The notes beneath the pieces were generated by a model. It saw only the letters and a list, made by a program, of their open reading frames with translations. It was not told the DNA's origin and searched no databases. 64,000 bases of DNA from Heterostelium album PN500 (taxonomy: Eukaryota > Evosea > Eumycetozoa > Acytosteliales > Acytosteliaceae): positions 434,001-498,000 of the forward strand of contig NW_008805077.1 of NCBI RefSeq assembly GCF_000004825.1. The letters run 5' to 3'. Below, piece by piece: positions 1 to 64,000 of the stretch. The position numbers and the translations under genes are program-made. Within the stretch, counting starts at the first letter, position 1. Every line of letters starts with the position of its first letter.

Positions 1-2115
1 TCGCTAGAATAGCATCGACCATCTCTCTTAAACATTCCTCTGGAATCTGTTGGTTGGGAACTGCTGGTACACCAGTCATAAAATCGTTGGTAATAAAAGT
101 ACGAATGGCAATCGATCGCTTACCAGAGTTTTCAGTGTCGAAATCGATTGGGAATAAAATAATGGGTACCTGACTGAGTGTTCTAATCAGTTTGTATTTC
201 TGGAGAATCTCATTGGCAATGGCATCGGCAATCTGTAGCTGTGAGATTGTATCGGGTTGCAAACGAGTGGTGGTGATCGAGCGGATCACTGGATTGGCAA
301 CTGGCTCGCCAAATACATAGACGACACGATTGACATTGTGGCACAACTTGGGAATGATCTTTGCCAACTGGAACAACTCTGTCCAGTTTGGTGTCTGTTG
401 AGTCAATCCTACCAAATAGGAATAGGTACGACCGTCTCCTTGTACTCCGACAGTCTGCACTGGCAACAACAATGGAGTGATTCCGCTTATGGCACGAACC
501 TTCTCGTAGCACGACATGTCACGGAGTTGAGCATCGATCTTTCCTCTTGTGGCTTGGTCGAGAGTATCGGCGGCATTGCCAGTAACGATATAACTGAGAA
601 CCTCTCTTGTGGTATCGAATTGTGCATCGACGTATGGCTTGTCTGAGCAGAGAATACGAATTGCCAAACCTGGACCAGGGAATGGTTGACGCCATACCAA
701 ATCCTCAGACAATCCGAGATTCTTACCGAGCTCTCTGACTTCATCCTTGTGGTAATCACGCAGCGGCTCGACAACACGACCGGTTTCACGTAGCAATCTT
801 ACTAGTTCTGTGTCGTTGTGATGTGTCTTGATGACGTCGGCAACACCGGAAACCGTCTTGGAGGAACTCTCAATGAGATCGGGACGCAGTGTTCCCTGAG
901 CGAGATACACTTCGTTTGGATTCAAACCTAGCTTTCTAACTTCATCGTCTGCCACCTTCATAAAAGTATCACCAATGATCTTACGCTTCTCCTCTGGGTG
1001 TACGGTTATCTTGAGCTGCTCGGTCACTACACCCTTGATGGTGGTTGTCGAGTTGTAGAATGTCTGACTGGCGTCGACAACGATCAAACGCAAACCAAGT
1101 ACTTTCAGTGCTTGTTCGACACGTGCGCTCTCTTCGTGACGCATGAAACCATTATCGATGTGCAATGCGATGACACGCTCTGGTCCGATCGCCTTGGCAA
1201 TCAGAGCGGCACATACAGTCGAGTCTACACCACCGCTGACCAGTACCAACACCTTACCGTCACCAACAGTCTCACGGATATACTTGATAGCTTGATGTTC
1301 ACGATCGTCAAGAGTATAGTCAGCCTTACACTTGGCAATACGCAACAAGAAGTTCTTTAGAATCGACTTTCCATTCTCTGTCAAGTCGACCTCTGGATGG
1401 AATTGCAATCCATACATTCCACTGGCGACATTCTCGACACCAGCAATAACACCACCCTCACTAAGACAAATCTCAGTGAAACCCGGTGCAACTTGAGTAA
1501 CACTATCACCATGTGTCAACAAAACTCTTTCACTCTTTTCCAAACCATAAAACAATTCAGAATTACCTATATATAGGTATGGTAGATTGAAGGTATTGTT
1601 TTTAATATTAATAATTTTGTTTGAGTTGATAAAGTGTAGTGTTAATTCAATTCTTTTTATTAAACTATTAATAACAACTTACCTTTAATATGTATATTAT
1701 GTACACCATCTTCACGATGATCTTTCTTCTCTACTTTACCACCGAGTAGATGTGTCATCAGTTGCATTCCGTAGCAGATACCGAGGACTGGTACACCTAG
1801 TGATGGATCGAAAAGGAATGGGTCGTAGGCAGGTGCTTTTGCAGAGTAGACCGACTCTGGTCCACCAGAGATGATGATTGCACGTACATTACCTCTAGCC
1901 AACAACGGTGCCAGCTTGGTATCGAAAGGATGAATCTCAGAGGCTACACACAACTCTCTGACACGTCTGTCAATCACCTTACTATACTGTGATCCGGCAT
2001 CCAAGATCAACACAATCTCATTGGCAACAACATGATCTTCTCCACTACCTGCAACATTAGACTCTACTCTAACTTCATGTGATTTTGGTGGTGTATCTAT
2101 AATTGGTGATGACAT
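1..2115 (-). CDS. guaA: GMP synthase (glutamine-hydrolysing), 3' end outside window
   Basis: Makes GMP from XMP, ATP and glutamine in the cytosol, the last step of guanine nucleotide synthesis. Exon 1 (2115-1683) encodes a class I glutamine amidotransferase domain: ILDAGSQYSK, then ISGGPESVY, and GICYGMQL with the nucleophilic Cys. A 114-base intron (1682-1569, GTAAGT...TAG, phase 1) is followed by exon 2 from 1568, which carries the rest of the triad (LQFHPEVD), the ATP-pyrophosphatase P-loop LVSGGVDST and the family stretch QPFPGPGLAIR. The dimerisation domain runs off the left edge, so the last residues are missing. The start at 2115 is the first ATG before the domain and follows an A/T-rich leader. 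It is transcribed divergently from the aminotransferase gene. The identification is very safe. Confidence 0.97.
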
Positions 2116-3258
2116 ATCTTATCTTTAACTTTTCTTTTAAAAAATAAAAAAAAATGTAAAATATATAAATAAAAAAAAACAAACAAATAAATAAAAAAAG
2201 ATAGATAATAAATTGCAAAATAATTTGAATTCGAATAAATTAAATTAAGACTTAAATGTTTGTTGACTCACCATATTTATCAATCATTGTTACAACTCAC
2301 ACCCCAACCCCCACTCACTAATAATATATTATTTATTTAACATTAAATATGTTAAACAACCGATATTCGCTTTTCTCGTCTTTATTTATTTTGTTTTGTT
2401 TTTTTTTAATTTAATTTAAATCAAAAATACAAACACCATGCATTTGTTATGTTTTGTCGGGATTAATTTAAATTTGAAAAATACCAATTTAGATTTTACC
2501 GCAATGACCGATTTGCAAAAAAACGAAAAATAAAAATAAAAAAATTAATTTCTTTTGGTTTTGTTGAATTTTTTGTGTTTTTTTTGTTTTTGATCAAATG
2601 CCAGACAAACTTTGATTCTGGAACTACTATTGCACTATCTTTAAAGTCGACAAACTTAAAACTATTTTGATTTTTTAAATAAATGTTTAGATTTAATTAT
2701 TTCTAAATATTTGTAAGATTGTATTTTTATTTTAGAAGAAAATAAAATAAAATGTCTTTTGGTATTAATTAATAATTAATATTATATGTCAAAAATAATG
2801 AGTCATTATGATGAAACGATGGTTTAGAATCAAAGAATTATATAACCACAAACACATTCAATCTCCAAAAAACAACAATTTTTTATTTTATTATGGTGGA
2901 GGTATGGTATTATCAATAAATTTGAAATTGAATTCGAAATTTAACACCATTCCAATTTTAAATTAATATCTAAGAGTGTGTGTCATATGTTGATTCCTGG
3001 TTGGGAAAAAACATTAAAAAAAGAAAAAATAAATTAATCAAAATTTTTCACTCTTTTTTGAAATCAAAAAACAAAACACAAATATTTAATTTTATTTTTT
3101 TAGTTTAGAGTTTTTCAATCAACAAAAAAAATTGTTTGTTCACCTTTCTTTTTCTTTTCATTTTCTTCACCAATCATATCATATCTTTTTAATATTATAT
3201 ACACACTATATATTATATATATTTTCATATAATAATTATTTAGATCTTACAAGCGAAA
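2116..3258. other. Intergenic region between divergent genes
   Basis: AT-rich spacer between the starts of GMP synthase and the aminotransferase, so it should hold both promoters. It contains long A and T tracts and no convincing reading frame or RNA gene. Confidence 0.6.
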
Positions 3259-4747
3259 ATGTTTACCTCTATTCTTAGAAACTCATACAACACCAACAGA
3301 GTAGCATTCAATGCAATCAGATCATTCAGTACCGCTCAAAAACCAATCAATGTAAATAATCAATAGATAGATATATACAAGATAGATTAGATCAGTTCAA
3401 TCATTCATTCATTCATTTCACAAAGAGATATGATATTAATTAAAAAAGTATACTTTGTTATGATAATTATTATTATTAGGTCAATTCATTGGTTGTCGAG
3501 AAAACAAAGCAACCACTACCAAAATTCACAGATAAGAATAAATTGATCTTTGGTAAGGAGTTCTCCGATCATATGCTTGAGATCGAATGGGATATCAACA
3601 ACGGTTGGTCAGCACCAAAGATCTCTGCTTATCACAACCTTTCATTACCACCCTCAGCATCAGTGTTCCACTATGCCATCGAGTGTTTCGAAGGTATGAA
3701 AGCATACAAAGATAAAGAAGGTAAAGTTCGTCTTTTCCGTCCAATGGAGAATATGAAGCGTTTCGCTACTTCCGCCGAAAGATTATGTTTACCAGTAAGT
3801 TGTTGAACAAACTAAAACAACATCATGATGAAAAAGTAATCAATCAAAGTTATTAACTTTTGTTTATTATATCCATTTCTCTCTCTTTAGTCATTTGATA
3901 AAGAAGCAGTGATTGAATTGATTAAGAAATTGGTTTTGTTGGATCAAGATTGGATTCCAGAGGGTAAGGGATATTCGTTGTATTTGAGACCAACTTTGAT
4001 TGCCACACAAAAGAGTTTGGGTGTTTCCGCTTCCAACTCTGCTTTGATGTTTGTCATTGCTTCGCCAGTCGGACCATACTACCCAGAGGGATTCAAGCCA
4101 GTTCGTTTGTTGGCCGACGACAGATTCATTCGTGCCTGGGTTGGTGGATCCGGTGCTTTCAAGCTCGGTAGCAACTACGCACCAACCATCTTCCCTCAGT
4201 TGGACGCCGCCAAGAAGGGATACTCTCAGGTGTTGTGGTTGTTGAACGACTACGTCACCGAGGTCGGTACAATGAATATGTTTGTACTCTGGAAGAATAA
4301 CCAGGGTGAGTTGGAGTTGATCACTCCACCTTTGACCGACGGAACTATCTTGCCAGGTGTCACTCGTGACTCGATCTTGAAGTTGGCTCAACAATGGGGA
4401 GAGTTCAAGGTTTCCGAGAAGAACTTCACCATGTCCGAACTCGCAAAGGCCATCAAAGAGGGTCGTGTAAAGGAGGCTTTCGGTGCTGGAACTGCTGCCA
4501 TCGTATCACCAATCAAATCAATCAACTACAAGGGTGAGGAATACCCAATCCCAATCGATGCTGCCAAGGGTGCCGGTCCATTGACTTCAAGAATTGCCGA
4601 TACGATCATGGGTATTCAAGTAAGTAAACAACTAATTTAGCAAGTTCAAAATTATTATTATTATTGTGAAACTAACCAATTTTCAATTTTTTATTAATTT
4701 ATTAGTATGGTGAAATTCCAAGTGAATGGTCTGTTGTATTAAACTAA
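3259..4747 (+). CDS. BCAT: Branched-chain amino acid aminotransferase, probably mitochondrial
   Basis: A PLP enzyme that transaminates leucine, isoleucine and valine. Four exons join in phase 0: 3259-3351, 3480-3794, 3891-4619 and 4706-4747, giving 392 residues, the usual length for eukaryotic BCATs. The first exon (31 codons) is rich in Arg, Ser and Asn and looks like a mitochondrial presequence. Family signatures are FHYAIECFEGMKAY, the PLP-lysine region GAFKLGSNYAPT, and EAFGAGTAAIVSPI, which binds the cofactor phosphate. The last exon is only 14 codons. Splice sites fit GTAAAT/GTAAGT donors and TAG acceptors. All four joins keep the frame, so the gene looks intact. Confidence 0.96.
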
Positions 4748-4753
4748 ATCATC

Positions 4754-4818
<65 letters not shown>
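4754..4818. repeat. (AAT)n microsatellite
   Basis: About 21 uninterrupted AAT units just after the aminotransferase stop codon, typical of dictyostelid 3' flanks. Confidence 0.95.
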
Positions 4819-4820
<2 letters not shown>

Positions 4821-4938
4821 TAAAACATTAGTTTGTAATTAATTATGCTCAATGTATATAAAAAAACAATAATATTTTAAAAAAGACTTTAAATTTTTTG
4901 GATTGTTTAATTTTATAGTAGCTATTAATTACTTTTAT

Positions 4939-5475
4939 TTATTGGTAGACTAAGTATCTTACTGATAATCTGGCTGGTGTTGCTGGTGTTCCTTGGAGAA
5001 TGTAACCAAAGGTGTAGTTGGCACCGGCGTTAATGGAATTTTGGTAAGATGGAAGAGTGAGATCTCCGTTTTGCAATCTAACAACATTCCAATAGGCAGT
5101 ACCATCACGTACTCTAAAAGTATAGTCAGTAATACTTTAAAAAGAAAAAGAAAAAGAAAAAGAAAAAGAAAAAAAAGATTTGTTAATTAATTGTTAATCC
5201 AATTTAGAATTAAAGAAATAATAATCATAGGATAGTTACAGAAAGAAGTTCTTAAGATTTCTAGTTGATAAGTTGGAGACTGTAACATCATATTGAGTGA
5301 ATGGTAGATTTCCACGACTTCCATCTACCCATGTACCAACTACTCTTGTTGAAATCTTAAATTCTGGTTGTCCTGGATAGGTATAGGCAATGGCTCTATC
5401 GGATTCTACCTCTACTTCGGCAGAAACAAAAGCAATACATAGCAAGAGTGCACAAATTAAAACTATTACCTTCAT
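4939..5475 (-). CDS. Secreted CBM49 (cellulose-binding) domain protein
   Basis: Two exons, 5475-5240 and 5134-4939 (phase 2 intron, GTAACT donor, AG acceptor after a CTTTT-repeat pyrimidine tract), encode 143 residues. Residues 1-19 are a signal peptide (hydrophobic core ending VSA). The rest is a single CBM49 domain: QYDVTVSNLSTRNLKNF, a Trp in DGTAYWNVVRL, LTLPSYQNSINAG, then YTFGYILQGTPA. In plants this domain sits at the end of cellulases; in dictyostelids stand-alone copies are secreted and associated with the cellulose of spore coats, stalk and slime sheath. That role is inferred from the family. The frame continues cleanly across the intron, so the gene looks functional. Confidence 0.82.
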
Positions 5476-6641
5476 TTTATTATTTAGAATAGTTTTTGTT
5501 TTAGATTTTAAAAAAGTTTGGTTTACTTGATGTGAAATTGATTAGTAAGTAAAGTGGATTTGATTGTTGAACAAAGTAATTTGATGATGATGATGATGAT
5601 GATGGTTTTTAAAAGTTTAATTTTATTTTTATTTATTTATTTATTTTAAATAAATATATATTGAATTACAACATACTGACTATCTACAATTTTTTATTTA
5701 TTTTGTATGTTTATTCTTTATTGCTCTCAAACCCATTTGGAAGTTGGAATGGAAAAAAATAACAACATAATGTGAATGAAATAATTTTGATTTTTAGTAA
5801 TATGGAAAGAAGTAATATCTTCAGTGTATGTTCATGTTCATCAACACATTACACTATGGCGATAGTTGTAATAAGAATAAAAAAAAAATTATGATCAATG
5901 TCGAAGAAAGTGTGTTACATTGATTATTAGTAACCACATTATCAAAGTAGTAACAAAAAACACCCTTTAAACACGTGTACTCATCTTTAATAAATGGGTT
6001 ATTTTCAAAGTCAATGTAAAAAAAATATTAAATAATCAATGGTATATATAATGTATATAGATATTTTACACAATTAAATAAATCAAAACTAAAATAGTGT
6101 TTAAAATTTAGTACATATTAAATTATTATTACTGAAAGTTGATTGTATAAATGTTCAAACAAAGGTTTATCCGAATTTTCCTTTGTGGATAACATATAAT
6201 CAATAAATTTGAAGTTGTAAATACTATAAGCTATAAATGTATTTGTCTTTTATAGCAATAATCCTTATCATATATTTAATGAAAATAGTATTTTCAATAC
6301 CCAAAACCAGGTGGTTGAAATTATAATTGTACTTGATTAAGAATGTTAGGGTACTAATCGATAGAATCTATGATATATGTTCGGTGTTGGATACAAATTG
6401 TTGGCTATTTGTAGCAATGAACCTTCTAGATTATACATAACCACAACATGGTTTATTATGTGAAGAAGATAGATAGAGTCAGTTTAGAGATAATCTAATA
6501 ACGTATAAATGAAATAGGCAATATATATATAGATATATGCGTAAAAAGAATAAGTATCAATTTGTTTTTATTTCATATTTTATTGGATTAAATAAAACAT
6601 AATATAGATAAGATAAATGGATAATATATTGATTATGTTGT
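5476..6641. other. Intergenic region, no gene seen
   Basis: AT-rich spacer of about 1.2 kb containing a short GAT repeat near 5583-5603. No exon-like stretch stands out on either strand. Confidence 0.5.
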
Positions 6642-7139
6642 TTAATTGGTGGTGGGTTGTAATTTAATGTAGATTTCAGTGATCAAGTCAGCTGGGGATA
6701 CTTTCTGACTGTCATTTAAATAGACTTCAACTGATGGCGATTCTGATGGAATTCTGCTTGAGGTTGGCAACCAGTTCTTGAAGAAATAATCGTAGGTCTT
6801 TGAAAGGTTTTCGTAGGGACCTTTGTGAGTGAAGACTGCATAGGTACCCTCTTCCCATGAGATATGCTTTACTGGTTCGTCACCGGTGAGTTTGATAGCA
6901 GCCAATTGTTCGGATGAAACACTTACGGAAGCAGCTGACTTTAATTCACTGGATGGTACTTCACATGGATTATCTTAGAAGAAACCAATAAATGAACCGT
7001 GGTTAATGTTATTTTGACCAACAAACTTGAAAAGTTCACCACAGCTTTGCTTAATTGCAACGGCATATGGACCAACACCAAAGACACCAATAGTATCACT
7101 CTTTGGTAAATCTTTTATTTCAACATTTATCTCTGACAT
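6642..7139 (-). pseudogene. GyrI-like (AraC effector-binding) domain protein with an in-frame stop
   Basis: Read from the ATG at 7139 the frame gives 165 codons aligned end to end with the paralogue at 18365-18853: it opens MSEINVEIKDLPKSDTIGVF, then GVGPY, and later ISWEEGTYAVFTHKGPYENL and SPSVEVYLNDSQ. The family is the GyrI-like small-molecule-binding fold. A TAA at 6977-6975 interrupts the frame where the paralogues have Tyr or Phe (FFYDNP or FFFDNP context). Everything downstream remains coding-like, so the change is recent or is a sequencing error; read-through or polymorphism is also possible. The promoter keeps the box shared with its two paralogues. Confidence 0.75.
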
Positions 7140-7266
7140 TTTGGTTTGTATTTTATTTATTTTTTTTTTTTTTGAACAATTAAATATGATTTTTATAAAG
7201 TGTATTTATAGATTCCCTTTCATATTTTAATTGATATTATTAAATACTATAATGTATAGTCTTTAC

Positions 7267-7279
7267 ATTTCCAAGAAAT
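7267..7279 (-). promoter_or_regulatory. ATTTCTTGGAAAT box upstream of GyrI-like gene 1
   Basis: Reads ATTTCTTGGAAAT in the direction of the gene, about 128 bases before its ATG. The same 13 bases occur once upstream of each of the other two GyrI-like genes. The core TTC-N3-GAA is the form of a STAT site; the binding factor is inferred, not seen. Confidence 0.55.
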
Positions 7280-7612
7280 GACTGGTCAGATATTATACTA
7301 AGTTGTGGGTTATATAAAGAATTATTAAAAAAAAATAATAAAATCAATAAAAAAGATGAGTGATTATGATTTTACTTTTGTTTGATTTACATGTAACTTA
7401 ATTTAAGATTTATTTGTTATTTAATAAACAGAGTGGTTAAATTTAATTTATGACAGAATTGTGGCCAGATGATGTTAATAAAAGCATTTGCTATATGTAA
7501 ACTCTTCATACATTAAGTACAATCATTCTAAGTTTGCAGAGGAAGACATTGTGATTGGGTGCAGTTCAAGGTGATTTCGATATTTATGTACTGCTTAGCA
7601 CCAATAACTTAC

Positions 7613-7801
7613 GTTTTTGAATACGTTTCCTCTTTTAGATGTTGAAGTGGTGGTTGTGCGGACCAAAAGCAATCGATCTTCAACGCTCAGGCAGTACTCG
7701 ACATCTCTACCTTTATAAACAATAGTAGCAACTTGAGAATAAGGTATCTCCACATATGTAAAGCCTCTCTTTCCGAATGGTGTTGAGTCGCTGAATGACA
7801 G
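7613..7801 (-). pseudogene. Orphan exon of an unrecognised gene
   Basis: Exactly 63 open codons bounded by an AG acceptor (7803-7802) and a GTAAGT donor (from 7612), phase 0 at both ends, with higher GC than the surroundings. The peptide contains PFGKRGFTYVEIPYSQ and DVEYCLSVEDRLLLVRTTTT. I do not recognise the family. No partner exons were found close by, so this may be a relic of a gene broken by the rearrangements that placed the F-box/ankyrin locus beside it, or one exon of a gene with distant exons. Confidence 0.35.
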
Positions 7802-7952
7802 CTATAACTTGTGAGTATCGAGTATTTAAAAGAATTTATTTATTATTTATTGTAATTTATAATGTATTATTTTTCATCTTTTATTTTATTTATACAATCA
7901 CCATTTTAAACTTTCTAAAATATCTTTATTTATCATTGAAGAATAAAGATCA

Positions 7953-8045
7953 CAAAACAAAACTGGCTCCCAACAACTTTCGCCTGGGCATTAATTTTAA
8001 AAAAAAATGTAAAAATTAAAAATTAGAGGGGCCAGTTTTGTTTTG
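7953..8045. repeat. Short foldback with CAAAACAAAACTGGC arms
   Basis: A 15-base arm at 7953-7967 returns as its reverse complement at 8031-8045, giving a potential hairpin with a 63-base loop about 90 bases before an F-box start codon. One arm (AAAACAAAACTGGCTCCC) recurs at 57298-57315, again about 110 bases before an F-box gene. It may be a tiny MITE-like repeat or a duplicated promoter piece. Confidence 0.6.
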
Positions 8046-8136
8046 CATTAAAATCAGTCATAACTGAGGGAATAAAAAATTTTTTTTTGAAATAATTTCT
8101 TCATCATGATCATTTCAAAATAAATAATAACAAATA

Positions 8137-10107
8137 ATGAATAATCAAACAGATAAAATAGTAAATCTATCACATTTAATATTAAATAAAATAATAAGTT
8201 ATTTAGATGATAACATTGATCGTATTTGTTTCAGTTTAGTTTGTAAGAGATGGTACAACGATAGAGATAAATATTTAATATTCAACACAGATAGTATCAA
8301 CCTATTTAAACTTAAAAACACTGTTATCAATCAAAATCATAAACAATTCAAATTACCATCTTATCATAATATCTTTTTGAAATCAATTCGATCAAAAACT
8401 GATTGTACACTTCTTATTGGTAAAGCTAAATATTATCATAGTTACGATTATCATTTTGGTAAGTAGTTTAGATTGTTCTATTGATACTTATCATAGCAGT
8501 GATAAGAAACAAGATATTCGAAAGTGTCAGAGATATTCACGATCAACTTGCAATCAATTCATTGAGATGTGATTGGTATGATCTTGCTTGTTTCCCAGAT
8601 CAGCTGATCAAGTTCAATTATATCGAAAGATATAAGCAGATATTCCATACAATAGTCAGAGAAGATAATAATAATAATATTCATACAGATAATTATAAAG
8701 ATTGGATACATACAATCAGAAAGTTTAGACAATTATATTTAGATTCAGTGAGGAATGCATTCGATGTTGGAAATCTAGAAGCTATAGAGTTCATCCAAAA
8801 GTCATTTCCGAATGAATTAGAATATTCACTTTACGTCAATAGGGATCACTACATTAATAATCTAGAGATCATTCAATTCCTTCATAATAAAGCACCTCGG
8901 TGGTTCAGATCACAAGGCTCCGACGTGTTGGATAATGCTGCACTTGGTAGTTTTCAAGTATTCAAATGGCTTTACAAGAATAGATCTGAAAGACCTACCT
9001 ATTCCTATTTACATGCTGCCAGAGTTGGAAATCTTGAAACTATCAAGTATTTGCATAAGAAAGTGAATAAATTGAGAGTTGGAACAATGTCAATTGTATC
9101 CGCAGTTTTGGTTGGACATGTGGAAACACTCAAGTATCTACTCAAGAATATGAAGATACCATGTGATGGTGACATTGTTAAACAAGTAGTTGCAAATTAT
9201 GGACTTGATGATGGTCAGATTTTTTCTACAGTCAAATACCTCATGGAGAACACCAAGCAAGACCTTTCAAATACTTTGATTGATGATGCTGCCAAAAAAG
9301 GTCTTATTGAAGTGGTTAAATATCTCATAGAGAATACCACTGCCACAACATATACAAGTATTACAATGGATGCTGTCGCTGGTCATGGTGATCTAGAGTT
9401 TCTCAAACAACTTCATAATAAACATATGAATTGTACAGCTAAAGCAATGCACATGGCTGAAAACGGACACATTGAAGTGGTCAGATTCCTTCATGAGAAC
9501 AGAACTGAAGGTTGTCGAGTGTATACAATGGAAAAAGTTGTAGCCAATGTTGATTTCGATGTATTTAAATTCTTTTTGAAAATAGAAAAGAATTGGATAT
9601 TCCAGCAAAAACGATGGACTACTTTGCCAAGTATAAAGATAGCAGTGCACTCCAATGGTTAAAAGACAATTCAACTCTACAATGTTCACACGAAGCCTAT
9701 TTAAATGCAATACATAAAGCAAATCTACCAATAATCAAATGGATTCGTGAAAATACAAGTCTTCCATTTCCATCGAATTTATTGGAATATGCAACAAAGT
9801 TGGAGAATAGTGATCTCAAAATCGTTCAATATCTGCTTGATAATGGTGAAACCTGTTCAGTAAAAGAATTGAAATGTTGTCATAAACTTTCAAGTATTTA
9901 CTTTGTAACCTACCCGAAGGATGTTCAATAGACTCATGGGCATCTGAGGTAATGGCAAATGCAATTAAAAAAGATAATGTTCCAATCATTAAATACCTTC
10001 TTCAAAACACATCTGAACACTTAACTACAGAGTACTCGCAATTAACATACTGCAAAGCATTTGATTATTCATCAAGACTTAAACTTTTAAAACTTTATAA
10101 TCTTTAA
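8137..10107 (+). pseudogene. Chimeric F-box / ankyrin locus, frameshifted
   Basis: The first exon (8137-8458) is the F-box exon found in the FNIP genes: it opens MNNQTDKIVNLSHLILNKII and contains DRICFSLVCKRWYNDRDKYL. Where those genes have an intron and FNIP repeats, this one passes within 40 bases into the body of an ankyrin gene (RNKIFESVRDIHDQ, then ankyrin units such as IEVVRFLHENRTEGC). A GT (8459) and an AG (8495-8496) would splice the two parts in frame, but the 38-base intron would be unusually short. The ankyrin part has a one-base loss near 9575 and a second frame break near 9890, then runs to a stop at 10105-10107. I read it as a fusion made by unequal recombination that is now decaying; transcription is unknown. 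Confidence 0.75.
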
Positions 10108-11164
10108 ATAAAGACAATATCTACGATGTAAAAGAAAAAAATAACTAGACGAGTCTATTGATATCAAATTTATCAAATAATAATATTTTCTATTGAATAT
10201 TTAGATCTTTTATATTTTTTATTTTGTTAAAATTCCAAAATGTTAAAACATAATACTAGTTTGGTATAATTTTTTTTTAGAAATATAGAGTATTTTATTT
10301 AGTTTGTTAGATTTAGTAGTTCCAAGTTGAGATTCAACAATTCCCAGCATCATCTTCATTAAACAGTTTGTTTGTCCATGTTTCCACTAACCATAAGGTA
10401 AGAGTTGCTTTCTGCTCAGTCTTCAAAAATCCTATATGCACACTTGTTAAAGCACGTACCTTATTTAGGTTGCTGTCGGTTTGTTCTGTGCTCGAGCGAC
10501 TAATCACTCTGGAAGAGGTTGTGTGTGTATATATGCGATTGAATTCAACAGTCCTAGACCAACACGCTTGTTCTTGTAGTATCATTACCGGTTAAATGTA
10601 CATTAAATTCATAGATACTGTAGCACCATAGCCAATATTAGTATTCAGAGATCTATTACTATTAGATTCTACCATTAAGAAAGGTATCATCGTCTCTATT
10701 TAAAAAAGATGGCATATTAGACTATAAACTATTGAAATATCTTTAACGCTAGACTTTTAGTTGTTCCACGACATATCATAAATGCTTATCAAAATGTTTG
10801 TTTATCTATTAGATTTTTATACGTTTTAGTGTGGTAGAGAATCGATTGAAATGCTAGATAAGAATACAAGATTAATGAGTTGATTATAGTTTAAATAATT
10901 GTATATAGACTAGATAATTGGGAGATTATTTTGTTTAATTTGAGGGTTTAATATGAAATTAGATCTTGTTTGAAATTCATCATTTTAGAATTTCCATTTT
11001 TTTAAAATTAATGACATTCAATCTAGATTCATAGTAGATTAAAATATTTATTCTCATTCTATAATTAAATAGAATAACTTTGGATAATGATAATAAAAAA
11101 AAATAAAACATAAGTAAAAAATTCGACTTTCTTAATATTTAGATCTATATAATATTTCTTTATT
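10108..11164. other. Mostly non-coding, with an exon-like patch at 10334-10585
   Basis: On the minus strand 10585-10334 stays open for 83 codons and includes a possible donor (AATAAG then GTACGT, near 10461); GC is higher than in the flanks. The peptide (for example VISRSSTEQTDSNLNK) is not recognised. It may be another orphan exon like the one at 7613-7801. The rest is AT-rich and featureless. Confidence 0.25.
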
Positions 11165-13129
11165 CTATTCTATTCCTTTACTAAAGATTTGTTCAAGTTT
11201 AGATTGATGAAATATTCGAGCTATTAATTTTCCTTTGGGCGAACATTGATTTTCAGAATATAATAAATAATAATTATCGTCCAACTTTCTAATTGATAGT
11301 ATTTGAAATGGCTTAAATCTATAGATGATATTGGTGATTAATTTGATAGTGTTTGGAATGCTGATATTGTTATTAGATAGTATTTGAAATGACGTAAATC
11401 TATAGATGATATTGTTGATTAATTTGATAGTGTTTGGAATGCTGATATTGTTATTAGATAGTTTTTCAAATTCAAGTGTGTTGAGTGTTGATGGTATCAA
11501 ATGCAATATATCATTGAGATCATTGTTACCAATATCCAGATGTTCTATGGTGGTTGGTAGTTTAAATTTAGGAGGTCCATCTACGAATGTTGGAAGACGA
11601 AGTTCTCTTAATGAACATGTTTGATCGGCAACACCATCAAAACCAAAATCTATATTGTTCTCATCTGAACCCAATGATTTCATATATAAATTGATTGTTC
11701 TAATACCAGTTGGTAGAATTATTTTTGATTGTCTGGGATCACTAGATACTGATAAACTATCGATCTTAATGTTTGATGTAATTGGAGGAAAACTGTCATT
11801 TCTATAATAGAATATTTCCAAGTGATATTGCAGCGTTTCTGGGAATATTTCATCGATATTGAATCGACAACCTACAGTATGGATACTTTTCAATGATGTT
11901 GGCATGGCTCCTTTCAATATATTCTCTTTTCCTTGTAGTCTAATATCTAGTGATTCTAAAGTTGGTGGGAGATAGTTGAGATTGGATATTGTAGTATCCT
12001 GTCGACTGCTCAGGAGAAAAATGTAGAGTGATTGAAGACTGGAAAGTGATGATATTGCTTGTAACCATGAAATTGGTAAGTAGGATTCGGTTTCCGTACA
12101 ATCTTCACTTGATGTCGAATCGATAGAATATCGTAAATCAGCTTTGAGTGGAGAGGTGTAATTCGTAAGAGATAAACTTTTGAGAGAAGAAGGAAGTACA
12201 CCTGGTTGAAATTCATGTCGATAACCATCCAGAGTAAATTTCTGTAAAACATCGGGAAGTACACCCGGTAGAATTTCTAATTCATAGTTATGTAGATTTA
12301 GGTAGCGTAAACCACTTGGAAGTACACCTGGTAGAATTGTATGTTGATAGTTGTTAAGATCGATTTTGCTTAGACCACTTGGAAGTACACCCGGTAGAAA
12401 TTCATATTGATAGTTGTATAGAGAAAGTTTGCGCAAAGAATCGGGAAGTACACCTGGTGGAATCTCTTGTTTGAGAGGATCTTCAAAATCTAACACCTCT
12501 AATGTATTGGGAAGTGATCCTTTAACAAGTTGTTCATTGAAATTGTATTTAAATTTGATAGATTTGATTGACTTTGGTAATCCATATTTCAATGTGTTGC
12601 ATCCTTTCAACTTTGTTACTGATTGTGATTCCGAAATTAATCTGTAGAGATACTCCATATCATCCTCAGTATATTCGTTAGTTGTAATATCGATAACTGA
12701 AACATTGTTGGGAATACTCTTGAGATTTCTAACATCATCTATAGATAAAAATAATATAGTCAGGTTAAAAATAATCAATAGTTAATCTTTTAAAATTTAA
12801 AGATATTTACCATAATGATAATCGAATGTATAATATTTTATTTTACCAATAATGAGTGTACATTTAGTCTTTGATTGAATCGATTTCAACAAGATATTAT
12901 TATATGATGGTAAGTTGAAATGTTTATGATTTTGATTAATATCAGTGGTATTAAGTGTAAATAGGTTGATATTATTAGTGTTGAATACTAAATATTTATC
13001 TCTATCGTTGTACCATCTCTTACAAACTAAACTGAAACAAATGATATCAATATCATACTCTAAATAACTAACTATTTTATTTAATATTAAATGTGAAAGA
13101 TTTACTATTTTATCTGTTTGATTGTTCAT
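11165..13129 (-). CDS. F-box protein with FNIP repeats
   Basis: Exon 1 (13129-12811) encodes an F-box: LSHLILNKIVSYL, then ICFSLVCKRWYNDRDKYL. A phase 1 intron (12810-12739) leads to exon 2 (12738-11165), for 630 residues in all. Exon 2 carries a run of about 22-residue FNIP repeats with the core PGVLPxxL, at least seven copies near residues 190-310, then more diverged units. F-box proteins act as substrate receptors of SCF ubiquitin ligases, with the repeats presumably binding the target; that is inference from the F-box. It is divergent from the ankyrin gene starting at 13313, with only 183 bases between their starts. I chose the MNNQT start because all paralogues share it. It ends with a recent 27-residue internal duplication. 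Confidence 0.88.
11295..11456. repeat. Two tandem 81-base units inside the FNIP gene
   Basis: Two nearly identical 81-base copies (units starting at 11295 and 11376) duplicate 27 codons in frame, so the protein contains NNNISIPNTIKLI twice. The paralogues have a single copy at this place. Confidence 0.9.
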
Positions 13130-13312
13130 TATTGTTAATTTTAACAAAAAGTAAGAAAAGAAGAGATTAACTATAAAAAATAATATTTAAAAACTTTAAA
13201 AATTCTATGATTCCTATTCTTTTTTCTTTCTACCTTTTTCGGATTTTTTTTTCACAAAACACCATGTTTTTATGTTATTCAAAAACACTTTTAAATAATA
13301 AACTAAAAATAA

Positions 13313-15010
13313 ATGGATTTATTATTTAAAAGAATATTAAATTCTTTAGAGTTGAGAAGAATTATATTTAAAAGTGTTAAAGATATTCATGATCAACAAA
13401 CAGTACTTTCTTTAAGATGTGATTGGTATGATCTCGGTTGTTTTCCAGATCACCTGATCAAGTTCAATTACATTCAGAGGTATAAAGAGATATTCAATAC
13501 TTTAATAAAACCTAATAGAGTGAAATCAAATAATTTTAGTACGATCTCCAAATTTAAACAATTATACAACGAATCATTCGAAACAGCAATCACATGTGGT
13601 TCGACAATCGAGTTGGTAGAATTCCTTCATGATTCATTTAAAGGTGAAATAGATTATAAGAAGAGACTTCTTTATTATCATTATCAGAGTAACCTTCCAC
13701 TGATTAAATTTCTTCATGAGAATGTCAATGGCTGGTTCGAGTCATTGGGTACAAGAGTTATGGATGTTGCTGCATGTTCCAGCTTGGAAGTTGTAGAGTT
13801 CCTTCATTTCAATAGGAGCGAAGGTTGTACCACTGATGTTCTTGATAACGCTAGTAAAATGGGTAGATTCGATATTGTCCAGTTTCTCCATTCTCATCGC
13901 ACAGAAGGCTGTTCAGTGGTAGCATTAGATTCTGCTCCCTCATTTGGTAGTTTGGAATTGGTGATGTTTCTCCACTACAATAGAAGTGAAGGATGTACCA
14001 CCAAAGCTGTAGACAATGCCGCTGACAATGGCTATTTGGAAAAAGTTAGGTTCTTAATTGAGAACAGAACAGAAGGTTTTACAAATGACGCAATCTACTA
14101 TTCTGCAATATATGGACATTTGGAAGTACTGAAGTATCTAATGGCGAATATATCTGAAACATTGGAAATCTCTTTAACTTCATCACTTTTAGGACAATGT
14201 AAACAACCTGTATTCCAATACTTGATAGAGAATACCAGTGCCAGTCAAGTCATTTCCTCAAGTACAATGGATTGTGTAGCGAATACAGGTGACCTAGAAT
14301 TCATTAAGTATCTTCATTTCAATAGGAGTGAGGGATGCTCATCCGATTCTCTACATAATGCAGCTGTCAACGGACATTTGCAAGTGGTGAAGTTCCTCAA
14401 TGAGAATCGTACCGAAGGTTGTAAGTCGAATACAATGTCGTTGACAGCGAGCAACGGTCATTTCGAAACATTCAAATATCTCATGGAATTCAGTAGATTC
14501 AATCAAAGATGTTCGGAATCAGTGATTGACTATTTTGCCAACTACAAAGATACGACAGCACTCCAATGGCTGAAGGACAATACAACATTGAAATGTACTG
14601 TTTTTGCTTACAGGAATGCTATTGAATCCGGTAATCTTGCAACACTTCAATGGGTTCGCGAAAATACTACACACCCAATTCCGCTATTCGCAATGGATTG
14701 CGCTGCTTCTCCTAACAGAAACAACTTGTCAATATTAAAGTATATTCATGATAATGGTGGTAAATGTACGAAAAATGCAATGAATCTCGCTTCTAGTTTA
14801 CCAATCATCACATTTCTTCATTATAATCGTAGTGAAGGTTGTAGTTCCAAAGCAATGTATCGAGCAATATCCAATGATAACGTTCCAATTATCAAATTCC
14901 TTGATAAAAACACAACAGATCACCTAAATACATCTTATATTGAATTGAACGATGAAAAGACATTTGATTTTCTCGCCAGAAGGGAGCTAATCAAACAAAT
15001 AAAAATTTAA
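13313..15010 (+). CDS. Ankyrin-repeat protein, 565 residues
   Basis: Single-exon gene. The N-terminus (FKRILNSLELRRIIFKSV, then LRCDWYDLGCFPDHLIKF) matches the conserved head of the other ankyrin proteins here. From about residue 85 it is built of ankyrin-like units of 26-33 residues with the recurrent pattern LEVVEFLHFNRSEGC followed by AAxNGH. Such proteins usually serve as binding scaffolds; no catalytic domain is present. The 183 bases upstream are shared with the divergent F-box/FNIP gene, so the pair may be co-regulated. The frame is intact. Confidence 0.88.
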   Translation: MDLLFKRILNSLELRRIIFKSVKDIHDQQTVLSLRCDWYDLGCFPDHLIKFNYIQRYKEIFNTLIKPNRVKSNNFSTISKFKQLYNESFETAITCGSTIELVEFLHDSFKGEIDYKKRLLYYHYQSNLPLIKFLHENVNGWFESLGTRVMDVAACSSLEVVEFLHFNRSEGCTTDVLDNASKMGRFDIVQFLHSHRTEGCSVVALDSAPSFGSLELVMFLHYNRSEGCTTKAVDNAADNGYLEKVRFLIENRTEGFTNDAIYYSAIYGHLEVLKYLMANISETLEISLTSSLLGQCKQPVFQYLIENTSASQVISSSTMDCVANTGDLEFIKYLHFNRSEGCSSDSLHNAAVNGHLQVVKFLNENRTEGCKSNTMSLTASNGHFETFKYLMEFSRFNQRCSESVIDYFANYKDTTALQWLKDNTTLKCTVFAYRNAIESGNLATLQWVRENTTHPIPLFAMDCAASPNRNNLSILKYIHDNGGKCTKNAMNLASSLPIITFLHYNRSEGCSSKAMYRAISNDNVPIIKFLDKNTTDHLNTSYIELNDEKTFDFLARRELIKQIKI

Positions 15011-15133
15011 AATAATAAATAAAAAAAAATGTTAACAAACAACTCCAATCTAAAATCAATATCAGCATTCCAAACACTAACTAATCGATCACCAATCTCA
15101 TACATAAATTTGGACTATTTAATAGTCAAACAA

Positions 15134-15484
15134 TTAGAATTTGTCCTCCTCTTCTAATTCATTGTTGTTATTATTAGTTTTGCAAGATCTTCCTCTCCTT
15201 CTCTTCAAAGGTCTCTCTTCCTCTTCTGAATCTTGGATATCTAAATTGTCATTCCTGAATTGACAAGTTTCACAATTTTTTACAAAGTTGATTGTTATTT
15301 TATAGTCATCTATAAAATATACTTCATCTCTAGATCGAATCACCCTCATATAACTGAGAGATAAATGTCCTTTGTTGGTATGATGAAGCTTGTTAAGATA
15401 GAGTTGAATATCATCATCGAATAAATAAAATATTTTTCTAAGACATCTGTTGTCTATAATGAGCGACTTGTTATGTACATACAA
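15134..15484 (-). CDS. Unrecognised basic/acidic-tailed protein, start unresolved
   Basis: An open frame of about 116 codons on the minus strand. The C-terminal part has an acidic run (DSEEEERP), a likely nuclear signal (KRRRGR) and an asparagine stretch before an acidic end. There is no in-frame ATG at the beginning; the frame stays open upstream to about 15520, so this is probably a 3' exon or a relic beside the retroelement nest. The function is unknown. Confidence 0.4.
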   Translation of the reverse strand: MYVHNKSLIIDNRCLRKIFYLFDDDIQLYLNKLHHTNKGHLSLSYMRVIRSRDEVYFIDDYKITINFVKNCETCQFRNDNLDIQDSEEEERPLKRRRGRSCKTNNNNNELEEEDKF

Positions 15485-15797
15485 ATAGAAAAGCAGGGGA
15501 AGAAGTATGCCGGTATATATTCAAAACAAAAAAAGAAAAAGAAAACCTATGACTAATAATAAATTAATTGTAAGTTTATTTTTAATCCTTGTTTGTGGAT
15601 ATAAATAATAATATTTCTTTTAATTTCAAAGATTAAACCTAATATCTTGAAGAAGATATTTAAGGGTTTAACCCAAAAGAACAATAAAATTATAAATATA
15701 TATAAATCATTAATAGATAAATATCAAATTAAATTATCATCTTTTCAAATAATTAAAAAGAAAATACTCAGAGGATAACTTCAGACTGTAATTTTTC
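15485..15797. other. Spacer, no gene seen
   Basis: AT-rich sequence between the small unrecognised frame and the retroelement nest. Confidence 0.4.
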
Positions 15798-15880
15798 ACT
15801 CATGATCAGTCAACAAATTGCAGGTATTGATATTAACCTGCTAGTTCGTGTTATAATTTACGTGTCATGACAGTGACTCC
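15798..15880 (-). mobile_element. TRE-like LINE, 3' tail fragment
   Basis: Carries the two stem-loops that end all TRE-like copies here: CAGGTTAATATCAATACCTG and the TTGTTGACT...AGTCAACAA hairpin. It is joined to an ACAGTGACTCC piece that matches an internal part of the element's reading frame, so it is an internally deleted copy. Confidence 0.75.
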
Positions 15881-15889
15881 TTCGACTCG

Positions 15890-16290
15890 TAACCTTTGAT
15901 ACCACTATTTTTTTTTTTTTTAACAAAGTGGTATACATGTTTTATTAAAAGTTGAATTGAAAGGATGGATTTACCATCAAGTTTTTTTTCGAAGTCTATT
16001 TTTTTTTTTTTCTTTTTAGTTGTTTGTTGATTTAATTAATTAGTTGGCAGGTTGGGAAGAGAGTTAATTTAATTTACTTTATTAGTTGGCTGGTGTTGGA
16101 GTGTTGTTTATTAATTTTAGAATGTTTCTGTGGATATCCAAGTCGGATAAAATAGATTGGTTGGAGAAATTGAGTATTTTGTCATCTTGACTGAATAGAA
16201 TTTAACTGACATGTTTCCAAATGTTGTGGTAGATGATCGCTGTTAGGTCTGATGATTCATCGCAGAGGTACCTTTGATACCAGACATTTC
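15890..16290 (-). mobile_element. Second LINE-like remnant, end of a reverse-transcriptase ORF
   Basis: One minus-strand frame reads YQRYLCDESSDLTAIIYHN, WKHVS, a stop, then DDKILNFSNQSILSDLDIHR and ends TPTPAN with a stop at 16084-16082. A T-tract follows on the plus strand, as for a poly(A) tail. It differs from the main TRE family in this window. It resembles the C-terminal end of a LINE ORF, but the match is by general character only. Confidence 0.4.
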
Positions 16291-16318
16291 TTCACTTTTT
16301 TTTTTTTTTGTTGTTTTT

Positions 16319-16403
16319 GCAAAAAAAGATTTGTTGATTCATGATCAGTCAACAAATTGCAGGTATTGATATTAACCTGCTAGTTCCTGTTTAATATTAT
16401 ATT
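16319..16403 (-). mobile_element. TRE-like LINE, 3' tail running into the assembly gap
   Basis: Same terminal stem-loops as the other copies, preceded by the A/T tract. The rest is hidden by the run of N that starts at 16404. Confidence 0.8.
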
Positions 16404-16503
16404 NNNNNNNNNNNNNNNNNNNNNNNNNNNNNNNNNNNNNNNNNNNNNNNNNNNNNNNNNNNNNNNNNNNNNNNNNNNNNNNNNNNNNNNNNNNNNNNNN
16501 NNN
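16404..16503. other. Assembly gap (100 N)
   Basis: Exactly 100 N, the usual placeholder for a gap of unknown size. It lies inside a nest of near-identical retroelement copies, which explains the failed assembly. Confidence 0.99.
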
Positions 16504-16536
16504 CTTTTTTGCAAAAAAAAAAAAAAAAAAAAAAAG

Positions 16537-16765
16537 TAAACGCGTAAATTTAAATCTGATTGGAATCTAAATCCTTCCAACTACGTGCCACCACTCTATA
16601 CTGTTGTTCATCAACACCCAACTACTGTTAGATCTATTCTATCCTGATACTACTCAACTTATTAATTAATAATAACTATAACAATAATAATAATAACAAT
16701 AACAACAATAACAATAATAATAATAATAACATTTTTTTTGGCTATATTTCTCACGTCCTATACTT
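16537..16765 (+). mobile_element. TRE-like LINE, 3' fragment in plus orientation
   Basis: Encodes the last residues of the element's ORF (KFKSDWNLNPSNYVPPLYT, ending TTVRSILS and a stop), then the AAT-type microsatellite and the start of the CTCACG stem. It lies head to tail against minus-strand copies on both sides. Confidence 0.8.
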
Positions 16766-16874
16766 TATGTACCAAGGAGTCACTGTCGATTTAAATTTAC
16801 TATACTTTATCTCTCTGACCTTATTCAACATGTTTAATACAGATGCTTTGCTTAATCATTTCAATCCTCTACCT

Positions 16875-17041
16875 GTTTTTTTTTTTTTTTTTTTTTTTTT
16901 TGTTTTGCAAAAAAGATTTGTTGACTCATGATCAGTCAACAAATTGCAGGTATTGATATTAACCTGCTAGTTCGTGTTTTATGTTATATTTACATTCTCA
17001 CACAGGCCGTGAGAAATATAGCCAATAAAATGTTATTATTA

Positions 17042-17073
<32 letters not shown>

Positions 17074-17640
17074 GTTATAAATTATTAATTAATAAGTTGA
17101 GTAGTATTAGGATAGAATAGATCTAACAGTAGTTGCGTGTTGATGAACAACAGTATAAAGTGGTGGCACGTAGTTGGAAGGATTAAGATTCCAATCAGAT
17201 TTAAATTTACGCGTTAATGCAGAGCAATCGACAGTGACTCCTTGGGAGATTGAATTAGCGATCGTGAAGTTAAGCTTGTGGTAATTGGCATCGATTAATT
17301 TGGTGTAATGGGTGACTGCTCTCTTGACGGTATTTTCCAGCTTGTAATGGGTACCATCACCAAACATTTCACAGGACAGCGCCTGCCATAACGAATGTAC
17401 GATAGCAGCAGTAAGGTGGGTGAAGTGGACAGTAGTACAAATAGGACCGTCGAACTTGATGCACGAGTGCTTCCAATTACGAAGTCTATAGTTACAGTAC
17501 TTGTGGTATATACGTTTGATAAAGGAAAGGAACTGCTGTGAGACTACAATCCTGCATTTGAAGAAGAAATGTTCATGTGGGTTGCAGAGTTCAGTGAAGG
17601 TGTCACCCTGTTTTCGCAACCAAAGTTGCTCCAGTGGCTA
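16875..17640 (-). mobile_element. TRE-like LINE copy, 5'-truncated, downstream of tRNA-Lys
   Basis: A tRNA-associated non-LTR retrotransposon of the kind known from dictyostelids. It retains the C-terminal 165 or so codons of ORF2 (17619-17107), the 3' untranslated region with three stem-loops, and an A tail (the T tract at 16875-16905). Compared with the copy at 60200-61941 it starts at GGTGACACC, in the zinc-finger region. The 17641-17697 segment is GC-richer and contains ATGCGCGCAT; it could be the element's 5' end joined by internal deletion, but I cannot prove this. It lies about 95 bases past the tRNA 3' end in the same orientation. Confidence 0.85.
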
Positions 17641-17732
17641 GTCGACCGGCGTTAGGTTTGAGGGTTTTCTTCCCCAAGTTCAATGGTGAGGAGTAAATGC
17701 GCGCATTAATAACTAATCTATTGAAAAGAAAA

Positions 17733-17805
17733 CGCCCAATGTGGGGCTCGAACCCACGACCACACGGTTAAGAGCCGTGCGCTCTACCGACTGAGCTAAC
17801 CGGGC
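17733..17805 (-). tRNA. tRNA-Lys (CTT)
   Basis: Seven-base acceptor stem GCCCGGT/ATTGGGC with two G-T pairs, D-arm TAGCTCAG...GAGC, anticodon stem CACGG/CCGTG around CTCTTAA giving CTT, and T-arm GTGGGTTCGAGCCCCAC. No intron. It serves as the landing site of the TRE-like copy on its 3' side. Confidence 0.96.
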
Positions 17806-18364
17806 GCTGTGTTTTTAAAAAGAAAATTTTACATTTATAAACTTTCATTCCAATTTTGTTGCCAACAACTTTGAGCAAACAGTAAGTAATAGTAGATTAT
17901 TTTTTCATTTTTGTTCCCTCTTTAGTAATATTATTCTTAGATTTACATCATATCAGTTAATATATCTTATTTCACTAGTTTTACGTTCACTATAGGGACA
18001 ATATCGGTGCTAAAGCAGCTAAATTCTACAAAACTAAGAATAAATATACATATGCTACCGAATTCAAGTGGCTGTGGTGATGTACTTGGAGTTAGGAAAA
18101 CAAAGTCGAACATAGAGGGTGTTGAGCTTGATTAACTGATCTAATTCGATCAAAATAAAAGATATTATTGAAGACAATTGAACAGAATAAAAAGAATGAT
18201 AACTTCAATGTCATCCAGTAACAGAGAAGCAATAATTATGATGAATACCAAAGTGAAAGAATTCATTGGATATACTATAGTAGATCAAGCAACTTAGTTT
18301 AAAAACAAAAACAAAAAAATCTTAATCTATTTTAAATTTATTTTATTTATTTTATTTTCTTTAT
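17806..18364. other. Spacer with one exon-like patch
   Basis: On the plus strand, after an AG near 18000, the frame DNIGAKAAKFYKTKNKY runs to EFKWLW and a stop near 18080. It is too short to identify and probably a relic. The remainder shows no gene. Confidence 0.25.
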
Positions 18365-18853
18365 TTATTTTGAAATTGGTTCTAATTTGACGTAGATCTG
18401 TGTTAGTAATTCAGATGGTGGAGTTACACCACAGTCATTCAGGTAGACTTCGACTGACGGATATTCACTTGGTATTCTGTTGATCTTTACAATTTCCTCA
18501 AAGATAGTTTGGTATTGACGATTGAGATTCTCGTATGGTCCTTTGTAAAGCATGACTGCATATTCACCTTCTTCCCAAACGATGTGTTTTACTTGCTCTT
18601 GACCGGAGAGATTCAATGCTGCCAATTGCTCCTTTGTAATTAAAATCGAAGCGACTGATCTACACTGATCGGGTGCAACCTCGCAGGGATTATCGTAAAA
18701 GTATCCTATGAATTTTTCATAAACGACATTCTTTTCTTCGATGAACTTAAACATATCGCAAACAGTTCTCTTGAAAGTTGTATCATATGGACCAACACCA
18801 TGGATTCCTATAGAATCTCTACTTTTAACAAACTGAATTTCAATTTCTGACAT
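18365..18853 (-). CDS. GyrI-like (AraC effector-binding) domain protein, intact
   Basis: 162 residues in one exon, the normal size of a stand-alone GyrI-like small-molecule-binding domain. Landmarks are SIGIHGVGPYDTTFKR near the start, FIGYFYDNPCEV in the middle, HIVWEEGEYAVMLYKGPYENL, with the paired Glu residues that line the ligand pocket in the family, and YPSVEVYLNDCG near the end. In bacteria such domains bind drugs or other small ligands; the ligand here is unknown. It is the only undamaged member of the three in this window. It is divergent from the frameshifted paralogue at 19216, and each has its own copy of the ATTTCTTGGAAAT box. Confidence 0.85.
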   Translation of the reverse strand: MSEIEIQFVKSRDSIGIHGVGPYDTTFKRTVCDMFKFIEEKNVVYEKFIGYFYDNPCEVAPDQCRSVASILITKEQLAALNLSGQEQVKHIVWEEGEYAVMLYKGPYENLNRQYQTIFEEIVKINRIPSEYPSVEVYLNDCGVTPPSELLTQIYVKLEPISK

Positions 18854-18948
18854 TTTAAATTAATATATTATATAAATAAATATTTATTATCTTCATTAAA
18901 TATTTAATTATTAATCATTAAAAACAAATCAAAATTTATAAACCTTTA

Positions 18949-18961
18949 ATTTCCAAGAAAT
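18949..18961 (-). promoter_or_regulatory. ATTTCTTGGAAAT box upstream of GyrI-like gene 2
   Basis: Same 13 bases in gene orientation, 96 bases before the ATG at 18853, followed by TAAAG as at gene 1. Confidence 0.6.
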
Positions 18962-19114
18962 TGATCAAAGAGTTAAAAGGTTATAAATTGATCTTTCGAA
19001 AGCGCGCTCAATTTTTATAGTTTTTTTTTTGTGACAAAACAAAACTGCTACACTTGTAACCACAAAAAAACTATTTTAGTAAATTTACAAAACTATTTAA
19101 ATGTTAGGTTGTTA

Positions 19115-19127
19115 ATTTCTTGGAAAT
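19115..19127 (+). promoter_or_regulatory. ATTTCTTGGAAAT box upstream of GyrI-like gene 3
   Basis: Same 13 bases in gene orientation, 89 bases before the ATG at 19216. The flanking CAAAACAAAACTG near 19035 also resembles the foldback arm at 7953. Confidence 0.6.
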
Positions 19128-19215
19128 TTGAAAGTTCATTATCTATTTTAATTTACTTATTTTAAAAGTTAAAACACTTTACTTAATAAGTTAAAATTTA
19201 AAAATTAATCTTTTA

Positions 19216-19730
19216 ATGTCAGAAGTAAGTACAACATATGATGTTCAAGTAATTCATTTCCCAAAATCAGAAATGATTGGAGTCACGGGTATTGGAGAAT
19301 ATGAGGTGACAATGAAAAAGAATTGTGGAGTGTTGTTCAAGTTTTTTGGTGAACGTAACATTAAACCTGGTCAATTTGCTGCCTTCTTCTTTGACAATCC
19401 TATCGAAGTACCAGAAGAAAAGTTAAAATCGGTGGCCGCAGTAAAGGTTACATCCGAACAGCTGGCATCCCTATCACTCTCTGGTGACGAACCGGTAGAG
19501 CCAATCGTATGGGAAGAGGGTGACTATGCAGTTGTCGTATACACTGGTCCATACAGTGGTCTCATTCCACTCTATGATTATATTTTCGGTGTTTTTCTAC
19601 CAAAGATCTTTGGTAGAAAAACAGAACTCCAAGCAAATATCCAGTGATTGAAACTCATCTCAACGACCACTCAACTACAGCACCTGAAAACCTAATCACC
19701 CAAATTCATGTCAAATTAGAAACAATTTGA
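19216..19730 (+). pseudogene. GyrI-like domain protein, frameshifted near its end
   Basis: The first 133 or so codons are a good GyrI-like domain (MIGVTGIGEYEVTMKK, FAAFFFDNPIEVPEE, PIVWEEGDYAVVVYTGPYSG). The frame then enters RKTELQANIQ and stops at about 19647. In another frame the expected ending is present (RTPSKYPVIETHLNDHS, then ITQIHVKLETI, stop at 19728-19730). The break corresponds to a net loss of one base (or gain of two) and falls at a 34-base perfect palindrome. The protein would lose its last strand, so it is probably inactive unless the base change is an error. Confidence 0.75.
19590..19623. repeat. 34-base perfect palindrome in a coding region
   Basis: The 17-base half TGTTTTTCTACCAAAGA is followed at once by its exact reverse complement, with no loop. 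It covers the point where the GyrI-like frame breaks. Neither paralogue encodes a comparable sequence there. Confidence 0.95.
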
Positions 19731-19825
19731 TTGTTGTCAAAATCAATAAAGACATCACAATTCTTATCCACAAAATAAATAATAATTTAGTTTTGGTGGG
19801 AAAAAGAAAATGTTTTTATTTATCT

Positions 19826-22003
19826 TTATCTTTTTGATTGAATCAACAACTTTTCTTTGTATTGTTTTAACTTTTGTTTGTTTTTAGTTTGTTCGGTGTC
19901 TTTAATGTTTCGCAATAGGAATTCAATTACCACTGGATCTCCATGTGACATTACACTATCCAAGAGGTTGGTGGTGGTCATTGGCATCGATTGATTCCGC
20001 TTGTTGTTAAAGTAAACAAATCTCAATACATCTATTCCGTGGCTATAACTATACATTAAACTTGAAGGTTGGTATTTAACTACTTGTTTTTTATCGAGAA
20101 ACATCAGGGTTTCAATAAAGTCTGGTGCTGAATCGAAATGTTTGTCAAGAGAGATCCTAGTGGATAGTACACCTCGCTTTGATTGCAGGTACTTTAGTTT
20201 CTCGAGAGAACCTTCACCGCTAAACAACCCGATGACATTGATCTCGTTGAATTCCACAATGTCAAAGTTGTCGGCAAAATACTGATAGACATTGAAGTGA
20301 TTCTGTAGTGCGAACCTAAGATATTCTTTGAGCTTGACAGACTGCTCCACTTGGTAGTCGATTCTCTTCACCAGGTAATCGATCGATTCTAAACTACCGT
20401 TGGCAGCAATAATCGAGTTTGTGAAAAAATCTACCGGTTGCACCAAACCAACTGTTTCAATTAGATATTTCAAACAATTGAATGACCGTATGAATTTGAT
20501 ATGATAGGAACTCAAATAGTTGTTCAAGCCAAACTTGAAATGAAGCCACATGAGATCTTCAATTGTATATACATACATTGAAAACGTTAGATCTTGTATT
20601 AACTTTCCAATGTCCATGTCACGATTATTATCCAAGATCCAATCTCCCAATTCATAGTTATGATATCTTAATGCCAATTTAAACAGTTTGTATTGATCGG
20701 CACCACTGAAATGAAGAGTATTTCTCATGTATAAATAGGTATCCAATTGAATATCGAGATCATAGTACAGTATCTCTTTGGAAAATAAAGATGGTTCCAA
20801 CTCGTAGAGGTAATCTAATAGTTCAATATCGTTCCTACTGGCAGCATATTGAATTGTATTAATGGAAATCTTTACTCTTTCGGGTTGTTTCTCGTACAGA
20901 TATTTGAGCACTTCCAAGTTGGCCGGTTTATCTATTTCAAATTTGTAATTGGATGATAATGATGATTTGGAAATGAAGAACTCTAAAACGTTGAGGTGTC
21001 CATTCTTAACGGCATTACACATTGCAGTTGGTGAATCGCTGACCAGTATCGTCTGTGTCTTTGGATGTATCGTATCCATTAGGAATCGTATCACTTCCAA
21101 ATGACCAGATTCAGCTAGATTCTCGATGACTCTATTATCCAGTTGGCAATCTATACAGTTGTAGAAAAGGAACTGAACAATCTCCAATGATCCATAATGT
21201 TCAGATGCCAATATCATCGATTCCTTTGTAAACCTATATCCTAAATGATAAAGATATCTAATCTTTTCTATATCCTTTGAAATCAAGACTTTATCTACTA
21301 TTAAATCTTCAACTCTAATACTATTATTACTACTATAATTATTATTATTATTATTATTATTATTTCTACATGCAGTTGGTATCATTTTCCCAAAAAGATA
21401 TTGAAATATTTCAAAACTTATAGGTCTACTATATTTCTCTAGACATCTAACTACTATCGATGATAATGATGATTTCTCTTCGTTCAATACCAATGATTTC
21501 AAAAGTAAACGATTTTCAAATAGATATTGTAGTATCTCCAAGTTGTTGGTAGTCAATGCTTCCTTTAAACTATAGATGAATACTCCAAAGATATGTGAGT
21601 ATCTCGAATGAAGATATCGCAACGTATCGATACATCCCGATGACACTGCACTCTTGGCTATCGATGAGAGGTGCAGACAATATGGTTTGCCATCGGGTGT
21701 CCATTGATAACCACTGATTCTCTGTTCCTCTAGATCGAGACTCTGCTTCAGTAACTCCAAGTAGTTTCTACCAAGTCTAGCTAGAAAACATGGTTTACTA
21801 AATAACTGGTAATACCGATAATATTGAACATCTACTTTAACATTGTGTCTAGGCAAACCGTTCTCATCAAACTTTTCATATGAATCCCTATTAAACAGTG
21901 ATCTATTAACTTTATAAACTAAATTAAATATATAATTTCTTAGATATATATTATTTAATATATCTTTAAATAATTTATTATTATTATTCTTATTTAAATC
22001 CAT
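19826..22003 (-). CDS. Ankyrin-repeat protein, 725 residues
   Basis: Single exon from an ATG at 22003. The N-terminus (LFKDILNNIYLRNYIFNLVY) is a diverged form of the family head, followed by ankyrin-like units (LEIVQFLFYNCIDCQLD, HLEVIRFLMDTIH, HLNVLEFFISKSSL). An asparagine run (residues about 214-227) reflects an AAT microsatellite. There is no other domain. It is divergent from the ankyrin gene at 22165 with 161 bases between start codons. The two share architecture but not close sequence, so the pair is old. Confidence 0.85.
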   Translation of the reverse strand: MDLNKNNNNKLFKDILNNIYLRNYIFNLVYKVNRSLFNRDSYEKFDENGLPRHNVKVDVQYYRYYQLFSKPCFLARLGRNYLELLKQSLDLEEQRISGYQWTPDGKPYCLHLSSIAKSAVSSGCIDTLRYLHSRYSHIFGVFIYSLKEALTTNNLEILQYLFENRLLLKSLVLNEEKSSLSSIVVRCLEKYSRPISFEIFQYLFGKMIPTACRNNNNNNNNNYSSNNSIRVEDLIVDKVLISKDIEKIRYLYHLGYRFTKESMILASEHYGSLEIVQFLFYNCIDCQLDNRVIENLAESGHLEVIRFLMDTIHPKTQTILVSDSPTAMCNAVKNGHLNVLEFFISKSSLSSNYKFEIDKPANLEVLKYLYEKQPERVKISINTIQYAASRNDIELLDYLYELEPSLFSKEILYYDLDIQLDTYLYMRNTLHFSGADQYKLFKLALRYHNYELGDWILDNNRDMDIGKLIQDLTFSMYVYTIEDLMWLHFKFGLNNYLSSYHIKFIRSFNCLKYLIETVGLVQPVDFFTNSIIAANGSLESIDYLVKRIDYQVEQSVKLKEYLRFALQNHFNVYQYFADNFDIVEFNEINVIGLFSGEGSLEKLKYLQSKRGVLSTRISLDKHFDSAPDFIETLMFLDKKQVVKYQPSSLMYSYSHGIDVLRFVYFNNKRNQSMPMTTTNLLDSVMSHGDPVVIEFLLRNIKDTEQTKNKQKLKQYKEKLLIQSKR

Positions 22004-22164
22004 TAATTAATACAAATGATAATAATAGTTCATGAATATTTTTATTTGAAAATTTAAAGAATTTTTTTTTACAAAAAAATCTGACATTCTTTCTTTGAAC
22101 TTTTTTAACTTTATTGATCAAACAACTCACACTTTTGATTAAAAAGAGATATATAAAAAAGATA

Positions 22165-24036
22165 ATGAACAAAAAAATAATAATAGATCTGTATAATAAT
22201 AAATATTTATTTAAAATAATAAAAAATCAATTTTGTTTATTCCATCCTCATTATTATGAAACAACACTGACAAATACACAAAGATTACAGATTCAAAAGA
22301 TTTACAAGTATAGAGATATAGTTTCTGTGGAATGGTTGCTTAGGAACAACTATCATGAACTATTTCTTTATAAACTAAAGAAAGAGAGAGATCTTTTGAT
22401 ATTTTCAATAGAATCTATAAAACAGATTATAAAGACGTTCAGTTTAGATATTGTGGAGATTGTCTATGAATTTAAACCATTCATGTTCCTAGATCTACGT
22501 ATTTGTATGACGGCAGCAATCGAATCGAAACATAGCAGTGAGAAGTTGATTCAATTCTTCTTGGAGAAACATAATTGCAAATTCAATGACTTTGGCTGGG
22601 TGGTAGAAGATGTCTATCTCACCGTTAACCACAACAATCTAGAGATATTGAAGCGTTTGCCAGCCGTTCTTTTTTCATCGTTGGATGTCTCTCGCATAAA
22701 ATTCGACAACATGGAAATCGTTGGATATGTTCAGGATAAGTGCAGCACGCCTTTCGCAAAGAATGCAAAGCTCGATATCATAAAGTATCTACAGGAAAAG
22801 AACAATACTCTTTTCATAAAGCAAGAGGTATTCACTCAATTAGCATTGAACGGACAGCTTGATATCATAAAGTATCTGATTGGCAAACTACCGGGTTCTC
22901 GTAGTTATCTCTATAGGCATGCATTTCTAGGTGGTGATCTGGAGACATTCAAATACATTCATTCAAATCAGACCTATAGTGGTGGATCAACCTCACTCTT
23001 TCCTACAAGAGATACCAAGTTTCCGGAATCACTTGCGCTGATAGAGTACGTACACCAAAATCATCCGTGGTTTGCACCGTCGTGGTATATGATCTCTGCC
23101 TTTATCTATCATGGCCAATTGGAGCGAGTAAAGACAATGCTATCGGCTTATAACGATTCGGAAATCAAGCTATCCGATTGTGTCAACATTGCAATGCGAC
23201 GTGGACATCTTTCGATTCTGGAGCTTCTCTTTAAGAGCTATCCAGAGATACGTCCCACTGCAAAGGGTGTGGAGGATGCAGCTGTTAACTTCCAAAATGA
23301 AGCGATCGTATGGGTATTCGATAACTATGGAGCCGAACGAATTCAAGGAAATATCAGTTTACTACCGTTGATCGTTGCTCGCAATGAAGAGATGATTTAC
23401 TATCTATTGCGATCGACCCGTCAACAGGTGTCGTATGCAGATATATTGATGGCTATAAAACAATCGGATAACAAGCTATTCAATAAGATATCCCCACTGA
23501 GAAGCACTCATTTTACAAGTACTTGGTTGATTGCAAGCGCAGCCACAGGAAACTTAGAGATATTTCAGAGTGTCTACGAATGTATGTCGAAATACGATAA
23601 TTACTCGACAGAGATGGTCGCTCAAAAGTTGATCGAACACAACAATCGATCGATGTTGAAATCACTGATTGACCTCGGTATTTTGAAATGGAGCTTCACA
23701 TTCTATGTCTATGCGTTGGAGCATGAATACGTCGACCAAATACAATGGATAGCCGAACACTTTGGAAAAGAAACATTGGATGATCAGATCGTGCAATTAA
23801 TCGATACCAAACAACAATTCTCGGATTTATTTTACTTTAATTTATTAAAGTTACATCCAACAGTATTCAGTAAATTGGATTTTACAAACCAAATACAAAG
23901 ATCTATCGTCAAAAATAATATTCAATTGTTTACACTGTTGTACAGCTACTACAAAGAAAAGAATGCCAAACTATCGAATTACAGTATATTCGAGACTGCT
24001 AGAACAAAGCCAATATTTTTACATTTCTTTAAATAA
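22165..24036 (+). CDS. Ankyrin-repeat protein, 623 residues
   Basis: Single exon. I take the ATG at 22165 (MNKKIIIDLYNNKYLFKI); the upstream extension has no ATG. Units such as GQLDIIKYLIGKLPGS, GDLETFKYIHSNQTY and GHLSILELLFKSYPEI are ankyrin-like but degenerate. It is more GC-rich and less repetitive than the NRSEGC-type paralogues. It ends with FLHFFK. It is likely a scaffold or adaptor; partners are unknown. Confidence 0.83.
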   Translation: MNKKIIIDLYNNKYLFKIIKNQFCLFHPHYYETTLTNTQRLQIQKIYKYRDIVSVEWLLRNNYHELFLYKLKKERDLLIFSIESIKQIIKTFSLDIVEIVYEFKPFMFLDLRICMTAAIESKHSSEKLIQFFLEKHNCKFNDFGWVVEDVYLTVNHNNLEILKRLPAVLFSSLDVSRIKFDNMEIVGYVQDKCSTPFAKNAKLDIIKYLQEKNNTLFIKQEVFTQLALNGQLDIIKYLIGKLPGSRSYLYRHAFLGGDLETFKYIHSNQTYSGGSTSLFPTRDTKFPESLALIEYVHQNHPWFAPSWYMISAFIYHGQLERVKTMLSAYNDSEIKLSDCVNIAMRRGHLSILELLFKSYPEIRPTAKGVEDAAVNFQNEAIVWVFDNYGAERIQGNISLLPLIVARNEEMIYYLLRSTRQQVSYADILMAIKQSDNKLFNKISPLRSTHFTSTWLIASAATGNLEIFQSVYECMSKYDNYSTEMVAQKLIEHNNRSMLKSLIDLGILKWSFTFYVYALEHEYVDQIQWIAEHFGKETLDDQIVQLIDTKQQFSDLFYFNLLKLHPTVFSKLDFTNQIQRSIVKNNIQLFTLLYSYYKEKNAKLSNYSIFETARTKPIFLHFFK

Positions 24037-24233
24037 AACATTTACACCCACAATTATTATCTGTTATATTTAGAGTTCTTTCATTGGAGAAGCAGGGCAA
24101 ATAAAGATTATAAAAAAGTTACAATAGCTTAAAGATAATTGATAAAAATAATAACAATTAAATAAAAATCTTTTTTAAAAACTAATGGTCGCATTATTAT
24201 TTATTATAATCATTAGAATAAAAAATAGTTAAC

Positions 24234-25841
24234 CTAAAGATTATGTTTTTTTATTAATTCAATTCTTGATGAATAATCAAGTGTTTTAGAGCGTTGTATA
24301 TCATGTTTAGAGTAATCCATCAATAAATGTTCAGTGCTATTTTGAAGAAGGAATTTGATGATTGGAACATTTTCATTTTCAATAGCTTTTTCCATTGCTT
24401 CTGATGAACATCTTTTTGATTGATTAAAATGTAAATATTCTAATATTGAAAGTTTATGACAATTGTCCATTGCATTTGTAGTACAGATTACACCATTATC
24501 ATGCAGATATTGAACGATTCTGAGATCATTGTTTAGGCAACTAGTCGCTAAATACATAGCATTCTGTGGAAATAGGAGACTTGTATTATCATGAATCCAT
24601 TTGATAATTGGTAGATTTGCTTGACGTATTGCATATCTATAGGCAAAATCTGAGCACTGAAGAGTTGTATTGTCTTTTAACCATTGGAGTGCACTACTAT
24701 CTTTATATTTGGCAAAGTAGTCCATCAAGCTATCTGTGATATGCAAATCTTTTTGATTTTCAAAAAGATATTTGAATGTCTCGAAATGAGCGTTCATTGC
24801 AACCTCTGTCATTGTATCATATCGACAACCTTCAGTTCTGTTTTCATGAAGGAATCTGACCACTTCAATATGTCCGTTTACTGCTGCCATGTGCATTGCT
24901 GTAGATGTAAATTTCGAACGTGGGTTGTTGTGAAGTTGTTTGATAAACTCGAGATCACCATGACCAGCAACAGCATCTATTGTATCGCTATTAAACAAGG
25001 CAGTCGTATTCTCTAGGAAATATTTAACCAAATCGAAATGACCATTGTTAGCGGCAGTGACAATCAAATTATTTGGAAGGTATTGCTTGGTGTTCTCGAT
25101 GATGTATTTGACTGTAGGTAGGTGACCACCTCTAACCACTTGTATTATGATGCTATCTGGCAATTGTCCAGTAAGGTTCTCTGACTTGTCTAGATACTCA
25201 AGTGTTTCCAGATGTCCATTCACAGCAGCAGGTAATAATAAATTCTTTGTTTCTCCCATTTGATTCTCTTCAAGCAAATACTTTAAAATGTCAAGATTTC
25301 CATTTCTAGCAGCATTGTAGAGTGAATCATAGGTACTTCTTTCAGATCTATTCTCGTAAAGCCATTTGAATACATGGAAACTACCAAGTGCAACATTATC
25401 CAATATTCTGGAACCTTGATGTTTGAATAGTTGATCGACATTGTAATCAAGGAATTGTATGAGCTCTAGATTATTCATGTAGTGTTCCTTCTTTAGGTAA
25501 TCTGAATATTCTATATCCTTTGAAAGCAAATGGATAAACTCTACAACCTCTAGATTTCCAACATCGAATGCATTCCTTAATGAATCTAAATATAACAGTC
25601 TAAACTTTGTTATTGTAGCAAAACTATTATAATTTATTTTATCTCTAATTAATGTATTGAATATCTTCTTATATCTTTCGATATAATTGAACTTGATAAG
25701 CTGATCTGGGAAACATCCAAGATCATACCAATCACATCTCAATGAATTGTCAGTGGCGAGTTGATCGTGAATATCTCTAACACTTTCGAATATCTTGTTT
25801 CTCAACACTACTGAATGAAGTAATCTCTTAAATGAAATCAT
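24234..25841 (-). CDS. Ankyrin-repeat protein, 535 residues
   Basis: Single exon with the typical head (FKRLLHSVVLRNKIFESVR, LRCDWYDLGCFPDQLIKF) and about a dozen ankyrin units (GHIEVVRFLHENRTEGC, GHFDLVKYFLENTTAL). It is a close paralogue of the gene at 45244-46911 and of the broken copies at 8497-10107 and 47100-47806. Upstream, a T-tract separates it from the divergent F-box/FNIP gene at 26048. The frame is intact. Confidence 0.88.
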   Translation of the reverse strand: MISFKRLLHSVVLRNKIFESVRDIHDQLATDNSLRCDWYDLGCFPDQLIKFNYIERYKKIFNTLIRDKINYNSFATITKFRLLYLDSLRNAFDVGNLEVVEFIHLLSKDIEYSDYLKKEHYMNNLELIQFLDYNVDQLFKHQGSRILDNVALGSFHVFKWLYENRSERSTYDSLYNAARNGNLDILKYLLEENQMGETKNLLLPAAVNGHLETLEYLDKSENLTGQLPDSIIIQVVRGGHLPTVKYIIENTKQYLPNNLIVTAANNGHFDLVKYFLENTTALFNSDTIDAVAGHGDLEFIKQLHNNPRSKFTSTAMHMAAVNGHIEVVRFLHENRTEGCRYDTMTEVAMNAHFETFKYLFENQKDLHITDSLMDYFAKYKDSSALQWLKDNTTLQCSDFAYRYAIRQANLPIIKWIHDNTSLLFPQNAMYLATSCLNNDLRIVQYLHDNGVICTTNAMDNCHKLSILEYLHFNQSKRCSSEAMEKAIENENVPIIKFLLQNSTEHLLMDYSKHDIQRSKTLDYSSRIELIKKHNL

Positions 25842-26047
25842 TGTGTATTGAAAAATATCTTATCTTATCTATTATCTGTTATTGTTATTTGTTTTTTTTT
25901 TTTTTTTTTTTTTTTCACTTTTGTTTAAGAGAATGAAATGTCATCAAAAAACAGAAAAAAAAAAGAAAACTTTGATAGAACTAGTTGTTTTCTTTTTTGA
26001 TTATTTATTTTTCATTTTTATTTAATAAGAGGTCGATCGGTTGCACA

Positions 26048-27770
26048 ATGAATAATCAAACAAATACAATAGTAAATCTATCACATTTAATATTAAATAA
26101 AATTACAAATTTAATAGATGATAACATTGATAAAATCTGTTTCAGTTTAGTTTGTAAGAGATGGTTCGATGATAGAGATAAATATTTAATATTCAACACT
26201 GATAATATCTATATCTCGAGTGTGAATAGTATTGAAATTAAAGATTTTAAAAATAATCAGTATTTCAGATTGAAGTCGTATGAAAATATATTTCATAAAT
26301 CGATTGAATCAAAGAATGATTGTGTGCTTATTATTGCAAAGAATAAATTTAATCTAATTACATTTTGGGAAATGCAAAGAACTCAAAATTTTATTTATTA
26401 TGAAGGTAACTAAAACAAACTATTAAGCACTTTAAATAAAAATAGGTTTATCAAATTACTAATAATATTTTTTATTAAAAGATAAAATTAGAGAAATAGA
26501 ATATTTTCCATCATACATTACCAAAATTGATATTAAAACAGATTTTTCAAATGAAAAAGATTTAATACACTTTTATCGAGCACTGAATAAATCACAATCA
26601 GTCACGGAATTGAACAGATGTGGAACACTGAAATATGGAATACCACAATCAATCAGAAAACTAAGTTTTACATCGTTATTTAATGAAGAACTTGTCAAAG
26701 GATGTCTTCCGGCGAATTTGGTTACACTGGAATTCGGCACCTATTTCAATAAACAGATCAAAAATGGTATTCTTCCAGAGAGTTTGGTTAGCCTCAAACT
26801 TTGTAGAGTTTATAACTTTCCACCAGAAACAGGAGTACTTCCAGCTTCACTTAAAGTCTTGAGTATTAGCAGTGAAATGCCTCTCAAAGTTGGATCACTA
26901 CCGAATGGTTTGGAAAAACTAACACTCTCAGATCATCAGAAACTTCCAATTGAAGATCCTGGAGTACTACCACAATCTCTGAAAATTCTGAAAGGTATAC
27001 CTCACTCATGGCTCCCAGTATTACATCTACCGAACCTGCATTATCTCAGCGTAGTGGTCACAAACCAAAATCTAAATGATAGTGGTACAATCAACTTTGA
27101 TCAGTTACCATCAAACAACCTAAAGACTTTTAAAATGGAAATAGCTTATCTTTTGACTGGAACAGTTCCAACATCGATAACCAACTTGGTTTTAAGAAAG
27201 AGTAGACTCGACTTTAACAAACTATTTCCGAAAACATTGCAATATCACTTTGAAAGATTTGAATGCAGCATAGACCCATCTCAGATTCCAAATAATATAT
27301 CGATTGACAGATTGGTAGTTGAACTCAATGAACCTGTTACATCAATTCCACATCAAATCCAATCAGTTTCATTTAATACAGAGAGTTGGTTCTACAATAA
27401 ATTGATTAAATGCCGAATACCTCGAACAGTCACCGAGTTGAAAATTCCATTCAAGAATACCAAGCTTCCAATTGTATTGCCAAACTCCATCGAGACGATT
27501 CATATGTTCGATCACGAACTGAGTGAATGCATGGACTTAATTCCAACATCAGTTAAAACCATCATATTCACAAAACCTGTTCAACTATTGAATGACATTC
27601 CACAAAACATCAAAAACATCACCAATTTCATTATGCCTGGGCACTTTGCAATCAGAAAGTTGGATGAAAATTACTATATTATTTTAGGTAGCTATTCTCA
27701 TGAATCGGTTACCAAAATATTCCATCATTCAAAGCTGTCATTGTTTTTAAGTGATCCACTATATAAATAA
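26048..27770 (+). CDS. F-box protein with FNIP repeats (copy A)
   Basis: Exon 1 (26048-26405, phase 1) encodes the F-box (LSHLILNKITNLIDDNID, ICFSLVCKRWFDDRDKYL). Exon 2 (26482-27770) encodes FNIP-type units with cores such as NGILPESLVSL, TGVLPASLKVL and PGVLPQSLKIL. The total is 548 residues. Almost the same gene lies at 52624-54339 with its flanks, so this locus took part in a segmental duplication. The MNNQT start is conserved in all paralogues. The expected role is SCF substrate recognition, by family inference. Confidence 0.88.
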
Positions 27771-27977
27771 ATAAAGAAAATGTTTTGTAAAATAAAATTC
27801 CCATTTATTTGTTTTAAGGATTTAAAATTATTATTAATTTGAAATACATTTTCCAATCAAAGATCTTTTAAATTTATAATAAATGATTATGGTTTTATAA
27901 TACAAGACAAACTTTTGGATGGGAACCAATTTGCTATTTACAAAACATCCAAATGGTTGTGCTAATTATCTTGCTAT

Positions 27978-28868
27978 TTACAAATTATCCAATACTTCTT
28001 GAAGTAATGCTAACTCTGCTTCATTACTTAATCCAAATTCGAGAATAAAATAATATAAAAACTAATTTTTGTAATACGACAATTGTTATTAGCAAATTTG
28101 TTTGTTTGATGAATAAAAAAAACAGTGTAAACAATATTTACTTTAAAAGCAGTGTTCAAGTGTTGAGATAATCCTATTGATTTTAATTCTTCGTAGTGAT
28201 AACAATAGATATGTGAATAAACCCTAAAAAAAGGTACATGTAACCAATATATTAATAGCTTTATCTAAAGTTAAGATGTAAGTTCATAAACTAACCTTGT
28301 CAATCTTGATAATATCTTTTTGACGGTTGGTCGAAAGTTTTTCGGATAAGATTCGTATTCGGGTGGAAACACATCTGGATCCTCTGCTAAATCATTGATC
28401 CAATCGAAAAGATTATGTATATACTGTACAGTAGATATTAAATGATAAACAATGAATGAGTAACAAAATGTTTATATATTTTACTTTTAAAACTATACAA
28501 ACTGTTATTGCAGGCAATGAAATAGGTTTATCTTTATCATTGTATCTCCAAAAGTACTCTGCTTTGTATCCTGACATTTTAGAGCAACTCTCCAACGTGC
28601 AATAGGAACCATCTAGACATGCGTAAATTTTGCTAATTGTATCATACATCTCTATACAATTCAATCCTAGCCAATCGTTTTCATCTTCGCCAGGTGGTGT
28701 TCTCACCGATTCTCTAATATCGGGAGCTTTTACAAGGCCTCTTCTATTTGTAATATTCATCTGATGTTTTATCGATGCATCAGCGATTCTTCTTGGAACT
28801 ACTTTAACACTTGACTCGCTTTTCCTATAAAAACTAGAGCCATTTTTCTTTTGAAAAAAATTAAACAT
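27978..28868 (-). CDS. mob: MOB kinase activator-like protein
   Basis: Four exons (28868-28503, 28423-28296, 28223-28142, 28061-27978) join in frame to 219 residues, the normal MOB length. MOB proteins bind and activate NDR/LATS kinases in mitosis and cell-shape pathways. Matches in order are RTPPGEDENDWLGLNCIE, YCTLESC (two zinc cysteines), KPISLPAITYIHNLFDWIN, FPKN-type YPKNFRP, then RVYSHIYCYHYEEL with both zinc histidines, and LNTAFKFLYYFILEFGL. The first donor is a weak GTTTGT, chosen because only it aligns with MOB1; the stronger GTAAAA downstream would insert about six residues. It converges on the FNIP gene to its left. A promoter and start stub of this gene recurs near 54.5 kb. Confidence 0.9.
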
Positions 28869-29074
28869 TGCTATATTTATCTATAAATAATCAGTGCACT
28901 AAAACAAAAAAGGAAAAAAAAATAATGATCATAAAAATAGAAAAAAAAAATTAAATCTTAATTTTATTAATAAATTGTAAATTCATAGTTACTCAATAAC
29001 AATAATGCACTAAAAGTATACATTAAATCAAACAAGTACTAGTTTTCTCTTACTATATTACTTTAATATTTATT

Positions 29075-31760
29075 TTAATCTTCGTTATTATTTTCGTTTT
29101 GTAATTCGATGATTCTATCTATAACATCAACTGCCATTTCAATGTGGAATACAACGAGTTGACTTGCTCGCTGGATCTCTTCTTCGTCCATTTCCTTTAC
29201 ACCGAGTTTAGAGATACCTTTGAGTGCTTTTCTCAGTGCTTCTTTGTCACCTTTTGCGTTGATTTCGAATTGCTCTTTGATCTTGTTGAACTCTGCTTTG
29301 AGCGGTAGCAAAAAGGTGTCTCTAACAACCATCAGATTGGCACGAGTACAAACACCGGTCTGTCTTTCCTTCTTGTCACGAATCAGCAAGAACCTATAGA
29401 GATTCAGTGCATTCATAATCGCGTCCAAACGATCGAGTGGATTACCCTCCAGTCGCATAGGGATACCAACGAGTTCGATGATCTTTGGCGATACGAAATA
29501 GGCACGTGATTCTACGTCGGTGGACGACCAGCAGCCATCGATTTGCTCCTTGACGACGTGAATCAACAGGCCTGTGAACGATGGGAACTTACAAGTTCGA
29601 ATCAGCGAAGCCAACAGATTGAAACGGGTGGCCGGTGTCATTATATTCAATATCAGCGAGAATTGGTTGAAAGCGAACGATCGAATCTTTTGCACTGGAC
29701 AAGTAACCAGGTATTTTATCATTGTTTGGAATAGCTGAAGGAAATGATATGGTTCCTCTACGATCGCCGGTGACTGATCTACCAACCAAATAGAATTCTC
29801 ATCAGTAGCTACTCCATTTCCACCGCCACCGCCACCTGTATTTGTCTCTAGAATACTCTGAGTGCTTAACAATGCTAAATCCACATGGAACACCGATGGT
29901 TTAATTCTCTTTTGTAGGAATGATATTATTTGAATTGCTTTGAATCCAACTCTATAAGATGGACTAATAAAATTAAAAAAAAGGTTTAGATACCATACCA
30001 TCTTTAGATTATAATCTTTTTAATTAATTAGTTAACTAATAATACATACCTTTGTAATAATGTAATTAAATATGAAAGATTATCTTGTAATAGTGATTGT
30101 GGAGATTGAACGGATGATAGTTTATATTGTTCAGTTGGACGTAACAATAGATTGTAAAATAAATAACCTATTCCAGCATATGATAGTTCGATATCCCAAG
30201 ACATTTCTTCGTCGTCATTCGAACTGCTATCTGAATCAACATTGTCATCATCATCACCATCACCATCTCTATCTACATGTCTATGTGATTTCTTCTTTGA
30301 CTCTAATCCACTAGTTTCACCGTCTTCCTCTAGATCCTCCTCGTCCAATCCTTGATCGAAATACATATCCTCCAACTCTAACTCTCTTCTCTTCTCTCTG
30401 AATCTCTGATCTGTCTTTAAAATATAATCAAATGAAACATCCATTAAATTTAATAATTCCTAGGAAGTTATAAAATAGAAATATTAATGTTAATATTAGT
30501 TGTTTGTTAATTAACATTTCTAGAGATGTTTGATGATCGATCTCTGCTTACACCAATAAAACTTAATAAAGATTGTCCATTGCTATGTTGAAGTGGTTGT
30601 GGTGGATTCACTATATTATCTTCACCCAATAGCTGAACAATCGATTGGAGGAATAGATGTTGTTGTTGGAGATGTGCTTTATCACCGGCTTCAATATTGA
30701 GATCACCAATGAATTGCTGAAGGAAGTTTAATATACAAGACAATGGATACTCCCATTTCAAATCTTCGTCGGTATTCTTTTGTTGAAGTTCCTCTTCATT
30801 TCCACTGTTTTGAATCTTCAATGATTGTCTATCATCCTCTTCTTCCTGTTGTTGCTGTTCATCGTCTTCATCGTTTCCATCTTCACCTTCTTCACCGTCT
30901 TTCTTCTCTGTCTTACCGTTGAAACCATCGCTATTTACACTCATATCCTTTAGCTTTGTACTATTACTGTCACTGTCCTTATCGTTTTGAATCAATGACA
31001 TAATCATAGGCAACAAAGAAGTAAAGAAATGATATCTCTTTTCAACTGCAATTCTTTTCAAAGCTAAACAATAATAGTAATAATAATAATAATAACAAAT
31101 ATCCTAAGTTAATAATCAACCAACCATCTTTAGTTAATAATATTTTACCATTTTGAACCAATCCAACAAGTGAAAGTCTTGTAAAGAATGATACTTCATA
31201 GAATGTAGATTCATACAATTCTTCAATGACCAATAGGAATTCTCTTGGACTTGTATTTAATGACATCCAATTTAATATCTAGATAGAAGAAGTTAAGTTA
31301 AGGTAAGTAATTTATATTTGAAAATCCTCATTGAAATCTATATGTATTATTATACCTTTAATATATTTGAAGATTCTTGATTGACTTGAGTTGGATTCTT
31401 TTGATTCCATTGATGAGATGACTCATCGAGTGAGGTGATTAAGGAATGTACCAAATCCCAATAGATTTCATCAAAGGTAGTGCTTAGAGCACCATCTGGT
31501 TTGGTTATCATATCGTACAGTGTTGCGAATAACCCTGAGAGATCTGCACGTTGTTGCTGTTGCTCATCCTTTACATCGTCAACAGTACCAGCATCAGCAA
31601 CAACAACAACAGATTGTCGTTTTAATGACTCTAATGGTTCACCATCCAACAAACGCGATACTACATTTAAAATATTCGGTACCACCATACTATTATCATC
31701 TTGTTGTAAAACTCCATCAAATGACGACAATGAATTTGAACTACTACTTCTGCTGTTCAT
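29075..31760 (-). CDS. Glomulin-like protein (Ybp2/ALF4/glomulin family)
   Basis: Five exons (31760-31356, 31278-31125, 31063-30516, 30459-30050, 29963-29075) join in frame to 801 residues. The C-terminal third matches glomulin by memory of the family: ALNLYRFLLIRDKKERQ, DTFLLPLKAEFNKI, then a final helix (EMAVDVIDRIIELQNENN). Animal glomulin binds the RING protein RBX1 and restrains cullin ligases; plant ALF4 does the same. The N-terminal half is HEAT-like helices with long acidic insertions (GDGDDDDNVDSD) and Gln/Glu tracts. If the call holds, an SCF regulator lies near a cluster of F-box genes, though the proximity may be chance. Confidence 0.75.
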
Positions 31761-32737
31761 CTATATCTATCTATATATCCAGGCAAATAAAAAATATATA
31801 TATAATAATTTCAAAATAAATAAATAAAATACAAAAATAAATTAATAATCTAAGATAACAAATAATAATACAAAAATTTGGTTGTTAAAAATAAACTATT
31901 TTTTTGATCACAATGTGGAGCCCAAAAAAAAAAAAACCAAGAGGTGTTTTTTTTGATCTAATTTTTTTTTGGATATTTTTAATTTTAAACCACATTTTGG
32001 TCAAAATTAGTGACATTCCTTTGATCAAAATCAAATAAAAATAATAAGATTTTATTTTTTAAATCAATTTATTTCTTAAGTATAGTATAATACCTAGGTA
32101 AATCTAATGATATCAAAATTAATTATAAAAGACTTGATAGATATTATTTATAGAACAACATTTTAGAAACAATAAATGATAGAATAGGTTTCACCTAAAG
32201 GTAAGCTATCGTTTGATATATATTAATATTTGTTTTTTTTAAAATTTGATCTATGGTCAAAAAAAAAAAATAATTTTTATCGTCAATTTTAATTATTAGT
32301 TTAATATTAAGATACATCTATATCTATAGTATAGTGATTTATCATTTTTTTAAGAAATAACATCTATACAGATACATTAATAGTGTAATTACATTTTTTA
32401 GTTTAATTTTGTAAATTTATTATTAATTTTTGTTTATAGTAATTTTTGTTGTAGTTAACTAGAAATATCGTTTAAGTTGTGTTATTTATTGTTGTTTTGT
32501 TGTTATTTTTGTTTTTGTTTTTGTTGTTGTTTTTGTTGTTGTTGTTGTGATTGATCAAATGAACAAGCACCTATAATACTAACCGCAGACGATACCAAAA
32601 GATTTCAGTTCACTAGACTCCCACCTTATTTCTTTCTTCAAAGTTTGATAACCATCTGTACTAATGTAACATACATTCATCAATCTATTTCGATATTGAT
32701 TAATTAATTAATACTTCATGAAATGACTGACCAACAA
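31761..32737. other. Intergenic region, no gene seen
   Basis: Very AT-rich with homopolymer tracts and a GTT repeat near 32500. A GC-richer stretch at 32570-32700 may be decayed coding sequence beside the next gene, but no frame stands out. Confidence 0.4.
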
Positions 32738-33051
32738 CTACTTTCTCTCTGCAATGGGATCTACTTTGCAAAGTAGATGTTGAACACCGAGACACATCTT
32801 TGGATTATCGTTGTCTTTCATCGTGATGATAGGTTTAAGCTTCTCAAAAGATTTAATTCGATGAGCACTCATATATCCAAAAGTTAGATAACCCTTTAAG
32901 TGCTTTCTTTGGCTATAATATCTTTGGTATCCTCCAACACATTCGACTTGGATGGGTTCTACTCTGTTCTCAAACCTGCTCATACTCTGTAAAATCTCTT
33001 CATCTTGAATCTCCTTTCGGATCTCCTTCGAAGCTCTGTTGATCTGAATAT
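32738..33051 (-). CDS. Unrecognised protein, 3' exon
   Basis: From an AG at 33053-33052 the frame reads IQINRASKEIRKEIQDEE, QSMSRFENRVEPIQVEC, GYQRYYSQRKHLKGYL and LGVQHLLCKVDPIAERK, to a stop at 32738. A 22-base patch at 33343-33322 (NEYFDDQ) between AG and GTATGA could be the preceding exon in phase, but no ATG exon was found before it and the divergent gene starts at 33467. It may be a small gene with an unseen first exon or a remnant. The family is not recognised. Confidence 0.45.
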
Positions 33052-33466
33052 CTAATAAAATTACTATTAAATTTCATTTTATATATAAATTAATCAAAAA
33101 ATAAATAATTAAATAAGAATAGAATAATAGAAAGTAGTTGACTCTGAGATCTCAAAAAAAAAAAAAAAAAAAATTCACAAGTTTGTGCACACCTTTTTTT
33201 TATTCCGGAATGAAATTGTGTTCTTGAAATAAAGATTCATTGTTTATTTTTTTGGAAGATAAACAAAGAATTTTTTAAAAGTAATGATCTTGAATAAAAA
33301 TAAAAATTATAAATATCATACCTTGATCATCAAAATATTCATTCTAAAAATACTTTAAAACAAACATATATATACTAAAATCAAATTTTATATTTATTAT
33401 CTATCTTTATTCTATATTTATCATCAAATCATTATTTTTAATTATAAAATTTAAATATTTAATAAA

Positions 33467-34003
33467 ATGGTTCAAATTAAAAGATTCTTTTCCAAAATTG
33501 GAAATAAAATTCATAAAAAAGGAAATTCATCAAAATCATCAAAGAAACAAACTTTAAATAATTTAGAATCCGCGAAATATATTCCAGTTTCAATTCCAAC
33601 AACAACAATTATAAATTCAGAAACAAAAGTTTCAACTCAATCACAATCACAAGTTCAACGAAATTCCGATCTCAGATTAAATTTGGAATCAATAATCAAA
33701 GGTATTCAAGAGAATAGAATATTAGAAGTGTTTGACAAGTTCTATCATCAAGATATTGTAATGTATGAGAAAGGTGATTCAACAAATAGAGTTGGTTTTG
33801 TTGAGAATAGAAAAGTAGAAGAAGGTTTCTCAAGTAATGCCACTGTACATGAAGCAAAGGTTTTGAAGATCATTGTTGATGGTGATAATACTGCGTATGA
33901 AATGTATATGGATTTCACATATGGTGGAAACAGAATGCAAAAGACACAATGGGCTTTCCAACAATGGAAAGATAATAAAGTTATAAAAGAAGAATTCTTT
34001 TAA
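33467..34003 (+). CDS. SnoaL-like / NTF2-fold domain protein
   Basis: 178 residues in one exon. The first 65 are a basic, Ser/Lys-rich leader (RFFSKIGNKIHKKG). The rest fits a SnoaL-like NTF2 fold: IQENRILEVFDKFYHQD, VMYEKGDSTNRVGFVENR, then strand-rich YEMYMDFTYGGNRMQ and TQWAFQQWKDNKVIKEEFF. This fold binds small ligands or catalyses cyclase and isomerase steps; no catalytic residue can be fixed here. The long leader is unusual for the fold and could direct localisation. Confidence 0.65.
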   Translation: MVQIKRFFSKIGNKIHKKGNSSKSSKKQTLNNLESAKYIPVSIPTTTIINSETKVSTQSQSQVQRNSDLRLNLESIIKGIQENRILEVFDKFYHQDIVMYEKGDSTNRVGFVENRKVEEGFSSNATVHEAKVLKIIVDGDNTAYEMYMDFTYGGNRMQKTQWAFQQWKDNKVIKEEFF

Positions 34004-34202
34004 TTGTAATAATAAATAGAAATAAAACTCAATTGTAAATAAAAAATTTAAATACAGTATAATGAATAAAATATGATATTTAATTATTTAATTAATAATA
34101 TGACAATAGATGTTTTTTTTGTTTATATATAAACAACAAGTACACAGTCAAAGTAAAACGCAAAAAAAATATAAGAATGTTGTTGATATTTAGTTTGATG
34201 AT

Positions 34203-36224
34203 TTAATATCTTGCTCTTAGTGCACCAAAGTTTCTCTTGCAAGTAGATGTGTCACCGGTACCTCTGTAGTTTCCGCTTTCATCAATGTCAAGTGCAATCA
34301 AACGGTCGAGATCTCTCCAGCTCTGATCGGCCTTGGCAAAAGCAATCGATGTTCCGTCCATCTTGGAAGATTGCAACTTGATGAAGCACCAACGTTCACA
34401 GATTTGCTCGTCGACCGACTTCTTACTCCAAAGGGCGTGTTCGTAGAGCAGCGCTGCCATATAGGTCTGAGACAAGAGGAAACTGAATTTCTTTGCGTTG
34501 GCAATTACGAAATCCAGATCATCAGAGCCATTGGAGATCTCGAGAATCGCCTTCACTGCATTCTCAATGGTTTGCTTGGCATTGGCGAGTGGACTGCCAG
34601 CTTTGGTAGTAGCAGCGGTCTTTGAACGGATCTCATCGAGTAAAACAACCAAAGAGTTGTGTGATTTAATAGATCTCCAGACATCCATTGACAAAACATT
34701 GGTAGTTCCCTCCCAGATAGCAGTTACCTGAGTATCTCTCAACAATCTTGGAATATCTGAATCCTCCATATAACCAGTTCCACCCATACATTCAATTGTT
34801 TCAGATGAAACTAAAATACTCTTTAAATAGTAATAAATTAAGTTAATATTGTTATAATAATGATAATAAATATGAAATACTTACTTGTTTGGCAGTATAG
34901 AGTTTTGAAAGTGGTGTTAAAATTCTTAGTAGTGAATCGATCTTTGGATTCTTTTCGAGACATTCCGATTGACCGAGTAAGAGTGATACGTTGAGGAGGA
35001 ATTGGAGTCCGGCACGATATTCAATTTCCATTTCGGCGAGTGTTGAGATGTAGAGTTGATTCTCGGCGAGACTGGAACCGAATACCTTACGACGGTGGGC
35101 GAAATCTCTGGCCAGTGCCACACCTCTACGCATTGTGGCAACCGAGTGAATTACATTGTGGATACGTGTGATGTTGAGAATCGATGCGATGATTGGTACA
35201 CCACGACCTTTGTTACCAATCATGACACCCTCGGTACCGAGTAGCTCAATTTCGGTGGTCGGAACGGCTTTCGTGCCAAACTTGTTCTTCATCTTGTGAA
35301 TCATCATGTTATTGAGGTCCTTTCCGTTGTCCTTGCGAATCTTTATGAAGAAAGCGGACAGTCCACGCGAACCACTACGGAATCCACCGGTCTCTGGCTC
35401 ACGGTCACGCGCGAGAATCATGGCAGTCTGCGCAGTGGTTGCACTAGTGAAATACTTGTATCCACTGATATCATAGCGATTCGATCCATCTTTTCTTGGT
35501 TCCGCTACGGACTCTGAGTTGGCTACGTCGGAGCCACCGGTCTTCTCAGTCATCCACTGTCCTGAAGTCCAGAAATTCTTTGGATCTCTAGTGACATAAT
35601 GAGGATAGGCAGTTGTCATCAACTCTTTATCACCGTACAACTCCAAGAGACGAGCACCACCATCTGTCATCGACAGTGGACAATCGAAAACCGCACTGGA
35701 ACAAGCAAACAAATATATCTTTAAATATTGATATAATCTACTGAATTCCTTTTGTTTTCTTTCATATCCAATACTGACCAATCCCTTTAATTAATTGTTT
35801 TGTTTTGTGAAATTTGTTAATAAACATACATATAATAATAATAATAAAAGCTATATAGTATTTCACCTAAGTGTTTCTTTCTACTTACTTCAACAGCAGA
35901 GATATCCTTAAGAATATTCCAACCTTCGTCTACTACGATTTTATCAATACGACGACCCCATGCATCATAGGCAACATGTTTTGGTGGGTTATTCTCACAG
36001 GCTCTGCCATACTCTAGGATATCACCCATTACACGATCACCGAATCTAACTAGATCAGGTTCGATTTCATTCAGGTAGTTCGATGGTACAACACGCTTGA
36101 GTGATTCAATCAAGTAGCTATCCTCCAAGTATTGATTTCCAAGTCTGGGTGCCTCTTGTTGGAAGTACTCATATCCAGATTGACCTTTCTGTTTACTTGA
36201 TGTTGTAATATTTTCTGTTGACAT
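34203..36224 (-). CDS. Acyl-CoA dehydrogenase, AidB-like
   Basis: Three exons (36224-35889, 35784-34885, 34820-34203) join in phase 0 to 617 residues, longer than the 400 of ordinary acyl-CoA dehydrogenases and near the size of AidB-type members. Hallmarks are FDCPLSMTDGGARLL, the FAD loop WMTEKTGGSDVANSES, HRRKVFGSSLAENQL, and ECMGGTGYMEDSDIPRLLRD with IWEGTTNVLSMDVWR, which supplies the catalytic Glu region. AidB of Escherichia coli is a flavoprotein of the alkylation response; eukaryotic relatives act on unusual acyl-CoAs. Substrate and compartment are unknown; the end (RARY) is not a peroxisomal SKL signal. Confidence 0.92.
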
Positions 36225-36635
36225 GTCTTTACTAATTCAATATTCAACAAAATATAACTAACACTAAAAAAAAATACAGATACAGAAACTTCAAGTAATA
36301 GTAATTAATTAAAAAAAATTAAATAACAAAAAAAATAACAAATAAACATCAAAAGTTAAGATGAACAAATGAATTAAACTTTTGTGGGTGGTTGAAAAAA
36401 ATCAACAAAAAAATGTAAAATGAAAAAAGAAATTTCATTTTTTTTTTAACCGATTAGGTATCTGATGACGACCTTTCCAACCATATGGTTTAATTAAAAG
36501 AATCTTTTTTGGATGTTCAGATAAATAAAATATGTTTTTATTTTATTTATTTTATTTAGTATTTTTATAATTCATTGTATTACAAATAAGTATTTATATT
36601 TCTATCGATTTGTTTGGTTATATTATTTTTACTAT
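36225..36635. other. Spacer, no gene seen
   Basis: AT-rich sequence between the dehydrogenase start and the 3' end of the small gene. Confidence 0.4.
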
Positions 36636-36906
36636 TTAAAAGAAGTGAGTTGATGGCTTTGGTGGTGGTGCTCTTTTACCATTCAAAAGTAAACGACATT
36701 CTATTTTCGAAATCAAATTATCAGATTCAAAGGATGTTTGATTTGTACTCGTCGACATTGTTGAATTTAAAACAGATGAAGAAGAAAATGAAAGAACTGA
36801 AATGAGGTTGTCTATTTTTTTTTTAAAAAAAAAAAAAAAAAAAAGTTAATAAAATATTAGAATAAAGTATTTTAAAAGTTAGTTAAGTATACATACTGAT
36901 TAACAT
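36636..36906 (-). CDS. Small spliced gene A (61 residues), NGKR...FF family
   Basis: A 10-base exon (36906-36897: ATG TTA ATC A) is followed by an 85-base intron (GTATGT...TAG) and exon 2 (36811-36636). Joined in phase 1 they encode 61 residues beginning MLINNLISVLSFSSSSV and ending LLLNGKRAPPPKPSTHFF. Serine and asparagine dominate the middle. The gene is invisible to simple ORF finding because the start is in the tiny exon. Its twin at 38179-38441 has the same first three codons, intron phase, size and tail. Dictyostelids have families of small Ser-rich developmental proteins with short first exons; membership of any known one is not established. Confidence 0.65.
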
Positions 36907-38178
36907 TTTAGATATAATATTATATATTTAGTTTTTTTTTGTTTTAAACAACTTTGATTTTTATATTTGTTTGTTTGTTTGAATGATTTAATTCGAATTG
37001 GTTCATTGAGTATTTATAGTTGTTTTTTCTTTGTTTATCAACGCGCATGCTTGGGAATTCAAATCAGATCAGTGAATGTCGGTGTTCTTGTGTACAACAA
37101 GCGTTTGTCGTTATTCTAAATTTAGACAAAGTTATTGATTTTTAATTGCGGTATACACAAAATGGTTAAATTGACAAAGTCTAGCTTTTTATCTTAATAA
37201 GGAAAGTAAAAGTTATTATTAGATCGTATTGCTTGTTGTATTGCTGGGATAGACACATATCAAATCACTGATTGTCTATCTCTCCAATCATCAAAAAGAC
37301 AAACATAACAATCAAGAAGTGAACAACCATCATCCAATGATAAAGAAAACAAAACAAAACAACCATTCAATTGTGAAAGGAAAAGACAAGGTCATTGTTG
37401 TTCTCTCTCTATTTCATATTTGAACATATATGTATATATCCTTATGCAATGCTTTCCATATATGGTTATTTCATCAACTGTCATGATGATCATTGATCAT
37501 TTAATAAAATGTAACAAATAATATCAAAATTGGTGTATCATCTATAAATCTGATTGATTGATTTGATATTATAGTTCAAGTGGGTTGTGTGTGTGAAATT
37601 CACTTACAATAATTGTGGGTGGTTGTTATTATATTTTACATCGACAAATTATATGTTTTTTTTTATTTATGATGGGTATGATTATCGATGTCGATTATCA
37701 CAAGATATATAATTTTTTATATCATTAAAACTTATTGAGATACATAAATTTATAAAAATATGCATATGTGGTGGTATATACATATCATTATTAATAAAAT
37801 AAAAAAAAAGTGTAAGTTCAAAAAATTAAAATTAACAAATAAATGTTTTTGTGTGTGTGTGAAATGTGGATGACCAAAGTTACACTCTCCAATCAATATT
37901 AGATTTTTATCTATCAATCTGATTAATATTCATTTATCCAATGAAATAATAAGATCATTCTATTTGAAAATAAATGATTGGAATAAAAAATATATATGAT
38001 TCTCATAACTTTTAGTTTAACTGATATAGTATTCATATAAAATAAATTATATATTTTATTTGTAATTTTAAAAGATTGTTACTTTTATTTGAAATTTACA
38101 ATATATTACAAAAATTAAATTAGAGGTTAAGGTTGGTGTTGAAAAAGATTTTGAATATTGAAATCGAAGTTGGGAATC
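36907..38178. other. Non-coding stretch upstream of small gene A
   Basis: A 1.3 kb AT-rich region. A CTATAAATAC motif near 37013-37022 on the minus strand could be the TATA box of gene A. Alternating TG-rich stretches (37570-37630, 37840-37880) occur. No gene seen. Confidence 0.4.
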
Positions 38179-38441
38179 TTAAAAAAATCTAGTAGTTGGT
38201 TTGGTAGTAAATCTTCTCTTTCCATTTAAAAAATATAGATTAAGATTAAGTCTTTGAGTTTCATTTAGAGATTGGATACTACTACTATTGATTGAAGAAT
38301 CAAAAATGCTACTTATATCGGAATCTCTTTTTATTAATATAGAACCTAAGGAAGATAATGATTCTAAAAAAAATAAAATTAATAAAATGTTTTTTTTTTT
38401 GGAAAAATTAGATATCTTTTTAAGTACTTACCAATTAACAT
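38179..38441 (-). CDS. Small spliced gene B (64 residues), NGKR...FF family
   Basis: Exon 1 is 10 bases (38441-38432: ATG TTA ATT G), the intron 66 bases (GTAAGT...TAG), and exon 2 38363-38179. The joined frame gives 64 residues: it starts MLIESLSSLGSILIKRDS, has an SSS-rich middle, and ends YFLNGKRRFTTKPTTRFF. The leader just before the ATG is a run of AAAAG repeats. The shared architecture with gene A, 1.3 kb away and on the same strand, argues for a tandem duplicate pair that has diverged in the centre while keeping both ends. Confidence 0.65.
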
Positions 38442-40049
38442 TTTCTTTTCTTTTCTTTTCTTATTTTATTTTATATTCGTTTAGTTTAATTAATAAGAGA
38501 AATTAGATTTGAGATTAATTTATAAAACACAAACTATTATAAATTTATTTAAATGTAAAAAAATGATTGATCATTAAATATAAAAAAAATCATGTTTGAT
38601 TTGAACACCCAATATTAACTATTCATTCTACAAATTAAGTGTTAATTAAGCACTATAACAACTTTCCCCGATCTAACTTTATTTGGTATTTTAAATAAAA
38701 TGAGTACATACATTGAATTGATATTCATACCAATTTTAATTTAATCAAACAAATATACCACACATCACACATTGTCAAGACACATTGTTATTTGTGTATT
38801 TTATCAAAGTGGATTTACTTTTTTTTTTTTTTTGTTACCACAAACTTGATTCATTGATATCAAGATCTTTTGAGGTACTAGTTAAACCAAAAATTATTTT
38901 TTTTTCAAATAATACACCTTTGTTTTACATCTAGATGAATATATACTGCATAGTTTTCCTGATTTAGAAATATTTAAATTTGGATATTCAAATTAAATAA
39001 AAGTTACATGTAGATTAAAGTCAATAGTATTGGTTGTTCTTGAAATTAAAAAAAAAATCCATATCTTATATTGATAATTACTCTATTTGCTATTATTCTA
39101 TATCATCAAATATAATTGAGTATGATTTTAATATATATTTTATTTGTTATTTATAAATGAAATGTCAAATTAAATTATGTTCGATATATTGTTGTTTTTC
39201 ATTAAATAAGAATAGATTCGTGTTTTATTTCATTTAAAATGTTATCTATATTAAATTCATAAACAGGAATCTAATACAATCTACCATTAACTCTATCTTC
39301 TTGTGTATATGCCCTATTATTATTGTTTTAATAATTTTTGTTGTTGTTAATATGATATTGATATTTGAAAAATGCTTACAAATCATCTTCCTCCATAGTT
39401 TGGAAATCTATATTGTAAACATCGTTGCCCATAGGTTTGATAATAGATAATTCATAGAACTCCTCTTCTGTTAGTTCTCTTAATAAGAAACAAGTTCTGG
39501 TTCTACTTCTAACGAACTACCAAACAAAACTATTAATAAATAATACGTACAATTTCATTGTTTTTTCTATATAAATAAATTGATTTATATATAGTTTACT
39601 ATTTTTTGTATAATTAATGATTACAATTGAAATTCAAACATAAAGGAATATTATCATCATTGTATTCTTGATATTTGCTGATACAGGCGATACAAATAAG
39701 TTTTAATTTTTCACTTCATGTTGGTACAATAAATAATAGGCGTATATCATCAAAAAAGTAAAAAAAATGTGTTAATGATCAAAAAAAATAAAAGAAAAAA
39801 AAAAAAAACAAACCAATTAATTAATAAAAATAGTAATGGTATTGTTACTATTCATTTATTTAAAATCTACAATTATAAAATATTTTCATTATTTTTAATA
39901 TTTTTGTTGTTGTTTTGTTGTTTTGTTGTTATAAGAATGATGGTGATTGTAAGAGAATTGTGATATATGTATATATTAATTTGAATGATTTAATTGGTTG
40001 ATTGATTGATTGATTAAAGATGAGTTGATAATCTTCTTTATAATATAAT
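38442..40049. other. Intergenic, with an exon-like patch at 39376-39516
   Basis: On the minus strand, from an AG at 39518-39517, 46 codons run to a stop at 39376 (FVRSRTRTCFLLRELTEEEF, then IIKPMGNDVYNIDF, end MEEDDL). About 100 bases upstream another open patch (LICIACISKYQEYNDDN, then LCLNF) has paired cysteines like a small zinc finger. No splice join in frame could be found, so this may be a decayed or mis-sequenced gene. The rest is AT-rich. Confidence 0.35.
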
Positions 40050-41015
40050 TTATGAATCATCAGTCTCTGGTTCGAGATCGGTCTCTTTAATGAATTGATC
40101 CAATTCTTTAGCATCGAAAATATGGTACACCAACTTGTCGTCCTTTCTAGTGATATATGAAAACTCCAACTTGTCAGAGTTGATATTCGATCTATCCATA
40201 GTCTTTGTCAAAACCTTCAAAGCCAACTCTAAAGCTTCCTTCAATGAGAGATCTGGTTTATAGTTTGATCTCAACACTGATTGCGCAACCTAATATAAAT
40301 AGCAATAGTAATAGTAATAATAATAACAAACAGAATTAATAAAAGTTTGTTTTGTTGTTGAACGTTCAAAAATAGTAACATAATGTAAACATACTTGACT
40401 GTTCTCACCACCGATGGAAGTAGCTTTCCAACCAGCGAAATTACCGGATGGATCGGATTGGTAGAGTTGGAAACCGTGATGGATGTCCCAACCGGCGTAG
40501 AGGAAAGATACTCCGAATGGACGAAGACCACCGTACTGTGTGTAACCTTGTTTGGTGTCGCAGATCTGTGATACCAGTTGCTCTACAGGCATTGGCTCCT
40601 GATAGTTGTAGTAGTAACGCTGTGAACTTAGTCTTGCATAGTTGATGAGAATGTTGGCGTCCGAAGTGATACCAGCCACTGCACATACGACATGGTCGTC
40701 AATCTTGAACATCTTTTCCGACTGTGAAAGCGATGAGTCCAATAGTTTAGCGACAGTCTTCTTCTCTGCTGCCAATACTATACCGTCTTGTGCCAAGATA
40801 CCGACTGTGGCACCTGCATGTCTGATCGCTGTCATTGCATACTCTACTTGATAGATTCTACCCTCTGGTGAGAAAATAGTTGTTCTTTGATCGTATCTTC
40901 TTGCCTATAGTAGTATCGTTAAATAAAATAAATATATAAAGAGATGTAATAATATTTATTCAAATATATTAGATTTTAATCTAAATTTATGATTCTAGTA
41001 ATTATTTCTTACCAT
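40050..41015 (-). CDS. psmA4: 20S proteasome subunit alpha type-4
   Basis: Structural alpha-ring subunit of the 20S core. Exon 1 contributes only the ATG (41015-41013), directly followed by GTAAGA; exon 2 (40904-40395) begins [16 protein letters not shown], with [39 protein letters not shown] and [17 protein letters not shown]; exon 3 (40289-40050) ends with an acidic tail. The total is 250 residues, close to the family norm. The YQSDPSGN block and the RRYD start single out alpha-4 over other alpha subunits. All joins are phase 0. Confidence 0.95.
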
Positions 41016-41319
41016 GGTATTGATTTATATATATATGTTAAAATATAAGTTTGATTATTTGTACAATTTAAATTAATAAAAAAAATTAATCAAAAATTTT
41101 TAAAAAATTGATGTTCACAAAAGTTTTTACATTTAAAAAGTTTGTTTTTTTTTTTTTTAAAAAAAATTATTTTAATAATTTAATAGATTGATCAATAAAT
41201 GTGTTCATTTGATTTAAATGTACTTCTTGAGATAAATGTAAGTTATTTAGCAATTTGATTTTAATATTGATAAAAAATTCCTGAAAAACCAAAATAAAAA
41301 ATTTGAAAATCATCAAATA

Positions 41320-41391
41320 TGCTCTGTCATATAAGGGTTAGTATCCTGGACTTTGAATCCAGTCATCTGAGTTCGAATCTCAGCAGAGCAA
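41320..41391 (+). tRNA. tRNA-Gln (TTG)
   Basis: Acceptor stem TGCTCTG/CAGAGCA, anticodon stem CTGGA/TCCAG around CTTTGAA giving TTG, and T-arm CTGAGTTCGAATCTCAG. No intron. A LINE-like copy begins 22 bases past the 3' end. Confidence 0.96.
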
Positions 41392-41592
41392 TTATTTTAA
41401 TTTTTTAAAATCCCCGCATGCGAAAAAAAATTTAAGATTTTTGCTAACGGCGTCTTGAATCGCCCACACCTGATCAAATCAAGCTTGTCAACAGACTTAT
41501 TGCTTGGTTCTTCACCGTGCACCTGATGCCAAAGCAAAGTTCACCGCTTTGATGTCTTTGGACAGGTCTTGCTTTCACTGGAATGATGGTGG

Positions 41593-43361
41593 TGTTGGAA
41601 TCGTAGTTCCAAGATATCAGTCAACCGACTACTGCCAACCCGATCAATGAACACAATGTATTTAAGCGCAAACAAGAACTCAATAAACATTATTAAATTC
41701 ATTATATTTTAACATCATCTTTAAACACATAAACTATTTATTATTATAACATCATTATACTATTACACTACAGCAAAAATCTATGAAACCGGACAGAGGT
41801 ATCAAAATATCAAACAGTAATACATTTATTTGTTATAGAAACTAATAAATATATTCTAAGATAGATCTTTGTTAAAGATTAATTATTAGAAAAAAATTGA
41901 AATATTTACCATTTTAAAAAAAAATAAAAAAATAAAAAACTAAAATTAACTGTGCAATATTTCTGAAGTGATAAAATATTTTTTATTTATATACATTTAA
42001 ATTGATTTAAAAGAAAACAATTAATAGGATGTACAATAACCTTGGTTGAGGATTACTTGATTCAATCTGTTTGGTATTGATTCATATAGTGATTGGCAGT
42101 ACTCCGGTGTCATTTCATATCACCACTATTAACATTATTTAAGAGCTCTATTGAGTTTAGAATGAATGGCATCTAGTATATATATTTATCTCAAGAATAC
42201 CCAAGAATTTTAAAAAACATTCAGGTCCTGACTAGTTTGTTTATATATCAAATTTAGTTAAGAATGCATTTTAAGTAAAAAATATTATGAGATTTAGAAT
42301 ATTGATGACAAGTGAGATGTCTTGTACAGTTGTGGAATATACTAAAATTAGTTAAACAATATTATTTATTCGTCGATCTATATCATACTCTAAAATTTCT
42401 AAAAAATCTGGGAATCTAGAGCTTAAGATAGATTGTCTAAGTATCCAGTTCCATAATAAATTAATGAGAGAAAAGATTGAATTTGAATCTACCACTTTCA
42501 ACTTAATGATAGAATATTAGTTGTTCTATAATCGGGAACTCCTTTAAAGAATAAACTTTCTTTATACTATACTCTCCTTGTTTTATTTTCGTTTCATCTG
42601 TTAAATTACTTTTCTAAAAAAACAATATCCTTGTTTATGTAAAATCAGTTAAAAACCTTTACATTTTGAATATGAAGAAGAGTCTAAAAGGTTTTTTTTT
42701 GATTTATTTCTGAAAGTAATTCCTTAATCCTTTATTATTCTTCTAATAATGTTATTGATTTATCTTTTTAAAAATGTATTGTTATCCTTTGTTTTTTTAA
42801 TGATATAATTGATTTTTAAAAAAAATTTTAAATTTTATTTTAAATATAATTGTAATCTTTTAAATATTTATTCTTTTTATACATATAGTATTTGTGTTCA
42901 GTGATGAGTTTGTTTTTGCTTAGTTTTTCTTTAGTCTTGAAACTGTTGAAAATTAGAATTGTATTTTAAACCAATAACTTCTTGTGCCGTTCAGTAATCC
43001 AAATGAAGTATTCCACAAATCTTTTATCTTTCTGTTAACATTTTACTTGGTATCATTCTTATATATAATATAATTAAATTTTTCAAAATAAATTTAAAAG
43101 TACTATAATAAAAAATATTTTATCACTTCAGAAATATTGCACAAATTAATTTTATCTTTTATTTTTTATTTTTTTTTTAAAATGATAAATGATTCAATTT
43201 CTTTTTAATTATTAATCATTTACAAAGATCTATCTTAGAATATATTTATTAGTTTCTATAACAAATAAATGTATTACTGTTTGATATTTTGATACCTCTG
43301 TCCGGTTTCATAGATTTTTGCTGTATGTCGTTATTATCACGATTTAACGACGTCTCCAACA
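41593..43361. mobile_element. Solo LTR of a retrotransposon, itself interrupted
   Basis: Begins TGTTGGAATC and ends GTCTCCAACA, the TG...CA inverted ends of an LTR, and is flanked by the five-base duplication GGTGG. Without the transposon inside it the LTR is about 210 bases long. No internal retroelement genes are present, so this is a fossil left by recombination between two LTRs. The family (Ty1- or Ty3-like) cannot be told from the LTR alone. Confidence 0.78.
41769..43325. mobile_element. Non-autonomous DNA transposon with long terminal inverted repeats
   Basis: About 1.55 kb bounded by TA dinucleotides and inverted repeats of about 215 bases (41771 to about 41987 and about 43109 to 43323). 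The outer 100 bases (from CAGCAAAAATC, through CCGGACAGAGG) are essentially identical; the inner part is diverged and AT-rich. The TA target duplication is typical of Tc1/mariner-type elements. The inside has no reading frame of note, so a transposase from elsewhere would be needed. Confidence 0.85.
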
Positions 43362-44560
43362 GGTGGTCTGAATTTGTGGGATCTATCTCTTCGTTCTGCT
43401 GCCTATAGGATATGGGTCTTTAATAGATTCCTATTGTTAAGTAGAAGCAACTCATTTGGTTACTTCAAAATTTGGTCATCCATGCTTGATTGTGCCAAAA
43501 AATTTACTAATCCAACTTCATCACCATCCTTCAAACTGTTCCATTCGTCTTGGATGGATTTTAGAAACAATCACTTCTCCAGAGTCGTACCTGGCAATCC
43601 CATCCTTGCTGATGATGGTAGTCTCCTTACTCTGAAGGAAATCTATTCTGTCCTATTCAACCACAAGTATCCCCGAGTCCGCCGTACTGAAGGTCAACTA
43701 ACCATCCAGATTGGTCACTCTTTGGTTCTCCAATCTCAGTTTCTGCATATATCCAAGGTCAAAGCGCCTATGCTACGTAACAGCATATTCCGGCTGTACT
43801 CTCACACCTTCCCCATCAACCACAAGCTCACTGGTCATGTCTGTGAGTTCTGTGGTGACACCTTCACTGATATTGAACTCTGCAACCCACATGAGCATTT
43901 CTTCTTCAAAAGCAGGAATGTAGTTTCACAGCAGTTCCTTTCCATTATCAAACATATATACCACAAGTACTGTAACTATAGACTTCGTAATTGGAAGCAC
44001 TCTTGCATCAAGTTCGACGGTCCTATTCGTACTACTGTCCACTTCACCCACCTTACTGCTGCTATCGTACATTCGTTATGGCAGGCGCTGTCCTGTAAAA
44101 TGTTTGGTGATGGTACCCATTACAAGCTGGAAAATACCGTCAAGAGAGCAGTCTCCCATTATACCAAATTAATCGATGCCAATTACCACAAGCTTAACTT
44201 CACAATAGCTAATTATATCTCCCAAGGAGTCACTGTCGATTGCTCTGCAATAACGCCTAAATTTAAATCTGATTGGAATCTAAATCCTTCCAACTACGTG
44301 CCACCACTTTATACTGTTGTTCATCATCACTCAACTACTGTTAGATATATTCTATCTTAATACTACTAAACTTATTAATTAATAATAACTATAAACAATA
44401 ATAATAATAATAATATTTTATGGGCTATTTCTCACGGCCTGTGTGAGAATGTATATATAATATAAAACACGAACTGGCAGGTTAATATCAATACCTGCAA
44501 TTTGTTGACTGATCGTGAGTCAACAAATCTTTTTTTCAAAAAAAAAATAAAATAAAATAA

Positions 44561-45243
44561 AAAATATTGTTTCTAAAATCTAATACTTGTATCAATCGCC
44601 AAATAGAAATCAACAAACATCAGAGGAAACCAACAGCATTAAGAATACTAGATGATATTATGAAACAAAAATGTGATGATATTAAGAACATAACATTCAA
44701 CGATAATTTAATCGCTTTTTTTTGGAAATACATTTACAAAACAAATTAACACATTCCAGCCATGTTTCAGAAAGTAGTTGAAGAAGACTATAGGATTTAA
44801 AAGGGAAGAAGAGAATTAAAAAAAGAAAAGGAAGATACCGCAAGATAAGCAACAAGATAAGAAACAAGATAAGCAACAAGATAAGAAGATACAATACAAG
44901 AAGAAAAACAAGATACAAAAAAATAAACAAAATATTTATTTTTTAATATTATTCATATTTTTTAAGGTTCTTTATTGTGAACTCTGTTCATCTTTTATTC
45001 ATATTTGCTGAACTTGTAGCTGAAATGATTTAAATTATAAATATTTGATATATATTTGTAAAATCGATCAAAATAGAATAATTATAATATAAAAAACTGG
45101 TTTCTCACTTCCTAAAGAAAAATATATTTTAAAATGAAAAAAATCATGATTTGGTAACAAATCTTTTTTGGTAAAAAAAAAACAAAACCACTTTGTATGA
45201 CTGAAAAAAATAATCATTTATATCTATCAATAAAAAACAAACA
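44561..45243. other. Low-complexity spacer
   Basis: Contains a 12-base CAAGATAAGAAA-like tandem repeat near 44840-44890 and an open but unrecognised stretch at 44567-44749 without an ATG (RILDDIMKQKCDDIKN). No supported gene. Confidence 0.4.
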
Positions 45244-46911
45244 ATGATACAAAATAAAGAATACACAACGATTTCATTTAAGAGATTACTTCATTCAGTA
45301 GTTTTAAGAAACAAGATATTTCAGAGTGTTAGAGATATTCATGATCAACTTGCAATCAATTCATTGAGATGTGATTGGTATGATCTTGGATGTTTCCCAG
45401 ATCAGCTGATCAAGTTCAATTATATCGAAAGATATAAACAGATATGCAATACATTAATTAGAAATAAAATAGAACATATTAATCATATAGTGGAAGATCG
45501 CATTGTTTTGAATACAATCAGAAATTTTAGACAATTATATTTAGATTCATCGAGGAATGCATTCGATGTTGGAAATCTAGATGTTTTAGAGTTCATTCAA
45601 AAGTTATTCCCATTGAATGAATTAGAATATACTCTTTACGTCAATAGGGGTCACTACATGAATAATCTAGAGATCATTCAATTCCTTCATAATAAAGCAC
45701 CGCGATGGTTCAAATCACAAGGTTCAAGAGTATTGAATAATGTTGCATCTGGTAGTTTTCAAGTATTCAAATGGCTTTACGAGAATAGATCTGAAAGGCC
45801 TGCGAGTCTCACATATTTCAATGCTGTCAGTAGTGGAAATCTTGAAATTATAAAGTATTTGAATGATAAAGAGAAACAAACGAACACACCAAATAATTTA
45901 ATATTAAATGCAGCTGTGAATGGACAACTGGAAACACTCAAATATCTACACGAGAACATGAAGTTACAGTGCGACAGTGACATTGTTGAACAAGTAGTTG
46001 GAGTTAATGAACAAGTTGAAGGTCATCTTGCTATAGTCAAATACCTCATGGAGAACACCAAGCAACAACTTCCAAATACGTTGATTGATGAGGCTGCCAA
46101 GATTGGTAAGATTGAACTAGTTAAGTATTTAGTAGAGAATACGACTGCCAAGTTGAGTAGTATTACAATGGATTCTCTTGCTTGTCATGGTGATCTAGAG
46201 TTTATCAAACAACTTCACAGTAAACATCATATTGATTGCACATCTACAGCAATGCACATGGCAGCAGTAAACGGACACGTTGAAGTGGTCAGATTCCTTC
46301 ATGAAAATAGAACTGAAGGTTGTCGAAAAGATACAATGAAACGTGTTGCAATGAATGTTCATTTCGAGACATTCAAATATCTTTTTGAAAATAAAAAAGA
46401 ATTAGATATTCCAACAAACGCGATCGACTTCTTTGCCAAGTATAAAGATAGCAGTGCACTTCAATGGTTCAAAGACAATACAACTCTACAATGTTCACAG
46501 TATGCTTATAGTTATGCAATACGTGAAGCAAATCTACCAGTGATCGAATGGATTCGTGATAATACAAGTCTTCCATTTCCAGCGAATTCATTGGAATATG
46601 CATCAAAGTTCAAGAATAGTGATCTCAGAATCGTTCAATATCTTCATGCCAATGGTGAAACCTGTTCAGTAAAAGAATTGAAAAGTTGTCATAAACTTTC
46701 AATATTTAAGTTTTTATATTATACCCAATCTTTGAAATCTGACAAAGAAACATTGATAAGTGCAATTGAAAAGAATAATGTTCCAATTATCAAATTCCTT
46801 CTTCAAAATAGTACTGATGAACATTTGGATTATTCTCAACAAAGTTTAAAAGACAACAAAACATTTTACTATCCATCCAGACTTAAACTTATAAAACAAT
46901 ATGGTCTTTAG
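45244..46911 (+). CDS. Ankyrin-repeat protein, 555 residues
   Basis: Single exon from ATG 45244. The family head (ISFKRLLHSVVLRNKIFQSV, LRCDWYDLGCFPDQL) is followed by ankyrin units including GHVEVVRFLHENRTEGC and HGDLEFIKQLHSKHH. It is the closest intact relative of the broken ankyrin part at 8497-10107, which may be a copy of this gene or of a common ancestor. The frame is complete to KLIKQYGL and a stop. No other domain is visible. Confidence 0.88.
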   Translation: MIQNKEYTTISFKRLLHSVVLRNKIFQSVRDIHDQLAINSLRCDWYDLGCFPDQLIKFNYIERYKQICNTLIRNKIEHINHIVEDRIVLNTIRNFRQLYLDSSRNAFDVGNLDVLEFIQKLFPLNELEYTLYVNRGHYMNNLEIIQFLHNKAPRWFKSQGSRVLNNVASGSFQVFKWLYENRSERPASLTYFNAVSSGNLEIIKYLNDKEKQTNTPNNLILNAAVNGQLETLKYLHENMKLQCDSDIVEQVVGVNEQVEGHLAIVKYLMENTKQQLPNTLIDEAAKIGKIELVKYLVENTTAKLSSITMDSLACHGDLEFIKQLHSKHHIDCTSTAMHMAAVNGHVEVVRFLHENRTEGCRKDTMKRVAMNVHFETFKYLFENKKELDIPTNAIDFFAKYKDSSALQWFKDNTTLQCSQYAYSYAIREANLPVIEWIRDNTSLPFPANSLEYASKFKNSDLRIVQYLHANGETCSVKELKSCHKLSIFKFLYYTQSLKSDKETLISAIEKNNVPIIKFLLQNSTDEHLDYSQQSLKDNKTFYYPSRLKLIKQYGL

Positions 46912-47099
46912 ATTTCATCTATAAATTAAAAATAAATCTCCTGTTTTTGTATTCTTATAGTTTTTTTAGTTTTTAAAAGTTTTTGTTTTTAGAAAGAAAC
47001 CAAGCCATTGATTGAACCACAGAAAGGATCTCAGTGAATTCGATGATGTACTGATGGACAGAATTGTTTTTTTTAAGAGAGTGTTTAAATTTTCTTTAT

Positions 47100-47806
47100 T
47101 TAAAGATTATATTGTTTTATTAGTTTAAGTCTAGATGGATAGTCAAACGTTTTGTGGATATCTACATAGTATAGACTATAATTTGAATCTAAATGTTCAG
47201 TTCTATTTTGTAAATGGAATTTGATGATTGAAACATTTTCATTTTCAATTACATTTGCCAGTGCTTCTGATGAACATCCTTCTGATCGATTAAAATGTAA
47301 ATATTCAAATATTGAAAGTTTAGGACAATTGTCCATTGCACTTTCAGTATAGGCTACACCATTATCCAGCAGATATTGAACGATTCTGAGATCACTGTTT
47401 CCCCCGCTACTCGATAAATACAAAGCATTCTTTGGAAATGGAAGACGTGTATTATCACGAATCCATTCGATAATTGGTAGATTTGCTTGACGTATTGCAT
47501 ATCTATAGCTAGATTCTGAGCACTGTAGAGTTGTATTGTCTTTGAACCATTGAAGTGCACTACTATCTTTATAAAAAGCAAACAAATTCATCGAGTTAGC
47601 TGGAATATCTAATTCTTTTTTATGCTAAAAAATATATTTGAATGTCTCAAAATGAACATTCTTTGCAACTTCTCCCATTGTATCCTCTCGACAACCTTCA
47701 GTTCTGTTTTCATGAAGGAATCTGACCACTTCAATGTGTCCGTTTACTGCTGCCATGTGCATTGCTGTAGATGTGCATTTAGCTCTGCGATTGTGAAATT
47801 TTGAAA
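47100..47806 (-). pseudogene. Ankyrin gene fragment, C-terminal part
   Basis: Minus-strand sequence from about 47806 (CTSTAMHMAAVNGHIEVV) to a stop at 47100 (SRLKLIKQYNL), equivalent to the last 235 or so residues of the ankyrin proteins. A TAG replaces a Glu codon after FETFKYIF (near 47625). The 5' half is missing: the sequence abuts, head to head, the first codons of another ankyrin copy on the plus strand. Confidence 0.8.
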
Positions 47807-47807
47807 A

Positions 47808-47911
47808 ATGATTAGTAATAATAAAGAATACATACATCGATTTGGAGCTCGATTTCATTTAAGAGATTACTTCGTTCAGTAGTGATAAAAAACAAGATAT
47901 TTCAGAGTGTT
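47808..47911 (+). pseudogene. Ankyrin gene fragment, first codons only
   Basis: Matches the start of the gene at 45244 (AATAAAGAATACA...TTTCATTTAAGAG, then TCAGTAGTGAT and AACAAGATATTTCAGAG) but is frame-disrupted after about ten codons and stops matching at 47911. Confidence 0.75.
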
Positions 47912-48124
47912 AGAGAACTAACAACCCTGGGGTTCTAGAACGATTGACAAGTCACTAAAGCACTAGTAGGAGTCTAATTGTAAGATCAAAAAAAATAAAT
48001 AAAAAAGTTTGTATAAAAAATTGTGTTTCCAACAAGGAATAAAAAAAAGATACATGATAGATAATCTAGAGAGTCTAATAATGAATTTTAAGATATTTTT
48101 TTCTTATGTTTTTTTTTGAAACAA

Positions 48125-48485
48125 AAGAGCTGTGAATGGACATCTGGAAACACCCAAATATCTACACAAGAAAATGAAGTTACCATGTGATGGTGACATT
48201 GTTGAACAAGTAGTCGGAGTTAGGTATGCTGTACATGGTGAAGGTCAACTTTCAATTAGAATATATTCAAGTATTTACTTTGTAACCTACCCGAAGGATG
48301 TTCATCAGACTCATGGATATCTGACGTAATGCAAATGCAATTAAAAAAGATAATGTTCCAATCATTAAATACCTTCTACAAAACACATCTGAACACTTAA
48401 CTACAGAGTACTCTCAATTAACACACTGCAAAGCATTTGATTATTCACCAAGACTTAAACTAATAAACTATATAATCTTTAATTA
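48125..48485 (+). pseudogene. Ankyrin gene fragment, internally deleted
   Basis: AVNGHLETPKYLHKKMKLP and VEQVVGV correspond to the middle of the ankyrin proteins, then the sequence jumps to the C-terminal end (PEGCSSDSW in another frame, and a final stretch encoding TSEHLTTEYSQLT). From the TCAAGTATTTACTTTGTAAC junction onward it parallels the broken locus near 9.9 kb. Confidence 0.75.
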
Positions 48486-48703
48486 AAGACAATATCTACT
48501 ATGTAAGAAGAATAACTTTCTGAAATGAACACCTCATAAATAAAACAAAGATATAATGATAGACAATCCTAGAGAAATCCATTAAATTTATCAAAAAATC
48601 GCTAAAATTGTTTTTTTTTTTTTTATGAAAATAAAAATGGTCATTTTTTCAAACAAAAATTTGATGCCCAAAAATCTTATCTTGATATCTTATTAATTAA
48701 ATA

Positions 48704-50607
48704 ATGAATAATCAAACAAATAAAATAGTAAATCTATCACATTTAATATTAAATAAAATTATTAGTTATGTGTATGATAACATTGATCGCATTTGTTTCA
48801 GTTTAGTTTGTAAGAGATGGTACAACGAAAGAGATAAATATTTAATATTCAACTCTGATCGTATCAAATTATTTGCACTTAATAGCACTGATACGAAAAA
48901 AAATCATAAACATTTCAAATTAACATCATATAATAATATCTTTAAGAAATCAATTCAATCAAAGACTATTAGTTCACTTTTTGTTGGCAATAAAAACTAT
49001 AGTTATTGCGATTATCATTTTAGTAAGTATTTTAAATCGATAAAGATCATTTTGTTTTAAAACTGACTATTTTAATAAAAGATGATATTAGAAAACTAAA
49101 TAGTATTCCCAACAATGTTTCAAATATCTATATTGATATTAGATTTAAATTATTTGCAGATGAACTGAAGCATCTCTATCAATTAATATCAGAATCACAA
49201 TCAGTAACAATGTTGGACGGTTGTAGCACATTGAAATATGGATTACCAAAGTCAATCAAAACCATTAGATTTAAGCATTTCAATGAACCACTTGTGAAAG
49301 GATCACTTCCCAATTCAATAGAAGAGTTAGTTTTCAACAGTAATTTCAAACAAGAGATTCTACCAGGCGTACTTCCAGAAGGTTTGAGTAAACTTAAAAT
49401 ATACAGCTACCAATATGAAATTCGACCAGGTGTACTTCCAGTTAGTTTACTTGAATTTACTCTTGACAACTATCATTATGAAATTCACCCAGGTGTACTT
49501 CCAGCTAGTTTACTTAAATTTACTTTTTGTGACTGTCAAGGTGAAATTCGACCAGGTGCACTCCCAGATGGTTTACTTGAATGTCATCTCAATTCCTATG
49601 AATTCGAAATTAAACCGGGTGTACTTCCAAATGGATTGCTAGAATTTTCTCTTGAAAGCAATAACTATCGATATGAAATGCAACCAGGAGTACTTCCATT
49701 GTCTCTTGAATGTTTATCTCTTAATAGTCATCCATCTGAGGATGAATTACCACCAACCCTAGGAGATCAACAATATCCGGTGGCAACATGTTTACCAATT
49801 TCATGGTTACAAGCGATATCATCACTTCCAAACCTTCAAAAACTTTATGTTTTTTTTTCCAATGATGTTAATGAAGATACTATACTCAATCTCGACTACC
49901 TCCCACCAACTCTAGAATTTTTAGAATATTTAGTACCAAAAACGATATTGAAAGGAACAATGCCCACATCTTTGAAAAGCATTGACCTTGATGAGTGTCA
50001 ATTTAAGATCGATGAAATATTCCCAGAAACATTACAATATCATTTGGAGATGTTTCAATATCGAAATAAGATTATACATTCAATTCCATCAAACATAAAG
50101 ATCGAAACATTATCAATGACTGGAAATTCAAGTGAACCAAAGATAACTCTTCCATCTGGTGTTGAAAACATCTATCTTTTATTAGATTGGACAAATTCAG
50201 GTGAGAAGATAATTGACTTTGGTGGAGATGGTAATACCGATCAAGCATGTTCACTAAGAAAAGTGGCATTTTCTCAATTCGACAATGGAACACCACAAGT
50301 TAAACTACCAAACACCGTCGAATTTCTAGATCTTGGTTATAATGATCTCGATGATAATATATTACAGTGGGTACCTTCATCAGTAAAAACTCTTAAAACT
50401 CCTAAAATCAATATCACCATTCCCAAAATCAAATCAATAACCAATATCATTAGAAATTTTATTCTTTTCCAAACTATTCGAAAGTTGGATGAAAATTATT
50501 ATTTAATCTATGGTGACTATGAAAGCATAGATGATTCAGTAAACATAATTGCCAAGATATTTCATCACTCTAAACTTGAGAAAATCTTGGGCACAAAAAT
50601 AGAATAA
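48704..50607 (+). CDS. F-box protein with FNIP repeats
   Basis: Exon 1 (48704-49022) holds the F-box (LSHLILNKIISYVYDNIDR, ICFSLVCKRWYNERDKYL); exon 2 (49082-50607) has at least six regular FNIP units with cores PGVLPEGLSKL, PGVLPVSLLEF, PGVLPNGLLEF and others, then diverged units. The total is 614 residues, intron phase 1 as in its paralogues. The part from about 49640 to the end is repeated, inverted and damaged, at 56172-56985. It converges on the Ran-like gene at 50829. Confidence 0.88.
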
Positions 50608-52190
50608 AAGAAAATTATTGGTGTTTCAATCAATCTATAGATTGTTTCTTTTAAAAATAAAATTAATTTTGTAACAGACGCTGTGTCTTTTGTTTTTTTT
50701 TAATTATTATTTTGATTTATCTGATGTTATAATTTTGTAAAGTTATATTGATTGTATTTATTGTAATTATGTTGTATTTGTTGTAATTTTAATTTGATTA
50801 ATGATTCCAATTATATATGATTATTGATTTATAAATCTTCATCGTCATCTGGAACTAAAGGGAGTACCATTGCTCTTTGTAGTTCTTCTTCGTATCTTCT
50901 TAGTTGATCAGGATCGATTGCAACTGATGGAATATCTAATAAAGGTGGTTCTACCAATGAAACTTGTTTATTTCTAAACAAACAAAATATCAATGAAAAT
51001 GTTAATATTTAGAAAGATAATAAAATAAAGATTATACAATAAAGATTGTTATTAATAATAATATTTACCCAAGTAATTTAGAGAGGAGATAGGTAAATGG
51101 TTTTTCAAAGTTGTAGTTTGATTTGGCAGAGATATCATAGTATCCAAGTCCAAACTTTCTGTGGAATGTGATCTGGGAGGGTTTAACTTTTCTATCTTTG
51201 ACATCCACTTTGTTTCCCAATATCACAACTGGGATATCTTCACACACTCGACGAAGATCTGAGAACCAATTGGGAATGTTCTTGTATGTCATTCTTGAGG
51301 TTACATCGAACATTAACATTGCACACTGCGCATTGATACTGGTAAAAAATAAATAAATGATTATTAGATATGTTAAACTCTTTCATTCATTGTTTTGTTG
51401 CTTTGTTGATACATACTAGTATCCATCTCTTAATCCTCCATATTGTTCGTTTCCAGCGGTATCCCACACATCAAAAAGGATCTTTCCATAATTCGTATAA
51501 AATGGTAATGGATTGACTTCACATCCAACCGTTGCTATAAATTGTTTGATAGATTTTAAATTAGTATTTATATTTTAAATAAAATATCTTTTTTTTTTGT
51601 TTAATTTTTATACTTACGAATGTATCTTGCTTGGAATTCTCCAGAGACATGGCGTTTAACATAACATGTCTATTTGAATGAAATAAATAAAATTAGTTAG
51701 CTTTGATTTCGATAAAAAAAATAAACTTTGAAAATAATTTTAAACTTACTTTTCCTACACCTCCATCTCCAATGAGCACTATTTTAATAGATGCAGCAAT
51801 TGGAGTTTGTGACTTTTTAATATCAGTTAGTTCTAACCATTAAATATAAATCATCACCTGATGATTTAGTTTGTTTTGATCTTCAAAAACATTCTTACTT
51901 TATTGATTGTTGTCATTTTATTTATCTTTTGTGATTTAGAATTATTAATTATATATGAATTGAATATTGAATATTGAATATTATTAGTTGATATATATGA
52001 ATGATAACTAGGTTATTACATTTTTAATATTTATAGTCTTTCTTTTTGAATGTTTTATTGATTGTGTTTTTTGGTGGCACTGACATCGAACCAGCAGTGC
52101 ACCACATCACCCACTCTTTTCTAGATTTTTTTATTTTATTTTTTAATTTTTCTTTTTTTTTATTTTTGACATTCAAACTTTTGTTACAAA
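49640..52190. repeat. Left arm of a large inverted duplication
   Basis: Contains the 3' half of the FNIP gene and the whole Ran-like gene with introns. The reverse complement lies at about 54645-56990. The two Ran-like genes are nearly identical, including introns; the FNIP part is damaged only in the right arm. The inner edge lies near the CCAGCAGTGCACCACATCACCC-type block at about 52100-52190. Boundaries are by eye. Confidence 0.85.
50829..51916 (-). CDS. Ran-like small GTPase (copy 1)
   Basis: Six exons as in copy 2 at 54898. The protein starts MTTINK, then P-loop GDGGVGKTCYVKRH, switch I with the effector Thr ([13 protein letters not shown]), [46 protein letters not shown], and an acidic DDDEDL end as in Ran. 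Ran carries GTP across the nuclear pore system and drives importin/exportin cycles. The switch II residue equivalent to Ran Gln69 is Asn, which should slow GTP hydrolysis. About 215 residues. Whether the main Ran of this species is elsewhere in the genome is unknown. Confidence 0.87.
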
Positions 52191-52623
52191 GAAGTAATTA
52201 ATCATTAATGAAACGAATGACTATAATCTCATTGACAAATTAAAATACTAATAAATTTTATCGACTCATTTCAATAGATAATATAAATGATTTTGTTAAG
52301 CAATCGAATATCTACAAGGTGTTAATATTAGTATAGTAAAATCGGATATAATAGAATTATATCGAGTTCAAATGTAAAGAAACTAAGATATTGTAGCACA
52401 TTATATCGATTACCAATGAATCTGACATCGATATCGTTTGTTTTATTTCATTTGTTGTTAAACGTAATCAGAGGTGTTCATTACTAATAGTTATCCTTCA
52501 TTTATTTATTTTTTTATGATCAAAAACAGAAAAAAAAAAGAAAAACTTTGATAGAACTAGTTGTTTTCTTTTTTGATTATTTATTTTTCATTTTTATTTA
52601 ATAAGAGATCGATCAGTTACACA
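51917..52623. other. Spacer across the inner edge of the left arm
   Basis: Includes the Ran-like promoter (repeated inverted at 54645-54897), a GAATATT direct repeat near 51965, then unique AT-rich sequence leading to the copied FNIP promoter, whose match with the 25.95 kb locus begins near 52520. Confidence 0.5.
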
Positions 52624-54339
52624 ATGAATAATCAAACAAATACAATAGTAAATCTATCACATTTAATTTTAAATAAAATTACAAATTTAATAGATGATAA
52701 CATTGATAAAATCTGTTTCAGTTTAGTTTGTAAGAGATGGTTTGATGATAGAGATAAATATTTAATATTCAACACTGATAATATCTATATCTCGAGTGTG
52801 AATAGTATTGAAATTAAAGATTTTAAAAATAATCAGTATTTCAGATTGAAGTCGTATGAAAATATATTTCATAAATCGATTGAATCAAAGAATGATTGTG
52901 TGCTTATTATTGCAAAGAATAAATTTAATCTAATTACATTTTGGGAAATGCAAAGAACTCAAAATTTTATTTATTATGAAGGTAACTAAACAAACTATTA
53001 GACATTTTAAACAATATTCCTGATAAGATATATATTTATTAAATTCATTTTTAAAGATAAAATTAGAGAAATAGAATATTTTCCATCATACATTACCAAA
53101 ATTGATATTAAGACAGATTTTTTCGATGAAGAAGATTTAATACACTTTTATAGAGCACTGAATAAATCACAATCAGTCACGGAATTGAATAGATGTGGAA
53201 CACTTAAATATGGATTACCACAATCAATCAGAAAACTAAGTTTAGCATCGTATTTTAATGATGAACTTGTCAAAGGATGTCTTCCAGCTAACTTGGTTAC
53301 ACTGGAATTCGGAACCTATTTCAATAAACAGATCAAACATGGCATTCTTCCAGAGAGTTTGGTTATCCTCAAGTATGGTTGGGTTTATAAAATTTCACCT
53401 GAAATAGGAGTACTTCCAGCTTCACTTAAAGTCTTGAGTATTAGCAGTGAAATGCCTCTCAAAGTTGGATCACTACCACATAGTTTGGAAAAACTAACTC
53501 TATCAGAACATCGGATACTTCCAATTGAAGATCCTGGAGTACTACCACAATCTCTGAAAATTCTGAAAGGTATACCTCACTCATGGCTTCCAGTATTACA
53601 TCTACCAAACTTGCATTCTCTCAGTGTCACAAACCAAAATCTAAATGATAGTGGTACAATCAACTTTGATCAGTTACCATCAAACAACCTAAAGACTTTT
53701 AAAATGGAAAGAGCTTATCTTTTGACTGGAACAGTTCCAACATCGATAACCAACTTGGTTTTAAGAAAGAGTAAACTCGACTTTGACAAACTATTTCCGA
53801 AAACATTGCAATATCACTTTGAACGATTTGAATGCAGCATAGACCCATCTCAGATTCCAAATAATATATCGATTGACAGATTGGTAGTTGAACTCAAGGA
53901 ACCTGTTACATCAATTCCACATCAAATCCAATCAGTTTCATTTAATACAGAGAGTTGGTTCTACACTAAATTGATTGAATGTCGAATACCTCGAACAGTC
54001 ACCGAGTTGAAAATTCCATTCAAGAATACCAAGCTTCCAATTGTATTGCCAAACTCCATCGAGACGATTCATATATTCGATAACGAACTGAGTGAATGCA
54101 TGGACTTAATTCCAACATCAGTTAAAACCATCATATTCATAAAACCTGTTCAACTATTGAATGACATTCCACAAAACATCAAAAATATCACCAATTTCAT
54201 TATGCCTGGGCACTTTGCAATCAGAAAGTTGGATGAAAATTACTATATTATTTTAGGAAGCTATAATTTTGAGTCAGTTACCAAAATATTCCATCATTCA
54301 AAGCTGTCATTGTTTTTAAGTGATCCACTATATAAATAA
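52624..54339 (+). CDS. F-box protein with FNIP repeats (copy B)
   Basis: Almost the same gene as 26048-27770. Exon 1 (52624-52981) gives an identical F-box protein part; exon 2 (53057-54339) has in-frame differences, for instance two codons fewer, giving 546 residues. The introns differ much more than the exons: the copy B intron contains its own sequence ahead of the acceptor. Both copies remain open, so both may be functional. This copy sits between the arms of the Ran-like inverted duplication. Confidence 0.88.
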
Positions 54340-54469
54340 ATAAAGAAAATGTTTTGTAACTTTGAATACTTTTTGTTTTAAGCTCTAACTTCTTTTTCTA
54401 ATAAATTTTTTTAATAAATGATAGTTTATACAATTCAACTTCCAATTCAAGAGACCAAATTAGCTATGT

Positions 54470-54560
54470 TTTTTATAAAATCTAGAACTTTTCTTTTGAA
54501 AAAAATTAAAGATTGTTATATTAATCTATAAATAATCAGTGCACTAAAACAAAAAAGATA
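54470..54560 (-). pseudogene. Stub of the MOB gene start and leader
   Basis: Matches 28820-28910, which holds the first codons and leader of the MOB gene (shared CTTTTCTTTTGAAAAAAATTAAA and AATAATCAGTGCACTAAAAC). It lies at the same side of FNIP copy B as the MOB gene does of copy A, but the rest of that gene is gone. Confidence 0.75.
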
Positions 54561-54897
54561 TATTATTATTTTTTATTCAAAGAAATATTAAATCAAAACG
54601 TTATTTTTATAAAGACTTTTCTTATTTCTTTTTTTTTTTGAATGAAAAAATTAAAAAAAAAAAAAATTAAAAATCTTATAAAAAAAAAAGTAATGGTTGG
54701 GTGATGTGGTGCACTGCTGGTTATGTGTCAGTGCCACCAAAAAACACACAATCAATAAAACATTCAAAAAAGAAAGACTATAAATATTAAAAATGTAATA
54801 ACCTAGTTATCATTCATATTTATCAACTAATAATATTCAATATTCAATATTCAATTCATATATAATTAATAATTCTAAATCACAAAAGATAAATAAA

Positions 54898-55977
54898 ATG
54901 ACAACAATCAATAAAGTAAGAATGTTTTTGAAGATCAAAACAAACTAAATCATCAGGTGATGATTTATATTTAATGGTTAGAACTAACTGATATTAAAAA
55001 GTCACAAACTCCAATTGCTGCATCTATTAAAATAGTGCTCATTGGAGATGGAGGTGTAGGAAAAGTAAGTTTAAAATTATTTTCAAAATTCATTTTGTTT
55101 ATCGAAATCAAATCTAACTAATTTTATTTATTTCATTCAAATAGACATGTTATGTTAAACGCCATGTCTCTGGAGAATTCCAAGCAAGATACATTCGTAA
55201 GTATAAAAATTAAACAAAAAGATATTTTATTTAAAATATAAATACTAATTTAAAATTTAAACAATTTATAGCAACGGTTGGATGTGAAGTCAATCCATTA
55301 CCATTTTATACGAATTATGGAAAGATCCTTTTTGATGTGTGGGATACCGCTGGAAACGAACAATATGGAGGATTAAGAGATGGATACTAGTATGTATCAA
55401 CAAAGCAACAAAACAATGAATGAAAGAGTTTAACATATCTAATAATCATTTATTTATTTTTTACCAGTATCAATGCGCAGTGTGCAATGTTAATGTTCGA
55501 TGTAACCTCAAGAATGACATACAAGAACATTCCCAATTGGTTCTCAGATCTTCGTCGAGTGTGTGAAGATATCCCAGTTGTGATATTGGGAAACAAAGTG
55601 GATGTCAAAGATAGAAAAGTTAAACCCTCCCAGATCACATTCCACAGAAAGTTTGGACTTGGATACTATGATATCTCTGCCAAATCAAACTACAACTTTG
55701 AAAAACCATTTACCTATCTCCTCTCTAAATTACTTGGGTAAATATTATTATTAATAACAATCTTTATTGTATAATCTTTATTTTATTATCTTTCTAAATA
55801 TTAACATTTTCATTGATATTTTGTTTGTTTAGAAATAAACAAGTTTCATTGGTAGAACCACCTTTATTAGATATTCCATCAGTTGCAATCGATCCTGATC
55901 AACTAAGAAGATACGAAGAAGAACTACAAAGAGCAATGGTACTCCCTTTAGTTCCAGATGACGATGAAGATTTATAA
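54898..55977 (+). CDS. Ran-like small GTPase (copy 2)
   Basis: Exon 1 is 54898-54915 (MTTINK), exon 2 55002-55064 ([21 protein letters not shown]), followed by exons encoding [17 protein letters not shown], then [18 protein letters not shown] and [17 protein letters not shown], the block from 55470 to about 55739, and the last exon ending [10 protein letters not shown] with a stop at 55975-55977. I chose the acceptor at 55000-55001 because the earlier AG would open a stop. The 84 residues of exon 5 are identical in both copies. Asn replaces the catalytic Gln in both. Confidence 0.87.
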
Positions 55978-56171
55978 ATCAATAATCATATATAATTGGA
56001 ATCATTAATCAAATTAAAATTACAACAAATACAACATAATTACAATAAATACAATCAATATAACTTTACAAAATTATAACATCAGATAAATCAAAATAAT
56101 AATTAAAAAAAAACAAAAGACACAGCGTCTGTTACAAAATTAATTTTATTTTTAAAAGAAACAATCTATAG

Positions 56172-56985
56172 ATTGATTGAAACACCAATAATTTTCTTTT
56201 ATTCTATTTTTGTGCCCAAGATTTTCTCAAGTTTAGAGTGATGAAATATCTTGGCAATTATGTTTACTGAATCATCTATGCTTTCATAGTCACCATAGAT
56301 TAAATAATAATTTTCATCCAACTTTCGAATAGTTTGGAAAAGAATAAAATTTCTAATGATATTGGTTATTGATTTGATTTTGGGAATGGTGATATTGATT
56401 TTAGGAGTTTTAAGAGTTTTTACTGATGAAGGTACCCACTGTAATATATTATCATCGAGATCATTATAACCAAGATCTAGAAATTCGACGGTGTTTGGTA
56501 GTTTAACTTGTGGTGTTCCATTGTCGAATGAGAAATGCCACTTTTCTTAATGAACATGCTTGATCGGTATTACCATCTCCATCAAAGTCAATATCTTCTC
56601 ACCTGAAATTGACACTCATCAAGGTCATGCTTTTCAAAGATGTGGGCATTGCTCCTTTCAATTTCGTTCTTGGTATTAAAATATTCTAAATATTCTAGAG
56701 TTGGTGGGAGGTACTCGAGATTGAGTATAGTATCTTAATTAACATCATAGGAAAAATAAACATAAAGTTTTTGAAGGTTTGGAAGTGATGATATCGCTTG
56801 TAACCATGAAATTGGTAAACATGTTGCCACCGGATATTGTTGATCTCCTAGGGTTGGTGGTAATTCATCCTCAGATGGATGACTATTAAGAGATAAATTT
56901 TCGAGAGACAATGGAAGTACACCTGGTTGCATTTCATATCGATAGTTATTGCTTTCAAGAGAAAATTCAACAACTCCAATTACAG
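56172..56985 (-). pseudogene. FNIP gene fragment on the right arm
   Basis: Matches the C-terminal part of the gene at 48704-50607 (YRYEMQPGVLPLSLENLSL, LPISWLQAISSLPNLQKL) but has frame breaks, a stop after YFSYDVN, and a deletion between about 56595 and 56620 compared with the intact gene. It lacks the F-box exon. It is a passive passenger of the inverted duplication. Confidence 0.85.
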
Positions 56986-57165
56986 CAACTACAACCACAG
57001 CAACAACAACAACGAACTTCTGAAATACAACAAAGACAATTCTCTCTTCTTCCCTTGTTGTTGTTGGTAGCATTTGTAGTGTTTGTTGGTTGCGTTCTAT
57101 AAACAATTAGTGAACCACCGGTAGGTTGCTCTGTCAAAGCATAACTATCACTCACTGCCAAGCAT
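56970..57165. other. Captured Gln/Asn-rich patch of unclear strand
   Basis: On the plus strand the frame reads LQQLQPQQQQQRTSEIQQ then a hydrophobic end (LLPLLLLVAFVVFVGCVL, stop at 57102), like a tail-anchored membrane protein. On the minus strand the frame reads ALTEQPTGGSLIVYRTQPTN then an Asn/Cys-rich stretch, also plausible. It matches nothing else in the window and sits exactly at the outer end of the right arm. Confidence 0.35.
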
Positions 57166-57424
57166 GCTGGGTATCAATCTCTTTAACCTATATAGTTACT
57201 CTACCAGTTGATATCGAATTTATCAAAAATAATGAATATTTTATTTTATTTTTTAATAATTGTTTATATGTTTTTATTATTTTTTTTTTAATAGTCTAAA
57301 ACAAAACTGGCTCCCTTTCTACTTCAAAGGACTAATTTCAAAAAATAAAAAAAAAATAAGAGGTCACAAGAAAAATTTCAAAAAAAAAAAAAATACTTTG
57401 ATCTTTAAAAAAAATTTAGATAAA
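57166..57424. other. Leader of the next F-box gene
   Basis: AT-rich promoter region carrying one AAAACAAAACTGGCTCCC arm (57298-57315), as seen before the F-box start at 8137. Confidence 0.4.
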
Positions 57425-59327
57425 ATGAATAATAAAACAGATAAAATAGTAAATCTATCACATTTAATATTAAATAAAATAATAAGCAACTTAAAAGATA
57501 TCGTTGATCGCATTTGTTTCAGTTTAGTTTGCAAGAGATGGTACAATGATCGAGATAAATATTTAATATTCAACACTGATAGTATCCCCATATTTCCACT
57601 TAATACCACTGATATCAATCAATATCATAAACATTTCAAATTACCATCATATAATAATATCTTTATTAAATCAATTCAATCAAAGACTGATTGTAGACTT
57701 TTTATTGGTTATACCAAAAAAGATTATAATATAGGTATTTATTTTCATTTGATAAAGCTATACGATTGAATTTATTCATGAAACTGACTACTTTATCATT
57801 CTAAAAGATGATGTTAGAAATCTCAAAAGTATTCCCGACAATGTTTCAAATATCTATATTTCTCCCAAATCTTTTTTAGAAGAGGAGCAGGAGTATCTCT
57901 ATAAACTGATATCAGAATCACAATCAGTTACAAAGTTGGATGGATGCAAGACATTGAAATATGGATTATCAAATTCAGTCAAATCTGTTGAATTGAAGAA
58001 TTTTAATGAACCACTTTTGAAAGGATCATTTCCCAATTCATTAAAAGTGTTGAATTTTAATAATACTATCGAAAAAGCGGTTCGGCCTGGTGTACTTCCC
58101 GATGGTTTGCACACACTTACTCTAGACAACTATCAAATTGAAATTCCCCAAGGCGCACTTCCAGAAGGTTTGCAAAATCTTTCTCTAATCAAATATCGAC
58201 AAACAATTCGACCGGGTGTACTTCCAGATGGTTTACGTGTAATTTCTTTTTTCAAATACCAACATGAAATTCTACCAGGTGTACTTCCAGTTGGTTTACT
58301 CGATTGTATTTTCTCTTCCTACGATTTCGAAATTAAACAGGGTGTACTTCCAGTTGGTTTGCTAGAATTGTTCGTAGAAGGCAGATATTATTATCAATAT
58401 GAAATTCAACCAGGAGTACTTCCATTGTCTCTTGAACGTTTATATCTTTATAGTTATATTCCACCACCCGAACCTGTAGCATTACAACCAAACCTAGAAG
58501 ATTTACAATATTCAGCCGAATCTTGTTTACCAATATCGTGGTTACAAGCCATATCATCACTTTCCAAACTTCAATCACTTACAGTTGATTTTCATGATGA
58601 AGTTGGTAGAGATACCACAATTTTCAATGTCAACTACCTCCCTCGAACTATAAAATCATTCTACTGTAACATACGAACGAAATTGAGAGGAACAATGCCA
58701 ACATCATTGAAAAGAGTCAATCTTGATGATTGTCAATTTAATATCAATGAAATTTTCCCAGAAACATTGCAATATCACTTTGAATTATTCCAATATGAAT
58801 ATAATAGTATTCTTACAATCGCATCAAACATAAGGATCGATGAATTGATAATATGTGGAGAATCAAGAGAATCAACGATAACTCTACCATCTGGCGTTGG
58901 AAAAATTACATTGTTTTTTAATTGGTTAAATTCAAATGAGAATATAATTGACTTTGTTGGAGATGGTTCTGCTGATCAATCATGCTCATTAAGAGAATTA
59001 CGTCTTCCAACATTCAAAGATGGACCTCCTAAAATAGTTAAACTACCAAACACCATTGAATATATGGATATTGGTAAAAATGAAATCAATAATATTTTAC
59101 ATTTAATACCATCAACACTCAGAACACTTGTCCTTGAAAATCGTTCTGATATCAATATCACCATTGGCAGCTCAATCAAATCAATCAACAAAATCATTTG
59201 TAATATAACAAAAACTATTAGAAAGTTGGATAAAGAATATTATATAATGAATGATTTATCTGCAAAATTAATTGCTAAAATATTTCACCATTCCAAACTT
59301 GAACAAATTTTAAACAATGTACAATAA
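57425..59327 (+). CDS. F-box protein with FNIP repeats
   Basis: Exon 1 (57425-57734) has the F-box (MNNKTDKIVNLSHLILNKII, DRICFSLVCKRWYNDRDKYL); exon 2 (57808-59327) opens DDVRNLKSIPDNVSNIYI and carries regular FNIP units (PGVLPDGLHTL, PGVLPDGLRVI, PGVLPVGLLDC) before diverged ones. The total is 609 residues. The C-terminal part is closest to the gene at 11165-13129 (SLRELRLPTFKDGPPK). Phase 1 intron as in all paralogues. Intact. Confidence 0.88.
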
Positions 59328-60199
59328 TAAAAAGAAATTTAATAATTATTTTGTGTATTGGAATTTTCTAAAAACAAATATATTCTTATTTTATAAATAA
59401 TTTCTATCAAACTTTTTATCTTTGTTTTATTTGATTAGTGTCTATTTTCATAACATATAAAATAAAGAACGATTCTCCCATATCCTAAAAGAATTGTTTT
59501 ATGAACTTTACCATTTCTAGATTCTATATCTAGTCATTCTAACTATTAAATTTCCATCGCCACATTCCACGATATGATGGCTTCTATCTACGTTGACAAG
59601 GCGTATGATTTGCTGTTAAATCATTAAGGAGTGTGTCTATTCTCGATTGTTGATCGCTGCTATATCCATTAAGTACTGGTATCTGTTCACTTTCACCCGA
59701 CTAAGAGCGAATACCAATGTGAATAGTATGACATACGGATGGATACCATATCCTCTATCCCGTCTGAGGTATAAATGATTGATTGTTATCATTTGCCAGC
59801 GTAGGTTCGAAAGATATCTCAAACCATAATATCGATCTCGCCAGAATCATCAAACAATTTTACACCAATCTACATGATTCTCAGCACACTATAAGAACCA
59901 CTTTTTTGTGTAGCGCAGTCACAAGAGGGCGAAGTCATCCCAACGGACTAGAATAGCAGAATGTAAAATGACAGTGACGTTCTAGGATTTCTAAAAAATT
60001 TGATAAAATGAAAAAAAAAATGAATAAAAACGAGTGATGATTGCAAAAAAAGGCTTTATGTTAAAAAAGTAAAAATCAACTTAACAATGCTGTGATTGAA
60101 CAAATATAAGTTAATTTTTACCATACAAATGTGACTAAAGTTTTAATTTACAGATAAATAAATAAATATATACAAAACTAATTGAGAGAAATTTTTTTT
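59328..60199. other. Spacer with possible decayed reverse-transcriptase sequence
   Basis: The plus strand at 59560-59860 shows peptide patches such as SIYVDKAYDLLLNH and YDIRMDTISSIPSEV, which recall the DFxKAYD and GIRQGDPLS motifs of LINE reverse transcriptase, separated by several stops. The resemblance is weak. The remainder is AT-rich. Confidence 0.3.
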
Positions 60200-60342
60200 T
60201 TTTTTTTTTTTTTTTTGCAAAAAAAAAATTTGTTGACTCATGATCAGTCAACAAATTGCAGGTATTGATATTAACCTGCTAGTTCGTGTTTTATATTATA
60301 TTTACATTCTCACACAGGCCGTGAGAAATATAGCCAATAAAA

Positions 60343-60388
<46 letters not shown>

Positions 60389-61941
60389 GTTATTATTGTT
60401 ATTATTATTATTGTTATAGTTATTATTAATTAATAAGTTGAGTAGTATTAGGATAGAATAGATCTAACAGTAGTTGCGTGTTGATGAACAACAGTATAAA
60501 GCGGTGGCACGTAGTTGGAAGGATTTAAATTCCAATCAGATTTAAATTTACGCGTTAATGCAGAGCAATCGACAGTGATTCCTTGGGAGATAGAATTAGC
60601 GATTGTGAAATTAAGCTTGTGGTAATTGGCATCGATTAATTTGGTGTAATGGGTGACTGCTCTTTTGACGGTATTTTCCAGCTTGTAATGGGTACCATCA
60701 CCAAACATTTCACAGGACAGCGCCTGCCATAACGAATGTACGATAGCAGCAGTAAGGTGGGTGAAGTGGACAGTAGTACGAATAGGACCGTCGAACTTGA
60801 TGCACGAGTGCTTCCAATTGCGAAGTCTATAGTTACAGTACTTGTGGTATATATGTTTGATAATGGAAAGGAACTGCTGTGAAAACACATTCCTGCATTT
60901 GAAGAAGAAATGCTCATGTGGGTTGCAGAGTTCAGTGAAGGTGTCACCACAGAACTCACAGACATGACCAGTGCGCTTGTGGTTGATGGGGAAGGTGTGA
61001 GAGTACAGCCGGAATATGCTGTTACGTAGCATAGGCGCTTTGACCTTGGATATATGCAGGAACTGAGATTGGAGAACCAAAGAGTGACCAATCTGGATAG
61101 TTAGTTGACCTTCAGTACGGCGGACTCGGGGATACTTGTGGTTGAATAGGACAGAATAGATTTCCTTCAGAGTAAGGAGACTACCATCATCAGCAAGGAT
61201 GGGATTGCCCGGTACGACTCTGGAGAAGTGATTGTTTCTAAAATCCATCCAAGACGAATGGAACAGTTTGAAGGATGGTGAAGAAGTTGGATTAGTAAAT
61301 TTTTTGGCACAATCAAGCATGGATGACCAAGTTTTGAAGTAACCAAAAGAGTTGCTTCTACTTAACAACAGGAATCTATTAAAGACCCATATCTTATAAG
61401 CAGCAGAGCGAAGAGATAGATCCCACAAATTCAGACCACCATCATTCCAGTGAAAGCAAGACCTGTCCAAAGACATCAAAGCGGTGAACTTTGCTTTGGC
61501 ATCAGGAGCACTGGTGAAGAACCAAGCGATAAGTCTGTTGACAAGCTTGATTTGATCAGGTGTGGGCGATTCAAGATAGAAGTGATAGAAGAGCATGGGA
61601 AGCACATAAGATTTAATGATAGTTGATTTAGCTCTTAGAGTATAAACTTTATACTTATACAGAGCTAGGTTAGCTTTAATAAGATTGATTATACTTGCCA
61701 GTTTGGAGCAGTGACCATCCGGGTTGAAATTGACACCTAAGTATCTTTCAGGGACGGTGGAGACAGGGAACGGAAGGTTGGTGGTGGAAGTGTTACCGAG
61801 CGGAATGATAACCGATTTACTAGAGTTAACATCCGCAGTGGTGGATAGCTTGAACAGGTTAAACCAGTGGATGACTCTATGCAGTTCACCCAGGTTCCTG
61901 GTGAAAGCGTTCAAAATTTCACAGGACTTTTCGCATGCGGA
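60200..61941 (-). mobile_element. TRE-like LINE copy downstream of tRNA-Phe, 5'-truncated
   Basis: The longest copy in the window. An open frame runs from the junction at 61941 to a stop at 60448, about 495 codons of the ORF2 C-terminal half: SACEKSCEILNAFTRN, PERYLGVNFNPDGHCSKL, IIKSYVLPMLFYHFYLE, DLSLRSAAYKIWVFNRF, and the zinc-finger region VCEFCGDTF...CNPHEHFFFKC. Then come the AAT microsatellite, a CTCACACAGGCCGTGAG stem, two more stem-loops and the tail (T-tract at 60191-60216). The catalytic reverse-transcriptase core is missing. It lies 40 bases past the tRNA 3' end. It can be used to align the other copies. Confidence 0.9.
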
Positions 61942-61980
61942 CAATAAAAATTTAAAAATTAAAAATTTAAAAATTAAAAA

Positions 61981-62054
61981 TGCCATCTGTCGGGATCGAA
62001 CCAACGACCTTAAGATCTTCAGTCTTACGCTACTACCAGCTGAGCTAAGACGGC
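61981..62054 (-). tRNA. tRNA-Phe (GAA)
   Basis: Acceptor stem GCCGTCT/AGATGGC, anticodon stem TAAGA/TCTTA around CTGAAGA giving GAA, and T-arm TTGGTTCGATCC. No intron. An AT-rich spacer separates it from the LINE-like copy. Confidence 0.95.
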
Positions 62055-62338
62055 ATATTTAATGTAAAGATAATATAAATTTGGTTTTATTTTGTTGAAT
62101 AATTCAATAAAATTTTAATAATTTTATTTTTTTTACAAATAATACCCCTTTTGAATAAAATATTAGATTCCTCTTTATCATTATTAAATAACTAATAAAT
62201 ATAGATAGTTTTTACTTTTTTTCTCAAGTTGTTTCTTCGATTTTTTTTAAAATGTCCTTGTGTCGGTTTTATTTATAACTGTCACATTTATAGTTCAATT
62301 AGTTTTAAATCACTAATCAAAGAAATAAATATTAAACA

Positions 62339-64000
62339 ATGTCTTTGATGGTTGATAATTTCAACCCAAAGCAGTCTACCAAAGCTGGTGCTAAGCCTGT
62401 TTGTAAGTTATTGATAAAAGATCAAAAAAATAAAAATAAAAAAGAAGAAATAGATATCTAATACCTAAGTGCTATCATAATCATCAAACAGATGGAAAGA
62501 GTACACCACAATTCACAAAGACAGTTGCAGAGATTGTCAATACATTGATCAATGCATATAAAGAAGGAAAGAAGGTCAATCTTCTCAAAGTAAAGGCTGA
62601 TCTCTCCGCCAAGAACTCATTGTCAGATCAACCAAAGACAGTCGATATTATCTCTGCAATTCCCGAAGATTACAAAGCTGCTCTGCTACCTGCATTAAAA
62701 GCAAAACCAGTTAGAACTGCATCAGGTGTAACTATCTATAATATTATTCTTTCAATTCAATTCGTTTTTATTAATATATATATATTCCCTATATAGATCG
62801 CAGTTGTAGCTGTTATGTGTAAACCACATAGATGTCCACATCTTGCAATGACTGGAAACATTTGTATTTGTATGGATTACTTAGACAACTATTTAGATTT
62901 AAGATCAAAATGATGATTTGTTTACTAATATTTATTAAACATCGTTTTTTTGTTAAAATTATTAATAGATTGTCCAGGTGGACCAGATTCAGATTTCGAA
63001 TACTCTACACAATCATATACAGGATATGAACCAACATCGATGCGTGCAATTAGAGCACGTTACAATCCATATCTCCAAACAAAGAGTAGAATCGATCAAT
63101 TGAAGCGTCTTGGACACAGTGTTGAAAAGGTAGAATTTATTATTATGGGTGGAACATTCATGTCATTGCCAGCGGAATACAGAGATTACTTTATTAGAAA
63201 TCTACACGATGCACTCTCTGGTCACTCTTCAAACAACGTGGCTGAAGCCGTGAAATACTCGGAGCAATCCAATACCAAGTGTATTGGTATCACCATCGAG
63301 ACACGTCCAGATCATTGTTTGAAATTGCATCTCGGTAACATGTTGAACTACGGTTGCACTCGTTTGGAGATCGGTGTGCAGTCAGTGTTTGAAGATATTG
63401 CAAGAGACACCAACAGAGGACACACTGTTCGTGCTGTCTTGGAGTCATTCCAACTCGCCAAAGACAGTGGATTCAAGGTGGTTGCACATATGATGCCAGA
63501 TCTTCCAAACATGGGTATGGAGCGTGATGTATATGGATTCATGGAATTCTTTGAAAATCCAGCATTCCGTGCCGACGGTCTCAAGATTTACCCAACACTG
63601 GTCATTCGTGGTACTGGTCTCTACGAACTCTGGAAGACTGGAACCTACAAGAACTACTCGCCCGACAGTTTGGTCGATTTAATTGCAAAGATTCTCGCTC
63701 TCGTTCCACCCTGGACTAGAATCTATCGTATTCAACGTGATATTCCAATGCCACTGGTTACCTCTGGTGTAGAGTACGGTAATCTTCGTGAGCTTTGTCT
63801 TGCTAGAATGAAGGATTTCGGTACCAAGTGTCGTGATGTCAGAACCAGAGAGGTCGGTATTCAAGAGGTTCACCACAAGATCAAGCCAGATCAAGTCGAG
63901 TTGATTCGTCGTGATTACACTGCCAACGGTGGTTGGGAAACATTTTTATCGTACGAAGATCCAAAGCAGGATATTTTGATTGGTTTGTTGCGTCTCAGAA
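62339..64000 (+). CDS. elp3: Elongator complex protein 3 (radical SAM / acetyltransferase), 3' end outside window
   Basis: Catalytic subunit of Elongator, which starts the modification of wobble uridine in tRNAs. Exons are 62339-62402, 62492-62727, 62797-62869 and 62969 onward. The protein opens [12 protein letters not shown]; the radical-SAM cysteines lie in [19 protein letters not shown], split by the third intron (T + AT restores the Tyr codon). Next come [53 protein letters not shown] and [17 protein letters not shown]. The acetyltransferase domain lies beyond the right edge. Highly conserved and intact as far as visible. Confidence 0.96.

What the first reader, a model, noticed from the sequence alone, without database searches (positions are those of the whole stretch)
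36636..38441. Two small spliced genes hidden from ORF finding, with 10-base first exons and a shared NGKR...FF tail
Both genes begin ATG TTA AT(C/T) plus one base, splice in phase 1 to a second exon, and encode 61 and 64 residues that start MLI and end LNGKR, a short linker with P, then T/H and FF. The ends agree while the middle differs, the sign of selection on a peptide-like product. Neither shows as a normal open frame. The basic NGKR next to the end could be a processing or binding site; that is a guess.
Basis: partly seen in the sequence, partly recalled or inferred. Interest (0 to 1): 0.8.

Follow-up and report, generated by a model that had tools for sequence, protein, structure and literature searches.

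The report
Tiny-first-exon slime-mould small-protein gene pair
Two neighbouring social-amoeba genes that begin with a ten-base exon look real, are already annotated, and are best read as divergent relatives of a known group of tiny developmental genes, with a conserved tail whose role is untested.

Summary
In Heterostelium album PN500 both gene models are as described: 10-base first exon, phase-1 intron (85 and 68 nt), 61 and 64 residues, shared LNGKR...KPxTxFF tail. They are not hidden from annotation: public models PPL_10913 and PPL_10914 are identical. The tiny first exon is the published hallmark of the sigN/hssA/2C/7E small developmental genes of Dictyostelium discoideum (89 of 96 with 13 nt; PMC2257962). 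In this genome I read 46 gene models with a 10-nt and 25 with a 13-nt first exon. Gene 2 has an hssA-like N-half (0 of 19,988 shuffles score as high); gene 1 has an hssA-like promoter; the reverse tests fail. Neither matches Pfam PF05710, so they are divergent relatives, not hssA proteins proper. The tail match beats chance (10 of 17; 0 of 200,000 shuffles) but was found only in this pair. Likely role, inferred: redundant developmental small proteins whose tail is a short binding or processing motif. Transcription and splicing could not be tested.

The parts
36897..36906 (-). gene 1 (PPL_10913) exon 1, ATGTTAATCA, 10 nt
   Evidence: protein identical to the public model
36812..36896 (-). gene 1 intron, 85 nt, phase 1
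   Evidence: GTATGT...AATAG
36636..36811 (-). gene 1 exon 2 with stop codon
36672..36683 (-). NGKR codons of gene 1, followed by 11 residues APPPKPSTHFF
37011..37019 (-). CTATAAATA box 113 nt upstream of the gene 1 ATG, near the start of a stretch of about 95 nt that aligns with upstream regions of 13-nt hssA-type genes
38432..38441 (-). gene 2 (PPL_10914) exon 1, ATGTTAATTG, 10 nt
   Evidence: protein identical to the public model
38364..38431 (-). gene 2 intron, 68 nt, phase 1
   Evidence: GTAAGT...TTTAG
38179..38363 (-). gene 2 exon 2 with stop codon; residues 1-39 of the protein are hssA-like
38215..38226 (-). NGKR codons of gene 2, followed by 11 residues RFTTKPTTRFF
38605..38611 (-). TGGGTGT, a match to the published GBF consensus (T/G)G(T/G)G(T/G)G(T/G) upstream of gene 2
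   Evidence: sequence; consensus in PMC2257962; set-wide counts

Best explanation
The two genes are a diverged tandem pair in the large dictyostelid group of tiny-first-exon small-protein genes, of which sigN/hssA/2C/7E is the studied branch. Shown here: the gene anatomy, the shared architecture in this genome, gene 2's hssA-like N-half, gene 1's hssA-like promoter, and the conserved tail. Inferred: each gene is switched on during multicellular development, probably in the prestalk/stalk lineage as for D. discoideum sigN genes; a 10-base exon supplies the start codon and the intron follows at once; the product is a soluble, largely disordered Ser/Asn-rich small protein acting redundantly with many paralogues; its C-terminal NGKR-x9-FF tail is a short linear motif that fixes the partner, location or cleavage, while the N-half is generic.
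For: Architecture: ATGTTAATYNGTADG occurs 27 times in the genome against 2 for the reversed control, and 24 of 27 splice in phase 1 to small proteins. A 13-nt pattern gives 32 hits against 2, and 18 of 18 fetched give such proteins. 12 of 12 PF05710 loci listed have a tiny first exon: 8 of 13 nt, 4 of 10 nt (one read by eye). Public predicted proteins of other members begin with the same MLI or MLF start, 10 of 10. Homology: gene 2 scores 18.7 bits against an H. album hssA N-half profile, 0 of 19,988 shuffles reaching it, and its exon 2 ranks first of 943 window pieces (13.9 against 6.9 bits). Gene 1's 160-nt upstream region scores 64 and 57 with 13-nt hssA genes L036 and L040, against a maximum of 37 for 39 control upstreams. 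QSxN, QTxN, ESxN or QGxN is in 40 of 62 models against 7.1 (max 16) on shuffling (motif chosen after looking), and both window genes have it. Published: 89 of 96 D. discoideum genes with a 13-nt exon 1, prestalk expression, vesicle staining.
Against: Neither protein matches PF05710 at E up to 1. Gene 1's N-half does not score with the hssA profile (-3.8 bits, 184 of 200 shuffles at least as high), and of 34 non-hssA models only 4 (gene 2 among them, the best) had 0 of 200 shuffles as high; so common descent of the whole tiny-exon set rests on architecture, not on protein sequence. Gene 2's upstream resembles none of 30 members beyond controls, and gene 1's best score (65) is with an A-rich stretch of L075 rather than an hssA gene. 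CTATAAATA is absent upstream of gene 2, and gene 1 has no GBF-type match within 500 nt. Expression and function are carried over from D. discoideum. Published deletions of 13 sigN genes and of six small-protein genes singly gave no phenotype, and a frame-shifted hssA still suppressed a mutant, which speaks for RNA rather than protein action in that branch.
Confidence: 0.76

Rival explanations
1. The NGKR site is a processing signal (Gly-Lys-Arg, as in amidated peptide precursors; recalled): the small protein leaves the cell by an unconventional route and is cut to release an 11-residue peptide, APPPKPSTHFF or RFTTKPTTRFF.
For: The distance from NGKR to the stop is the same (11 residues) in both genes, and NGKR and KP-x-T-x-FF are conserved despite synonymous change. 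SigN proteins were reported in vesicles and proposed to be secreted (PMC2257962).
Against: No signal-peptide predictor was run; the hydropathy maximum over 19 residues is only 1.16 (gene 1) and 0.61 (gene 2). The released 11-mers agree at only 5 of 11 residues. None of the other 60 models checked has NGKR.
Confidence: 0.12
2. The RNA, not the protein, is the active product, as suggested for hssA, where a frame-shifted copy still suppressed a STATa mutant.
For: Reported for hssA in PMC6198379 (passage). Some H. album paralogues carry frame-shifted tails (L108 against L109; L044).
Against: In this pair 5 of 10 conserved tail codons differ only synonymously and both frames stay open to a shared stop position, which points to selection on the protein. 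No Rfam match at the gathering threshold in 34000-40500.
Confidence: 0.12
3. Chance or annotation artefact: two unrelated AT-rich stretches that happen to splice.
For: AT-rich genome; no transcript data seen here; the public models are predictions; gene 2's upstream resembles no other member beyond controls.
Against: Tail match 0 of 200,000 shuffles; 27 against 2 for the exon-intron pattern; hssA-like N-half of gene 2.
Confidence: 0.02

Closest known systems
sigN / hssA / 2C / 7E small-protein genes of Dictyostelium discoideum (PMC2257962; PMC6198379)
   Same: Two exons, tiny first coding exon ending in phase 1, one short intron, product under 120 residues; gene 2 also has an N-half like H. 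album hssA-type proteins.
   Different: First exon 10 nt (MLI) rather than 13 nt; no Gly/Cys-rich C-half; a basic-aromatic NGKR...FF tail instead; no PF05710 match. D. discoideum sequences themselves were not at hand.
SRCP1 (serine-rich chaperone protein 1), an 88-aa D. discoideum protein placed in the same large class of small-protein genes (PMC8554618, PMC8578527)
   Same: Small Ser-rich dictyostelid protein of the same broad class, by the papers' account.
   Different: Its sequence was not compared here; its published activity is suppression of polyglutamine aggregation.
H. album KPFWxVW-tail genes (for example PPL_06302 and PPL_03651)
   Same: 10-nt first exon (mostly MLI, some MLF or MLL), short Asn/Ser-rich product, C-terminal K-P-aromatic ending.
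   Different: Tail KPFWxVW or similar, no NGKR. A profile of 13 of these found 10 database proteins, all 10 from H. album.

Membership tests
Tiny-first-exon small-protein genes (sigN/hssA type architecture) | first coding exon of 13 (or here 10) nt, ending in phase 1, one short intron, one second exon | tested here: met
   with 10 nt instead of 13; published definition
Tiny-first-exon small-protein genes (sigN/hssA type architecture) | product under 120 residues | tested here: met
   61 and 64 aa
hssA/sigN proteins proper (Pfam PF05710) | PF05710 match over the curated cut-off | tested here: not met
   0 families at E up to 1 for both proteins, while two H. album hssA-like proteins in the same call score 50.9 and 45 bits
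hssA/sigN proteins proper (Pfam PF05710) | hssA-like N-half (SLxSLGN ... QSxN) | tested here: inconclusive
   gene 2 yes (18.7 bits, 0 of 19,988 shuffles); gene 1 no
hssA/sigN proteins proper (Pfam PF05710) | Gly/Cys-rich C-half | tested here: not met
   sequences
sigN-type regulation | GBF-type sites and a shared core promoter | tested here: inconclusive
   GBF consensus upstream of gene 2 only; CTATAAATA and hssA-like promoter for gene 1 only
sigN-type regulation | post-aggregative, prestalk expression | not testable with these tools
   no H. album expression data at hand; supplementary files closed
Secreted processed peptide precursors | signal peptide and dibasic cleavage | tested here: inconclusive
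   Gly-Lys-Arg present, no strong hydrophobic N-terminus by hydropathy; no dedicated predictor and no cleavage data

The most novel reading that the evidence does not exclude
These genes belong to a modular system: a standard 5' cassette (promoter, tiny exon, intron and Ser-rich N-half ending near a QSxN motif) carries interchangeable C-terminal tails, and NGKR...FF is one tail under its own selection. In support, two H. album paralogues (C33:75006 and C33:77197) are 96.8% identical over 300 nt upstream and 100% in the intron, and identical over the first 98 nt of exon 2, up to the QSANQI codons, after which only 21 of the next 60 bases agree and different tails follow; in the NGKR pair the reverse holds, the tail staying while the rest drifts.
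Probability: 0.3. Interest if true: 0.55.

Novelty: new variant of a known kind. Interest (0 to 1): 0.4.

Why it matters
The hssA/7E/2C family counts nearly 100 genes in D. discoideum, with some cup-cell members extremely highly expressed (PMC6198379, passages), yet its function is unsettled and deletions show nothing. A review calls the hssA/7E/2C peptides 'Group 4-specific' (PMC8067170, passage). This genome, of a species usually placed in group 2 (recalled), holds 12 PF05710 loci, all with the tiny first exon, plus many relatives with other tails. That would make the architecture older than group 4, and the NGKR...FF ending gives a conserved tail motif that can be mutated directly.

Tried and rejected
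Unrelated chance splicing: disfavoured by pattern and tail statistics. Structured RNA: no Rfam match at the gathering threshold in 34000-40500. Structure prediction of gene 2 with a two-sequence alignment gave mean pLDDT 60.5, pTM 0.25 and one long helix (2-49); too weak to use, and no fold search was made. Gene 2 upstream against 30 members: none above the maximum (47) of 39 controls. Nucleotide-level preference in exon 1 (ATC over ATT) was looked at, but the patterns selected for it, so no claim is made. Literature: a search for PPL_10914 found 0 papers, one for Polysphondylium pallidum with hssA gave 2, and one for at least 4 of 6 related terms gave 2; open-licence PubMed Central only.

What was read of papers: PMC2257962 outline, abstract and parts 1-4 of 6 of its main section; PMC8554618 part 1 of 2 of the text; PMC6198379, PMC8578527, PMC9117722 and PMC8067170 passages only.

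Rows dropped and choices made: acceptors were chosen by eye among those giving an open frame. Of the 27 exact 10-nt pattern hits 3 were judged chance (L009, L014, L018). Of 81 hits with up to 2 mismatches, 21 were exact and 60 inexact; of the inexact, 9 new loci (L069-L077, 8 valid) and 20 fetched regions (14 valid, one of them, L087, doubtful) were read, 3 were already in the exact set, and 28 were not read. Of 32 13-nt hits, 18 were fetched, 7 were read as PF05710 loci (two of these, L036_2828 and L044, with frame-shifted tails), and 7 were not read. The promoter sets used 32 representatives of the 47 models held at that point; the two frame-shifted models were left out of the profile test; the motif and NGKR counts used 62 of the 71 models, recent duplicates included and L079-L084, L107, L109 and L118 left out. 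Several public models of KPFWxVW genes end differently from mine, with further introns near the stop.

Full report
What the sequence shows. The window is G000:C16:434001-498000 of a 32.9-Mb genome; the database names gene 2 as PPL_10914 of Heterostelium album PN500. On the minus strand two small genes lie about 1.3 kb apart, between what look by eye, without a family search, like acyl-CoA-dehydrogenase exons (below 36224) and a proteasome-subunit gene (above 40000). Gene 1: exon 1 36906-36897, intron of 85 nt, exon 2 36811-36636, 61 aa. Gene 2: exon 1 38441-38432, intron of 68 nt, exon 2 38363-38179, 64 aa. Both equal public predicted proteins PPL_10913 and PPL_10914 letter for letter. The tails FLNGKRRFTTKPTTRFF and LLNGKRAPPPKPSTHFF agree at 10 of 17 residues with the same distance to the stop; 0 of 200,000 shuffles match this, while the middle parts are near chance (307 of 5,000). 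Five of the ten conserved codons differ synonymously. That pattern fits selection on the protein tail.

The tiny exon is a group trait. A pattern for the 10-nt exon plus donor, ATGTTAATYNGTADG, gives 27 places in the genome against 2 for the reversed control, and 24 of the 27 give small phase-1 spliced proteins. Relaxed forms add MLF, MLL and MLY versions: 8 of 9 loci and 14 of 20 fetched regions. A 13-nt form, ATGACNWTHWTNNGTADG, gives 32 places against 2; 18 of 18 fetched encode such proteins and 7 more are hssA-type models. In all I read 46 10-nt and 25 13-nt gene models, the window pair included. Public predictions for 10 other members also start MLI or MLF. Among the models are hssA proteins proper: 12 PF05710 loci listed, of which 8 have a 13-nt and 4 a 10-nt exon (C16:108126 read by eye in the sequence). 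The others carry varied tails, such as KPFWAVW (a cluster on C30), LGIKxxATVL or YAPRWYN.

Link of the pair to the hssA branch. Gene 2's residues 1-39 align to a profile of 11 H. album hssA N-halves with 18.7 bits; 0 of 19,988 shuffles that keep MLI reach this (maximum 14.5), and its exon 2 is the best of 943 six-frame pieces of the window (13.9 bits, next 6.9). Gene 1 fails this test (-3.8 bits), as do most others: only 4 of 34 non-hssA models had 0 of 200 shuffles as high. So for the wider set the shared exon structure, not protein similarity, is the evidence. Gene 1's upstream region aligns over about 95 nt with 13-nt hssA genes (scores 64 and 57; maximum of 39 control upstreams 37; 6 of 30 members exceed the controls, the highest, 65, being an A-rich match to L075), from AACTATAAATAC through AAATCATTCAAA. 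Gene 2's upstream shows no such match. CTATAAATA is upstream of 11 of 32 representatives, against a shuffle mean of 0.56, 2.1% of random window stretches, and 0 of 39 window ORFs, many of which are inner exons and so imperfect controls. GBF-type sites are within 500 nt of 16 of 32 (shuffle mean 5.9, maximum 10; random window stretches 24.6%), gene 2 among them, gene 1 not. Both proteins carry a QSxN or ESxN motif; QSxN, QTxN, ESxN or QGxN, a set chosen after looking, is in 40 of 62 models (shuffle mean 7.1, maximum 16). Neither protein matches PF05710. I therefore call them divergent relatives with the group's architecture, not hssA proteins. The mended count of failed N-half tests lowers my confidence slightly, from 0.78 to 0.76.

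What is known of the group. In D. discoideum 96 related genes were listed and 89 have a 13-nt first exon; studied members are induced from about 10 h in prestalk cells, have GBF-type promoter sites and vesicle staining, and antibodies to one group dispersed mounds, but deletion of 13 genes gave no phenotype, and the antibodies did not detect the protein on Western blots except when over-expressed (PMC2257962). Cup cells express a clade of hssA genes highly, and a frame-shifted hssA still suppressed a mutant (PMC6198379 passages). Six knock-outs of single small-protein genes gave no phenotype, and an 88-aa member of the class gives resistance to polyglutamine aggregation (PMC8554618; named SRCP1 in PMC8578527).

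Mechanism. Most likely these are developmentally induced, soluble, Ser/Asn-rich small proteins, redundant with paralogues, whose C-terminal tail is a short linear motif. The anatomy is shown; expression, redundancy and the tail's role are inferred. A processing reading (Gly-Lys-Arg followed by 11 residues) stays open at low probability. The tail was found only in these two genes: single-protein searches of the genome give only the pair, 2 of 62 models hold NGKR, and a profile search of 5.8 billion proteins gives only the pair (9 candidates, 2 hits). That search needs shared exact words, so distant homologues may be missed.

Tail modularity. Two paralogues on C33 (L032, L034) are 96.8% identical over 300 nt upstream, 100% over a 108-nt intron, and identical over the first 98 nt of exon 2, to the QSANQI codons; of the next 60 bases 21 agree and the tails differ. 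On C10, L108 and L109 differ by single-base indels that shift the tail frame. From these two cases I infer that tails can change fast under a constant 5' part, by exchange, gene conversion or frame shift, whereas in the NGKR pair the tail is the conserved part. An assembly error at C33 is not excluded.

Noticed in passing
G000:C33:75006, 76376, 77197 (L032-L034): Three tandem tiny-exon genes with similar N-halves; two of them (L032, L034) share upstream region, intron and the first 98 nt of exon 2 almost exactly but have different tails from a sharp boundary at the QSANQI codons.
   Followed up: partly
G000:C2, C4, C7, C16 (L036-L047): 12 PF05710 (hssA-type) loci in a species usually placed outside group 4 (recalled), although a review calls the hssA/7E/2C peptides 'Group 4-specific' (PMC8067170, passage).
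   Followed up: partly
G000:C30:261311-283493: Cluster of tiny-exon genes with a KPFWAVW-type ending; database hits for this group are all H. album (10 of 10). Several public models add introns near the stop, which looks like mis-annotation.
   Followed up: partly
L108 against L109 (G000:C10:72269 and 73078): Neighbouring, divergently oriented paralogues whose tails differ by single-base indels that shift the frame.
   Followed up: partly
window 26048-27770 and 52624-54339: Near-identical ORF pairs (121 aa, and 297/295 aa) in two places of the window, which suggests a segmental duplication among repeated ORF families.
   Followed up: no
window 43482-44360 and 60448-61986: Two copies of a related long ORF on opposite strands, possibly from a retroelement; not searched.
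   Followed up: no
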